From: Sinohyriopsis cumingii
Taxonomy: Eukaryota; Mollusca; Bivalvia; Unionida; Unionidae
DNA length: 64,000 bases
Reading direction: 5' to 3'
NCBI GenBank assembly: GCA_028554795.2
Contig: CM068842.1
Span: forward strand, 23,532,590 to 23,596,589
Position numbers and translations under genes: made by a program. How positions within the stretch are numbered: position 1 is the stretch's first letter; every line of letters begins with the position of its first letter. Positions 1 through 64,000 of the stretch are shown piece by piece. The notes under the pieces were generated by a model. The model was not told the origin of the DNA, ran no database searches, and saw only the letters and a list, made by a program, of their open reading frames with translations.

Positions 1-715
1 CCTTGGTAGTCATCCTGAAAATCTCTTTATGACTACATCTTGTGAACATGTTGGAGATTTCACTAGAACAGTATTGCAGTATTAACTAATTCTGATTAAA
101 AATGGTGCTTATATGACTTTAACTTGTTGAGATTTTTTTGTACCCAAAAACATTACTTACAGATTTAACTAAACTTGTATGTGATGACATTTCAATATTG
201 TCTGATCCAACTAAAGTGGTTTTATCCATGTTATCAGATTTAGGATTAAAGGCAATGAGAAAGATGTTTTGTCTGCACTTAAAGTTATCCTGTTAACTCC
301 AAAATAAGAAGATAGTTTTGTTGCCAAGTTGGTATTGAATTTGTCGATTGTTTAAATACTTTGAGCAGTTAAAAAGAAGAAATTAGATTTATAGAATTTA
401 TTTTCAGCCAGTAAAAGTTGAGTGGAGTTAAACTTTAACATTGAGTTGGTGCTGTTGCCACCAATCATTTCAGCATCACTGTCATGCATTTTTGTCTGAG
501 AAAGCTGATACATGTACCTAAATCCAGTTTCAAATTTCTAGTGCCAGTGCTTAATTGTACCATAGCATCGAGATTCATTTGCATAAAATCATGTAAACTT
601 GCATTAAAATTAATTGTCTTTGCTGAATGCAAATAATTACAAGTTAAGTCAGTGATTAAAAGACAACTTTGGTCTCTTTTTTCAGAGAAGCTTCATTGAC
701 TCTTTTTCATTTCAG
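1..715 (+). other. intron of TRAFD1-like gene (partial)
   Basis: AT-rich non-coding sequence upstream of the first visible exon. It ends in a good polypyrimidine tract and acceptor at 711-715. A second strong acceptor ends at 685 and is in frame with the first, so the exon could be 30 nt longer (10 more codons, no stop). No other recognisable element is seen here. Confidence 0.55.
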
Positions 716-876
716 TCTGCTTGTGGTCATGATGTGATTGGCCCACAGTTGCCTCATGCTGCTGATGATGACCACAGTAACAATCGCCTTGACAACAGGA
801 CAGAGCATATGCCAGCATCACCACAACAACAACCAACCATTATTGACAACCTAGGTCACCTCAGAACTGAAGAACT
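716..876 (+). CDS. TRAFD1: TRAFD1-like gene, internal exon (first visible)
   Basis: Only one frame of this 161-nt exon is open. It enters in phase 0 after ...tttcag and ends two bases into a codon at a gtgaga donor (877). It encodes a hydrophilic linker rich in Gln, Asn, His and Asp and ending RTEEL. Joining to the next exon at 3178 gives a smooth reading EEL-YPEFDPF, which supports both splice sites. In the TRAFD1 family a disordered stretch like this precedes a C-terminal CEFC zinc finger. The upstream exons, which should carry the N-terminal TRAF-type finger, lie before base 1. The assignment rests on the neighbouring exon; this exon alone is not diagnostic. Confidence 0.7.
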
Positions 877-903
877 GTGAGAAATTTTTAATAATTTCAT
901 TAT

Positions 904-1200
904 TTAGCTCTCCTAGCCATAAAGACAAGAGAGCTTATGTTCTGCTTCTTCATCTTTTGTTTGTGCTGTTCTGTTGATTCACAGGTGCTAGTTACATCTT
1001 CTGAAAAAATAACTCAACAGAATATCACCAAAATTTGACAGAAAGTATCCCGGCATAAAAAGATCTTTTAGATTTCTTCAAATGATGCCAATTTGCCATC
1101 AGATAGTATCAAATATAGCCAGCTTTACTAAAATTGGACCAAATGACTTTTCTGAAACTTCTCTGTAGAAATTGACCAAATGTGACAGAACATGTTCTAG
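904..1200 (+). repeat. AGCTC-hairpin dispersed repeat with one module
   Basis: It starts with an imperfect hairpin (AGCTCTCC...GAGAGCT). About 100 bp further on comes a module reading 'ttgacagaaagtatcc', followed by 'aaatgatgcc'. The same module recurs at 40440-41210 in this orientation and at 54640-55060 and 63050-64000 in the opposite one. I recall similar diverged modules being abundant in bivalve genomes; their transposon class is not established here. Confidence 0.5.
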
Positions 1201-1324
1201 TAATAATGGCTTTATAAATGATACTGTTTCACCAATATATTAAGAAACACTCAAAGTTAATAATAATTTCATAATATAATTATCAAAAATAATATAATTC
1301 AATTTAAAGACTTTTCTTAGTTAC

Positions 1325-1505
1325 CAGTCTTTAATATGATGGACTCCTTCACAGGAGTACCAGGTTTTGATTCCCAGACCAGGTTGGTTTGGCTGCAGTG
1401 TTGTGTCCTTAGTCAAGACACATTAATCTCATTGCCAAACAGAAACTAAAGTCATTTGGCAAACACCATACAGCACACTTATCCCTAAGTATCAGAATTT
1501 CTCTA
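1325..1505 (+). mobile_element. possible tRNA-derived SINE (family 3), degenerate
   Basis: A weak B-box-like GGTTTTGATTCCC lies at about 1361. It is followed by the block tgtgtccttagtcaagacac. The same order (B box, then a tgtcctcgggca-type block) is seen clearly in the - strand element at 53222-53403. No target duplication was identified. Low certainty. Confidence 0.35.
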
Positions 1506-1696
1506 CATTTTTGCAAGAAAAAAAGTTTACTTTGAGAATAACATTTTTGTAAAAACCATGTCAAAAATTAAAAATATATATGTAGACAATTATTGCCAAA
1601 AACTTGACACCATTCTAATTTTTTGCATTTCATGCATTCTATACTTATCTTACACTGACAGTATTATGTTTGCTTTTTACACATACCATATATACT

Positions 1697-1890
1697 GGCT
1701 TATAAATCATCCTTGTCAGATCTAGATCTACCATCACATAATGGATTGGTAGATCTGGGTCTATTCAGTTTGTTAGGAATAATCAGTAATACAAACAGCA
1801 TAGACTCTGATTTGTCAGCACATTGTAAACAGCAGATCAGGGTATATGTTGTTTGAAGTTGGTCTTGACTTATAAGGGATTATATATGGT
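1697..1890. mobile_element. double-hairpin MITE, copy 1
   Basis: About 190 bp with two inner palindromes built from agatct(g/a)cca...tgg(t/c)agatct blocks. They are separated by a central inverted motif (gtttgtta...taatcagtaatac..). The flanks read as 'cttataa..'-type ends. Three related copies lie at 26195-26330, 35360-35540 and 61845-62040. No ORF, so it would be non-autonomous. Confidence 0.6.
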
Positions 1891-2176
1891 AGTTCAATAA
1901 ACCATCAGTATATTGGATTTTATTTCCCAGTCATTCAGTAGATCGGCATCAGCCTTTTCATCCTTCTTGTTCATCAGTGTATCTTTGCATCTCTCCCATT
2001 CATTCTTCTGTCGATCAGTGTATATGTACATCTGCCCAGTCATTCTTCCCGTCAGGACTGTATCACTTTGTTGAATACCTCTGTTTAAATTAAAAGTGTA
2101 GTTCTGAATACATCTTGGGTTGAAGCTGTGCCAGGCAGTAAAACTGGCTTACTATAACCTACTTTCCAGGGTTTAA

Positions 2177-2973
2177 CTCATTCGGCCCCAGCACTGTTAT
2201 CAGTATCGCTGCTGCTATGCCTCAGAAACACTAAGCTGTATCTAGCTGCTTGTGCCCCCGAGTTTTAACCTGTTTGAAAAATTTTGAAAACATAGTGCAC
2301 ATGCATTCACTTTTACCTTAATTTCTTTTATTATATCCAATTAAAATCCACGAAATTTTCACCATTTATTCCAAATGATTTTGTCTAGACAGTGATTTAT
2401 TTTTTTCCTATTTGTCCAAGTCTTTCACAACTTATTTATACAGTATTTACAAAATTATGTGCAACGTTTATCCGCAAGAACTCTATCATCATCGCTGTCA
2501 GCATCCTCATCTTCGGACAATTCAGTCTCAGAAACTTCTATGTCTGAATCTAAATCTTACAAAATATCCAACTGCCTAACATATCATTCCTCAGCTTGCT
2601 CAATATTTTCAAGATCAAACCCGAGAAACTCCTCATTTTTGCTCTCATCAATAATCACTCTTACGTCCGCCATCATTTACGATTTTTCATGAACAGAACA
2701 CATGTAGTTAAACCGCTCTCAAACAGTAGCCCTTGGCTTCTGAACAATTCAAATTTCCACAAATGAAAGTATAATCATTTCTGATTGGTTTATTCATTGT
2801 TTGGAATAAACCCATTTCTAACCAATCAGAGACATTGTATCTAACACAAATTCATCACGCCTGGAGATGGGATCGGCCATTGAATGCAGTAAACAATTCA
2901 CGACTACAGGCAGGATCGGCCAATGAATGCAGAAACCGGATCACGCCTACAGACAGGATCGGGGCCGAATGAG
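2177..2973 (-). mobile_element. piggyBac-like non-autonomous element
   Basis: The element is bounded by TTAA at 2173-2176 and 2974-2977. Inside these lie perfect 13-bp terminal inverted repeats (CTCATTCGGCCCC). TTAA target duplication with C-rich TIRs is the hallmark of piggyBac elements. On the - strand, 2670 down to 2459 reads as an acidic N-terminus (M-A-D-V-R..., then FLGFDLENI..., then an Asp/Ser/Glu-rich run) typical of piggyBac transposase starts, interrupted by two stops. The catalytic domain is absent. Near the right end a roughly 45-bp motif containing aggatcgg occurs three times (2870-2965), as subterminal repeats do. Confidence 0.8.
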
Positions 2974-3177
2974 TTAATCAAATTTGTTGCACAAAACAAA
3001 AGTTACTATGTATTTCTGTCTGTAACTATCAAAGTTGTCATGTGGGTCATTTGACCTAATATCCAGGATGTATTGAACATTATTTAAAAATACTGTCTTA
3101 TGCACCAGAAGTATGGGTATTTTGTGAGTTCCTATTTTCTAATAACTTAGCTTTTTGTATGTCCATGTGTGTTTCAG

Positions 3178-3298
3178 CTATCCAGAGTTCGATCCCTTCA
3201 GTATTGACAACATCGAGGTTGTTGCCCCACATGTGGACATGTTACCCTGCGAATTTTGTGATGAATTGTTCCCATTAGATATTCTTGTTCACCATCAG
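3178..3298 (+). CDS. TRAFD1: TRAFD1-like gene, exon with CEFC zinc finger
   Basis: This 121-nt exon starts one base before a codon boundary (completing the split Leu codon from 876) and ends in phase 0 at CAG/gtaagg. It encodes YPEFDPF... followed by MLPCEFCDELFP and LVHHQ. The next exon supplies ALC, completing a C-x2-C...H-x4-C finger split by the intron. Human TRAFD1, as I recall it, carries closely similar IMLPCEFC and IPCEFC fingers in its central and C-terminal parts; XAF1 is related. TRAFD1 (FLN29) is a cytosolic negative-feedback regulator of innate immune signalling in vertebrates. The function in this organism is inferred only. Confidence 0.85.
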
Positions 3299-4076
3299 GT
3301 AAGGAGTGTATCTGTTGATATATTAACTTCTTTTAGACCTTCCTGATGCATCCAGTTTATTTTTTAAAGTTGTTTTTTGGCTGCTGCTGTGAATAAATTA
3401 GATTAATAAATACAGTAATAAATACAACTGTTGAACAATACACCAGTAAATGAATTCATTTTGGTGAATTTAACATGTAACAAACCACAGAGACATAGAT
3501 GATCAGCAGCATGTGTTGTAATTGGATCTATCATTCTTGACGTGATGGATAAGACAGTTTGCACAAAAGTATTGACAGGTTTCTGGTCATGACGTAATTG
3601 AAAGTACCTCCCTTTATTGTGGAAAATAGTAGGTAGTGCTAGTGGTTTGTACCTACAAAAAAAGTAAACTCTAATAAATATAGGTTACATTAATACAAAA
3701 ATAAAAAAATAAGCTGCATTGTCATGAAACTAATGGAACCTTTCTAAAGATTGATTGTAGACTCCACCCCCACCCCCATTAAAAAATTAACAGATTGCAA
3801 CTAACAACTCACCGGCCACTGCTGTTGCTGGATAGGTGTGAGTATTACATAAATACAGCCATGCTGTATAATTGTTACCTGACTTGTGAGAATAACTCCA
3901 ACATCTTAATAAATTGCTACTAAGTAACATATACTGATTTGCATAGTCACAGTGTCATAATTTCTCATCGAATTTCTGTGGAACATTTTGTCCAACATAA
4001 AGATTTGGATTTTTATCTAAGTTCCTATTTTAATAAATAGGCAGAATTACCTCTACTCAGCTGATCTATCAATTGT

Positions 4077-5064
4077 ATGCCTATGTCATGCACTGTGTAT
4101 GGAACATATATTATTAACTTCCTATGCCTATGTCATGCACTGTGTATGGAACATATATTATTAACTTCCTATGCCTATGTCGTGCACTGTGTATGGAACA
4201 TATGTTATTAACTTCCTATGCCTATGTCATGCACTGGGTATGGAACATATATTATTAACTTCCTATGCCTATGTCATGCACTGTGTATGGAACATATATT
4301 ATTAACTTCCTGTGCCTATGTCGTGCACTGTGTATGGAACATATATTATTAACTTCCTATGCCTGTGTCATGCTCTGTGTGTGGAACATATATTATTAAC
4401 TTCCTATGCCTATGTCATGCACTGTGTATGGAACATATATTATTAACTTCCTATGCCTATGTCGTGCACTGTGTATGGAACATATGTTATTAACTTCCTA
4501 TGCCTATGTCATGCACTGGGTATGGAACATATATTATTAACTTCCTATGCCTATGTCATGCACTGTGTATGGAACATATATTATTAACTTCCTGTGCCTA
4601 TGTCGTGCACTGTGTATGGAACATATATTATTAACTTCCTATGCCTGTGTCATGCTCTGTGTGTGGAACATATATTATTAACTTCCTATGCCTATGTCAT
4701 GCACTGTGTATGGAACATATATTATTAACTTCCTATGCCTATATCATGCACTGTGTATGGAACATATATTATTAACTTCCTATGCCTCTGTCATGCACTG
4801 TGTATGGAACATACATTATTAACTTCCTGTTCCTATGTCATGCACTGTGTATGGAACATATATTATTAACTTCCTATGCCTATGTCATGCACTGTGTATG
4901 GAACATATATTATTAACTTCCTATGCCTATGTCATGCACTGGGTATGGAACATATATTATTAACTTCCTATGCCTATGTCATGCACTGGGTATGGAACAT
5001 ATATTATTAATTTCCTATGCCTATGTCATGCACTGTGAATGGAACATATATTATTAACTTCCTA
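4077..5064. repeat. 47-bp minisatellite, about 21 copies
   Basis: The unit runs atgcctatgtcatgcactgt and on to ...attaacttcct, 47 bp, head to tail. Diagnostic variants (tcgtgc; catatgtta; cactgggta; cctgtgcc; gtcatgctctgtgtgtgg) recur in the same order six units apart: units 3-7 match units 9-13. The array therefore has a 282-bp higher-order repeat and later single-unit spread. Confidence 0.95.
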
Positions 5065-5795
5065 TCTATCCATCAATCTGTCCATCCATACATTTTCATA
5101 TTTTTGTTAGAGCTTAATCAGTTTAGAAGCTCTGGTTAGGCAGTCAGATTTTTAACAAGGCTATTTGCTAGATGTATATATAAATTTAGTTTGATTTTAA
5201 ACTTTGGTTATATTTGATTGGGGGCCTCCTGTGTGCTGACAGATGTAGAATGGCTTATTCAGGTTGTTGGAGGTTCCTAATGGGGGCAACCTCTTTGACA
5301 TGAGATATGTTCCATTAAGTTGTTCCAGCAGAGTAGCTATGGGAAGTGTTAAAAATGTACAATAAAAAATTGGACTTTGTATCTTGAAGATTTCCCCACA
5401 TTTGCTTTTATCTTTGTTTTCTGAGTCTTTATTATGCTGTCTAAACCACTATGCACTACATAGCCAAGATTGTGCTGATGTGCCTTTACACCCTGTATAT
5501 ACATATATTTGACAGGATAGTGGTTCCTGCCTGATCAAGGCTTCTATGCCAAGACACATTGACTTTAGAAAGACTGGGTGAATTGTCTTTTGCATTGTTT
5601 TGTTCCATTTATGTATAACAATTTGCTTGTAGTTCAGATCACTCACTAAATTTAGTTTTAGAAAACAAAAATAATCTCACTAATACTTATGTAGTTCTGA
5701 CCTGCAGAATTTATGCGAGTCATTTTTGACCTCTTTTTGTACATTTTGAGAGTTTTTGAAAGATAAGGTGATTGTTAGCTCCACAGATTCTTAGC

Positions 5796-6049
5796 GGGGC
5801 CCGAGTGGCCGAGTGGTCTAAACGGCTCTCCATTACGGATCACTGCCATCTCACCTCAGTCTGCGTGGGTTCGAGTCTCAGATTCAGCCAATGTGGGTAT
5901 GTGAGAAAGCTTGCCGGTAGCTTCTCATGGGTTGATGGTTCTTTCCGGAGTTTTCCCAGGTTCTTCCTCCACCATTAAGACTTGCTGCCATGTATAGCCT
6001 ATCATGGGCTGAAAAATGGTGTTAAACCCTACAACAACAACAACAACAA
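5796..6049 (+). mobile_element. tRNA-derived SINE, family 1, copy a
   Basis: The tRNA-like head has an A box (GGCCGAGTGGTCTAA) and a B box (GGTTCGAGTCT). A body with a conserved 'ctgccatgtatagcctatc' block follows, then a gttaaaccctacaa tail running into (CAA)n. It is flanked by near-identical 12-bp duplications cagattcttagc/cagattgttagc (5784-5795; 6050-6061). The short ORF across it is incidental. Confidence 0.9.
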
Positions 6050-6175
6050 CAGATTGTTAGCTCTACACGACTCTTTGAAGCTATTACAACTTTGTGTTAT
6101 AACAGTCAATTACTATAGTGATTAAAGTGATATGTTGTCTTATGGGCATATTGACTAGCAAATTTTCATTTTTCC

Positions 6176-6485
6176 TCTCTAAGCCTGTAGTGTGTAATTG
6201 TGTCAGAGCATTCATACATACTCTAAGCCTGTAGTGTGTAATTGTGTCAGAGCATTCATACATACTCTAAGCCTGTAGTGTTTAATTGTGTCAGAGCATT
6301 CATACATACTCTAAGCCTGTAGTGTGTAATTGTGTCAGAGCATTCATACATACTCTAAGCCTGTAGTGTGTAATTGTGTCAGAGCATTCATACATACTCT
6401 AAACCTGTAGTGTGTAATTGTGTCAGAGCATTCATACATACTCTAAGCCTGTAGTGTGTAATTGTGTCAGAGCATTCGTACATAA
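6176..6485. repeat. 44-bp tandem repeat, 7 copies
   Basis: The unit begins ctctaagcctgtagtgtgta and ends cattcatacata. The copies are nearly identical; single substitutions occur in copies 3, 6 and 7. The high similarity suggests recent expansion. Confidence 0.95.
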
Positions 6486-6929
6486 ATCTGGTCATAAAAC
6501 TCACTGAGATGTTTTTTAAAAGTAGAGGACAATAATTTACCAAATTAGTACTTGTAAATATCTGAGTTGGTTACACTTTTTTTATTAAAGCATATTTCTC
6601 AGATACAAGATATGAAACTTGGGAGATGCATCTAAATAAGTATAACACCATGAGCTTCCCAAATAGGCCACTATGTCTTGTCTTTCACAATTTTCTGTGT
6701 TTTTTTCAATACTTTTTGGTTAAAATTAAGCTCTCAGGCAGAATGCATTGTACAGTTGCATCATGCAGTTTGGCAATGTACCTCCTTGAGTGCTGCATTA
6801 TAATCTGCCAAACTAGGTCAATGTTATCTCAGTGAGATGCTGCACTAATGTGGGTTTGATGTTTTGTCAAACCTGAGTTTTCAGTTACAGCCTTCGATTG
6901 AATAAGCACAAAACTTAGTGAGAAGTTCT

Positions 6930-7210
6930 GTGGTAATAGATGCGGGAGAATGCTGGTTTGAACCCCAGCTGCTGGTTTGAACCCCAGCTGAGTCATACGA
7001 AAGACTTATAAAAATGGTGCTCAGCATTAAGAGGTTAGTACTGGTCAGTCTGGTGTCAGGATAAATTGACTAGGTGGGACATCATGCTACATGTCTGCTG
7101 CATGATGCCCCAGTGCTAGACATCAATATAAACTGTCACACTGCAGATATTGTAATGATATGACTGATTTTTTTTAAAAGCTATGTTAAAAGAAATCCAA
7201 ATCCAAATCC
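6930..7210 (+). mobile_element. tRNA-derived SINE, family 2, damaged head
   Basis: The body matches family 2 (ctcagcattaagaggttag, ggtgggacatcatgc, catctaaact-type block, ttaaaa-aatccaaatcc tail). The A-box half is missing, and the B-box segment ctggtttgaaccccag occurs twice in tandem. A direct repeat aactaggtca sits at 6811-6820 and directly after the tail at 7211-7220. It may be the target duplication of a longer insertion. Confidence 0.75.
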
Positions 7211-7744
7211 AACTAGGTCACTATTAACTGCCTCTCATACATTATTCATTTGTTACTTTTGAACTGGCATTGCCACAGGGAGCGGTATTTGTTCTACATG
7301 TCTGGAAAAACATCTCTAGGTTTGATATATACATTAATTATGCATTGTGTTGGCAAAGATCTGAAAGTCCATTCAGCAGACTTCGTAATCAGCAATGTAG
7401 CATGTTCTCAATTAAACAGTTTGTCTCATTATTGTATAATAGGCTTCATGTGAGTTACCAGGATTAGCTGTGAAAAGTTATCTACCTTGTCCTGACAACA
7501 AGGGGAATGTGCATGCGAGATAGGATAGTAACCTTGTTGTTTATGTTGACATATGCCATTATTTATCATTTTTTAGTTGTAATTCTACTGAACAAAGTTT
7601 TGTAAACTGGAGACATTAATAAATAAAACATGCAGCCTAAGCTTGTTAAGTATTTATAAGAAGCAGTGTGGTCTGTGTTCATTACATGATTAAAAATATT
7701 GGTATTTTTTTATAATACTTTTTGAGGTTGATGTATGCTTATTT

Positions 7745-7985
7745 TTTAAAGTTCCTGCATTGGAAAAGACATCTGGTGGTATCGAGGGGAGGTAATGGGC
7801 AAGAGTTATTGCCCTTCGTCTATTGAATTAACAAGAAAAGACAATTTTAGACTTTTGGTAGGGCTGGATTTGCGAGGTAGCAGGCTAATATTCCTAACGT
7901 AATGTGGTTGGGTAATTATTCATGGAGAAACATAATCTACTTTAAAAATTGCTTTATTTTAAAGTTCCTGCATGGGAAAAGATGT
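7745..7985 (+). repeat. dispersed repeat C, copy 1
   Basis: It contains ggggaggtaatgggcaagag and ttattgccctt, then ctggatttgcgaggtagcag and a ttgggtaatta-ttc...gagaaac end. It is flanked by a roughly 28-bp near-repeat (ttaaagttcctgcat-ggaaaaga) at 7748-7771 and 7958-7981. Related copies lie at 13510-13660, 15505-15660, 43350-43660 and 51279-51480. It has no ORF; the type is unknown. Confidence 0.6.
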
Positions 7986-8284
7986 ATTTGAATTTAAATA
8001 CAGTGCCTGAGTTGATAAACAATTAAGATTCTCTTCTGCATTGTTTGTGAATGTTAAACTGTGCATTAAATTTATGTGCAGTATGACAGGACTTCTTCAT
8101 TCTTTCATTTTGGTACCTGTGCAGCCAAAAATTGTTTTTGAAAACTTGCTACAAGCTGTCTGCAAAGTGTCATACTAATAATGATGATGGTTAATCCAAG
8201 GAAAATGTATGTCTTTGTTTGAGACTTGAAACTAGACTTTGCAATGGTTTCAACATATTTGAAAACTTATTTTCAATTTTACAG

Positions 8285-8842
8285 GCTCTGTGTGATAAAA
8301 ATGGTACTAGTACACCTAGATCCACCACACCTGCCACAAGAACCACACAACCAAAGAAAAAGTTGACAAGTATCTCCCCCTCATATGACATTCCAAATAT
8401 GCGCTCACTTCGGCATCAACCTCCACCACACTTACAGTGGCAAGAGGATAGCACAGAGGACCAAACTAAGAGTAGATCGAGTAGAAATAAGATGTCATCA
8501 AATGTTGTCAACAGCACTGGAGCTTTAGGAGGCACTGGAGGCAACCTCAGCTCATTTGGGCCAAAATATGGAGGAAAGTACGAACATCAGGATCGTGATC
8601 ATGGATCCAGCTACCAACAGCCACTTCCTTTATCTGGACAAAGTTCAAATGTTGATAGAGAATCAACAAGGAATGTACCAGCAAGAATGAGAAAGTCGGG
8701 TAGTGATACTAAAATAAGAAGTGCACTAGATAGCCTTTTAAAAGAGTCATCAGACACTCCACAAACACATGACCTTCTTGGGCATATCTCTTCAGGGAGG
8801 AAGAATCAGAAAAATGACATGAACAGCCAGCAGCAGAGAAAG
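8285..8842 (+). CDS. TRAFD1: TRAFD1-like gene, large low-complexity exon
   Basis: The exon is 558 nt (186 codons), phase 0 to phase 0, after acceptor ttttacag. Its first residues, ALC, supply the last cysteine of the CEFC finger begun in the previous exon. The rest is Ser/Thr/Gln/Asn/Arg-rich and probably disordered, as in the C-terminal half of vertebrate TRAFD1. It contains a short helical-looking segment (residues about 145-160, IRSALDSLLKE). The donor could be AAAG/gtaccc (8843) or GAG/gtaact (8862); if unspliced the frame closes at 8882-8884. Neither donor is in phase with the next visible exon, so an exon is missing from this model. Confidence 0.75.
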
Positions 8843-9092
8843 GTACCCTGGGGAGCTAGAGGTAACTGGAGAATTCTAAGCTGATGGATAAAAGCTAATT
8901 GTAGTAAGATAGTTTGTGCTGACTTGTTTCATTAATCTCTTTATGTAGCTCAGTGTATATCCCAGACCAGGTTTAACAGCAGAATGGTTCCTCACATATG
9001 GTTTGTTTTGTTGAGTTTTTAATTCACATTATAGATAAGATTTTTTTTAATGAATTTCTCATGTCATATAAAGGTTAGGGAAATCATTTTAA

Positions 9093-9195
<103 letters not shown>

Positions 9196-9234
9196 ATGAA
9201 CATGGAATTTTATGGTTTGATTGACTTACGATAG

Positions 9235-9263
9235 CATTGTTTTAAGTGTAATATTTGTTGCAG
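9235..9263 (+). CDS. candidate 29-nt micro-exon of TRAFD1-like gene
   Basis: It ends at a consensus donor CAG/gtaagt (9264) and begins after a weak tag acceptor (9232-9234). At 29 nt it is open in phase 0 and changes phase from 0 to 2, exactly what is needed to join exon 8285-8842 to exon 26690-26813. It would encode HCFKCNICC plus a split Arg codon. A phase match alone has a one-in-three chance and the acceptor is poor, so this is only a proposal. Confidence 0.2.
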
Positions 9264-10076
9264 GTAAGTATATACATGAACACACATCATTTCCTTTGTT
9301 GGTACTAAACGATAACATCAGTGTGGCTCAAGTCCTGCTGAATTTTCAACATTGGCACATATTTATTAATTATATCACATGTCTCTGTAATCTCTTTATG
9401 TGGAAGAAGTATTATGTTAAACCCTTGTATTGTGGGTGCACACTATATAAAGCAAATAGAGTTTCAAATGTGACTTGACTGGTTCTTAATTTACAAATAT
9501 ATGTGCAGAGGTTATATGTGATTGGAATGTCACTCAGCAATGTCGGTCAGGTCATGAAATTAACCTAGGATGTAATTTGTTGCCATTGAGATCTATATTC
9601 TGAACTACTTTTATTTACATGGAAGAATATGATCGCTGAAGGAGACAAAGTCACAATCAGAATGACTTTGGCCTTTGCTGTCGTAGCATGTGGTGCATTC
9701 AGCCAAATGCAGCTCTCCAAACACACCAGGTTAATGTGTATTCCAACAACTACTTCTTAGGTTATTTCACATCCTGATGGAAATGGTCAAGCAATGTTCC
9801 AGTTGAGGTTATATATGAGGCCTGTGGGAATGAACCTTATCAAATTTGTTGACATGCCTACATCTTGTGATTTTTAACCAGTTGTCAGATTATAATAATA
9901 TCTTAATTATACTATGTCAGCAAAGGGGTTTCCTGACCTTATTCTTTGCCTTGAAAATAAAGAAAACCACATTCCTTGCAAAAGACAGGTCAAAATTTGA
10001 GGTCACTTGCCATCCATTCATTGGAAAATGGCAAAACAGTGAAAGCTAACTGATATGATCTTGAGGATGAGAAACT

Positions 10077-10520
10077 GTGAAAATCTGTTTCCTGAATATA
10101 TTAGCTTCAGCATGCAGAGTCAGTGAATTACATGCCCTCTCGGTTGACCCTGTCTACTTTCAGTTTCAATCAGATGGCTCTGCAGTCCTTATGACACAGC
10201 CTGGTTTTGTCACCAAGAATAGGTTGCTCTCCTTGGGCAATAAAAATGTTATCATAGGTCCTCTCCCCTGTATTGACATATCCAAGAGGCTTTCAAACAG
10301 GATCCAAGACATGCACTCAGAATATATCTGAAGCATACTGAGTCATGGTTAAGGATGCCTCTCTCTTGCCCTGTAAACCTGGCAACCCTCTCATCATAAC
10401 TGAATTGGGTAATACATATGGCATACTCTGGCTTATCACCAGAACAGAGTCATCTGATGAAGATCTCTACTCATGAAATAAGAGCAATCTCTACAAGCCC
10501 TGCACATTCCACACAGATTT
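10077..10520 (+). pseudogene. DIRS-like tyrosine recombinase remnant
   Basis: One frame (10077-10331) reads ...LASACRVSELHALSV, then a segment containing PGFVTKNR. This matches the region around the first catalytic Arg of DIRS-type tyrosine recombinases. After the TGA at 10329, a -1 shift restores a similar reading (YLKHTESWLRMPLS). About 10463-10500 gives ISTHEIRAISTS, containing the HxxR motif of the box II region. The distal catalytic Tyr was not found. The fragment lacks the rest of a DIRS element (gag, RT). The class is assigned from these motifs by memory of the family. Confidence 0.65.
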
Positions 10521-10653
10521 ACAATGTTCAGTAATTTTGTCCCAGATCATTGTGTCTGAATTCAGCATCTAATATACAGCATGAACAGAGTATTAACAGC
10601 GTTTACATGCTGTCTGATATTGTACCATTGGGGTTTGCAATTAATCTATAATA

Positions 10654-12225
10654 CACCACTCCCTCAATAACATGCGCCCTGATAACTCGCGAACCCACTT
10701 ATAACGCGGTGTCAGGCGTGGATCCCATTTTTTAAACCCGAAAATACCCCAAAAATATATCCATATTTGTTGAACTTGAAGAAAATCGCGATCAAAATTG
10801 GTAATGGAAGCTTTGATGTATCACTCGTTTTATCATTGAAAACGGTAGATAGGACCTGGAAATTTTAATCAACACTATGAAATAACAAATTTAAAAATAC
10901 AATTTTTTACATTTTCTTTCTAAACGACATTCCTAGTATACCGCACCGCAATTAATGATATGTAAGGAAATATTGATCAATGAAAATGTCACTTACGCCA
11001 AGTGGAGGAAGTACTTAATAAATAAATACAAATTAAATAAAAATTTTATCAATTGAAATTTGTGTTCTAGTTCCATCTTTTAGTTCCTTTTAAGTGTAAT
11101 CGTCATAAGTGCAATGTGTCCTCTTGTAATTAAACGTAAAATGCGTCAATCTACTGTAACAGCTGTGTCCGCAAGCATTTCTCTGAGAACCTAATTAAGT
11201 GCCGACCATGTTTTGATAACTGACTTGCGGAAGTATTTGTTGTATTGTTGCACTGAATTAAAAGCTGGCCTCCTTTATATTATCACGTTAATTTTGACTT
11301 TTGAAATTTCTAAAAGGAGGTGGAATAAAAGAAAATTTAAAAGGCACAAAAATCGGACTAAGTTAAAATCTAGTGGCCTCACTCATATGTTGGGTGAACT
11401 CACTTCATTTGATCAATGGAACACTGTAATAAACATTATTATGTATGTAACAGAAACTACCTTAAATTAACCGACTCTTTCATAACTGTGATCAAAGATA
11501 ACAAGGCAGCAAAGCGAAATGAATACTTTGTAAAATAAAGAGCTTGATTTCACAGATACAGACCATTGTGGGCAAGCGAGTTTCAGAGAATTCTTGAACT
11601 GGCATTTAGAGATATCCTCAGGGATGATAAGAAATTTCATTATTACTTTCAATGAAATTATGACATTAACATTGTACAAATTGAACAATAAAAAATTGAG
11701 TTTCAACGTAGACGTGTCACGAAATAATAGTCGCGTGTTTTTGACAAAAAGGAATCTTGTTTGGTGGTGTATCAACAGTTAGTCTAGTTCCCAAATTGTG
11801 GATTACCAATTTGGCAAGATAATATTAAATACCAGTAAGGGAACCAGACTCATCAAGAAAACAAAATGCAGTGACGTAATACACAGATTTTTCGCGTACA
11901 CATGATGGTTGTTCAAACCAGTTGGAACGATGTTTCATATGTTGGATATTTTGAGAATAAAAATGTTATTTAAACAGAATAACGAACAACTTCATTAGAA
12001 AAAGCGCATTATTAAAAATTATTATCGATGTGATTGTAAAATGAGGATTCAGTCATTAAACAGCCAGTTCCCTAATGCCGCCCCCCCCCCCATCACCACC
12101 ACAGTTTTCTTGATGTCAAAGTGACTTTTTTCAATTTTTGGAGGTCCCTTGGTAACTTGCGCCACGCTTATAGTGCGGTCTATGTTTGTGGACCCCATTG
12201 TGCGCGAATTATTGAGGGAGAGGTG
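10654..12225. mobile_element. pogo/Tc1-like TIR element, non-autonomous
   Basis: The left end, CACCACTCCCTCAATAACAT, and the right end (12206-12225), read in reverse, start CACCTCTCCCTCAATAATTC. Both are directly flanked by TA (10652-10653, 12226-12227). The subterminal parts are also related: cacttataacgcggtgtc on the left, and gcttatagtgcggtct on the right. TA duplications and 'TCAATAA..CGC' ends recall pogo/Tigger-type elements. No transposase ORF remains inside its 1.57 kb. Confidence 0.75.
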
Positions 12226-12249
12226 TACATGTAATTCCATTGCAAAAAT

Positions 12250-13445
12250 TGCATAAATATTTAAACTATTCATTAATTTTGTCACACATCATTATGTGTC
12301 TGAATTCAGTTGGAAAAATTAAAAGCAAAATTAGGTTAAGAAAGACTAAGTACGTGTACGGTTCATTATGTTCCAGGGTCTATGAACAGTGTCTGTACAA
12401 ATTTCATTCTGCTAAAATTTTCTCATATGCGTTTCCATGTACATTTATCCATTGCAAATTTACAGCAAGAATACTTAACAATCAACACATGCTTTCAGCA
12501 TGCATATAACTTTTACTTAAGATTTTGTGAATATCGAAAGAAACATGTGAAAACTACTATACTAATCATTGCACAAAGTGCAGAGAACAATTTGTGTTTG
12601 TGAACTTGCTTTTCTGTGACAATAAAATATTTTTATGAAAAATAGGAAATTATAACAAGTTTATGAACAAACCCCATACCCATGTAAAACCAGAGAACTA
12701 AGTGCAGTAGGCCTGCAATGGTCACGAGTCACTTTTATAAAAGAAATTAAGCTGAACGCATATACAATTTCAATCCCTTTCAATTTCCAGCTAATAAAAT
12801 GGACATTATTTATTGGTTGACTATTTGTGTCTAATAACATCGCCAAGCCCAGCAAAACATGTTGGCAGCTTTCGTTTTTTGATGTTTATTAAATTGTGAG
12901 AATCTTTTATCAACCACCACATTGTCTTGGTTGTATATGCAGTTAAAGAAGAAACACATGTTGGCTATTGACTGAGCAACGACTGTATACAGAATTAATT
13001 GAAGACAATCACAAAGACGACCTACTGGCTTTACTTATGGATCAGTAACAAGTAACATTTCCAATAATGTTTATTTTGGCATAACACTTCAAGAACCTGG
13101 CAAAATTGCTAAATTTCAGACACTACGCCACAATTGTATTATATTAAAATGCATACACTAACTCTTCCTCAGAATGAAAATAAAATGTTTTACACACTAT
13201 TTCTCATACTTAAAAAAAAATATTTTTCCTGGTGCGAGAAAAATACATGTACATGTATTTAAAATTTCAGGAACCATGCCACGATCATATTATATTCGAA
13301 TTCATACACAATCTCTTTCCCAAAATGATAATAAATTTTGTATACACTATTTCACATACTTTGACCAAAAAATATTTTTTATGTGCGAATGAATATACAA
13401 AATTTTGTGAGCCATGCCACGACTGTGTTATATCTGAATTCATGT
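12250..13445. repeat. diverged tandem repeat, roughly 145-150 bp units
   Basis: The clearest copies cover 13090-13445. Each has gaaccatgccacgat, tatattcgaattcatac and aaaatgataataaa segments. A related aattttgtcacacatcat plus tctgaattca stretch occurs at 12277-12310, and again at 10533-10570 on the other side of the TA-flanked element. That element therefore probably inserted into an older repeat of this kind. Confidence 0.55.
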
Positions 13446-13483
13446 TATTGTGGGGTACGTTATAGTGGGGTCGCACTGTACTC
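13446..13483 (-). mobile_element. isolated pogo-like TIR end
   Basis: Read in reverse from 13483 the sequence is TACAGTGCGACCCCACTATA followed by ACGTACCCCACAATAAC. This is typical of the terminus of TA-inserting pogo/Tc1 elements. I found no partner end nearby, so this is a fragment or one side of an older insertion. Confidence 0.4.
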
Positions 13484-13509
13484 TCCCAGCCTCTCCACAA
13501 TGTCTATAT

Positions 13510-13660
13510 TTAAAGACAGAAAGACAAATTTTCATCTTTGGGAGGTCTGGATTTAGGAGGTAGTGGGCTTATTATATTTTTAACATTAATGCGATCAGGT
13601 AATTATTCTAAGAGAAACGTAAAGTACTAAAATATTTGCTTTCTATGAATGGCCCAAATG
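13510..13660 (+). repeat. dispersed repeat C, partial copy
   Basis: It shares tggatttaggaggtagtggg, then gcgatcaggtaattattc and gagaaacgt with the copy at 7745-7985. The left part with the ggggaggtaatgggc block is missing. Confidence 0.5.
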
Positions 13661-14467
13661 TAAACCTTATTGTCCAAAAAGATCTGATTAAGGAAATGGA
13701 GCTACTGACTAGGTGCAAAATTTATTTTGTAAATTTTTTATAACTTGTAGTTCACCAAATTTATGGCAAATACAACATGCTTTCCAGGACATTTATTTGG
13801 TCTTTTTATTTTGTTTTTACTTTATCAATTTTAGAGGAATTTTGGCTTATATCTTGATTCTGTGTTACTCTTGAAGAATCTGAGTTCTGTCCTTGAATTG
13901 TCCTTATATTTTTTCTTCACATAAACTTATATGAATGTTTGCTCCCTCAGTGTCCTCTAGAGCTCCTATTTCCATCATAATTTTAAAACAAAAAGGCCAG
14001 CTTTCCTTCAGACTATTGCAGACTGGATGAGTTGCTGACATCTCGCACTACTTTTAGAGGCATCATCAATAGGCCATTCTTCACACAATGATGACTCCTA
14101 TCCAACTTCATCCCAGCCTATTACAAACTGGTGTCCCAGCCATTAATGGAGACATTGACTGGGTAGGCATACAGCTGGACCAGAAAACCTTCCAAGACAC
14201 ACAGCAACTGCTTCATAGTCGTAACTATTGATGCCATGCCTAACTTTTGTAGTCATGGTGTTCTGTAAATAAGAGCAGCTTAGACCAGACCTATGAGTAA
14301 AACAATCGATGAGAGACACATCTGAGAACTACTTACAAGTTCAATGCTTGCTTTTCCAGTTCCATAGTTGTTTTCATCAACCTCCACCTTGCAAAGAGAG
14401 ACACTATCCTACCTTCATGCTGAAAACTTTACTACAAGGCAGCCCTTAAATCCCAGCCTTTGTCTTA

Positions 14468-14804
14468 GAGTCTCATGTGTCATGGCTATGTAGAAGAGTC
14501 TCATTTTTTCATGGCTATGTAGAAGAGTCTCATGTGTCATGGCTATGTAGAAGAGTCTCATGTCATGGCTATGTAGAAGAGTCTTATGTGTTATGGCTAT
14601 GTGGAAGAGTCTCATGTGTCATGGCTATGTAGAAGAGTCTCATTTTTTCATGGCTATGTAGAAGAGTCTCGTGTTATGGCTATGTAGAAGAGTCTCATGT
14701 GTCATGGCTATGTAGAAGAGTCTTATGTGTTATGGCTATGTGGAAGAGTCTCATGTGTCATGGCTATGTAGAAGAGTCTTATGTGTCATGGCTATGTAGA
14801 GGAG
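14468..14804. repeat. 28-bp tandem repeat, about 12 copies
   Basis: The unit is gtctcatgtgtcatggctat followed by gtagaaga. Variant units (attttttcatgg; a 3-4 bp shortened unit; ttatgtgttatggctatgtgg) recur in a similar order about five units apart, suggesting block duplication. The - strand ORF across it is a by-product of the repeat. Confidence 0.95.
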
Positions 14805-14922
14805 ATCAGGAAAAAGGCTGCTAAGTAGGCATGCCCATTGACCTAGTACCCTGCCTTCATTTTCCAGATGGGACCAGAAAATTAGAATGGATCCCACTAA
14901 GGCACACACTACAGGAATAACC

Positions 14923-15169
14923 CGGAGCCCCTAGCTGCCATGTGGTCTAATGCACTCACTGTTATGGATCACTGCCATCTCACCTCTGTCTGCATGGGTT
15001 TGAGTCTTGGGCTCAGCCAATGTATGTACGTGAGAAAGCTTTCAGTATCTTCTTGTGGGTCGCTGGTTCCTTCCGTTTTTTTTCTTCCTCCACCATTTAT
15101 ACTGGCCGCCATGTATAGCCTATCTTGTGCTGAGAAATGCCATTAAACCCTACAACAGCAACAACAACA
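14923..15169 (+). mobile_element. tRNA-derived SINE, family 1, copy b
   Basis: Same family as 5796-6049. It has a degenerate A box, a B box GGTTTGAGTCT, the ccgccatgtatagcctatct block, and cattaaaccctacaa with a (CAA)n tail. Target duplications are acaggaataacc/acaggaaaaacc (14911-14922; 15170-15181). Confidence 0.9.
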
Positions 15170-15504
15170 ACAGGAAAAACCTATTATTAAAACTACTCTT
15201 CAGAAAGAGCCCATTTTCTCAGAGCCAGAGAAGCTGCAGTTCATATATAAGGAGCCAGCAGCCATGGCTAAATAAAGAAATATGATTAGGTAGAGTATTT
15301 AAAGAAGAAACCATTTTTTGAATTAAAGTATGCTTCTTTGATAATACTTACCTAATCATAATATGATTACACACAAGCCTTCCATCAGTTATCGACCAGG
15401 AAGAGTGTGCACTTCCACTCCATTGATAAAAGACATGTAGGATTAGGAGCCAGTAGTCTCTATTTGAGAGGATACCACTTTCAATGCTAAAACAATTAAA
15501 ATAA

Positions 15505-15660
15505 TGTTAGCATCTTTGTATTTGTTTGGGAGGACTGGATTTACAAGGTTGCTGAAGGGTTCCTAACATAGTGACAGAATAAATATTACTGTAGAAGCAT
15601 AATTTACCTCAAAATTGGTTTTCATTTTAAAAACCACTGTATGAAAAAATATTTTAAAGA
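15505..15660 (+). repeat. dispersed repeat C, partial copy
   Basis: It shares the ggactggatttacaaggttg, ttcctaac and gtagaagcataatttacct segments with the copy at 7745-7985, but is more diverged. Confidence 0.45.
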
Positions 15661-16129
15661 AAGCATGAATTGACAAATATTGGACCTAAAACTCTTGGCA
15701 AATATTTCTATACCAGCAAAACAAATATTCAGTGCAGACCCATATAAATTATCATTTTTTCTGTTGGTCAACAGCATAATCCTTTAATGTGTGTAAAAAT
15801 GTATACAGATCATCATGGTCAGTATACTTATGGTAAGAATTAGGATTGAATATTTTCAACTGGTTGCAGGTACAAGCAATCCCAACATGACAGCCAATAC
15901 CAGAGATGTGACAAGAGAGCAAGACAGGTATAGGCCCAGAGCAACTCCAGGCACACAATCCAGGTAACCATGCATTTTGACTGAAATTGTTTTTCCTCTT
16001 TCATTGCTTCTATGAATTACATCTGACAGCAAACCAAACCCATCTTTTCCATATATAAAGAGCTTTCTCAGAATTGATTTTCACTGCCTTATATAAGACA
16101 GTGGTCAAAAAGCAGGAAATCTTAAAGAC

Positions 16130-16860
16130 AATGCTACTTTTGAATGCATTTTTTAAAAGCAGATGATAGGGAGACACTGCTGTCTTGATTTTTGGAAAAT
16201 GGCATTATACTACTGGCTGTGCCAGATACCTGGATGGCCCAGAATATTGATTAATTAAATGAACAAGAAGAAAGTGGAGATGTTCTCTTAAATAATGTCT
16301 TGATCAGCTTAAAGACATGTACTCCAAAGGCAAGTCATGTAAAGTGTATAACCACCACACTTTTGACAGCCATGATGAAAATGGGCTTTGAGAAAGCAGG
16401 ACTGGTTTGCTGTTTCTTTATTCAGGAGTTAGTTACATGTATGACATGCATACAGTAATAAAAATGTGTCCTTTTGTTCCATTAGCTTAGTATAGTAATT
16501 AATAGTACTTGTGGTCATAAGAATTAACAATGCGATAAAAACATTTTAGTTTATTTAAGAAATTACCAATATTTGAATCGTACACTGTAATTGCTCTTAC
16601 ACACACACACACATGCAAACTGATTGTAAAAGTGAGTAATGTAGTTATCATAAATGAATATAAATCTTTAGGAAGTAAAGATGGACACAAGCATAATTTA
16701 TTACTGTAGCATTTGACCAAGTCATTGTATGACACTTTCAAGATTTTTGCACGCAAATCATAATTTGTAAATTTCCATTGTTCATCAACTTCCATAATGT
16801 ACAATGTTATATATTTCACAGTGCTATCAATACCATTGGTATTAAAGCAAGCACACAAAC
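16130..16860 (+). repeat. dispersed repeat D, copy 1
   Basis: Blocks at 16160-16445 (gatgctgctgtct-like, gtggagatgt, aaaatggactttgagaaa-like, attcaggagttagtta) and 16760-16860 (gtaaatttccattgtt, atttcacagtgctat) occur in the same order at 30700-31840. The element is non-coding as far as I can see; the class is unknown. A short (CA)n tract lies at 16601-16614. Confidence 0.55.
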
Positions 16861-17278
16861 TAGTGATGCTTTACCATCAAATATGGATGGGAAAGTGGAG
16901 TGTTTTTAGTAAATGTTTGGTACATATTTCATTATGACTTTAAGCTTGCCACCAAAAGCAATGTAAATTGGTAGTCCATGAATTTAAATTGATTCACAGT
17001 AGAATTCATTAATTTGGATGACAAAGATCTTTATGAAATTTAAAAAAATCAAAGAGAGGCACAACAATATGGCAACTTGCATCCAGGTTTGCCAGTTTGG
17101 TGTGTCATAAATCTGTGTAATTTTCCATGAAGTGTTTGCAAATGACCAGTAATTATCAAAATACTATATAAAGGTATATTCTTTGTTTTTGTCACTAAGT
17201 CCTGGTCATTTGCATTTCATTCCATAGGCACAGATGTATCTAATGTTGATGCACATTTGTGGATGTATTGGTCTGTTT

Positions 17279-18840
17279 TTAGCTCCACTAGCCATAGACC
17301 AGAAGAGCTTATGTGATGGCCAATTGTCTGTCATCCATTTATCTGTCATCCAATGTCCATTTATGCATTACTACTCCTAAATTACTCAGAATATTGCCTT
17401 GAAACTTTACACACACATTCTTTCTAAGTTGTTTTCAGTCATAACGAAAATGGTGCTACTCAGAAATTCAGTATGGCCATAATATTAATCCCTCTCATCA
17501 TGAATGGAAAGGCATACCATCTTGGGGTTTCCTTCTCATCATGAATGGAAAGGCATACCATCATGGGGTTTCCTTCTCATCATGAATGGAAAGGCATACC
17601 ATCATGGCATTTTACCATAAGACTTCTCATCATGAATGGAAAGGCATACCATCATGGGGATTCACCATAATCCTCATCATGAATGGAAAGGCATACCATC
17701 GTGGGGTTTCCTTCTCATCATGAATGGTAAGGCATAAGATCATCGGGTTTCCTTCTCATCATGAATCTTACAATGTCTGATTGATCATAAATGAAAATGT
17801 TTCCACTCTAACATAAAATTTGGCCACTACAGTCACCATCTTGAAAATGTTTTCACTATTCTTAAAGACTTTCGTGCCAAATCAAACAGGGTTTTAGCTA
17901 AAAGACTTTTTATGATGTCTAGTTGGTGCAGAATTAAAATGTGCTGATCAGACATCCAATGTCTCTGCCACAGCAGCCATGTTAAAAATATTGTTTTCAC
18001 TTTCACTTCTCTTCCTAAACAGATTTTCATACTGAACTAGGGTTTTCACCAAAAGACTTCTTATGGTGTGTAGATGGTCCTAAATGAAAATTATTCCACC
18101 TGGACATCATCAGGTTTTTACTAAAAGCTTTCTTATGATGTCTAGTTGGCCCTAAGTGAAAAAAGTGCCAACCTGACATCCAGCTTTGTCACCACAGCAG
18201 CTGTTTTGAAATTTTTGCTATTACCTTTTGAATGGAAAGTCATATGAGCATGGGAGTATTACAATAAAAACTTTCTTATAGAATCTAATTGGTCTTAAGT
18301 AAAAAATTTGCTTCAGTCCAATATAGCCAGCACAGAGGCCATCTTGAAAATCATATTGCTGCTCCTCCTAGACAGAAAACCATAACAGTGTGGTTTTTTG
18401 ATGCCAGGTGACTTGCGATGTCAAGTTGGTTTTACATGGTAATGGCACCAATCTGACATCCACTGACGCCACCATTGAAAATCTTGTTATTACTGCTACT
18501 TATAAATACAAAATCATATTGATATGTAGTTTCACATAAAAAATTATATAATTAATATTTGGTTGGCCATAAGTGAAAATCTGATCTCAAATATGACTTT
18601 CACAATGAACATATTGAAAATCTTGTCACTAATTCGCCTGAAGTGATGGTCTTATCAATATGGAATTTTCACCAGAAGTCTACTAATGGTGTCTCTTTTA
18701 TCCTAAATGAAAATGGTGCCAATCTTTCATCCAATAAAGCTGTCTCAATGACAGATTTGAAAATCGGACTGCTCAAGAATATCAGAGAGGTTTGAAAGCT
18801 CTTGTCTTGAATATCTGGAATTCTTTTTGAACAGTAGAGT
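17279..18840 (+). repeat. AGCTC-hairpin repeat with tandem modules
   Basis: It opens with the hairpin-forming AGCTCCACTAG...AGAAGAGCTT. Diverged modules of about 110-120 bp follow, each containing variants of 'gtctagttggtcctaaatga', 'aatggtgccaatctgacatc' and 'catcttgaaaatcttgtt'. Between 17493 and 17770 one portion has amplified into a 41-bp array (ctcatcatgaatggaaaggc..., about 7 copies). Translated frames are short and random. Confidence 0.75.
17493..17770. repeat. 41-bp tandem array inside AGCTC repeat
   Basis: Seven copies of cttctcatcatgaatggaaa followed by ggcataccatcatggggtttc. Unit length varies where caccataa insertions occur (17600-17675). Confidence 0.9.
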
Positions 18841-18937
18841 ACCAGGCTCTTCAATGAACTCTTGTTTATCTATTCCTGGCAATATTTAGTGGCAATTGTA
18901 CACAGGCTGCAGTACTACATATGGTCATGTTTTGAGT

Positions 18938-19023
18938 AGCTGCATATTAAATTGCAACAGTACCTCCTCCATATCATTTAGCTGTATGTCAAACTGCAAC
19001 AATACCTCCTCCATATCATTTAG
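18938..19023. repeat. 43-bp tandem duplication
   Basis: Two copies of a unit containing aactgcaacaatacctcctc and catatcatttagc, differing at a few positions. Confidence 0.8.
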
Positions 19024-20057
19024 CAATTAAAGTATATGATTATGCAAATGTAGTTACATGAACTGAAACTTTTGGTGTTTGCAGTCTAGAACATTTTTAC
19101 ATAAAACGCCAAGTGCAGCCTAACAAATCTTTTTTTTTTTAAACTATGATGTATTTAACCTTTATACTTGGAAAAACTGTCTGCATTGGTCCCTTGAATG
19201 TTATAGATTTCCAGATTTCACTTGATATTTTTATATTTATTCAGAATTGAAACTCTTTTATCCAACAGTTTGTCTTAGCAACCTCAGATTAACAATAAAT
19301 CTTAAATTTAGTCTTAGCTTAAGCTATTTCATTGATAAATTTTAAGTTGGACTTACATTTTACCAGTCATATCACTGGATTCTATACTTAAGTTTAAATT
19401 CTGCTGCTTCCAAGCCATTGTTCTAACAAAATAGTAATTTTATTTCTTCAAGTAGATATTCCCTTTCAGTTGTCTGGAAAAAATGTGCTGAACTAAATTC
19501 AATATTATTATTATAATACCCGACAGCACAACAGCCAAATTAATTTTAGTAAATAAATCAATTTCAATTTCATTTAGAAGAACAAAAGACCCCTCTTAAT
19601 ATTTTCTCATGAATATTAATGACTGACTCAAAGTGAGGCTAACTGAACATAGCTGTCTATAGTGATATATTGGCTACTTCTTACAGTGACAAGGAATTAG
19701 ATTTTTTGCCGCCACTTACCTTTTTATTTGTTGAAGCAAGCTTATATGAAGGTAAATAAGAAGTCATCTGGTGATAAATCCATGAACAAGGGATTCAGGT
19801 ATTTCAGTGAAGGATGCATCCAAGATCTAAGAGGTAAGTGTTGTTTTCCTTATCATCCACACTGTGTTGGAAATAATTGTTTCACCGATACATTTGCTTT
19901 GCACTCCTTTTCTTTCCCTCTGTTAAAGCTATTAGCACTCATCCCCTAAACAAAATGGGAGATTTCCTACATCAGTTTATATCCTGACCAGTCTGTCCAA
20001 GATTATATCTCTCCATAAGGTATCATTTTCCCAAAGATTATTGCCAGTTTACAATAA

Positions 20058-22453
20058 CACTGGACAACAAATTTTTACAAAAGTCATGTTACTGAAATAA
20101 AATTAGTCAATTCTTATCAATTTTTATGTGCTGAACACGAATATGACAGTCAAATTGCAAAATTGGCTCTAGTTTTTTTGTAATCTGCAAGAAATTAATG
20201 TTTACATAACGAAATGCATTCCAATAGTAAAAGGTCAACTGTAATAGCCTACCTATAAAAAATCAAGTCATTGACTACATCTTAGATTTCTTCGCCTGTC
20301 TCTTGTACGTTCGGGAGCATCTCTGAGGAGTGTCCAGCAGTAGTCAGCCAGCATTGTAGTGGACCATTTTCCCTGGTATCTTTGTTCCATTGTTGCGATA
20401 TCTTGATGAAAACGTTCGCCGTGTTCATCACTAACAATACCACAGTTGCTAGGAAAGAAATCCAAATGGGAATGAAGGAAGTGAATCTTTAGAGACATAT
20501 TGCAGCCAAGTTTCTTATACTTCATCAACATGTCTTCTACTAGTTCCTTATAGTTTTCTGCCCTAACATTTCCGAGGAAGTTTGTAGAAACTAGGCGAAA
20601 AGCATTCCATGCTTGTTTCGCGTCACCTTCCAGCAAGTTGTTGAACCGGTCATCTTTGAAAAGCTCTCGAATCTGAGGACCCACAAAAACTCCCTCTTTA
20701 ATCTTTGCTTCGCTGAGTCGAGGGAATTTTTCATGCAGGTATCGGAATGCTGGCAAAGTCCGGTCAATGGCTTTCACGAAGTTCTTCATCAAACCTAGTT
20801 TGATGTGAAGGGGTGGTAGCAAGATTTTCTGAGCCTCAACCAGAGCTGGGTGTTGGATATTCTTCTCTCCAATGGCTACATTCTGCCTGTGAGTCCATTC
20901 CTTCCTCATGTAGTGCATTTCCCTTGCTCGGCTATCCCACTCGCATAAGAAACACATGTATTTTGTATATCCTTGCTGCAGTCCCATTAAAAGGGCAACT
21001 ACCTTCAAATCACCACAGAGGTGCCAGCTGTACTTGTTATACTCAATGGAATTCAGTAGCTGCCTTAAGTTATCGTATGTCTCTTTCATGTGGACAGCAT
21101 ACGCTACTGGAATAGATGGAAGAATGTTTCCATTGTGCAAAAGCACAGCCTTGAGACTCAGTTTCGAAGAGTCCACAAATAGTCTCCATTCTTGTGGGTC
21201 ATGAGTGATTTTTAAAGCATTCATGAGGCCCTCAATATCGGAACAGAATATCAGATTACTTTCCTTTCTGAAGAAAGGCTCCAATTGCTGGTGGCGCTTT
21301 CGATATGCAGTAATTGTGACATCTTCTTCTAGAAGATTCCATTGTTGGAGTCTTGATCCTAGCAATTCTGCCTTGTTCTTTGATAAGTCCAAATCACGAA
21401 TCAGGTCATTTAGTTCTTCCTGTGTTATTCTGTGTGGGGTTGATGATGCACCACAGTGAAAATCTGGATCACTGCATGCTGATGGACCAGGAGAAGAACA
21501 GGTCGACTCACCTTTGTCTTCGTCAGATGAATCAAGAGAATATTCTGCTGGAGGTTATGGAATAGGAAGTCCCTCACCATGTGGAACTGGTCTCAATGCA
21601 GACGGAATGTTTGGGTAGACTATTCTCGACTTCTTTCGCTTCGTTATTCCGCCGGAAAGAGGAGGAACCAAGCAGAAGTAACAGTCATTTAGGTGGTTGC
21701 TTGGCTCTCTCCACACCATTGGGACTGCAAACGGCATTGATGACCTTTTGCAATTCAACCACTGTGAAAGCTGTGTTGTACATGTAGCACAGCATATATG
21801 CGGAGCCCAAGGCTTGTCTTGGTCACCAACCTTGCATCCGAAGTAAAGATGATATGCCTTCTTCACTTGAGAATTGATACTTTTCTTCTGGTTGGCAAAT
21901 GTCACTTCCCCACAAATATAGCAAAAATTGTCCGCGGTATTAACACACTTTCGAGGCATTACTGTTCTTTATTGTACGTAAATGGATAAAATAATAAGTT
22001 TTATGTAACAGTAGCTTGAACTGTCTCGCACAACGTCTAAAATATTTTAAATGCTGAACCTATCTGATTGGGCTTTATATAGTACACTGCTTACGTCAGC
22101 TTCAGCAGCCGCCTGGCATTAGTATAATAGGCCTACACATGTATAGTACACTGCTGACGTCAACTTACTTCAGCAGCCGCATGGCATTAGTATTGCATTG
22201 CATCAGAAAATGATGCAATCAACTGTGGATGATGTGAGCATGATGGTATTATGCAATGTTACATCATTATTCCGGATGTTGCTGCAGTCCTACTGGAGAA
22301 ATTTACACAGTGAAACATAGAAAATGAGGTATATGAATATCTTCAAAACGAGAGCCAATACAAATTTTTCACGGTTATATTCGTGTTCGGCACACCAAAA
22401 TACTACAGATTAGGGCCTTTTCAAGTCAGTAATGATTTCACTGTTGACCAGTG
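20058..22453 (-). mobile_element. CACTG-TIR DNA transposon (CMC/EnSpm-like), 2.4 kb
   Basis: The terminal inverted repeats start CACTGGACAACA (20058) and, in reverse from 22453, CACTGGTCAACA. They remain alignable for about 110-120 bp, including a well-conserved inner block (GAACACGAATAT... ATTGGCTCT). TAA sits on both outer sides (20055-20057; 22454-22456), a 3-bp target duplication. CACTR ends with 3-bp duplications are characteristic of EnSpm/CACTA elements of the CMC group. The only long ORF inside is the - strand transposase-like gene at 20268-21959. A 50-bp segment with a tatagtacactgct...cagcagccg core is duplicated at 22077-22193, upstream of the ORF start. Confidence 0.85.
20268..21959 (-). 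pseudogene. transposase-like gene with one in-frame stop
   Basis: A single reading frame of 563 codons runs from ATG (21957-21959) to TGA (20268-20270), interrupted only by TAA at 21555-21557. That stop lies right after ..GEGLPIP, where related proteins I recall have Lys (AAA to TAA would suffice). The N-terminal part has CxxC pairs (CYIC, CCATC, CYFC), suggesting a zinc-binding module. The C-terminal 374 residues carry possible acidic catalytic residues: Asp in RLFVDSS (codon near 21171), Asp in CGDLK followed by CFLCEWDSR, and Glu in SDEHGERFHQD. The Asp...CxxC order resembles CMC-type DDE transposases. The family occurs as multi-copy genes in arthropods and cnidarians, as I recall. A Met just after the stop region (21392) could start the DDE part alone. 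Confidence 0.8.
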
Positions 22454-22848
22454 TAATCAAAATAACTTGATCAAGTTTCAGATCTCCAAGCAATATCAAG
22501 GCTAGAATATGTATGGCATTGATAACTTTACATGTAAAACAGTTCTCAGTTTTGTGGTACCAAATTTACCATAATACATTGTAAAAAAATTCAAATCAAA
22601 GTGTTACAGGCAAAATGAGAGTAGAGTAGCTATTGTTATGATTATTATTAGTGAGACCTTCAATAATGGATCTGAGGTGACGGGCAAGTGTTATAGATCT
22701 CAGAAGAAAATGAAACACAACATCAGATTACAGTAATTTGTATGATTATGCATATTGCTTGAATCATAAAATTTTCAAGCTTATTTTGTAACAGGAAAAA
22801 TAAATCTAAAAATAGATGTTTCATATGGTTACATTTTAATCATTGCAG

Positions 22849-24060
22849 GTCATATTTAAAGAAATATCGAAGGTTACATCAACATCTGCATTCTGCAATT
22901 GCCCTATAGAACTAACAGGATCATGTGGACATATTGTTGGTCAACTCTATCAGCTAGCCAAATACAAACTGCTGGGACAAAGGGCACTTCTAGAAGATAT
23001 AGCACAAACATTCCAGCCTCAAACCTGGCATGCTCCAAGAGGGGGAAAAAACTTAAAGGAAAAGCAGTACCAAATATTGAAATAAGAGGATATGCTAATA
23101 CAACAGACACCTCATGGGATAAAATCTACACTATACAACCCTATTCCTGGGGATAATGTGGACTCGGAACACAATATATTCATCCTAAAAAATGCTGACA
23201 GTTCCATGTTCATCTTACCAGCATTGAAATTACCTTCCGCCACATCGGCACAAACAAAATTTGGTTTAGTACCTCGTAGTTCTGTCCTAAGCTACCAACA
23301 AAAGCCAGAGACTCACTGTATTATAATTATGTATGATGACACATCATTTCCAGACCTGCTCTGCTCTAATTACGTGACAAATCATCTTCAGATAGCAATA
23401 AAAAATCCTCAAAGTATACAGTTGGAGGGTTTAAATATGACCATGGGCAAAATAAAAAATTTTGAATATAAAATAATACTCCAAAGCCAGAGTTCATTGT
23501 GGCACAGGATCAGAAGAAATAGAATTACAGCATCAAGAGTAGGAGAGATTTACAGATGCCACAAGGATCCCACCATCTTAGCTAGAAGATTAAAATCAGC
23601 AAGAAATGTTACATCTGTAGCTATGATCCAAGGGTTGGCAACAGAACCTGAAGCAGCAAAAACCCATCCATTACCCAACAAAACCCATGTTAACCTCTAT
23701 CCTTGCAGAGTGATTGTAAATTTTTGATGTCCTTGGTTTGCTGCAAGTCCAGACAGAAAAGTATACAATCCCAAAACTAACCCATCTTTTGGTTTATTAG
23801 AAATTAAGTGTCCTCCAGTCAGGACTGTCCTAGAGCTCTCATATCTGGCAAATGATCAAAATGGAGTTCTGAATGTGAACAAATATCACAAGTACTAGTA
23901 CCATATTTTGACACAGCTTGCAGTTACAGGATTACAGTGGTTGGGTTGTTTGATTTGGTGTCAAAATGACCAGCGTATAGAAACAATATATTTCAACCAA
24001 GCTGTTTGGCAGCAAGTAAAATATAAGGTTGATTACATTTATTTCAATTACTATCTTTAA
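22849..24060 (+). pseudogene. SWIM zinc finger / YqaJ-type nuclease pseudogene
   Basis: After a splice-acceptor-like attgcag (22848), one frame runs to TAA 24058-24060 with three in-frame stops (TAA 23083, TGA 23725, TAG 23896). The start encodes FCNCPIELTGSCGHIVGQLY, a SWIM-type CxC...CxH zinc finger. The second half contains WHRIRRNRITASRVGEIY, GLATEPEAA, AASPDRKVYNP and GLLEIKCP. These match the YqaJ viral-recombinase/exonuclease fold, with the Asp of SPD and the E-x-K of EIK as metal-binding residues. SWIM-YqaJ proteins of this kind are abundant in cnidarian and mollusc genomes and accompany ISL2EU-type DNA transposons. The C-terminus ends tail to tail with a THAP/transposase remnant on the other strand. 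Not functional in this copy. Confidence 0.8.
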
Positions 24061-24247
24061 CAAGGCAAAACCTGTATAGAATAATATGAGACTTGTCACT
24101 TGAAAACCTATTTAAGTCGAAATGTTCTATTTGCAACTGGTTTTTCAGTCTTTAACAAGGCAAAACCTGTATAGAATAATATGAGACTTGTCACTTGAAA
24201 ACCTATTTAAGTCGAAATGTTCTATTTGCAACTGGTTTTTCAGTCTT
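24054..24247. repeat. perfect 95-bp tandem duplication
   Basis: The segment starting ctttaacaaggcaaaacctg (24055) is repeated exactly at 24150, period 95, with no difference seen. It covers the junction where the YqaJ pseudogene and the opposite-strand transposase remnant meet. Sequence identity implies a recent event or an assembly artefact. Confidence 0.95.
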
Positions 24248-24387
24248 TCACATGCTTCCAATTTATGCCGAAGTTTCTCCTCCTACTCTTCTATCCTTTG
24301 CTGATATAAGGATTGTTCTTGATTGTCATTAATGGATTTGGCTTCTGTGTCAGCAAACAGATCTGTCCCAGTTACTTCATTATCCAT
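24054..24387 (-). pseudogene. transposase N-terminal coiled-coil remnant
   Basis: From ATG at 24385-24387 the - strand reads MDNEVTG..., then a Glu/Lys/Gln-rich heptad-like segment broken by TAG (24283-24285), then HFDLNRFSSDKSHIILY. A coil followed by 'L-x-RFS-D-x-x-I-x-FYTG' is the entry to the helix-turn-helix and DDE domains of ISL2EU/Harbinger-like transposases. Here the frame is lost at that point and the DDE domain is absent. It probably belongs with the THAP exons at 24741-24884 and 25186-25277. Confidence 0.6.
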
Positions 24388-24740
24388 TCTGTTAAATGAA
24401 AAAAGCATCCTTGTATAATCCAACAGTTTTATGTCATTATAAACACTAAAATATTTCACCCATTTTTCAGGAATCTGCTGTATCTACAATTACTAATGAT
24501 GTAATAAAACCTCTTTTAAATTACCTTTCTACACTGTGGTTTTTAAAGAACTATTTCATTAAAATGTTGCATTCAAGTTTTGTTTATTATAATATCAATG
24601 ACTGTTGTAATAAATTCATTGTCTAACAGCATCTGAAAAAAATATTTTCTTTTTTTAATTTCCTTCTCATTTCACAAAACATATTCTTAATTAACTCCTT
24701 GAAACTGTAATCGATTCTTCAGAAGCAAATACTTTTCCTA

Positions 24741-24884
24741 GTAAGGGTTGCCTGGGTATTTTTCACTGCTCCAATCAAATTTTGATGGCACTGCTTCAGG
24801 GCATAGTCTTTTTTGTGCTGATGTCCAATACTTGCAATCATCCCTTGTAAAATGTTTTGAACACATGACTGTTGACTTTGTAAC
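24741..24884 (-). pseudogene. THAP domain, C-terminal part
   Basis: After acceptor ...gactag, phase-0 reading gives VTKSTVMCSKHFTRDD..., then RLCPEAVPSKFDW, ending at TAG 24738-24740. The CSKHF motif (second zinc pair, C-x2-H) and the AVPS-F ending are the signature of THAP DNA-binding domains. It joins in phase to the exon at 25186-25277. The lack of a downstream open frame suggests a decayed copy. Confidence 0.75.
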
Positions 24885-25185
24885 CTAGTCAGTTCAAATA
24901 AACAAAATATGTTGCATAAAAGGACAAATACACAATACTAAGAAGAAATATTTCAGGCTTTTACTAATAAAAATGTTACTATTAAGTAGTAACTGAATTT
25001 CAGTAAAAGAGAGCAAGTCTTTGAAATAAAGAACTTTTATGTACTGAAAAATAGTAAAAGACAGCTGGAAATTTTAAATAAAATGAAATATAAAAAAACA
25101 TTACTTCATATTTTGAAAACAAATATTAAAGTGCAAAACTTCACTTAAACATGAGTAACAAATGGATATAATTTATAATACTCAC

Positions 25186-25277
25186 TTGAAAGAGTTGGCC
25201 ATCTCTTCTTATCTTTGTTATCCATTGCTTTTTCAATGTAGGATTCTTTGGAATCAAATGAAAATGAAGTGTTAGAT
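25186..25277 (-). pseudogene. THAP domain, middle part
   Basis: The - strand reads DLTLHFHLIPKNP, then LKKQWITKIRRDGQLFQ, ending in phase 0 at a consensus donor CAA/gtgagt. The F-x-x-P...L-x-x-W...IRRD pattern is typical of the centre of THAP domains. The first C-x-x-C pair upstream was not found; this end of the element appears eroded. A DDE transposase with an N-terminal THAP domain is expected for the ISL2EU type. Confidence 0.7.
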
Positions 25278-26194
25278 CATATCATGAATCTGACATACCA
25301 CTAAGCACACAACAGTGCTGTGCTGAGTTAATTGTATCCATAACTTATGCAGTTTCTCAGTTAGCCTCATTCTGGCAATCTGTAATTGTCTTCAAGGCAT
25401 TGTGGGTAAAACTGCAGAAGTTATAATTTACTAGCTTACTAGCTTATACCTTACATCAGTGAAACAGCTTTCAAATGATGACCTAATCCCAGTCATACCC
25501 ATAATGCTTTGCAGAAAGTAACCCACAGTGACTTGTAAAGATGGTGCCCATTGGTAGAAGAATTTTTGTTTTCCATTGTGTATTATATATTCGGCTTAAG
25601 ACTGAAATTAAAAATACATTTTCTTGCAAAGATACAATTTAGTTTCCTTGTGGTTTCCATATTTGCATTTGGTGAAGTAATTTTTCAGAAAACTGAATAA
25701 TGCACAACCTGACCATGTTGAGACAGACTGTAGTCATTTATTATAAATAACTGGAGATATTGTGAAAATGAGTGCATACAAGATTATTAATGTTTGTAAA
25801 TGATGGCTTCCATGAGTATGGTATATACAAACTTGTATGTTGTAGAATGAAACATCATTTATCCAAACTTTGCTTCCCCATAATGTTGCTTTTTCCAAAC
25901 TACAGGTATGTGCCTCTACCTGAACTGGAACTACCCAACTTCACATTATCCCAACATTTTTCTTGTCTTCCAGGGAGTTGTGATAAATGAAGGGTCTGCT
26001 AGTGTAAACTGAATGATGTCAAAGACACCATTATGTTGTGAACACCTGGCTCGATATTCACTAAATACCTACACTGGAATGTACACACAAACTCAATACT
26101 ATATATTTGAAGTGAATTTATTTATTTATATGAAAGAGATTTTAAAGTTTAATTTTACCTGAAAAATGTTGCTAAATATAGAGGGTTATTGTAT

Positions 26195-26330
26195 GTAAAC
26201 TTAATGAATAAACCAGTCAGGGCAGGGTAATCAGTAGAACAAACAACATAGACCCTGATCTGCCAGCACTTTATGTGATGGTAGGTCAGAGTCTCTCTTC
26301 TTTTTGCAATTAGACTTTTAATTGTGTATG
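26195..26330. mobile_element. double-hairpin MITE, partial copy
   Basis: It contains gtaatcagtagaacaaacaa, then catagaccctgatctgccag and catgtgatgg-like arms. About two thirds of the element is present; compare 1697-1890. Confidence 0.5.
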
Positions 26331-26689
26331 TACTGTACATAAATATCCAAGAAAACAATATTTGAGTTTGAGATTGCACTAGGGTTGATGAATTTTGTGA
26401 ATATGAAACCTGTTCTTTAATTATAAAAATGTCCTGGTTCCATGAAAGCTATCTGTAATAGCTTCATTGTATTACATTTAGAATCATAATCCCCATACCT
26501 TTCAAACTCTAATTATAATAAGGAAAACAAGTTACTTTAGAGATATTGTAATTTCTTAATTTCACTTAATACACTAAAATTGTATAAAACATGTCTACCA
26601 ATCAAATCATAACTTGTAAGCAAAAATATTCATTTTTCATGCCTGCCCAAGTCAGCAGTGTAATCAAGTTTTTTTTCTGTATTGTCTAG

Positions 26690-26813
26690 GACCAGCAGAA
26701 CCTCTGGAACACAGCATGATGATGATGGTGAGGATTCCAATTCTAGACCACAACGAACCAGAGTGAATAATGTGTTCACCTACAATGGAAGTCTGGCAGC
26801 TCAGACAAACAAG
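26690..26813 (+). CDS. TRAFD1: TRAFD1-like gene, C-terminal exon
   Basis: This 124-nt exon lies between ...tgtctag and AAG/gtagat. It is open over its length only when its first base completes a codon, reading TSRTSGTQHDDDGED..., then VNNVFTYNGSLAAQTNK. It joins in phase 0 to the last exon at 34550. Only the low-complexity acidic/Arg-Ser composition is similar to vertebrate TRAFD1 C-termini. Membership in the gene is inferred from strand, splice phase and position. It requires an unlocated upstream exon ending in phase 2. Confidence 0.6.
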
Positions 26814-27665
26814 GTAGATATATAAGATATAGATATATAAGTCAAAAGAGTTGCTTTTAATTGTATTCATTTGATGTTGATGATATAACTGTTCATTCTT
26901 TTGTATCAAGGAGATCACTAAGTTTAGATATGCAACCACAAACCATTGCAAGTTCTATCAATGGTGCTAAGAGCCATTTGGGAAGAAAACTAAAAAACAA
27001 AAAGCTCAGCCCCAAAACATGAGTACTATTGAGTGACAATGACTCTGTCTTAGAAAAGATAATAAAGACAGACATGCTTAATGCCTACTGTAGTAATTAG
27101 CTAAATTATTCATAGATATTATTTAATATGAATTCTGAGATCTAAATCCAACATGATGCCAACAACCTTTGCACACATCTTCTAGCTTATTTTAACTACT
27201 TGTATTAAAGGTTGTTCCATTTAAACAGGTTTTTAGCTCTACTGGTCATAGACCAGAAGAGCTTATGGTATGGTCTTTAGACTGTTGACCATCATCTATC
27301 AGTCCATTAACACAAGTTTGTAATCATTGTTTTCTTTCTCATAAATTTGTAAAATTGTCTCGAAACTTTACACAAACATACTATGGTCTAGTTCGTTCTG
27401 AATAAAAAAGGTGGACATCGAATCTGACCACCACCTTCTGTCTCCCCTTTAGTACAAGTTTGTGCATGAACTACTTGGATGATTGCCTTGAAACTTTAAA
27501 CTTGCATTTATTCCATAGTCTTGTTGGGCCTAAATGAATATTATGCTGGTCAGGCATCTAATATGACTAAATGACTAATATGACTTAAATTGTTAAAGCT
27601 ATATTAAAAATCCCAAAATACACAAACTTATCTGTTATGACCAGCACAGGTCTAGTTGGTCTTAA

Positions 27666-28666
27666 CACATTACCCCTGGAGGTTTTTGTCGTTTTTGACT
27701 GAAATTTGAGTAGGGAACAAATTTTGAAAGCTATTTCTGAATGCATCTGAAAACACCAACTTCCAGGTGATCTTCCAATAACATACTAGTCCAATGTACC
27801 TATCAGACCTCACCCATTTGTACACACCAGCAAGATACTTACACTCCTCTTCTGACAATCATATACTCATTATTCCCACTATGAAAACAAAGTCATATGG
27901 ACAGCGTTCTTTTGCATACCAGGGCCCAGCAATGTGGAATGAATTGCCCACTGAACTTAGACACAAAGACACAGTGATCACATTCAAAAGGGCTCTCAAA
28001 ACTCACTTATTTCAACTGCAAGAACAAACTTAAAGACCTTAAATATTCTCAGCATGTTTTTTAATGTTTTCTAATTTCATGGTGTTTGTTTTTGTAATCA
28101 TATCATTATATGTTTTTTATCTTATAGGTGTTGTCTAATGTTGTAAAGCGCTTAGAGCTTCTAAAGATTAGGCGCTATACAAAGTCCTCATTATTATTAT
28201 TATTATTATTATTATTTGACTTGTGCATGAGCAGAAGGGTAAAAGTTGGAGTTATTTTAGTTTTTTTTGCTTAACAGACCCATTATTTTCATATAGAGAC
28301 CAGTTTTTATTCCAAATGCTCATCTTATTCTACTTTTTGCAAAGGTTCATCTGTCTGTTTACAGTTCATACTGGTTTGCCTTAGATCTGAGACCAAAAAG
28401 TCTAAAATCCTGACACAAAATCGGATCCTGACCACTGGCAAAATTTTTTGTAGAAAAAAATTGGGTCCAAAAATTGAGGTTGTTCCCTCTGTATTTTGTA
28501 GTGCAACTAGAAATTCCAGATTATTTGGTATCATTGTAGAGCTATATCTGTCTACCTTTCTATTATACCACCCACTTTAGTGTATCTTACATAACCTTGA
28601 TGCTACAGAGCTCGGCATTAGGCTACTACCTCCTGCCACTTAAACTTGTCACCAGGGGTTAATGTG
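27666..28666. mobile_element. TTAA-flanked piggyBac-like element, 1.0 kb
   Basis: TTAA is present on both sides (27662-27665; 28667-28670). The ends are CACATTACCCCTGG and, reversed, CACATTAACCCCTGG, differing by one indel. No transposase remains. It carries an L2/CR1-like LINE 3' fragment inside, so it is older than that LINE insertion. Confidence 0.8.
27755..28216 (+). mobile_element. L2/CR1-like LINE 3' end
   Basis: The frame 27794-28033 reads MYLSDLTHLYTPARYL, then KSYGQRSFAYQGPAMWNELP, and ends in KTHLF.... This is the characteristic C-terminus after the reverse transcriptase of L2/CR1-type elements. The 3' UTR has tgtaaagcgcttagagct, attaggcgctatacaaa and a (TTA/ATT)n tail to about 28216, the usual 3' signal of this group. 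The fragment is 5'-truncated, as expected for incomplete target-primed reverse transcription. Confidence 0.85.
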
Positions 28667-29580
28667 TTAAACTGAAATGGTGCCAGTCTGATGTCAAGTA
28701 TGGCAGTCATAGTGGCCATCTTGAAAATCTTTATGTCACTACTCTTCCTTTACAGATAGACATATCAACATGGTTTTTTTTTATATTAAAAGACTTATTA
28801 CGGTGCCTAGTTTATCCCAAATTAAAATGGTGCCAATCTGATGTCCTAATGTCCAATATGGCCACAATGGCAGCGATCTTGTAAATCCCCTTGTCAACTA
28901 AACTTGTTCTTATGTCTTGTTCACCTTAAATGAAAATTGTATCAGTCTGATGTTCAGTATGGTCACTATAGTGTCATCTTAAAAATCTTGTTATAACTAC
29001 TTCTGGTCATATCAATTCATTCATGGTCATATCCATTAATTCATGGTCATATCAGCATGGGGTTACTCTCAAAGACATCTTATGTTGTCTAGTGTAAAAT
29101 GATACTGAACTCACATCCAGTATGGCCACCATTACAGCCTTCTTGAAAATATTATAACTTCTCCTACTTGGATGGGCATCCATCTTTGAAAAATCTTGTT
29201 ATCATGACTCTTCTTGAACACTCATACTGAGGTGAGGTTTTTCAACAAAAGATTTCATAATGATGTCCAGTTGGTCTTAAATAGTACCAATCTGACATCC
29301 AGTATGGACACCACAGCAGCCATCTTGAAATTCTTGTTACTGCTACTCCTACTGAATGGAGCGTCATATCTTAACATAATGTTATTGGCAATATCAGCAT
29401 AGAGTTTCACCGGTAGACTTCATATGATATCAGTCTTAAATGAAAGCTAATTTGAGAATTTTGTTATTATTGCTGAAGGCTGTCAGAGATGGTTTTTAAC
29501 ACTCTACATTTAAAAGGAAGAAAGGATCTCATTTTGTATTCCTGAAATATATTGTTACACAGTACTTTTCATAGTACTTT

Positions 29581-29838
29581 AGGGGCCTTGAGTGGCTGTG
29601 TGATCTAAAGCACTCACCATTATAGATCAATGCCATCGCACCTCTGTCCACATGGGTTCAAGTATCGGGGTCAGCCAGTGTGGGTACATGAGAAAGCTTT
29701 CCAGTAGCTTCTTGGTGGTCAGTGGTTCTTTCCGGGGTTTTCTCTGGTTCTTCCTGCACCATTTATACTGGCTGCCATGTATAGCCTATCTTGTGCTAAA
29801 AATGGCCTTAAACCCTATAACAGCAAAAACAACAACAA
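29581..29838 (+). mobile_element. tRNA-derived SINE, family 1, copy c
   Basis: Same family as 5796-6049. It is flanked by a perfect 11-bp duplication catagtacttt (29570-29580; 29839-29849). Confidence 0.95.
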
Positions 29839-30015
29839 CATAGTACTTTGTCAGACATTTTAAGGGATTCTTGTTAAAAATATATGCCAAGATACTCATA
29901 TTACACATTAAGTTCATATGAAAATTATACAAAATTCTAAATAGTAGCTGTGTCCACACCACATTTAATGTGCTTTCCTTAGGCCCCATGTATGTTTTGC
30001 TGAAACATCCCAAAG

Positions 30016-30310
30016 TGTGTGTTTGATTTGGATTTTTAATGTAGCTTTAAAAAAATTTCAGTCATATCACTATGATATCTGCAGCATGGCAGTTTATAGT
30101 GATGTCCTACACTGGGGCATTGTGCCACAGACATGTGGCATTATGTCCCACCCAGTCACAGTATTCTGACACCAGGCCGACCAGTCCTAAAACTAACCAC
30201 CTAATGCTGAGCACTTGGCAGGTGTTAGTACCATTTTTGTAAGTCTTTGTATGACTTGGCCAGGGTTCAAACCCATGACCTCTAACCACTTAGGCCACTG
30301 GAGTAGTCTA
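30016..30310 (-). mobile_element. tRNA-derived SINE, family 2
   Basis: The tRNA-like head is at the right end (reverse B box GGGTTTGAACCCTGGC). The body carries the caggccgaccagtcctaa and gggacataatgcc-type blocks and the aaaaatccaaatcaaacaca tail. Duplications are aaacatcccaaag/aaacatgccaaag (30003-30015; 30311-30323). Confidence 0.92.
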
Positions 30311-30389
30311 AAACATGCCAAAGACAGCAGGTAGCTTTTCAGTCTTCTTTAAGATTGCTGTCCATATGTAGACTGTCAACATTTAGAGG

Positions 30390-30600
30390 TTAGGCCCTAA
30401 ACCAAAGCCATTGACAGCAAACCAGGCCTTTTTGAAACAAAGTCTGTGACAGCAAATTAGATCTTTTTGAAATAAAGCTAATGACAACAAACTAGGCCTT
30501 TCTGAGACAAAACCAATAACAACAAACCAGGCCATTCTTTTAAACAAAGTCAATGACAGCAAAATAAGCCTCTTTGAGACAAAACTTTTATCATTTCAAT
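30390..30600. repeat. diverged tandem repeat, about 41 bp x 5
   Basis: The unit is roughly gacagcaaaccaggcctttt followed by tgaaacaaagtcaa. Copies diverge by 10-25 percent by eye. Confidence 0.75.
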
Positions 30601-30699
30601 ATATAAACAGTTCTTTCAAAACTTTGTTTTGCTTCCCAACGATAGTGCTGGTTAGACAGTAGTTAAAAAGTGGAAAATTTTATAGGTGGTAAGGGTGTT

Positions 30700-31347
30700 T
30701 AATTTTTTCAAAGCACATAGCAGGTAGATGCTGCTGTCTCAGTTAAGGAAAACCATCATCATACAGTTGCTTGTACCAGAAAAATGCAACTCCCAGATTT
30801 TTGTGTCATGGCCCAGGCTATTTCTGGATGAAATGAATGTAACCACAGTGGAGATGTATTCCCAGATAAGGTCTCAATTGACGTGAAGATGTATTCCTTC
30901 AGCCAATTCACTCAGAGCAAGGTGGATTAACGCCACACATAACAAAATGTCACTTTGGAAGGAAATAATTAAAATGGACTTTGAGAAAATGGAACTGCTG
31001 CGCTGATGGCTCATTCAGCACTTAGTTAGGCACTGGTCATTTAATTGTGAGGTTGGGGGGAGCCATGAATTTTCTGTCAAGCTTGGGATATTTTCATTTT
31101 CTTTTGCCACAAGATAATTTTTTATTAAAAAAATAATGAAACAGATATATTAGCATCTTTCTGTAAATCAAAGAATATTTTTGCAATCTGTTTGGAAGGA
31201 GGGGCACATCCTTTTTTTTAAATATTGTAGGCATTTTTTTATGTATTGGAATTGTGAATAGTACTAAGATCAGCAAATGTAAAATATGCAGTGGAAACAT
31301 TTTAATTTTTCCACAAGCAACTGATTTAAATCAGACAGCATGATTGC

Positions 31348-31402
<55 letters not shown>

Positions 31403-31840
31403 GTTCAGTATGAAACAAGATTTAGTAAGAGATAATACAGTGCTTTATGAACAATACAGTATGTTGCATATATTATTGGATTAATAGAGACTAACATAAT
31501 TTTCAAGTATGTGTGCTGGGAAGGGTTCTAATTCTGATATTTGATTTTCTTTAATCCCATCACAGTAACATTTCTCAGATGTTTCCTAATTTGGATTGCA
31601 TAAAGTTTTGGGGAGTAATATATAATGCACTCAATTTATTACTAGAGTATCAGACGTAGTAATTGCATTAATCTCTGTTTATGAAATATTGCATGCAAAC
31701 AAATTATATTCAGTAAATTTTGAAATTTGGCATGCAAATAAATTGTATTCAGTAAATTTCCATTGTTTGTCATCTTCTGTAAATGTATTATGCTACATAT
31801 TTCTCAGCACTATAAATACTGCTTGTATTGAAAGAGGCAC
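30700..31840 (+). repeat. dispersed repeat D, copy 2
   Basis: Co-linear with 16130-16860 (see there). This copy is longer because of internal unrelated sequence and a (TA)n tract at 31354-31400. It also has a short duplication of catgcaaataaattatattc and agtaaatt (31692-31760). Confidence 0.5.
31354..31400. repeat. (TA)n microsatellite
   Basis: An uninterrupted TA dinucleotide run of about 47 bp. Confidence 0.97.
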
Positions 31841-31933
31841 AAATGCTTTTCAACTGAATATGGCAATGGAGGGACACTTTCAGTATCAGCTTGGAATATA
31901 TTTCATTGTGTTGTTCACTTTGTTGTCTAGCTT

Positions 31934-33082
31934 ACCCATGAATACCATGAAAATTGATACCCATGAATAACATGAAAACTGATACCCATGAATACCATGA
32001 AAATTGATACCCATGAATACCATGAAAATTGATACCCATGAATACCATGAAAATTGATACCCATGAATACCATGAAAAATTGATACCCATGAATACCATG
32101 AAAAATTGATACCCATGAATACCATGAAAATTTATACCCATGAATACCATGAAAATTGATACCCATGAATACTAGGAAAATTGATACCCATGAATACCAT
32201 GAAAATTTATACCCATGAATACCATAAAAATTGATACCCATGAATAACATGAAAACTGATACCCATGAATACCATGAAAACTGATACCCATGAATACCAT
32301 GAAAATTGATACCCATGAATAACATGAAAATTGATACCCATGAATAACATGAAAAATTGATACCCATGAATACCATGAAAAATTGATACCCATGAATACC
32401 ATGAAAATTGATACCCATGAATACCATGAAAATTGATACCCATGAATAACATGAAAACTGATACCCATGAATACCATGAAAATTGATACCCATGAATAAC
32501 ATGAAAATTGAATTCCAGGAATACCATGAAAATTGATACCTATGAATACCATGAAAATTAAACTCCATGAATACCATGAAAATTGATACCCATGAATACC
32601 ATGAAAATTGATACCTATGAATACTAGGAAAATTGAACTCCATGAATACCATGAAAATTGATACCCATGAATAACATGAAAACTGATACCTATGAATACT
32701 AGGAAAATTGAACTCCATGAATACCATGAAAATTGATACCCATGAATAACATGAAAACTGATACCCATGAATACCATGAAAACTGAACTCCATGAATACC
32801 ATGAAAATTGATACCCATGAATACCGTAAAAATTGATACCTATGAATACTATGAAAATTAAACTTAATGAATACTATCAAAATTGATACCCATGAATACC
32901 ATGAAAATTGATACCTATGAATACCAGGAAAATTTTACTCCTTGAATACCATGAAAATTGAACTCCAAAAATACCATGAATATTGAACTTCAAGAATACC
33001 ATGAAAATTGACACTCCATGAATGCCATGAAAATTGAACTCCATAAATACCATGAAAATTGATACCCATGAATACCATAAAA
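31934..33082. repeat. 25-bp minisatellite, about 46 copies
   Basis: The unit is acccatgaataccatgaaaa plus ttgat. Variants include aacatg, actgat, aactcc and indels. The unit has no stop codon in any - strand phase, and 25 is not a multiple of 3, so all three - strand frames stay open for long stretches (up to 317 codons). These ORFs are a by-product. Divergence rises towards the right end (32860-33082). Stray units lie at 33877-33911 and 34210-34230. Confidence 0.97.
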
Positions 33083-33321
33083 AAACAGACGGGTTTCTTT
33101 GATTTGAAACTTGGCCTTGCAGATTGATTATATTGATAAACAAGTTAGTTAGCAGACTAGTCTGTACCATTAAAGAAAATGGTGCCAGATATTAATTGAA
33201 ACAGGCTTCTACGTTTTGACTTGTGGATGAAAATTCTTAGAGCAGTTAATTCTTTTTAAACTTCAAAACATGTCTAATTTGAAAAAGGGCAAATCAACAC
33301 TGCTGTACAAATTTGTAAAGA

Positions 33322-33510
33322 AGTACAGTAGAGCCTGTCTTATAAGACCACCCCTGCCAAAAATAATGGTCTCTCAAGACAGGTGGTCTATCATAACAGG
33401 TTGTAACACTATATAATCAATAAATCTGTGCATTGAGATTCTGGTCTCTCAAAACAGGTGGTCTCTCATAGTAGTGGTCTCTCAAGCAGGTTTTAGCACT
33501 TGGATTCAGG
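33322..33510. mobile_element. possible TA-inserting element end
   Basis: It starts TACAGTAGAGCCTGTCTTAT. It repeats ggtctctcaa-acaggtggtc blocks on one strand and the complementary gaccacc near the start. This layout is typical of Tc1/mariner-pogo termini with subterminal repeats. No second end or ORF was identified. Confidence 0.4.
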
Positions 33511-33911
33511 TCATTGCAAAATTTGTGGAGTTCATGATCATTTGGGAAATGTTAGACATGTAGACTAGTGAAAGGGAGTGTTGAATATAAATAATTTGTC
33601 AGTATGTTTTATGTTTGTATTCTGGTTCTAATCCACATGGATTTTGCCCATTTTTGCCAAGTATTTTGACCTGCAGATCCAGGTTAGTAATAAAAATAAA
33701 TGTACATTTTTCTTACAGTGTACTGTAATTATTGCATGTGATATCTTAGCTGTGATGTCACAGTCTCAACAAAGTATTGTTATTAATATAAGTACTAGTA
33801 ATATATAGATTACACTCTTTTGCTACTTATATTAGCACAAGTTATGCTTATACCTCTCTTGGGGTTGGCATGTGTGCCCATGAATACCCTGAAAAATGAT
33901 ACCCATGAATA

Positions 33912-33956
<45 letters not shown>

Positions 33957-34209
33957 TTTGGATTTTTAATGTAACTTTAACAGTTTTTCAGTCATATCTC
34001 TACAATATCTGCAGTGATGCGGATTATAGTGATGTCTAACATGGGGGCATCATGGCACAGACATGTAGGATGATGTCCCACCCAGTTGCATTATCCTGAC
34101 ACCAGGCCGACCAGTCCTAACACTAACTATATGTTTGGTATGATACAGCCGGAATTTGAACCCGTGACCTCCCACATCTTGGGTGGATGCTGTAACCACT
34201 AGAGTGCTC
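33912..34209 (-). mobile_element. tRNA-derived SINE, family 2, in a minisatellite unit
   Basis: The family 2 body and reversed head (B box in gaatttgaacccgtgacct) are present, with a long (GT)n tail at the left. It is flanked by cccatgaata at 33902-33911 and 34210-34219. These sequences and the following tatcatgaaaatttgtaccc are a unit of the 25-bp minisatellite, so the SINE inserted into an outlying unit. Confidence 0.92.
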
Positions 34210-34549
34210 CCCATGAATATCATGAAAATTTGTACCCAGTGAATATAAAGTGATTCATGTGGCATTGGGTAACAATTTTTGTGGGTTTCATGGTTTAGTA
34301 AACTGAATTTATTGACCCAGTGAACAAATTATCTTTTGGGGGAAATAAATTGACAGTCCTTCTCAATTGACAAATTACCAATAAAAATGTAATTTTTGTA
34401 AAACCACAAAAATGTATACTCACTAATATATATGAAATCACAGTATTCTTTTCTGATGCTTAAGTTATTTTAGTAAAAAAAAGTTTATCTAATTTAGTTT
34501 GTTTATGTGGCTTGAATCTACTCCAAGTTCCTTTTATTATTTTTTACAG

Positions 34550-34585
34550 AGACCTAGTGGGAAAAGACCTGATGCACCTCGATGA
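34550..34585 (+). CDS. TRAFD1: TRAFD1-like gene, terminal coding exon
   Basis: After acceptor ttttttacag the frame continues in phase 0 from the exon ending at 26813. It encodes RPSGKRPDAPR and stops at TGA 34583-34585, giving a short basic C-terminus. The polypyrimidine tract is strong. The 3' UTR follows. AATAAA hexamers occur near 35751 and at 36463-36468, but I cannot tell which is used. Confidence 0.65.
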   Translation, partial: RPSGKRPDAPR

Positions 34586-36470
34586 AGATGATATGTTTTG
34601 AGTAGACTGAAATATGCAGTATATTGAGTGTTAGTGATGGTTTTCAGATCTTCGTAAAATCAGCAGTGATAATATGATAAATGGAAACACCATTATTCCC
34701 AGCATTAGGTAGCACCATCTTTTCTGATTCCAGAGAAAATCCATTTGAATATCCTTGACCGTAATAATTGTTAATGAGTGATTTTTAGTGTATGGACATG
34801 TCATATTTCATGACTTTCATTTTTCATAATTTTTTGTTTTATTTTGATTGAGTGCGGACCCAATTTAGACATGGAGGGTTATGTCCTGGATGGTGGCAGT
34901 AATAATATCCAATCAGGCTGACACTCATTAGATCTTTTTAGACCATGTTTTTGAAAACCCGAGTTCTCTAGGAGAGGTATCAAAATTTACATTGTAATAT
35001 TTAATATGGAGAACCTTTGCAGTTGTTTAAAATTAACAATAATCATTTACAGCTTTGGAAACTATTGATATCAATTCTTAGATGAATTTTTGGTGTCAGT
35101 CATTTCAATAGTGTAGACCACAGATTTAAAACACAAACACAATAACAAAGAAATGCTTGACCTATGAAGAGAGTAGATTCATTCCTCCACAATGGCATGT
35201 TCACAGATTGAAACAATGTCATTCACACACCCACCCATATCAGAATGATGCTCATGAAAATGAATGGATTTACTGTAATCCTATGGCTCAAATGAAAGTT
35301 TTGGTCACAATTTGTTGCCTAGCTGCAGTAAATCACTTAATGCTACCAATGAATCATGTCCAACTGCAGACTGTCTATGGCTCACATCTGCCATCCCATA
35401 ATGTTCTGGCAGAATTGGGTCTGTTTGTTTTGTTATGAGTAATCAGTAGGAAAAAAGCAACATAAACCAAGATCTAATGGCACATTATGTGATGGCAGAT
35501 CACGGTTTATGTTTTTTGCAGTTGGACTCGACTTGTAAGTGAGTATATACAGTACTTTATGATCTTTCAGAGAATAGAGTTGCCATGACATTTTTGATAT
35601 ACTTTATCATTAGTAGTTTTTTGTACCCTCGGATTTCCATACACTCTGAATTTTCATGCACTATTAAAATATTTGTCTTTTTTAAACCTTTAACTTCTGG
35701 TGAAGAAAACATTTCACTTGTTAAAATGTAGTAGATTTTATTTCCCATAGAAAATAAAAATTATTAGTTGCTATATAATACTTAAAACAAAGGTACCAAA
35801 AATTACTGACACTATAGTCCTGGGAATTCTCCTTAGCAGCTTGGGGTTTTAAATTGGGTCCAACAGTGTATACCATCCTGCAATATGGCAAGAGGAAATT
35901 GTGCAATTTTTAAAATTATGTGAATTGGTATTTTAAAACTTTTACTTAATTATGGCTTTATCTTTGTTTTCTATGCCAGCTGGGAGTTCTTGAATTTACT
36001 CAGCACTGTATAGCCATGATTGAACTGATACACTGTTGTATACATTTAAATACATTTTAATTTAAGTGAAACAGATGTGTGGATTTTTGAATGCTGCAAT
36101 CCACAGGCGTAAAGACACAACATTGAACCCTCTGTGAACTCAAATCACCCCCATTCCCAGCACTGTCCATAGTTTATTTAACTGATAACAGTTTCATCAT
36201 CTGCAAGAAACAACACAGTTTTATATGTGCTTGAAAATATATGAATTTACAGTCTGCATGTTTGATAAAATTGAAAGTCGAGCCTTTGTCACACCTAACC
36301 AAAGGTATGACATTCAGTTTAATGCCTGTGAAATTTTTCAAATTCATTTTTTAGAAACCCATATAATTTTCCAGGGTTTAGAATGAGAAGTTGGACAACA
36401 GAAACTACATCCTCCAAAACAAAAGCAACTATGATACTGTTACTATGACTTGCTTTTATCTAAATAAACA
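34586..36470 (+). other. probable 3' UTR and flank of TRAFD1-like gene
   Basis: AT-rich and without coding signal. It includes the double-hairpin MITE at 35360-35540 and a repeat shared with 5430-5510. The extent of the transcript is unknown. Confidence 0.4.
35360..35540. mobile_element. double-hairpin MITE, copy 3
   Basis: It begins tccaactgcagactgtctat, with two agatct/atctgcca palindromes around a central gtttgttttgttatgagtaatc. It ends gcagttggactcgacttgta, the inverted counterpart of the beginning. The best-preserved copy for seeing the terminal inverted repeat (cagttggact). Confidence 0.7.
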
Positions 36471-37589
36471 TGTTCATTAATAAATTTGTTGTGAAAAAAA
36501 TTGTCTTAAATAATTTGTGCTTTTCCATACAGTGTTAAAAAATACACATTATTTGCTTGTTATTTTTACTTTGTAATCAATTTTCATTTAAGACCTGCAA
36601 TATATTGTACACAACACTCTATTTTCACTTTCTAAATCTTGCAGCCAATACAATTTGTTTTCTTTTTCATTTATATTTTCTAAATTATTTGTCCTGAATC
36701 CAGCTGTAACCAGTAAACCTGCATACTGTGAATTCACTATTTTTCATCAAGTATCAATTATGTGGATTTATCAGGGAGTATCAATTTTGTGGATTTATTG
36801 GGGATTATCAGATTTGTGCATTTTCTGTTTGTAAATCATCAGTTTTAAGTATATAAAAAACTAACAGTGATGATCCTTTTGAACTGATAGGATCCCTTGA
36901 ATGGTTCACAGCTTGCAAGACCTTGAAAATTATACCCTAAAAAGTATATGAATTTACTACCGTAATATATATAGTCAGTCCATCATATTTAGCACATAAT
37001 ATTATTAGGACTCGCTCCTTTGTAGTAATTGCAATGTATTACTATGCTTGCTTCTAATTAACATGAAACTTTTTTTGCAAATTTAGTTTAATTGGTAAAT
37101 TTGTCAAAACTATATGTTGCATTGTACCTGACAGTAAAATGTGATGTACAATGTTTTTATTAATTAATTAATATTTATTTATTACTTATTATTGTTTATC
37201 ACAGGTTCATTGTACTGGTATATCACTGGGTACCATTTGTTTGGATTGTATGGTTGCTGCAAATCATGAATATAAAGACCCGTAAAAAGTTGGTGATGTT
37301 ATGTTTCTTGCATGTTTAGTATTCAGAAGACCAATATTGCTAAACTGGAAATAGCAATTGCTGTTCACAACAAATTATTTGGTTGTAAAGTTACTTTTTT
37401 AGCTCTTTAAAATGGCACAAAAAGTTTCAGAAAATGCTCAATATTTCAAAAGTTATACTGATGATACATCAGTTTTCTTTTTCCAGTACAATTTCCTAAT
37501 TTGAAATGGGAGACAAATAATTTCATCATATGTGTTTATGTGGGATAGGGAAGTTCCATCCTCATGATCATAATTTGTTGACAGAAACT

Positions 37590-38200
37590 CTGCAAAGCCC
37601 TATTCTTACCTACAAATTCTGAGCTTTCTGGGATTTCTCTACTCAACATCAAGGAATATGATGGATTCTATTTATGACCCAAATTCCTACCCACAGATTC
37701 TGACCCAGGTGTGGGATTCTATCCCACATGGGTGTATATGATGGATTCTATTTCTAACCCAAATGACTGTCAGGTGGGATTTCCCTATCCTATATCAAAA
37801 TATATAACATCAATATATTTGATGGATTCTATTGATGACCCTCATTCCTACCTTCCATTTCTGACTCTTTCTCCATCCCACATTGGTGTATACGAGGGTT
37901 TCTATTTCTGACCCAAACTCCTACATGCAAATTCTGATCATCTGGTGGGATTTCCCTATCCTACATCGATATATATGCTGGATTCTATTTGTGAACCTCA
38001 TTCCTACCTTCAAATTCTGACTTTCTAGTGGGACTTCCCTATTCCACCTAATTGCTTATGATGGATTCTGTTTGTAACCCTCTTTCCTACCTTCAGATTA
38101 TGGCCCTTGATATAAATTTCCCTATCCTACATGAATGTATATAATGGATTCTATTTCTTATCCATATTCCTACCTACCTACCACTGATGGGATTTCCATT
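37590..38200. repeat. diverged tandem repeat, about 85-95 bp x 7
   Basis: Each unit carries variants of tatgatggattctatttctg, acccaaattcctacc and attctga...gggatttccctatcc. Confidence 0.75.
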
Positions 38201-38392
38201 TACAGCATCAATGCATAATATTTAAGGGAAAGTCTGTGTTCTATTTTATTTATTATCTGCACCAGTATAGGTAAGTTTTGTGATTATTTTTCAAAATCAT
38301 TTGACATGACCACAGTGTCAGTGTCACATATGGTCTCCATTAGATACTGTTTATGATGTCACTAGGTCAGTTTTAATTACTTCAGCTTCATT

Positions 38393-38770
38393 TGTCACAC
38401 ATTTACAGTACTTCCATGCTGAACAAACTAATGACTTGCTAATGAGACATTTCTGATGATGAAACTAAAATAATAACTGATACTTTAAATTTTTGCCCAG
38501 ATGCAATCACATCATCATCTTTTTACTTTGACATGGGTAGGTAATCATCACACACTTATGTCCTCTTTTTACTTTGACATGGGTAGGCAGTCATCACACA
38601 CATGTCCTCTTTCACATAAAAAGTTGCAGTTGAATTAAAAGCAAACATAACTTGAGGTTTTGATTACGATCGCTACATGTGTCACACATTTACAGTACTT
38701 CCATGCTGAAAAAACTATTGACTTGCTAATGAGACATTTCTGATGATGAAGCTAAAATATTAACTGATAA
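38393..38770. repeat. 88-bp direct duplication with internal 44-bp tandem pair
   Basis: gtcacacatttacagtactt through ctaaaataataactga (38395-38482) recurs at 38681-38766 with few changes. Between the two, ctttttactttgacatgggt plus aggtaatcatcacacac is tandemly duplicated (38517-38610). Confidence 0.85.
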
Positions 38771-40010
38771 AATGTTTTAGTTTATGAAATTATTTAATTC
38801 GAATAACATTCTTGGCCATTGTGTATACAGCACTTCATTTGAACACAAACTGACCTCATGATGGAGTGAACTGTTCAGACATCCTCTGATTTGTACATAT
38901 TACATCTGCTTTCTGACAGTGTCATATACTTGCTAGATGTGTAGTTTGCATTAAAATCTACAAGTTTTTTCCTCAAAATTTCATTTACCATTTTGGTATT
39001 TATAAAGCTGATATCTATAAAATAATAGAAAAAATTGTCAAGCAATAATAAAGAGAAATTTTTTTCTTCACAGACTTTCCTTTTAAAGAAAATCCTTTTG
39101 TCTCCCCATCAGTGACTGCCAGTTTAGTAAAAGAAAAATTGATACCTTTGGAAATGATTCTACAGTAGTTTATGCTGCTGTTTAATTCATGAATGTTACA
39201 TGCATGTTCTTAATTTCATTGTTATTTTCATCAAGTGCATATGGCCATGTACATCCTTTTTGTATGCATACTTATTGTTATGTATTTGAAATGTATTTGA
39301 TATTTTTTGTTCGCTTCTGTTATGTACATTTTGTAAAACTTGGCTATTGTTCTGGATACATTGTAAAATATAGGTCACATGCTTGACATTTGATTTGTTT
39401 CACGTGGTTTTTGCTCATTTACTTAATTCTCTTGTAAATGCTTAATCAATGTCCTGTAATTTATATGAAATCATTATGCTTATATAGGAGAGCAATTAAC
39501 AGTGGGTGCAGTTTTTATGGCACTTTGCACAAGTTGCAAAATGAACTCTTGGTAGTTATATCTGCTGCATTGTTGTCCAGCTGAAAAAAACTTGCAAGTT
39601 TTCTATTTTCAGCTTCACATGATTTATCCCAAATTTATTCATAAAGACTGTGGGACATTCTTTGCTGAACCACATATTTAAAGACAATTATGTTAGATTT
39701 TAAATTGGAGATGTTACGTTTTTTTAATTTATCAAACTTGTACTCATTCATTGAAGGAGATATGTTCTATAATAATTGATGACAGTACCCTGCCATCTTG
39801 CCTGTCAGTAGCAGTGGAAAAGAGCAATGGAAATAACCACCCCGTCCAGTTCATAAAATGGGCACTTGTGATATCCATTATTGTATGCAACAAAGCAGTT
39901 GAGGCTCTGAATCAGATTTAAATTACAAGTTTTAAAGATGAAATCTGCATGTATCAACCTGAATATGCAAAGGATAAGCTAACATTATGGGAATACAGTA
40001 AGCAAATCAT

Positions 40011-40288
40011 TGTGTGTGTGTTTCAATCATTTCGCTACAGTATCTGCAGTGTAGCATTTATAGTGTTGTCTAGCACTTGAGCATCATGCTGCAGACATGT
40101 AGGATCATGTTTCACCAGTCAAATTATGTTGACACCAGGCCAACCAGTCCTAACACTAACCTCTTAATGCTGAGTGCCAAGCGAGGCAGCCATTAGTACC
40201 ATTTTGGTATGACTCAGCCATGATTTAAACCCATGAGCTCCTGCATCTGAGGCAGATACTCTAACTGCTTTGGCCATCGGAGCAGTCT
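40011..40288 (-). mobile_element. tRNA-derived SINE, family 2
   Basis: The reversed head ends at 40288 and the (GT)n tail is at 40011-40020. The gacaccaggccaaccagtcc block is present. The B box is degenerate (atttaaacccatgagct). Duplication is weak (tcattg on both sides). Confidence 0.85.
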
Positions 40289-40439
40289 CATTGCAGAGTA
40301 GATATTCCAACAGGAGGTCCTCATTCACAAACTTAAAGATTCATTATTTCAGTTAAGACCAAGCAAGCTTGTAATATGGTACATATACTGGCACGCATCA
40401 TGCATACTCTATCAACAATTGCTGTTCTCAGCTTGTTCT

Positions 40440-41210
40440 TCAAAACCACTCCACCAATTCGATCTGTCTTGGCATGGGGCATTCTATCATGAAGGTCTTC
40501 CACGTTTGCACAAATAATGCTACTCTGTCATCAGATGTGAATATAATTAATCTAAATAGAAATATCTTAAAACAACTCATCTCAAAACCCACTGGAGATT
40601 TTGAATAAATTTGATAGAAACACCCTGGCATAAGGATTTTTCTGAATTGTGCAAACAATAATCCAACAAATATGGCTGCCATTATGAAAAATACAGAAAC
40701 CTTTAAACAATAACTTCTCATAAACCACATGACCATATTCAGCTTTCTTCCATAAAGGTGTTTTAAATTTTTTTAAATAATATGTGATTTTGTAGATTGC
40801 TGCTATTATTAAAAAGAGAAAACTTGTGAACAAAATCTTATCCAACTGGACATCATTCTTGTATGAAGGGCTTTCAAGTTTGTACAAATGATGTCAATCT
40901 GCCCCTTTTTTTTCTCGTTACCATTACTAAAATAGAAATGGCTGTAAAATGACTTCTCAAAAACTTGACAGAATTTGACCCAATTTTTCAGAAAGCATCC
41001 TGGTATAAAGGCTTATTAGATTAGCAAAAATGATGGCGATCTGCCATAAAGTATGGCAGCTATTTACTAAAAATAGAAAGAAAAAATATTTTAAACAACT
41101 TATTCTGTAAAACCACTGAACAGAATTTGATACAAAGGAAAACTGCATAAAGATGATTTAATTGGTACAAATAATGCTGATTCACCGCAAGATATAGATG
41201 TCAGTTCTAA
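40440..41210 (+). repeat. diverged modules of the AGCTC-repeat family
   Basis: Five or so modules of about 130 bp contain aatttgacccaatttttcag, aaagcatcctggtataa, 'aaatgatg...atctgcc' and 'atggctgccatt'. Same orientation as 904-1200. The ORFs of about 100 codons on the - strand follow the module pattern and are not considered genes. Confidence 0.6.
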
Positions 41211-42520
41211 CCTTTAAAACACTTACCATTGTTAGAAGAAACAAAATCAAACTTGCAAGGTAGTAGTAGTTCTTCTAAGGTATTATGATCAGGTAACATA
41301 TTTGAAGAAGAAAAAGTGCATGTTACTATGTACATGTAGTGTGTATGATGTTATTTGCTATGAACTGTTATTGGATAAAGAACATTTTCCCCAGTCTGTT
41401 TTCCTAGTTGTCTTCCTAAATGTATTGTATAGTCTCAATCTTGAGAATAATGTTGTGTTGTTGTTGTTGCTTTTTCAAATATGTTGTTGTTGCTTTTTCA
41501 AATATTCTAATTACAAACTCTTAACTATTGAAATAACTTTGTATTTTTTTAAATAGCAAACTAAAAATCTGACATGTAGGAATATAAATCAGCACATTCA
41601 AGCACCAAGAATGGTACATTCAGGTACATTGTACTTTGTTTACATTTTCACACTCATGATGTCTCTCATTTTGTCCCCATGTCATCCTTTAAGCAGTTTT
41701 GACAAATTAGACATGAATCACAAGTTGGTTGATTTTGTGAGTAGACTGACATTATTGCAAGTCTTTGTACATGCACACATTAAGAAGATAATCAGAAGAC
41801 AGTGTAAATACCCATATCTTTGTGTAACCTTGGACTATTATAATATTACCAACTTACCTCAAAAATTGGGAAAGCTACTGCAAGTTATTGTACATGCATA
41901 TCTTTTGATGATAATAAGGAAATTCAAATGCAGACCTCCTTGTTGTCCTTTAAGAAGTTTTGTTTCAAAATTTAAAATAATATTGCCTGCTTAAATATAC
42001 AGATGGCAACGTTGGTCATTACAGCTTCATTCATCTTCGGCTCCTCATTATCATTACTATATCCGATGTAATATCCACACATGCTTCAATAAGTACACAT
42101 CCCTCTTTTTGGTCCCAATTTTAAAATGCCTAATGAATAAATAATTCTTAATTTATCAATGCCATTAAAGCATGCCTATAACATCATGTTTTTATAACTT
42201 ACTCAGCATGATGGGTGTCTTAATGAGTTAAACTGGTCTAAGAAACAAATCTTACACATTTTATTCAGCATAGCTATATTTTGAGAGACAGTATATCTCT
42301 AAATGGAGAACTTCCAACATTCACCAAAGAAGCCAGCTCTTCAAGTATGTACATGCGTGTGATGGGGAACCTGTTGACAATATCACTGGTGCACATTTCG
42401 ATGTGTTCCATCCTCACAAAATTTCCCCGTTTTAGTGTATTAAGTGTATAGTGTGAGCATTACATTAAATATGGTACAGTTAAATTCACTTTTTATCTTT
42501 TGGTGCGACTATTTGTAGGT
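41211..42520. other. intergenic, no gene seen
   Basis: Contains a small 26-bp tandem pair at 41456-41507 and two related segments (41690-41800; 41860-41960) sharing attgcaagtctttgtacatg-type and cctttaag-agttttg stretches. The + strand 127-codon ORF at 41611-41994 spans these repeats and resembles no protein I know. Confidence 0.45.
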
Positions 42521-42745
42521 CTTGTGGTTGTAACAATTAAATGGTCATACTGGCATGGGGTTTTCACAAAAGTCTTCTGATGGTATTTGGTTTGTTCTGA
42601 ATGAAAATGGCAGCCACAGCAGTAAATTTGTAAATCTTGTCAAAAATATTTTAGACATTTCAACACTCAGCAATTAAAAAGAACTGGTCTTGAATTCCTG
42701 GAAATTAGTTTAGACAGCAAAGCATCAGTTACTTGTTTGAAAATT
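42521..42745 (+). repeat. AGCTC-family modules
   Basis: It carries catactggcatggggttttc, then ttctgatggtatttggtttg and gaatgaaaatggcagccaca, plus a downstream gaattcctggaaattag, as at 18640-18840. Confidence 0.5.
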
Positions 42746-42909
42746 GCTGAGCTTGGTAATGTCAGCAAAATCAGCCATTTTTCTGTCATGTACTGATCAT
42801 ATACATTTACAGCAAAAGTAAATAAATGTAAAATATTATGTTATGTCCCTTCTCAAAGTATTTTTTTCAAGTTAACATTTATAAAGACCTTTTATGAATC
42901 ATTAATTAA

Positions 42910-43115
42910 ACTATTGTGTATAGACAAAGCTAATTGACAGCAACATTTGGTAAATTACTAAACATTGACTAACCTGTCAGCAACATTCAGTAAAGTACAC
43001 AGAATTGACAAAGCTAATAGTCAGCAAAGTTTGGTGAACTAATGAGCTTTGACTAAGCTAACTGTCAGCAATGCTTGGTAAAATACTGAGTATTGACTAT
43101 CCTCAGCAAAATAAT
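42910..43115. repeat. diverged tandem repeat, about 53 bp x 4
   Basis: The unit is roughly attgacaaagctaa-tgtcag followed by caacatttggtaaa-tactga. Confidence 0.7.
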
Positions 43116-43349
43116 GTCTAAAATCATGCATTTAGTTTTCACTTTCATTTTTAAGTGAAACATTCAAAGTGGCACCTGTGATAGACAGGTTTTACATGGA
43201 AGTGAAATCAATATTTTGTGTAAGGTTTGTGCTGAATATAACCTAGAACCTTAAAATTTAAAACAATGTTGCCATTGCTGTATAAATTATATTCACTTCT
43301 CTGGATCCTATACGTGTGATACAGTTTGCCCATGTGAGAAGGCAAATGT

Positions 43350-43660
43350 CTAAGTAAATTGTGTTTCGTTGCGAATAATTACCCATTCACATTAATGTTA
43401 GGAATATTTGCCAGCTAACTTGCAAATCCAGTCCAACTAAAAGAAGAAAGTCATCTTTTTTCTATCTCATCTAGAGAAAGAGCAATAACTCTTGCCCATT
43501 ACCTCCCTTGCCACCAACAGGTGTGGCTAGTCTTTAAGTTGAGAGGTATACTAACGAGGACGCTCGCATGACGGGGTGGATGGGAGAGTTTTTAAGTAAT
43601 GTAATTGGGTAAGTTTTCTTGGAGAAACACCATTTACTTAAAACTGCTTTCTCCTTCAAA
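43350..43660. repeat. dispersed repeat C, inverted arrangement
   Basis: The left part (43360-43545) is a reverse copy (gcgaataattacccattc, ggcaataactcttgcccatt-type, acctcccttgcc). The right part (43595-43650) has the forward end (gtaattgggtaagttttctt, gagaaacac). Opposed gtaattgggta/tacccaatta ends suggest that complete repeat C is an inverted-repeat element. Confidence 0.5.
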
Positions 43661-44029
43661 TACATTCCCCAGTGACATTAACATTAGGAAAATAGGTAAT
43701 AGCAGGATTCATGGGAACGCTGAGAATCCAACCTCTACTCAGGTATCCATCCAGGGAATAATGGCTGGATTCTGTATACCAATGAATAACCCCTTCTCCC
43801 AATTATATAAGCAACACAGCTTAGGGTCTCTTCATCTGCGATCCCTAAATAGGGTTAAGAAGATAATTATTGAAATCTTACCTAAAAGATTTCAATGGTA
43901 AATCCAGCGAAGTTGATAAGCTGTGTTGTTTAATTGGGCCTGATGGTCATCTGGGATGCCATCACTGGACCTACCAGGTTCAAGGTTTGATTCTGTGAAG
44001 CTAAATCTCCAAGATAAAAACTCAAGGAG

Positions 44030-47000
44030 GTTGACTGCATGCCAGCCAACAACTACTATATCTCGGATTCAAAGGTTATGTCTGAATGCATGGCTCAGAG
44101 ATTGCTCCAAGTACACTGCGCATAAAACCCATTTTGGCCACAAACCAGGGGTTTGTGGGGTGATATTCTGTTCCCCAGCTTCACTGGAAGAAAGAGGCGC
44201 TAGAAATGTAAGGATTTTGGTTATTGAGATACAAATTGACTAAAAGATCCAAAAGATCTTTATCGTGCCTGATATCACATCTTCGGGTAGATGGGACTTG
44301 TAAACCTTGGATGGTAGCTCATCTAGGAGAAGGAAAACTCCGATTCCAAACCTCTGCTGCCTTGTGGCTATACCCACTCATGGGAAAGGCTAAGGGAGTA
44401 AACCCCGACAGAAAATCCGGAGATGGAGTCCCTAAGGCGGTATGACATTGACTTCAACGTCATTCCGGCAACTCCTGCGACGCCGTTGGTGCCAAGCTGT
44501 ATCGGCATTCGTCGTTCCCTTGGGCACACCAGCTGCGCGGAGAGGGGGGATCTGCTGCATGGGCAACAGCTGATTCTCCATACCACCCTGCCCAGGCTTC
44601 ATAGCTCCACTGGAGAGGACACTCCAGCGTCGTCGTACGGCGTCGGCACAACACGAGAAGTAGCAGTTTACCGGTTCTAAGTCAAAGCTCGATTGGCGTA
44701 GAGCTTGGCGCCAGGGGTTACTTCTGACGGTGGGAGAGATCATCAGGTCTCACTGGACAGCTACCGCCCGCCTCAAGCTGGGCAGCCCCCAGTCAGTAAG
44801 GTGCTGCCCGCCATGGCCTGCCTGCTTCACTGGGTGCGTGGAGTTTAGAGAACCATCTCGACAAGTGGGCCACAAAACTCTGCACCAGGGAAGACTAAAA
44901 GAAGAAATAAAAAGACTCCAACTCTTCGTTTTGCAACCTGGAACATCAGGACCATGTGTCCTGGATTGACCACTGACCTACAGCAGATCGACGATGCACG
45001 GAAGACTGCCGTCATTGACAGAGAACTCTCCCGACTGAACATCGACATTGCCTGCCTCCAGGAGACCCGACTGGCTGACAGCGGCACCATCAGGGAAGCC
45101 AATTACACATTCTTTTGGCAGGGGAAGCCCTTGGATGAACCTAGGCAGCATGGTGTAGGCTTTGCCGTCAAGAACACGCTAATCACCTTCATTGAACCTC
45201 CATCATCAGGTACTGAGAGAATCCTTGCCCTCCGGCTGTCAACATCCTTAGGCCCGGTCAACATCTTCAGTGTGTACGCTCCAACCCTCTACTCCACCTA
45301 CGAGGAGAAAGACAAGTTTTTTTGAGGTTCTGGATCAGGCAATATCCAGTATCCCCAACAATGAAAGCCTTTACTTACTAGGAGACTTCAATGCTAGAGT
45401 GGGAGCTGACCATGAGGCCTGGTCCACCTGTCTCGGCTTTTACGGAAGGGGCAAGATCAACGAGAATGGTCAGCGACTGCTGGAGATGTGCTGCTCCCAC
45501 AGCCTATGTGTGACAAACACTTTCTTCAAATGCAAGGAGATCCACCAGGTGTCGTGGAGACACCCACGTTCACGCCACTGGCACCAGCTAGACCTCGTCA
45601 TCAACAGGCGTGCAGAACTGGCCAGTGTCCTCCTTACCCGCAGCTACCACAGTGCCGATTGTGACACGGACCATTCCCTCGTGGCCAGCAAGGTGCGAAT
45701 ATTACCCAAGAAGCTGCACCACGCCAAGAAGAAGGGTCACCCACGTATCAACACCTGCTGTGCAAGCAACCCAGAGAAAACACAGCAGTTCATCAGCAAA
45801 CTGAAGGAAGCCCTCACCAAAGTGACACCTGATGACACCATTGATTCCAAGTGGTCCCATATCCGTGACTCTGTGTACAATTCAGCCATCACAGCTTACG
45901 GGAAGAGGGAGCGAAAGAATGTCGACTGGTATGAGGCAAACTGGGAGGAGATGGAGCCCGTGACTGAGGCAAAGAGGAAAGCCCTCCTGGCATACAAGGC
46001 TGCACCTAGCCCCAGAACACTACAAGCCCTCAGGATTGCAAGGAATAACGCCCAGAAGACCGCCCGCCGCTGTTCCAACACCTACTGGCTGAACCTTTGC
46101 AACAGTATACAGACAGCTGCTGACACCGGGGATACAAGAGGAATGTATGAGGGTATCAAACAAGCGACAGGCCCCCCCAGCTACAAGACCGCCCCCTCAA
46201 GTCCAAGACGGGCGAAGTCATCACAGACCAGGGGAAACAACTGCAGCGATGGGTTGAGCACTATCTCGAGCTATATGCAACCCAAAACAATGTCACTGGA
46301 ACTGCCCTGGACGCCATTCCAGACCTGCCTGTCATGGAGGAGCTAGACACACAGCCCACCCTGGAAGAGCTCGGAAAAGCCATCGATTGCCTTGCCTGTG
46401 GGAAGGCTCCCGGAAGCGACGGCATTCCGCCTGAAGTCCTCAAGAGCGGAAAACCAGCACTGCTCCAGCCCCTACACACACTCCTCTGCCTTTGCTGGGA
46501 ACAGGGATACATCCCACAGGACATGCGTGATGCCAACATCGTCACTTTGTACAAAAACAAAGGAGACCGTAGCGACTGCAACAACTATCGGGGCATCTCC
46601 CTCCTCAGCATCGTCGGAAAGGCCTTCGCCCGTGTTGCCTTGGCACGCTTGCAGATCCTAGCCTCCCGCGTCTACCCAGAATCCCAGTGTGGATTTCGAG
46701 CCGGCAGGTCAACTGTAGACATGATCTTCTCACTACATCAGCTGCAGGAGAAGTGTCGCGAGCAGCGGATGCCCCTCTACGTTGCCTTCATAGACCTGAC
46801 GAAGGCGTTTGACATGGTTAGTCGGAGTGGACTCTTCAGACTTCTGCAGAAGATCGGCTGCCCCCCACGTCTGCTTGCTGTCATTATGTCGTTCCACGAG
46901 AACATGCACAGCACAGTGTGCTTCAATGGCGCAACATCTGAAGCATTCCCAGTCGTTAGCGGAGTCAAACAAGGCTGTGTCCTTGCACCGACGCTCTTTG

Positions 47001-48045
47001 CCATCTTCTTCTCCATGCTTCTCCAGTACGCATTCAAGGACTGCAGCGAGGGAGTGTACATCCATACCAGGGCTGACGGCAAGCTGTTCAACATCGCCCG
47101 TCTCCGTGCTAAGACTAAAGTCACAGAGGTACTCATCCGTGAATTGCTCTTTGCCGACGATGCAGCCTTGACATCACACACGGAAGATGGACTTCAGCAG
47201 CTGGTATGCTGCCTCTCCCATGCATGTAAGGAATTTGGACTGACCATCAGTTTGAAGAAAACAAATGTCATGGCACAGGACACAGACTCCCCTGCCTCTG
47301 TCTCCATCGATGGGTACAATTTGGAAGTTGTCGAGAACTTCACATACCTCGGGTCAAACATCTCCAGCTCACTCTCCATTGATTCTGAGGTGGGCGGCAG
47401 GATTGCCAAGGCAGCAGCAGTGATGGCCAGACTTAACCAGAGGGTCTGGAACAACCCCAACCTCACAGAGAAGACCAAACTGCGTGTCTACCAAGCGTGC
47501 GTGCTCAGCTCACTTCTCTACAGCAGCGAAACATGGACCACCTATGCAAGACACGAGAGGAAACTCAACAGCTTCCACCTGAGATGTCTGCGGCGCATTC
47601 TGCACATCCAGTGGCAGGACAAAGTACCCAACACAGAGGTTCTAGAACGCGCCAACATGAACAGCATGTTCTCCATACTCAGCAAGAGGCGCCTTCGCTG
47701 GCTCGGCCATGTCAAGAGAATGGACCCAGGTCGCATTCCCATGGACCTGTTATATGGGGAGTTAGCAGAAGGTGCACGACCAACTGGACGACCACATCTG
47801 CGCTACAAAGATGTTTGCAAGAAGGATATGAAGACAGCAAACATCAATGTCAATGACTGGGAGAGCTGTGCAAACAACCGTTCCAGCTGGCGTCTAGCTG
47901 TCAGGCAGGGAGTTCAAAACGCAGAGGAAAAGAGAAGAATAAAGCAAGCTGAAAAGAGAGCTATAAAGAAGGATAAGCAAAAGCGTACTTTGGAGCTATG
48001 CCATCGTCTCTCGTAGACGGACGGATGCCAAGATCACATCTATCA
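44030..48045 (+). mobile_element. RTE-like LINE, near full length
   Basis: GC-rich relative to its surroundings and about 4 kb. A 5' UTR with taaaccccgacagaaaatcc and aaggcgg (about 44398-44440) precedes a single ORF with an AP endonuclease, reverse transcriptase and Cys-poor C-terminal tail. The 3' UTR is short (48017 to about 48045). Past that point the sequence is - strand DIRS-like coding debris, so the LINE probably landed in a DIRS-like copy. The 5' boundary is uncertain: 43950-44030 could still belong to it. The low number of lesions marks it as one of the younger elements here. Confidence 0.85.
44858..48016 (+). pseudogene. LINE ORF: AP endonuclease + reverse transcriptase
   Basis: About 1,050 codons in one frame but for two single-base indels, both in homopolymers: seven T at 45317-45323 (one extra) and five C at 46192-46196 (one missing). 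The second cancels the first. The endonuclease has RFATWNIRTM (about 44927), CLQETRL, GDFNARVG, RSRHWHQLD and DTDHSLV, the usual Asn, Glu, Asp and His residues. The reverse transcriptase has NNYRGISLL, GFRAGRSTVD, AFIDLTKAFD, SGVKQGCVLAP and FADD (47150-47161, the YxDD equivalent). The C-terminus carries RRLRWLGHV and a Lys/Arg-rich end before TAG (48014-48016). The layout and motifs fit RTE-type elements, often mislabelled craniofacial development protein 2. The exact clade is not resolved. Confidence 0.9.
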
Positions 48046-50300
48046 TGATGCCGGAATGTGTCCGATATCAAGGAGCAGTAGCTTTGATTATAATGGGGGC
48101 CAACTGTTCCTCTTTGAAGAGCCAGAGAAAAAAGTTAGCCAGTTGAGGGACTGAGGCACTCAGAGGGACAATGTTATTGATATGGCACAAGTACTGAAAA
48201 CATGCCACTTTCATATGTCCTTTTGGAATGGACACAGGTAGGACTTTTCCCGGTTGACTTGAAAGCCTAGATGAACCAAAAGTGAGAGTAGATTGTTTCT
48301 ACCTTCGAGTAGAATAGAACTTGCCATATGTTTCTACATGTCCAGGTATGCTGCCATTGTTGTAAATGAAATTGATTGCAACATGGTGACAATGCAATCC
48401 ATAACCTTGGTAAAAACCCAACGGGTGATGTTGAGGTCAAACAGTTGGACTTTGAACTGATAAACCTTGATGTGGTAAGCAAAATGGACAAATTTCAGAA
48501 ATGCTGGCTGGATAGGGACATGAAAATATCAATCAGATCGAGTCTGAAGGCTCACTCGTTCGGTTGGATAGAGATGGATTGATCTCGCCATCTCCATCTT
48601 GAATTGCAATGATGAAATGAATTGGTTGAGGTGACCCGGGTTGATGATGGCCATTCACCTTCCAAATAAGAAACCGTCTTGAATAAATTCCTGGAAGTTT
48701 TGGCTGTTGCACAATCTCCACCACCAATTTTTCTATCAGTAACTGTATTTCTTATTGTAGAAAGGAATCCTTCTCCCAATCTGATGGTACCTCTGTGAAG
48801 AGGGGAGAAGTGGAAAGGGGAGGGTGTTGGATAAATGAAATCCAAAACCCTGCCATAATTACCATGATAACCCAATCATTCTGAAGGAACAGGGAGATCC
48901 AGTAAGCCTGAAATTGCAGGAGTTGGCTGACCACAGGTAGGCTGTCTGCAGGCACTGGGGAGGGTAAGTCAGTGTCTATAGTCAGGAGGATTGAAGGCTG
49001 AGAAACTTGGTTTCCTGCTACCGCTGTATCAATGCCTCCAAGTTTGGTAAGACTGTTGTCTCCTGGCACTGGGTTGGGATCTATATTGTTTTACATCTGA
49101 CTGAAAACATCCCTTATCCTGAGTCTACCTAATGTCCCTCTGCAATGGCGAGGGCAGATTGTTCTGAAATGCCTGTGTGGGTTGAGCAGCAAGTTGGAGG
49201 GGCAGTTCCTGTGATCTGCCTGCCTTAGAACTTCTTAAAATTCTTCATCCCAAAAACACTGCTGATCCAAACTTGGTCGTTCATGAAGCCAGGGTATGAC
49301 AAGGCTTGAGCAATATGGACTGTAGACATGTGTCAACTCATATCAGGTCTGAAGCAGTCAACACATTGGCCATGGCATGGTGAGCTGCCCAGTTAATGAC
49401 TATAGCAGTCCTGGCCATTGCTTCCCAAGTGTACTTATTTCCATATTTCTCTGAGAGTTGGAAAATTGCCAGTGAAGCCAAACCTAACATTGGAGATGTA
49501 GCGATGATATTCCAGACTAGTTTTGATGTTGTATGGAACACACTTGTGACGAATTTATCAAATAGTGGAGCAGACATATCTCCTTAATTTTAGCCAATTG
49601 GGGAAGGAACCAAAAGGATGGCGTCTCTTTCTCCTCGCCGAGATCTACTGATGCTTTGTTTTGTGTAGTGGTTGTGGGTGGCGGGCATTCTAAAGTTACA
49701 AACTCCCAATAAATTTCCTCAACTGTGGCTTTAAAGCTAGATTTAGTTTGTTTCATGGCTGGATCTGAGTATGACTGATTTGAAGGAACTTTGTCACACT
49801 GTGTGTTTAGTCCCGATCCTGGGTCAGCTTGCAGCTCTGAATAAGTCATACCAGGTGGCATCAACGACTCAATTCTGTCCTCAGTGAAAATGTCACTAAT
49901 TCTCCATCATGGAAAAGCAGTGAATATATGAAGTCCAGCACTGGCAGAACAGCCAGTTGGTTTGCTTGGTGCATGGTCAGCCTGGATGCTGGCAGTATAT
50001 CAGACAGTCCAGCTATCACTGGTACTTGTCACTCCAAGGGCCTGGCTGAATGGGCAGATTTCTTACTGAAATCTCTGTCATAGTAAGGGTATGTTGCCAA
50101 TGGTACGACTAAATGGATGGATTTACCACAAAGATCCCCATAAATCCTAGCTGGCTGGACTGTCAAAAAGTCCCCAAGCTGGGATGGCTGGTGATGGTGC
50201 AGCTGTATTAAGAAATCGATCCAATGAATCTGGTACAAATCCCATGTGTCCGGATTTACAGGCCCTAATGCCATGACTTAAGCCCACTGGGCAGCCTAAA
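48046..50300 (-). pseudogene. DIRS-like retrotransposon debris
   Basis: Reading the - strand from high to low: gag-like fragments (50274-50029 with VVPLATYPYYDRDFSK; 49864-49338); then 49069-48540 with WISFIQHPPLSTSPLF, EIQLLIEK..VEIV and PGIYSRRFLIWKVNG, the start of a DIRS/Ty3-like reverse transcriptase; then 48180-48046 with VPLSASVPQLANFFLWLFKE, like the N-terminal SAM-like domain of DIRS tyrosine recombinases. The RT catalytic core and RNase H are missing between 48500 and 48200. Several stops and frame changes interrupt it. The RTE-like LINE begins immediately past 48046, where the recombinase should continue. Confidence 0.65.
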
Positions 50301-51278
50301 ATTGGGGAGGGGGACACTCCCACAATGAGATGAAAAAGGGTGCAGAAGCGAGAGAAAAAAAAGTAATATCTGGCCCAATTTTAATAACTGCATCATCATT
50401 TCCTGGACCAGACAATGCATCTATTCAAAGATGGATGGTTGTACCATCTCAACATCTTCCTCCCCAGCCATTGATATTACTAAGGCTAAGAGCTGCAATT
50501 GACAAACTTTAGGTGGTGGGGAGCATCCCCCACAAGTCTCGTAATGGAGGTTAACTTGGGATGTATACTGAGGACATCAGCATTATCATACCTCAACTTA
50601 TTCCGTCTTTCCTTCCCGTTTGCTGCCTTCTGGACTACTATAGCCCAGACTTCCTCTGTTCATGCATGTTGCATGGCATAGATGATGTACACTTAATACA
50701 TACAAGAATCATGGTGGTCTTCCTTTGCTTTGAACTTTTGGCATTTCAAGCATTTAGTTGATATTTGAAAGGAAACAACACAAGAACAGAAAAATGAAAC
50801 ATAAATTATAAATTCAGCATGTTAATAACTCATTAATATCACTGAAAATAGATGCTTTCAGTGCTGTGCTTTAAACTTGTGCATTCATGCATTTAGTTTG
50901 CATTTCTCATAAAATGAAGAAAAAAAACACAAAGCGTAAATGAGCAAGTCAACATGTTATTAACTCACTAAAACCTTCTCTGTTACTAAAGAATAAGTGA
51001 AAATAGTGTTGCATTAACTCGTAAATGACAGCATGAGGTTCAATGATAGCATCGTATAAGATGGTCTGAAATAGACAAAAGTCCATAAAGATTACAAAGT
51101 ACACAAAATTGGCAGAACTTGTAAAAATAATGTGTACAACCTATAGAAGATTGATTGTCCAACACAATAAATCCAAAATTAAAGTTGGATGGTCCAGTTT
51201 TAACACTAAGATGGCTTGGATTGTCAGAGGTAAAATGTATGATGTTATTAATATAGCAGTGAAGCTAGAAACTTGTGG
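50301..51278. other. possible DIRS 5' remnant, then unassigned
   Basis: 50300-50700 may continue the gag side of the - strand DIRS-like copy, but the frames are too broken to say. In 50745-51010 two diverged segments (gcatttagttg-atatt / gcatttagtttgcatt, each followed by aaaatgaa and gttaataactca) form a roughly 130-bp tandem pair. No gene seen. Confidence 0.4.
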
Positions 51279-51480
51279 CACCTGGCGGTGGCAAGGGGAG
51301 GTAATGGGCAAGAGTTATTGCCCTTTGTCTACATAAGATATTAAGAAAGATGATTATTGTCTTTTATTAAGGCTGGTTTCACAAGGTAGCAGGATAATAT
51401 TCCCAAGTTAACATTATTGAGGAATGTATTTAATGGAGAAAGTTATGTGGTATATACTAATCCATATAAGTGTGTTCTCA
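51279..51480 (+). repeat. dispersed repeat C
   Basis: It contains caaggggaggtaatgggcaa, gagttattgccctttgtcta and aaggtagcaggataatattc. The closest match to the copy at 7745-7985. Confidence 0.65.
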
Positions 51481-52210
51481 CTGTCGCTAGATGATGGTTA
51501 TGACGTGTCACTGTAAGGACCAATTTTGCCAGCCGAAAAGCAGTAAACCCGGTTTTACAACAAATTCTTTCTTGCAGTCATAAACTAACCTTTTTTACAC
51601 TCTTTCCAATGATGCAAAATAATTGTGAAAATACTATGTACTTCCAAAGCTATGTCAATACCAACCGATATTTCATTTGATCTGTTCTGATGCTATTTCC
51701 AAGGAATAAATGAGAGAAAAATAATGCATCATACGTATTTTTGTAGTGTTACGAGTCTATGTTCTTAAAATAAGTAACAGAAAAGAGGGAAGACAACAAG
51801 CTTTGTAAAATTTAACAAATAATTTATTTCCAGTGAGCACAAAGTGAAAAATGAGAAAAAAGAACTTACAGTATTGCAAATTAAATCCAAATTATAATCA
51901 AAGAATTAAAAACAAGTCCTAGTAATAAAAAGTTCTAAGTGAATTCAGTTCAAATCCTGATGAAATTCAAGATGGAAGGCAATGACGTCTACAATCTGTA
52001 ATATCCTAGATGTGTCAACAGTCTCTTGTTGAATCACAGAAAATATTGTTCCAGTTTTAATTTCAGTATAAATTTCAATAAATGTCCAAGAATTATCAGA
52101 GCACTTTAGTATTTCCAGGGAAAACAATCACTTGAATTCAATAATTTGAAGAAAAATAAAATTCAGCCCAAACTGGTCACAACATAATACAACTTAACAT
52201 ACAACATAAT
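51481..52210. other. intergenic, no gene seen
   Basis: AT-rich sequence without a recognisable element apart from the flank of the SINE at 52211. Confidence 0.4.
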
Positions 52211-52524
52211 GTGTGTGTGATTAGGATTTTTAACGTAGCTTTAACAATGTTTTAGTCATATTTCTACGATGTCTGCAGTGTGGCAGTTTATATGATGTCT
52301 AGCATGGGGCATCATGCTGCAGACATGTAGTATGATGTCCCACCCAGTCATTATTTTGACCTCAGGCCGACCAGTCCTAACACTAACCTCTTAATGCTGA
52401 GCATCTAGCGAGGCAGCTGTTAGTATCATTTTTGTAAGTCTTTGGTGTGACTCGGCCGGGGTTCGAACCCACGACCTCCCGCTTCCGAGGCGGACGCTCT
52501 AACCACTAGGCCACCGGAGCGGTT
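52211..52524 (-). mobile_element. tRNA-derived SINE, family 2, best-preserved copy
   Basis: Reversed, the head reads GGTGGCCTAGTGGTTAGAGC (A box) and GGGTTCGAACCCC (B box), a nearly intact tRNA-like half. The body has aacagctgcctcgct, ggtcggcctgaggtc and a ttaaagctacgttaaaaatc end with a (CA)n tail. The 14-bp duplications acatacaacataat (52197-52210; 52525-52538) are identical, so it is recent. The family probably belongs to the molluscan tRNA-SINEs such as the V-SINE/RUDI group, but I cannot verify the name. Confidence 0.95.
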
Positions 52525-52538
52525 ACATACAACATAAT

Positions 52539-53221
52539 ACAACTTAACATGTCAAGTGATTTTTGCCCAACTGACAATCCTTTATCGAAACATCAGTTAT
52601 ATGACTAAGACACAAAACAGATTCCCGGATGAGGGCAAAAGCTCATTCTTCTGGAAAAGATAGAAGTTTGTTACCAATTGGAACATGATAAAATATCACA
52701 TAGTCCAGGTATGATCGTGACTCAACTTAATTATTCTTACTCTGAGAAAGATATATAAAAATAAAATTAAAAGTTGTTTACCAAAACTGTCACATATTTT
52801 GGAACAAGGTCAGCAACTAGTTACAATGTTTCATGAAGCTATTATTAGTTATTTACAGCAATGAAATAAAAAAATTTTAAAAAAAGCCAATCAGGTCAAA
52901 AAGAACTGAACTTGATTCTGGACAAGGTCAAGTCCAGTAAACAATGTTACATTGCAATAATAAAAGAAAATTTAAAACAGACAAACAATTAAATATACAT
53001 AACAGTAGAATGAAAATTTCATGTCCTTGGGATTGAACTTGTGAGCCGGAACTTGGCAAAGTCTTGTTCCTGTGTCAGAAATCTTGTCCTCTTGCAAGAC
53101 TTCCTTATTCAACACCATAGCCAGGATAGATTCTGTTGGGGATGCAGACTGCTTAAATGTGGACTTCATAATACAGTCTTAATTTTGTATTGTAATCTTG
53201 TTTCATAGACTTAACACAGGA
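52539..53221. other. intergenic, no gene seen
   Basis: A - strand 65-codon ORF (52972-53169) has a balanced composition (MKSTFKQSASPTESILAMVL at its start) but lacks splice context or a homologue I recognise. The rest is featureless. Confidence 0.3.
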
Positions 53222-53403
53222 CTGGTTGGTTGATTTATAGCACAGCAACACAAGTAGGTTATTTAGTGCCAAGCATCTGAAGTAAAGTTCCATGCCCGAG
53301 GACACACGATGGTAACCGAGTCAGGCTGGTCCGATGGTAGGATTCAAACCTGCACTCTTTCAGCACAATTCCAGCATGCAAACCTCTAAGCCATCATGGT
53401 TCC
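53222..53403 (-). mobile_element. tRNA-derived SINE, family 3
   Basis: Reversed: ATGGCTTAGAGGTTTGCATG (A box region), GGTTTGAATCC (B box), then cgtgtgtcctcgggcatgga and an actttacttc core. A short body with gttgctgtgctataaatcaa follows. It differs from families 1 and 2 in the core. The target duplication is not clear. Confidence 0.75.
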
Positions 53404-54284
53404 TACTTAAAATGAACAATATTTACCTGTAAATTTATGACATTCTGACGTCTCCCAATATTGTACATAATGAGGTCATCCAACTCACCCACTATATTTA
53501 TCGAGTCATAATTAGACTTATGAAAGAAGCCAAGTAAACAACCAACATGGAATATTCATGTATATTTTTGGTAAGTTTTCAAGAAATGATGCAATTATAA
53601 ATCAGAAGATTATAAAATGTATAAATAGATTAATGTATGCCGTCTGATATCTTGGATGAACACATTATTTTGATACAATGGCCACACGTCAAAACAACTA
53701 AGATATTCCTTAACACATACGACAACCTGTAAATGGTAAAAATTAATAGGACTCATTTATACAAAGATAATTTGAACCATTATTAACTTTTTACATTCAT
53801 GTCTTAAACAAGAAGAAAATTAGTTTTTCATTCAGAAATTAAACAGAAAACGATTCATATTGCATAATTTATTTCTAAATACTTCATACTTCTGTTTAAG
53901 ATTCACAGTTCTACAATTCACTATCTATGCTGCATTTCCACATGTACATTTTAGTTATTTAATACATATAGGTAACACTGACTATTAACATGTATATTTT
54001 ATATGTGTAATATTACGGTACATTAGAAAAGCAACAAGGAATGTGGTTGGGAGTACACTGGATGTGTATACAAAACAATTTACTTGCTAGATTTAAGAAA
54101 ATTAAAATAGCCCCAAGTAGGCCTAATATCACTTACTTGGCAGCTGTCATGTCAGCTCATTAATACATATTGAATACGAAAACTCGAAAACTAGCATTGC
54201 CTTCTGGATATTTTCAGGAACTGTGTTGTAATTAATAAACTTGGAAACTGCTCTTAGCCCCAGCCATGGAGCACATATGCTCGC
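53404..54284. other. intergenic, no gene seen
   Basis: AT-rich; no repeat or coding signal recognised. Confidence 0.4.
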
Positions 54285-54400
54285 TTACTTGGCATTACCA
54301 AAGGAGTCAGTCTGTGCATTCAGCATGGGTCTGTCCTTATCCCCCTGAGGCCTTGCCTCTGGCATCATTATTTGGACACCATCGAGAACATCACCCAAAA

Positions 54401-54617
54401 GAGCTGCAGTGATTTAGTGGTTAAAGCATTGGACACGTGATGAGAAGGTTTCAGGTTTGATTACACCATCTGATAAGCCTTATCAACTACCAACTAGTCA
54501 TGCATGAAAGTTTGGGAATAGGGTGGTTCTTCCACGTTTTTTCCTCCATCAAATATACTGGCCACCATATATATAGCCTGTCATGTCCTGAAATGTGGCA
54601 TTAAACCCCACATACCT
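54401..54617 (+). mobile_element. tRNA-derived SINE, family 1, old copy
   Basis: The head has gatttagtggttaaagcatt and ggtttgattac. The body ends with tactggccaccatatatata, gcctgtcatgtcctga and gcattaaacccca. It is more diverged than the other family 1 copies and lacks the (CAA)n tail. Confidence 0.75.
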
Positions 54618-54639
54618 AAAGTACTCTGTCAAATTCTGC

Positions 54640-55060
54640 TGGGTGTCTTCTTTATGGAGAAAAAAAACTTTGTGGGTTCTTCCAGTTTTAGTACCAGTGA
54701 CTGTATTTGATGGCAGATTGACACCACATAAACAAACAGACCTTCATGCCAGGATGCTTTATATCAAATTTTGTCAAATTCTGTGAAGCAGTTTTTGAGA
54801 AGAACAAATTTTTTATTCCAAGTTTTTAGCAAGTGGCTATATTTGATCAGTATGATCAGAACAAATTTGAAAACTCATTACCAGAATGCTTTCTGACCAC
54901 TTTGGTCAAAATTCTGTTCAGCAGTTTCAAAAGTTTTTAGAATTGGTGTCCATATCTGATCATGGATTAGTATCACCTGAACAAATTTAAAAAAAAATTT
55001 GTAACAATTATTCTTAGTGATCATTTTTAAATAAAAAAAAATTGCAAACAGCAATTGAGA
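54640..55060 (-). repeat. AGCTC-family modules, reverse orientation
   Basis: Three modules with gccaggatgctttatatcaa, ttttgtcaaattctg-gaagcag and tgatcagtatgatcagaaca. They are the reverse of the 40440-41210 modules. Confidence 0.6.
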
Positions 55061-56017
55061 ACACAATGCACAGTGGACAATGAACTATACCATAATCTCA
55101 CTTGGAAGGTGCATTAATGCTAGGGGAGCCACTCCTATTATAAATCTGAACAACATTCATGCCAAATCTGATTTAAACTGGTCCAATGTTTTCCAAAGTG
55201 AAAAACAGAAAATGTGGACAGAAGAATGCACAATGCCATGCGATAAAGTCATATGTCCTTTTTGTCAGAGGAGCTAAAACTGAATACAAATGTCCTCAGT
55301 TAAGTGATAGAAGTAAAAGCTAAACAAAGTACAAATTTATTCATTTGCCAACTGGCTAAATAAATGTACCGGTATTAAATATGAGTAACTGGAATGTCTT
55401 TATGTTCAAAATATTAAAAAGAGAAACCAATGCAAACAAACTCTCAAAGAAAACAGTATGCAATTGATTTAATAACTAAAACTACCTGCATTAATATTCA
55501 AAAGACACGGGGCAAACTGTATTTTTATATATATTTTTCATCACACAAAAACAACAAAAACTATGAAAATAAAAACTCCACTGATGTGAAGGTAATTCAT
55601 ATAGCAAAGAAATAATGGAATAATTTGTACAACCATACAGAAACCGGAGTGGAATCAACAACTGACCAATGCAAAGCTTTTCAGTCTCCACTTGCCATTG
55701 TAAACGTTAATTAGTAATCAAAAATAAATTCTGACAAAAGTGATCCTGACAGTGAAATATTGGTCACTGTGACAGAGTATAAAAGACATAAAACAAGTAA
55801 AAAAGAACATTCATTCCTATGACATTAAAGTAAAGGTACAATAATTAGTTGATAAAAACCAGAGATCAATTAGCTTTATTTTAAATAAAAAAACTCATTG
55901 TTCTTAACATCTTTTTCAGAAGTTATTATCACTGTCCATCCAAAACAGCTAAGATGACAAACAGTCTGAACACTATATGAAGCATAGATCATGCATCAGT
56001 AATTACCCTGATTAGCT

Positions 56018-56108
<91 letters not shown>

Positions 56109-58966
56109 TTTATATGGAATGTTTAACAACTTATTTACTCCTACTACCATCTGTGATAGAAAGGTCCTTCTGTGTAGGCTAGAATGTATATAGCATGAAA
56201 AAACATCTTTGGTTATAGGTTAACCATAAATACCTATGTTAGTAAAGCATAAAATGTACATCACAGTTACTTTCTTTGGTTGTAAAGATGAAGAACCCAA
56301 TTATCAATTTTCATGATTCTAACAACACAAAAAATGACCTTAAAACACAAAATTTCAATTAAGTCACTTAGCATAAAATACGGACCCGAGAGACCTCTTT
56401 TCCAATAAAAAGTACTTTTTTATTTATCAAGATGCATTCCCTCACCAAGTTTCATTTTTCAGGTATAACAGTACATCTATACATATGCAGGTATTTACAT
56501 AGGTGCAGCCATACTGCATTTCAACCATTCTTTCCTCCTAGGTCCAAGGCAACAGTCTGGTCTGGGTTTAATAGCACCTACACCCTGGGTAAGGGGCAAA
56601 CTTTATATATGTACATTAGTTCAGGGTTGAAGTTTTTGTAATGAGATGTGGAAGTCAACTCTAATACTGGGCAAAATACAACAGCTTTCCACTACTTTGC
56701 AGAGGTGAACCTAACTTACCAATTAGATGAGGAATTTAAACCAGTAAAATAGGTCACAACCTTTGCTCTCTTATTCCGATGAGATCAAGGAAACACAAAA
56801 AGTTCCACAACCCAAAAAAAATGTGTAAATCATTGATTATCCAAGTGTCTGTTTTATGATTATATTTTATAAACATGTGCATTCTGTGGTTCAAGATTAG
56901 TGTTTCTCTTTTCAAAATTTTTTAACACTGAGGTTTGTTACAGACCTGGCAACCCTGACGAGTCTGTCCAGTAAAGCAGTTGATTTTTTCCATAAGATTG
57001 ACCAGTTTTCTGTAAGGTGTAACAAAATATCAATAACTGCTATTGCCATTGTAAAGCTGGAAAATGTATTTAAAAGTTTATGTTCAACTGAAATTTTTTT
57101 AAAGTACGGGTAGACTTTATTTACCACTAATACAGTTGCACAAAATCTAGTTCCAAACCCTATGCAGCTCAATGGCTTGTTGCTATCTCGCAACTTGACA
57201 AAATATTTGGAAATTCTTTTCCATTTCACATGACGAAAGCAATCATATCTCCCACCACAAGACATACTCAAATTGGCATGTGATGTCCAATAAACATAAT
57301 TGTGTCCTTTCCAGCTTTTATTCATAAGAATCTGATTACTCCTTTTATTCTTGTGTTGATTATTTACACTTTTCTAGAAACTTATTTTCCCTTTCATCTT
57401 AAGGGGGTGCTCACCAGTTATTATGTACTTTTGAGAGAGCGACGTATGTAAGGTCAAGTTGTCTGCACTTAAAACATGCACAATGGAGAGAATGTTGTCA
57501 TACCTCTATGCTAAATTAATGTAATGCGGATGATATTTCTTTGGATATTGTACTTTTGGAAATTGTTCATGATCTAAGCACACTGCTAACTAAAAAGACT
57601 GCTCCCTTGTGCTAAAAAATCAGCCTGAATTAGTCTAAAGTACACTATCTATAGCAGCTATTAAAATAGGGAAAATGAATTTTGCCAGACTAGACAATAC
57701 CAGCTTCTGAAAGTGCTATGAATAAATTACCAAATATATAAAATGTAAAAAAGTTATGAGTTCTTTTTATACAATTTACCTCTGAAGTTCAGGAAGTGAA
57801 AATGACCAAGCGGAGGTGCACATCTGGAGTAAGGCCAAGCTATATACTCTATAACCCATATTACACCCATCAATCATACACCAAAATAAAGGGAATTAAA
57901 GGTTCTTTGAATTATACCTAAGATATACAAGGTCTTTTTTAAATAGCCAGTATTACCAGTAAGGAAAGGTGGGGAAATTCTTTTTCTTTAAAATTCTAAC
58001 CCTATGCAAAATGCGAAACTGTAGAGCACCACCTAAACATGCATCGCTTTCTGGATGCCATTTTTAAAAATTCTATAATCAACAGTTTAAAGCATCTGGG
58101 GTGCTGTTGTAAAGTTAGTCTGGTTCCCTGACTAATTTGACTAATTCTAAGATGAAACCCAGATCCAAACAAAACACGGATGAACCAATTATCCAGATTT
58201 TTTGGCAACGATCATTTTTCCATAGTTTTTGCTAGGATGCCATAAGTTCGTATTTTGAGGGTAATTATCGTAGACTTACAAAGAAAATCAAAAGAGGTGG
58301 CAGGTCTGTAGTGTTATAGTACTAAATTACTATATTTCCTACGCTAAACCAGAAAGTAAATAAAGATCAATGTCATTAATTAAATTCACTGGCCTAAGTT
58401 GTAAAACATATATGGGTACTGAAAATGACGTAAAATTAACCACTGCACTAACTAAACACCTTTACATATCAAACAAATTATCACAGAAAAAGATCTCTCA
58501 AAAGGCATAAACTTTTAACTCCATGGCTGGATTAAGGTGCATAACATTGGGAGGTGATAAACGAAGAAAGAAAAGAATGTTAATAATGTAGTAAAATCAT
58601 GAATTGAACTGGAATAATTCAATGTAAAAATTCCCTACATCTTGACTCTTCATGAATTTAACACGACTCCTGCAATGCCCATTATAGAAATACATTTATC
58701 AACCACATATACAATTAGGAACACACTTCATATGATCTACTTGAGTGAATGGATAACAGATTATACATCATACTATTTAGTTACTAACAGCCATTTTTCC
58801 ATATTACAGACTAATATTTTCTTGTCCATGCATACTGTGCCTGCCATTATCTAACGTCAGGCATATTGGAATAATGTACAACAGATTTCATACAGTGCCA
58901 TAATTTTGCAATCTGTGTAATTTAGTGCATGACAAATGTTTCTTGGTGGATTTACTGTGCCAGCCT
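55061..58966 (-). other. 3' flank / possible long 3' UTR of TMEM134-like gene
   Basis: AT-rich, with an (AT)n microsatellite at 56027-56103. Contains a 137-codon - strand ORF (56912-57325) that I do not recognise. How far the TMEM134-like transcript extends is unknown. Confidence 0.4.
56027..56103. repeat. (AT)n microsatellite
   Basis: An uninterrupted AT run of about 77 bp. Confidence 0.97.
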
Positions 58967-59046
58967 CTATCTAAAAACAGGAAGATTATAGAGACTGTAA
59001 CCATTAAATCTCTTCACAGCCAGGAAGATGTAGACAAGGTGGTATG
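58967..59046 (-). CDS. TMEM134: TMEM134-like gene, terminal coding exon
   Basis: Read on the - strand after acceptor ccttttacag, the 80-nt exon begins with two bases completing the split codon from the exon at 61376-61429. It encodes YHLVYIFLAVKRFNGYSLYN and LPVFR, then TAG (58967-58969). The G-x-YH...A-K-x-x-x-GY-x-x-x-x-LP-F pattern matches the end of TMEM134 (and less closely TMEM230), DUF872-family two-pass membrane proteins. In TMEM134 this follows the second transmembrane helix and faces the cytosol. The function is unknown. Confidence 0.75.
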
Positions 59047-61375
59047 CTGTAAAAGGAAAAAAAATGGAGGGTGATCAAACAGGCATCTTAAAAGGTTAGC
59101 AGAGAATACTTTAGGGTTTTGACCACTCAAGTGGCCTAGTGGTTAGAGCGTCTGCCTCAGATGCGGGAGGTCGCAGGTCTGAACCCCAGCCAAGTCATAC
59201 CAAAAACTTAGAAAAATTGTACTAGCAGCTGCCTCACTAGGCGCTCTGCAGTAAATGGTTTGTGTTAGGACTGGTGTCATGATAATGTGACTGGATGAGA
59301 CATGCTACAAGTCTGCAGCAGGATCCCCCAGTGCCAGACATTTCACTATAAACTGCCATACTGTAGACACTAGCAATATGGTTGAATTTGTTTTAAAGCT
59401 ATGTTAAAAATCCAAATCAAACACACACACTTTAGTCCTAAATACTGACCATCAATTTTTTTGTTTTTGAATGTTTGACTACCACTAAGCTTCAAAATCT
59501 CACAAAATTGTATAGGATTGCAGATTGCTCAGAACAAATAGTTTCCATTATGAAAGAATTGTTAAAATCAGATATACTTTTAAGAAATTCCACATCTAAG
59601 TTCCAAAGATTTCTGGCACATTGGAAGTATGAAAAGGACATTCTTTCCTGTACTTGGGAAAATATCAAAGCTGTGTGAAATAGGGAAAAACTTTGGCTAT
59701 CTAAATTACAAAACTTGACTTGCCAGCTTATTCAGTTCCTAAATGGCAAATAAATACAAAATTGAAATTTCTTTATATCATGGTAATGATAAAATTTGCC
59801 TTGAGAACATAGCCATGAAATTTCTTCATTATGCATTATAGTTTAACGATTTTATTACACTGAAAACTTCCAAATGTTTGATGCTTAGGCATCCACAACT
59901 AGTTCAGACAGACTAAAGGTCTCAAAGGTGTAGCAACCACAAAAATTAATTCAAGGGTTGATTGTGTGATTTATAAATATCAGTATTAATAAGTACAACA
60001 AGAGAATGACTGTAAATATTTAATAATAAAGTCAATTTGTTGCAAAGATAAATGGAAGGAATAAGAGAAGACAAGGTGACATAAATTATGTTCATGAAAT
60101 ATGTCCACATGCCAACTTTCTGGACAATATTGGGTTTATTTTTTGAGGGGGGGTAAAAATACTTTCACATGAAGAGTTTTATGGTGAATAGGAGGGGTCA
60201 ATGCATTCAGTCCAAGTCCATGAAAATTAACAATAAAACATTTTAATTAATACAGTTCAATGGATCTTACAGCATCTTTATTTTGCAAGAATGTTAATTT
60301 AATTGAAAAATAGTGATAATTATAATTACTAACCAAACATTTTAGATAAAGCTGTACTTTTTTGTTTTACACAATAACTAAATGGTTACAACAAACCAGC
60401 TATTTTATGACTGTGACTATCAATGCCATTGTGTTTCAATTATTATTTTGTTAAGTGTGATTCACTTAAATCTATTTAATTTTTCAATGAGTGCCCAATT
60501 TCTAGCTCAACAGTCTGAACAGCATTTTTATGAATGCACTTTAAACAAATATGTTCTTCCAAGCACAAGTATGTAAAGGGGATTTGTTGTTGAAAACCAT
60601 GTTTATCATGTAACACATCATGACTTGGCAGGTATGAATTTGGTAACTGAGAAATTTTGTTTTTCATGTGATATGCTGTGATCTTGGCAGGTATGTTTAT
60701 GTTGCAAATATGCCTGTATCAAATCAATTCCAATCTGTTAATTGTTAAACTGCTGAATAAACCAAGATGGTAATCATTTGGTAAATAATGCCACTTCTCT
60801 ATAGAGTGATAATCTGCATGGCTACACCTACAGATCCCTGTTTGCTCCACTCTTCCCACTGCATGTTCTCGGCCCCTATACACATTATATGATATTGCCT
60901 CAACATTTGTTGCCTTGTACAGAATCAGACCTGAGCTATACTGAGTTGTTGGGCAGTTGTCTTAATTGATTTATAACCCATGATGTTGCCACCTGTGGTA
61001 ATTCTTTTGGGGATGTAGCTATAAGCCATAAAATGGTCAGGTAGAATCCACTTTTGAAGTGGAGCTGAATGTAAGTTACACTTGGTGAAAAGATATACAG
61101 ATGGGAGATCTGAAAGGTATTGTCAACCGAACTACAGTCAACAGCGTGTTCAACCAGCATGAGTGATATATGGTCAATTCGTTTTGTACTTTACATTCTG
61201 CACTGCACCTTCAAAAACGGACTGGCTGCTCACTGCATAATTCATTAAACTCAATTTAATGATTGGCTTGTAAAACGAGAGTTACATGCTAACTTTTGAA
61301 GATGAATATCTGCACGTGAAACAAGAAATATTTAGTGGAGGCATTTCTTAGAGATGTCATGCTAGATGCATTTAC
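59047..61375 (-). other. intron of TMEM134-like gene
   Basis: 2.3-kb intron with consensus gtaaat donor and ttttacag acceptor (- strand). It contains a SINE of family 2 at 59115-59428. The rest shows nothing recognisable. Confidence 0.65.
59115..59428 (+). mobile_element. tRNA-derived SINE, family 2
   Basis: A box TGGCCTAGTGGTTAGAGC and B box GGTCTGAACCCC are well kept. The body carries gcagctgcctcactaggcg, the gtttgtgttaggactggtgt block and a ttaaaaatccaaatcaaaca tail. Duplications are actttag (59108-59114; 59429-59435). It lies in the intron of the TMEM134-like gene, opposite to its transcription. Confidence 0.9.
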
Positions 61376-61429
61376 CTCCTGGAATTAACAACAGCAAGCC
61401 TCCGATGAAGAAGACAAGGGAATGCATAC
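61376..61429 (-). CDS. TMEM134: TMEM134-like gene, second transmembrane exon
   Basis: 54 nt between acceptor tatttccag and donor GGAG/gtaaat on the - strand. It encodes MHSLVFFIGGLLLLIPG, a hydrophobic helix ending in Pro-Gly, then a split Gly/Ala codon shared with the exon at 58967-59046. Human TMEM134 has, as I recall, a similar IFFVPGFLLLVPG before YH. The phases (1 in, 1 out) and the smooth join PGAYHLVYIF support the pair. Upstream exons, with the first transmembrane helix and the N-terminal tail, were not found in 61430-64000 and probably lie beyond the window. Confidence 0.75.
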
Positions 61430-61844
61430 CTGGAAATAAAAAGATTAAGTTACCTATAAAATTTACATTAATCAATACCAGGTTAATGCCAGAAATGTGT
61501 AAAACAGCAAAGTTTTCCAACAATGAAAACAACCTATATTAGTATGCCATGTATTTAAAGCTTATCTTTAGTTTTGAGTATGTTCAAAGTATTATACATC
61601 AGAAACACAGCAATTCCTCTTGTCAAAATTCTATAAACGATTATAATCTATATCAATAATTTACATGCCAATGATTATTGGTACAAGATTCTGTTTTCCA
61701 ATGATAGTGCTCAGTTTATAGTACAAAATTCTTCCCACTGTTTTATATTATTCTGAATTCGTTTTTTCTAAACACAATCATAAAAGAGGGTTTTAGCCAT
61801 TGTAAATCATGAAAAAATGTAGGTTTACCATATATTCATGCTCA

Positions 61845-62040
61845 TAAATTAAGTCCAATTGCATACAACAATGATCGTGATCTGCTAGCACATATCTGCC
61901 AGCAGATCAAGGTCTACATTGTTTGTTGTACTGATTACTCCTAACAAACTGCATATACCCCAATCTGCTGGCATATTATGCGAGGGCAAATCTGGGTCTA
62001 TGCAGTTTTCAGTTGGGCTTGTTTATTAAGTGAATATATG
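61845..62040. mobile_element. double-hairpin MITE, copy 4
   Basis: Two agatc-type palindromes flank gtttgttgtactgattactc plus ctaacaaac. The outer parts (taagtccaattgcat / cagttgggcttg) are an imperfect inverted repeat. Confidence 0.65.
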
Positions 62041-63049
62041 TTATAATTCAAAGAGACCAAAATAATGCATATTTTGTGCACTTTAACTATTTAGAATAAA
62101 TCTGAATAAACAAGCCCTTGAACATTATGTAACTATGGATGGTCACTGTCAATGATAAAGTATTTAGAATTAATCTGAATGAGCAAGCCCCTGAATATTG
62201 TGTGTTTATGGAGGACTTCTTCATTTTCTGTCACGGGACTGTTATTGCACTTATAAAAATTATACACCAATTTTTCTTTAATATGAGACAGAAGTTGCAA
62301 CCATATCATTTTAAATCCGCTATGTAACCAGAGTTCATAGCACTATGACACAACTAATCAAAATGTTACATCATATCAATGATGTCATAATGTAATCTTG
62401 TCATTTTGAGTTTCAAATAAGCATTGATGAAAGTGGACTACCTTCAAATAAATGACTTCAAAAATGGTTTTAAAGATTAACTTATGATTCTCTTGGGCAA
62501 ATCTGTAAGTCTGTTTACTCCAATTAGTCACAGGCAAGCTCAACACAAACTTGGAAATATAAACTGATTAATTACACTTTTCTATATTAAATTTGTAAAT
62601 AGAGTTCTAGACATGTAAATATTTTAGTTATAATGCAAACAAAGTGAATGGCTGGATGTACAAATATAAGAATGGCCAAATGTGGATCACGTCTTTGACA
62701 AAACAGGATTGATAGTCACCATCAAGTGCTGGGGTAATTCAACAATATGCCCAAGTGGGACTGAGACTGTTCATCATTCTGACAAATGCAAAGGGAATTG
62801 TCCAAGATATTTCAACTGAAACCTTCCCATTAAACCAAGCTGGATGTTTTTGTTGGAATTTCTTCCAATGTTGTTGACTGAATATGTTATGAAAACAACT
62901 GTTTCAAAGTTTCTCTAGCTTCTCCATTCATACATGATGGCACATCAAACAGCATGACCAATAATGAAAGGCACCATGCACTGATTTCTTGTGTCAAACT
63001 GGTCAGATTCAATGTTTTTAAGCTAAAGTTGTTTAAATGTATGTTGACT

Positions 63050-64000
63050 TTTAATAACAGGTATATTTCTTTTGGCAGAACACATCATCACTAGTTTAAA
63101 TCTGAAAGGTGTTCAAGACAGGACACTTTCTGTCAAATTTCATTGGTCTGCCAAGCAGTATCTTTAGAAGAAAAAAAACCAGCTGTTATTTTATTTCTAG
63201 AAAAAAAACCAGCTGTTCTATTTTAGTAACTTCAAGCTCATTTGATGTCTCATTGGTGTCACTTATACAAACTTAAAATCCCTTCATGTCAGACGGCTCT
63301 CGGCCAAATTTATTCAAATTCTTACAAAGGATTGGAAGTAGTCAATAAATTTTCCATATTTAGTAACCGTGGCAATATCTGAAGGCAAACTGGCATAAAT
63401 GTATAAATATGAAAGCCCTTATTACCAGAATGCTTTCAGTTAAATTATTCATTACAAACCAATTTTTTTTAAAAAAAAGTAAATTTAAATGCGATCAATT
63501 TTTACCAAGATCGACCATATTTGAATACAGTTGTTGTTTCAGGTTTAATGCCATTTTTCAGCACCTGATAGGCCCATGGGAAGCTACTCAAACCCAAGCA
63601 GACAGACATTAGATAGCAGTGTTCTGAAAAGGCAAATGATTTAGCCATGATGTTTTCTGTCAATTTTGGTCAAATTCTCTTTGAGCAACTTTTTGAGGAA
63701 GCCATTTAAAGATATTTATATTTTTAGTAATGGCAGAACAGATTAAGTTGTATAAACTTTAACGACACCAAGATGCTTTCCGTCAAGTTTTGTTAAATTC
63801 TGCATTTCAGTCACAGTAACAGCCTTAATTGTGCCAGGATGCTTTCTTTCAAGTCTGGTCAAATTCTATTCAGCATTTTTGAAGAAGTCATTTAAATGTT
63901 TTTTTTTTATACTTCTTAATAACAGCTGCTAATTTTGATGGTGGAGTGGCATTATTTGTACAAATCTGAAAAGACTTCATGCAAGGAAGCTTTCTTTTAA
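63050..64000 (-). repeat. AGCTC-family modules, reverse orientation
   Basis: Modules with gaatgctttcagttaaatta, ccaagatgctttccgtcaag and ttttgttaaattctg-atttcag repeat about every 110-140 bp and continue past the window end. A 33-bp duplication (agaaaaaaaaccagctgtt) lies at 63168-63222. Confidence 0.6.

Follow-up and report, generated by a model that had tools for sequence, protein, structure and literature searches.

Chapaev transposons carry CAC..GTG ends, and those of the Chapaev3 group generate TWA target-site duplications upon insertion between A and T, as described in excerpts of PMC4079192. All Chapaev3 elements examined in that study had TWA duplications, and their transposases, mostly encoded by a single exon, contain the C(2)C, LH, and H(4)H motifs (PMC4079192). 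Among these elements, Merrow encodes a protein of 78+484 = 562 aa within 2451 bp, and the copy numbers in Table 1 of the same paper reach >254 for transposase-coding and 281 for short non-coding elements (PMC4079192). In the consulted parts of the respective papers, Chapaev3 is treated as a sublineage of Chapaev within the CMCT clade (PMC12730594), or is placed in the Transib superfamily as kin of RAG1, with which it shares the Chapa zinc finger (PMC4411706); the zinc site of mouse RAG1 is formed by C727/C730 with H937/H942 (PMC4914335), and Chapaev3 fragments are listed in a fly (PMC3630058).

We analyzed a window of 64,000 nucleotides (the whole stretch of DNA under study) from the genome of the bivalve Sinohyriopsis cumingii. 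The window contains an element that most likely belongs to the Chapaev3 group of cut-and-paste transposons (CMC, with kinship to Transib and RAG1), as a copy of an autonomous element that has since been inactivated; we assign this reading a probability of about 0.88. The features of the element are as follows.

20058..22453, minus strand (transposase strand): probable Chapaev3-type DNA transposon, 2396 bp
20055..20057, strand not applicable: target-site duplication TAA, left copy
22454..22456, strand not applicable: target-site duplication TAA, right copy
20058..20176, plus strand: left terminal inverted repeat, CACTGGACAACA end, imperfect up to ~110-119 bp
22344..22453, minus strand: right terminal inverted repeat, CACTGGTCAACA end
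20268..21959, minus strand: transposase frame, ATG at 21959-21957, terminal stop at 20268-20270
21555..21557, minus strand: in-frame stop codon of the window copy
21660..21959, minus strand: Cys-rich N-terminus, a probable Chapa-type zinc-binding region, 10 Cys and 3 His in residues 1-96

Inspection of the two element borders revealed that the outermost 12 bases of each end, read inward, are CACTGG(A/T)CAACA and that a TAA duplication flanks them, exactly as the first-pass annotation had described. The CAC ... GTG termini of Chapaev3 are present in the window copy; the 41 other copies analyzed below are not independent evidence on these ends, because they were retrieved by the end pattern. The span of 20055-22456 given in that annotation has the right limits and includes both TAA copies, the element proper being 20058-22453. 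The inverted repeat of about 110 bp that it reported does reach approximately base 110-119, and the window copy has a local alignment score of 33, whereas 1000 shuffles reached at most 20 and internal control segments 17, but it is perfect for only about 12 bp (except for the A/T at base 7). The transposase frame of the window copy consists of 134 residues, a stop, and 428 residues. The single nonsense codon noted previously is present (21557-21555), but the damage had been undercounted, and we rejected the reading of a frame with one break: 4 bp are missing close to the frame end, which replaces the last residues AKKSKM of the common form with RRNLRCSQ, and the window copy is 4 bp shorter than the usual 2400 bp found in 35 of the 42 copies. 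The RRNLRCSQ frame end also occurs in 17 of 19 further copies (L050-L068), in which nearby differences at the 3' frame end vary; this share is uninformative on frequency because the query favored those copies.

A search of the 2.9-Gb genome with the 12-base end pattern returned 5682 forward and 5689 reverse matches, compared with 364 and 396 for the reversed-pattern control. The copy number is estimated at about 5,300 if all excess ends are paired and, by extrapolation, at about 4,800 if the share of listed ends that lie in full-length pairs (84 of 100) is typical. Among the first 100 ends of contig 1 in the matches listed, 86 form 43 facing pairs within 20 kb and 14 are unpaired; the spacing is 2392-2401 bp in 42 pairs and 17,064 bp in one, and no short internally deleted derivatives were observed among these 43 pairs. 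Four of the 14 unpaired ends carry a CACTGGG variant, perhaps by chance, and the remaining ones may be truncated or changed copies. For the pair of ends 17,064 bp apart (G000:C1:1359902-1376965, comprising L006 and L007), the portions retrieved match the reference copy L031 at 100% identity, and approximately 90 bp are missing inside one half. This pair, together with the 14 unpaired ends among the 100, indicates that not every copy is clean. The copy set used hereafter (n=42) consists of 41 of the 42 full-length pairs, all within the initial 25 Mb of a single contig, and the window copy. An uninterrupted 562-aa frame is retained in 33 of the 42 copies. A protein search of the genome yielded 8773 first-look candidates, of which 98 were scored, and all 98 matches listed are 98-100% identical to the query.

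Analysis of the insertion sites revealed an exact 3-bp duplication in 38 of the 42 copies, with two copies matching at 2 bp only and two at none; in one of the exact cases the repeat runs on, so that the duplication appears 6 bp long. The genome search for same-ended copies that the first-pass annotation had proposed gave thousands of matching ends and, in most of the copies read, exact duplications and uninterrupted frames. The duplications are TAA (17), TTA (11), CAA, TCA, TAT, and ATA (2 each), and AAA and TTG (1 each). The TWA form (TAA/TTA) is found in 28 of 42 copies, an A precedes the duplication in 32 and a T follows it in 36, and 10 of the 38 exact duplications are non-TWA, so that TWA between A and T (A-TWA-T) is a strong preference here and not an invariant rule. 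For two insertions, the flanks rejoined with one copy of the duplication matched uninterrupted paralogues of equal length over all 157 bases, in 33 of 40 scored rows for L047 (94-98% identity) and in 34 of 40 for L040 (95-97% identity over all rows); the other rows lacked up to five end bases or differed in length by one to three. Insertions into tandem arrays were examined by removing the element plus 0-9 bp and comparing 30 junction bases with the copy's own flanks. In L038, L043, and L046, a single mismatch in 30 was obtained only when 3 bp were removed, the next-best trims giving 8, 9, and 4 mismatches, respectively. An identity scan of the tandem arrays alone does not pick out 3 bp, since other trims reach similar scores when combined with other periods. 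A fourth candidate, L042, was rejected as a tandem-array insertion, with a non-repetitive right flank and 13-16 mismatches at every trim. The near-identity of the copies (see below) would also be expected if assembly duplication or recent segmental duplication, and not transposition, had inflated their number. This explanation is very improbable, since the 38 rejoined flank pairs differ by eye, each with its own duplication, and element-free paralogous sites exist for L047 and L040. The copies, duplications, intact frames, and empty sites together support the earlier proposal of a CMC-type DDE transposon with a 3-bp duplication.

Comparison of the 42 copies showed a mean pairwise divergence of 0.38% and a maximum of 0.79%. 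Of 172 variants, 153 are private to one copy, 16 are shared by two copies, and 3 by three or more, the star-like pattern that rapid amplification of one or a few masters would produce. The private coding variants comprise 74 replacement, 7 stop, and 35 silent changes, and the silent fraction (35/116, 30%) is close to the 27% expected at random, suggesting that the copies drift freely after insertion with no purifying selection. This result bears on the idea of a host gene or domesticated transposase that merely resembles a transposon, an idea in keeping with a long protein that is intact in most copies. It is extremely improbable, because the copy structure, with thousands of dispersed ends, target-site duplications, and empty sites, already contradicts it, and the near-random silent fraction speaks against it as well. 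The transposon family comprises an estimated 5,000 copies, and their star-like near-identity points to a very recent expansion from one or very few masters. The private changes amount to 0.15% per copy (153 over 42 x 2400 bp), and animal mutation rates are 1e-9 to 1e-8 per site per year, which places the burst at roughly 0.15 to 1.5 million years ago, or less if assembly errors contribute. A literature search on bursts of comparable scale, covering titles and abstract openings, found none.

Inspection of the protein indicated three candidate DDE residues, D263 (VDSS), D317 (GDLK), and E515 (GER), whose catalytic role is suggested by the sequence, along with a C(2)C motif (C336/C339), an LH motif (residues 384-385), and an H(4)H motif (H493/H498). 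The putative DDE residues are thus accompanied by all three motifs published for Chapaev3, and the size of 562 aa in 2400 bp lies within the published 556-562 aa and ~2.3-2.45 kb. The distance between D317 and C336 is 19 residues, the same as that between D708 and C727 of mouse RAG1 in the consulted part of PMC4914335. The 10 Cys and 3 His within the first 96 residues would be compatible with a Chapa zinc finger. Searches of Pfam (with both pieces of the window protein) and NCBIfam gave no family at E values up to 1, and the window protein had no Pfam match to the RAG1 core model. A genome search with PF12940 gave no match, but none was obtained in its 14 control genomes either, which makes this negative uninformative. 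By sequence, the PDB returned one chain only, a choline-binding protein (E 0.64). With a set of 13 fragments, a profile search of the PDB returned two beta-lactamases (E ~0.01) and one further chain (0.7), and Pfam returned five families with one fragment each (best E 0.0064); both results were taken as chance. A single-sequence model of the 428-residue piece, run as the fold check, had a mean pLDDT of 39, too low for use. No relative was found in phages by tblastn, in viral contigs by protein or by three back-translated motifs, or in prokaryote contigs, where there were six pattern matches. A fourth back-translated motif matched three viral contigs and was rejected, with no likeness beyond the motif (best E 0.10).

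The genome was also searched with an E515-motif pattern built to leave out the codon that the family normally uses, which gave 42 matches versus 0 in the control. At the motif, 19 of these 42 loci are nearly identical to the family, unlike the other 23; eight of the 23 were retrieved, of which one (L081) showed no match to the protein. The other seven (L079, L080, and L082-L086) are decayed relatives with 34-82% identity over stop-free pieces, and their sequences point to earlier waves of the same kind of element. They seem to fall into two groups, a closer one of L080, L082, L084, and L085 and a more distant one of L079, L083, and L086. Asp is kept at position 263 in five of six readable relatives and at position 317 in five of six, with Val in L083. 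Glu is found at position 515 in all seven, two of them with a second reading, a count biased by the choice of loci through the motif around E515. E515 is preferred as the candidate catalytic Glu because the neighboring E512 is replaced by Val in one relative. In the C(2)C motif, none of the seven has a clear first Cys, although two show it in one of two readings, and three retain the second Cys. An unambiguous His stands at position 493 in three of the seven and at position 498 likewise in three, with two more at each position having His in one of two readings.

The window contains several other features. Approximately 630 bp past the transposon, a 213-aa open frame (23086-23727, plus strand), which we take to resemble a YqaJ-type nuclease, weakly matches a viral alkaline exonuclease, with an E value of 0.003 and a score of 16.8 bits that falls short of the curated cut-off (20 bits). 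A probable non-LTR retrotransposon lies at 44849-48016 on the plus strand, with one frame resembling an endonuclease (Exo_endo_phos, E 8.7e-07) and one for a reverse transcriptase (RVT_1, E 1.4e-33). A tRNA match of 38.7 bits at 52448-52520 on the minus strand may represent either a tRNA gene or a repeat derived from a tRNA. Two large tandem arrays are located at 31933-33083 (25 bp x 46) and 4076-5065 (47 bp x 21), the former containing two open minus-strand frames of 233 and 335 codons.

Based on these features, a transposition mechanism can be proposed. The Cys-rich N-terminus would bind the inverted repeats, and a predicted RNase-H-like DDE core formed by D263, D317, and E515 would cut next to CAC..GTG, probably stabilized by a putative zinc site of the C(2)C and H(4)H motifs. 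Insertion would then occur with a 3-bp stagger, preferentially at A-TWA-T, and one or very few masters would have given rise to the recent expansion, with possible activity at present. We further propose, tentatively and at slightly less than even odds, that a Chapaev3 invasion is under way or just over in this genome, with some 5,000 autonomous copies that are nearly identical and for the most part intact, a star-like pattern, and no internally deleted derivatives among the pairs examined; the element may still jump and may have been acquired horizontally. If so, the family would greatly exceed in size the Chapaev3 families listed in PMC4079192, and an active RAG1-related transposase could be drawn from it as a natural source. 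A young family with copies in the thousands, the majority of those read being intact, provides material for direct activity tests of RAG1 kin, and the lack of short derivatives in the pairs examined may reflect a stage before non-autonomous parasites take over. The scale and youth of the burst are what stand out, and the classification looks already solved.

As for the classification, the first-pass annotation had expected that tying the protein to clean termini would define a transposon superfamily. This expectation did not hold, because the ends, TWA duplications, motifs, and size of Chapaev3 are already published, as seen in excerpts of PMC4079192. The ends, the A-TWA-T target, the motifs, and the size found here match those descriptions, and the element thus represents a family that is apparently new to us, judged against Chapaev3 by its published descriptions, and of a known kind. 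Another CMC lineage, either an undescribed sister group or EnSpm/CACTA-like elements of animals that end in CACTG, might resemble Chapaev3 to this degree, as CMCT lineages share C(2)C and H(3-4)H motifs, mostly CA..TG ends, and 2-5 bp duplications in the consulted part of PMC12730594, the protein matches no family model, and TWA is a preference here. We consider this unlikely, since the A-TWA-T preference, the LH motif, and 562 aa in 2.4 kb are published Chapaev3 traits and all are seen in this family. Several observations do speak against the Chapaev3 reading: the protein has no Pfam or NCBIfam match, four of the 42 copies are without an exact 3-bp duplication and 10 of the 38 exact ones are non-TWA, unlike the published Chapaev3 elements, and C(2)C is poorly kept in the decayed relatives, one of which has Val in place of D317. 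EnSpm/CACTA elements are similar in their CMC motifs, CACT-type ends, and 3-bp duplication, and differ in having CACTA termini versus CACTG here, a weak distinction because some animal EnSpm elements have CACTG ends. The plant CACTA transposases are covered by Pfam models such as Transposase_21 and the like, and neither protein piece matched these models at E values up to 1.

The Transib/RAG1 core resembles the protein in its order of D..D..C(2)C..H(4)H..E, and, for the RAG1 part consulted, in its D-to-C spacing. Transib and RAG1 produce 5-bp target duplications, in contrast to the 3-bp duplications here. Garfield, from silkworm and bracovirus, is similar in size (556 aa, 2289 bp), TWA duplication, and motifs, and differs in having two exons and only 2-16 coding copies, or >7, where counted (PMC4079192). 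In silkworm, Garfield also has 97 copies of a 468-bp derivative, whereas no such short form occurs in the 43 pairs here. Merrow, from lamprey, encodes a protein of the same length in a slightly longer element (562 aa in 2451 bp, versus 562 aa in 2400 bp here), and the CAC..GTG ends, the TWA duplication between A and T, and the C(2)C, LH, and H(4)H motifs published for its group or superfamily in excerpts of PMC4079192 are likewise shared. Merrow differs in having two exons, compared with the single frame here, and the largest count of transposase-coding Chapaev3 elements, >254 (PMC4079192), contrasts with the estimated 5,000 copies of the family described here.
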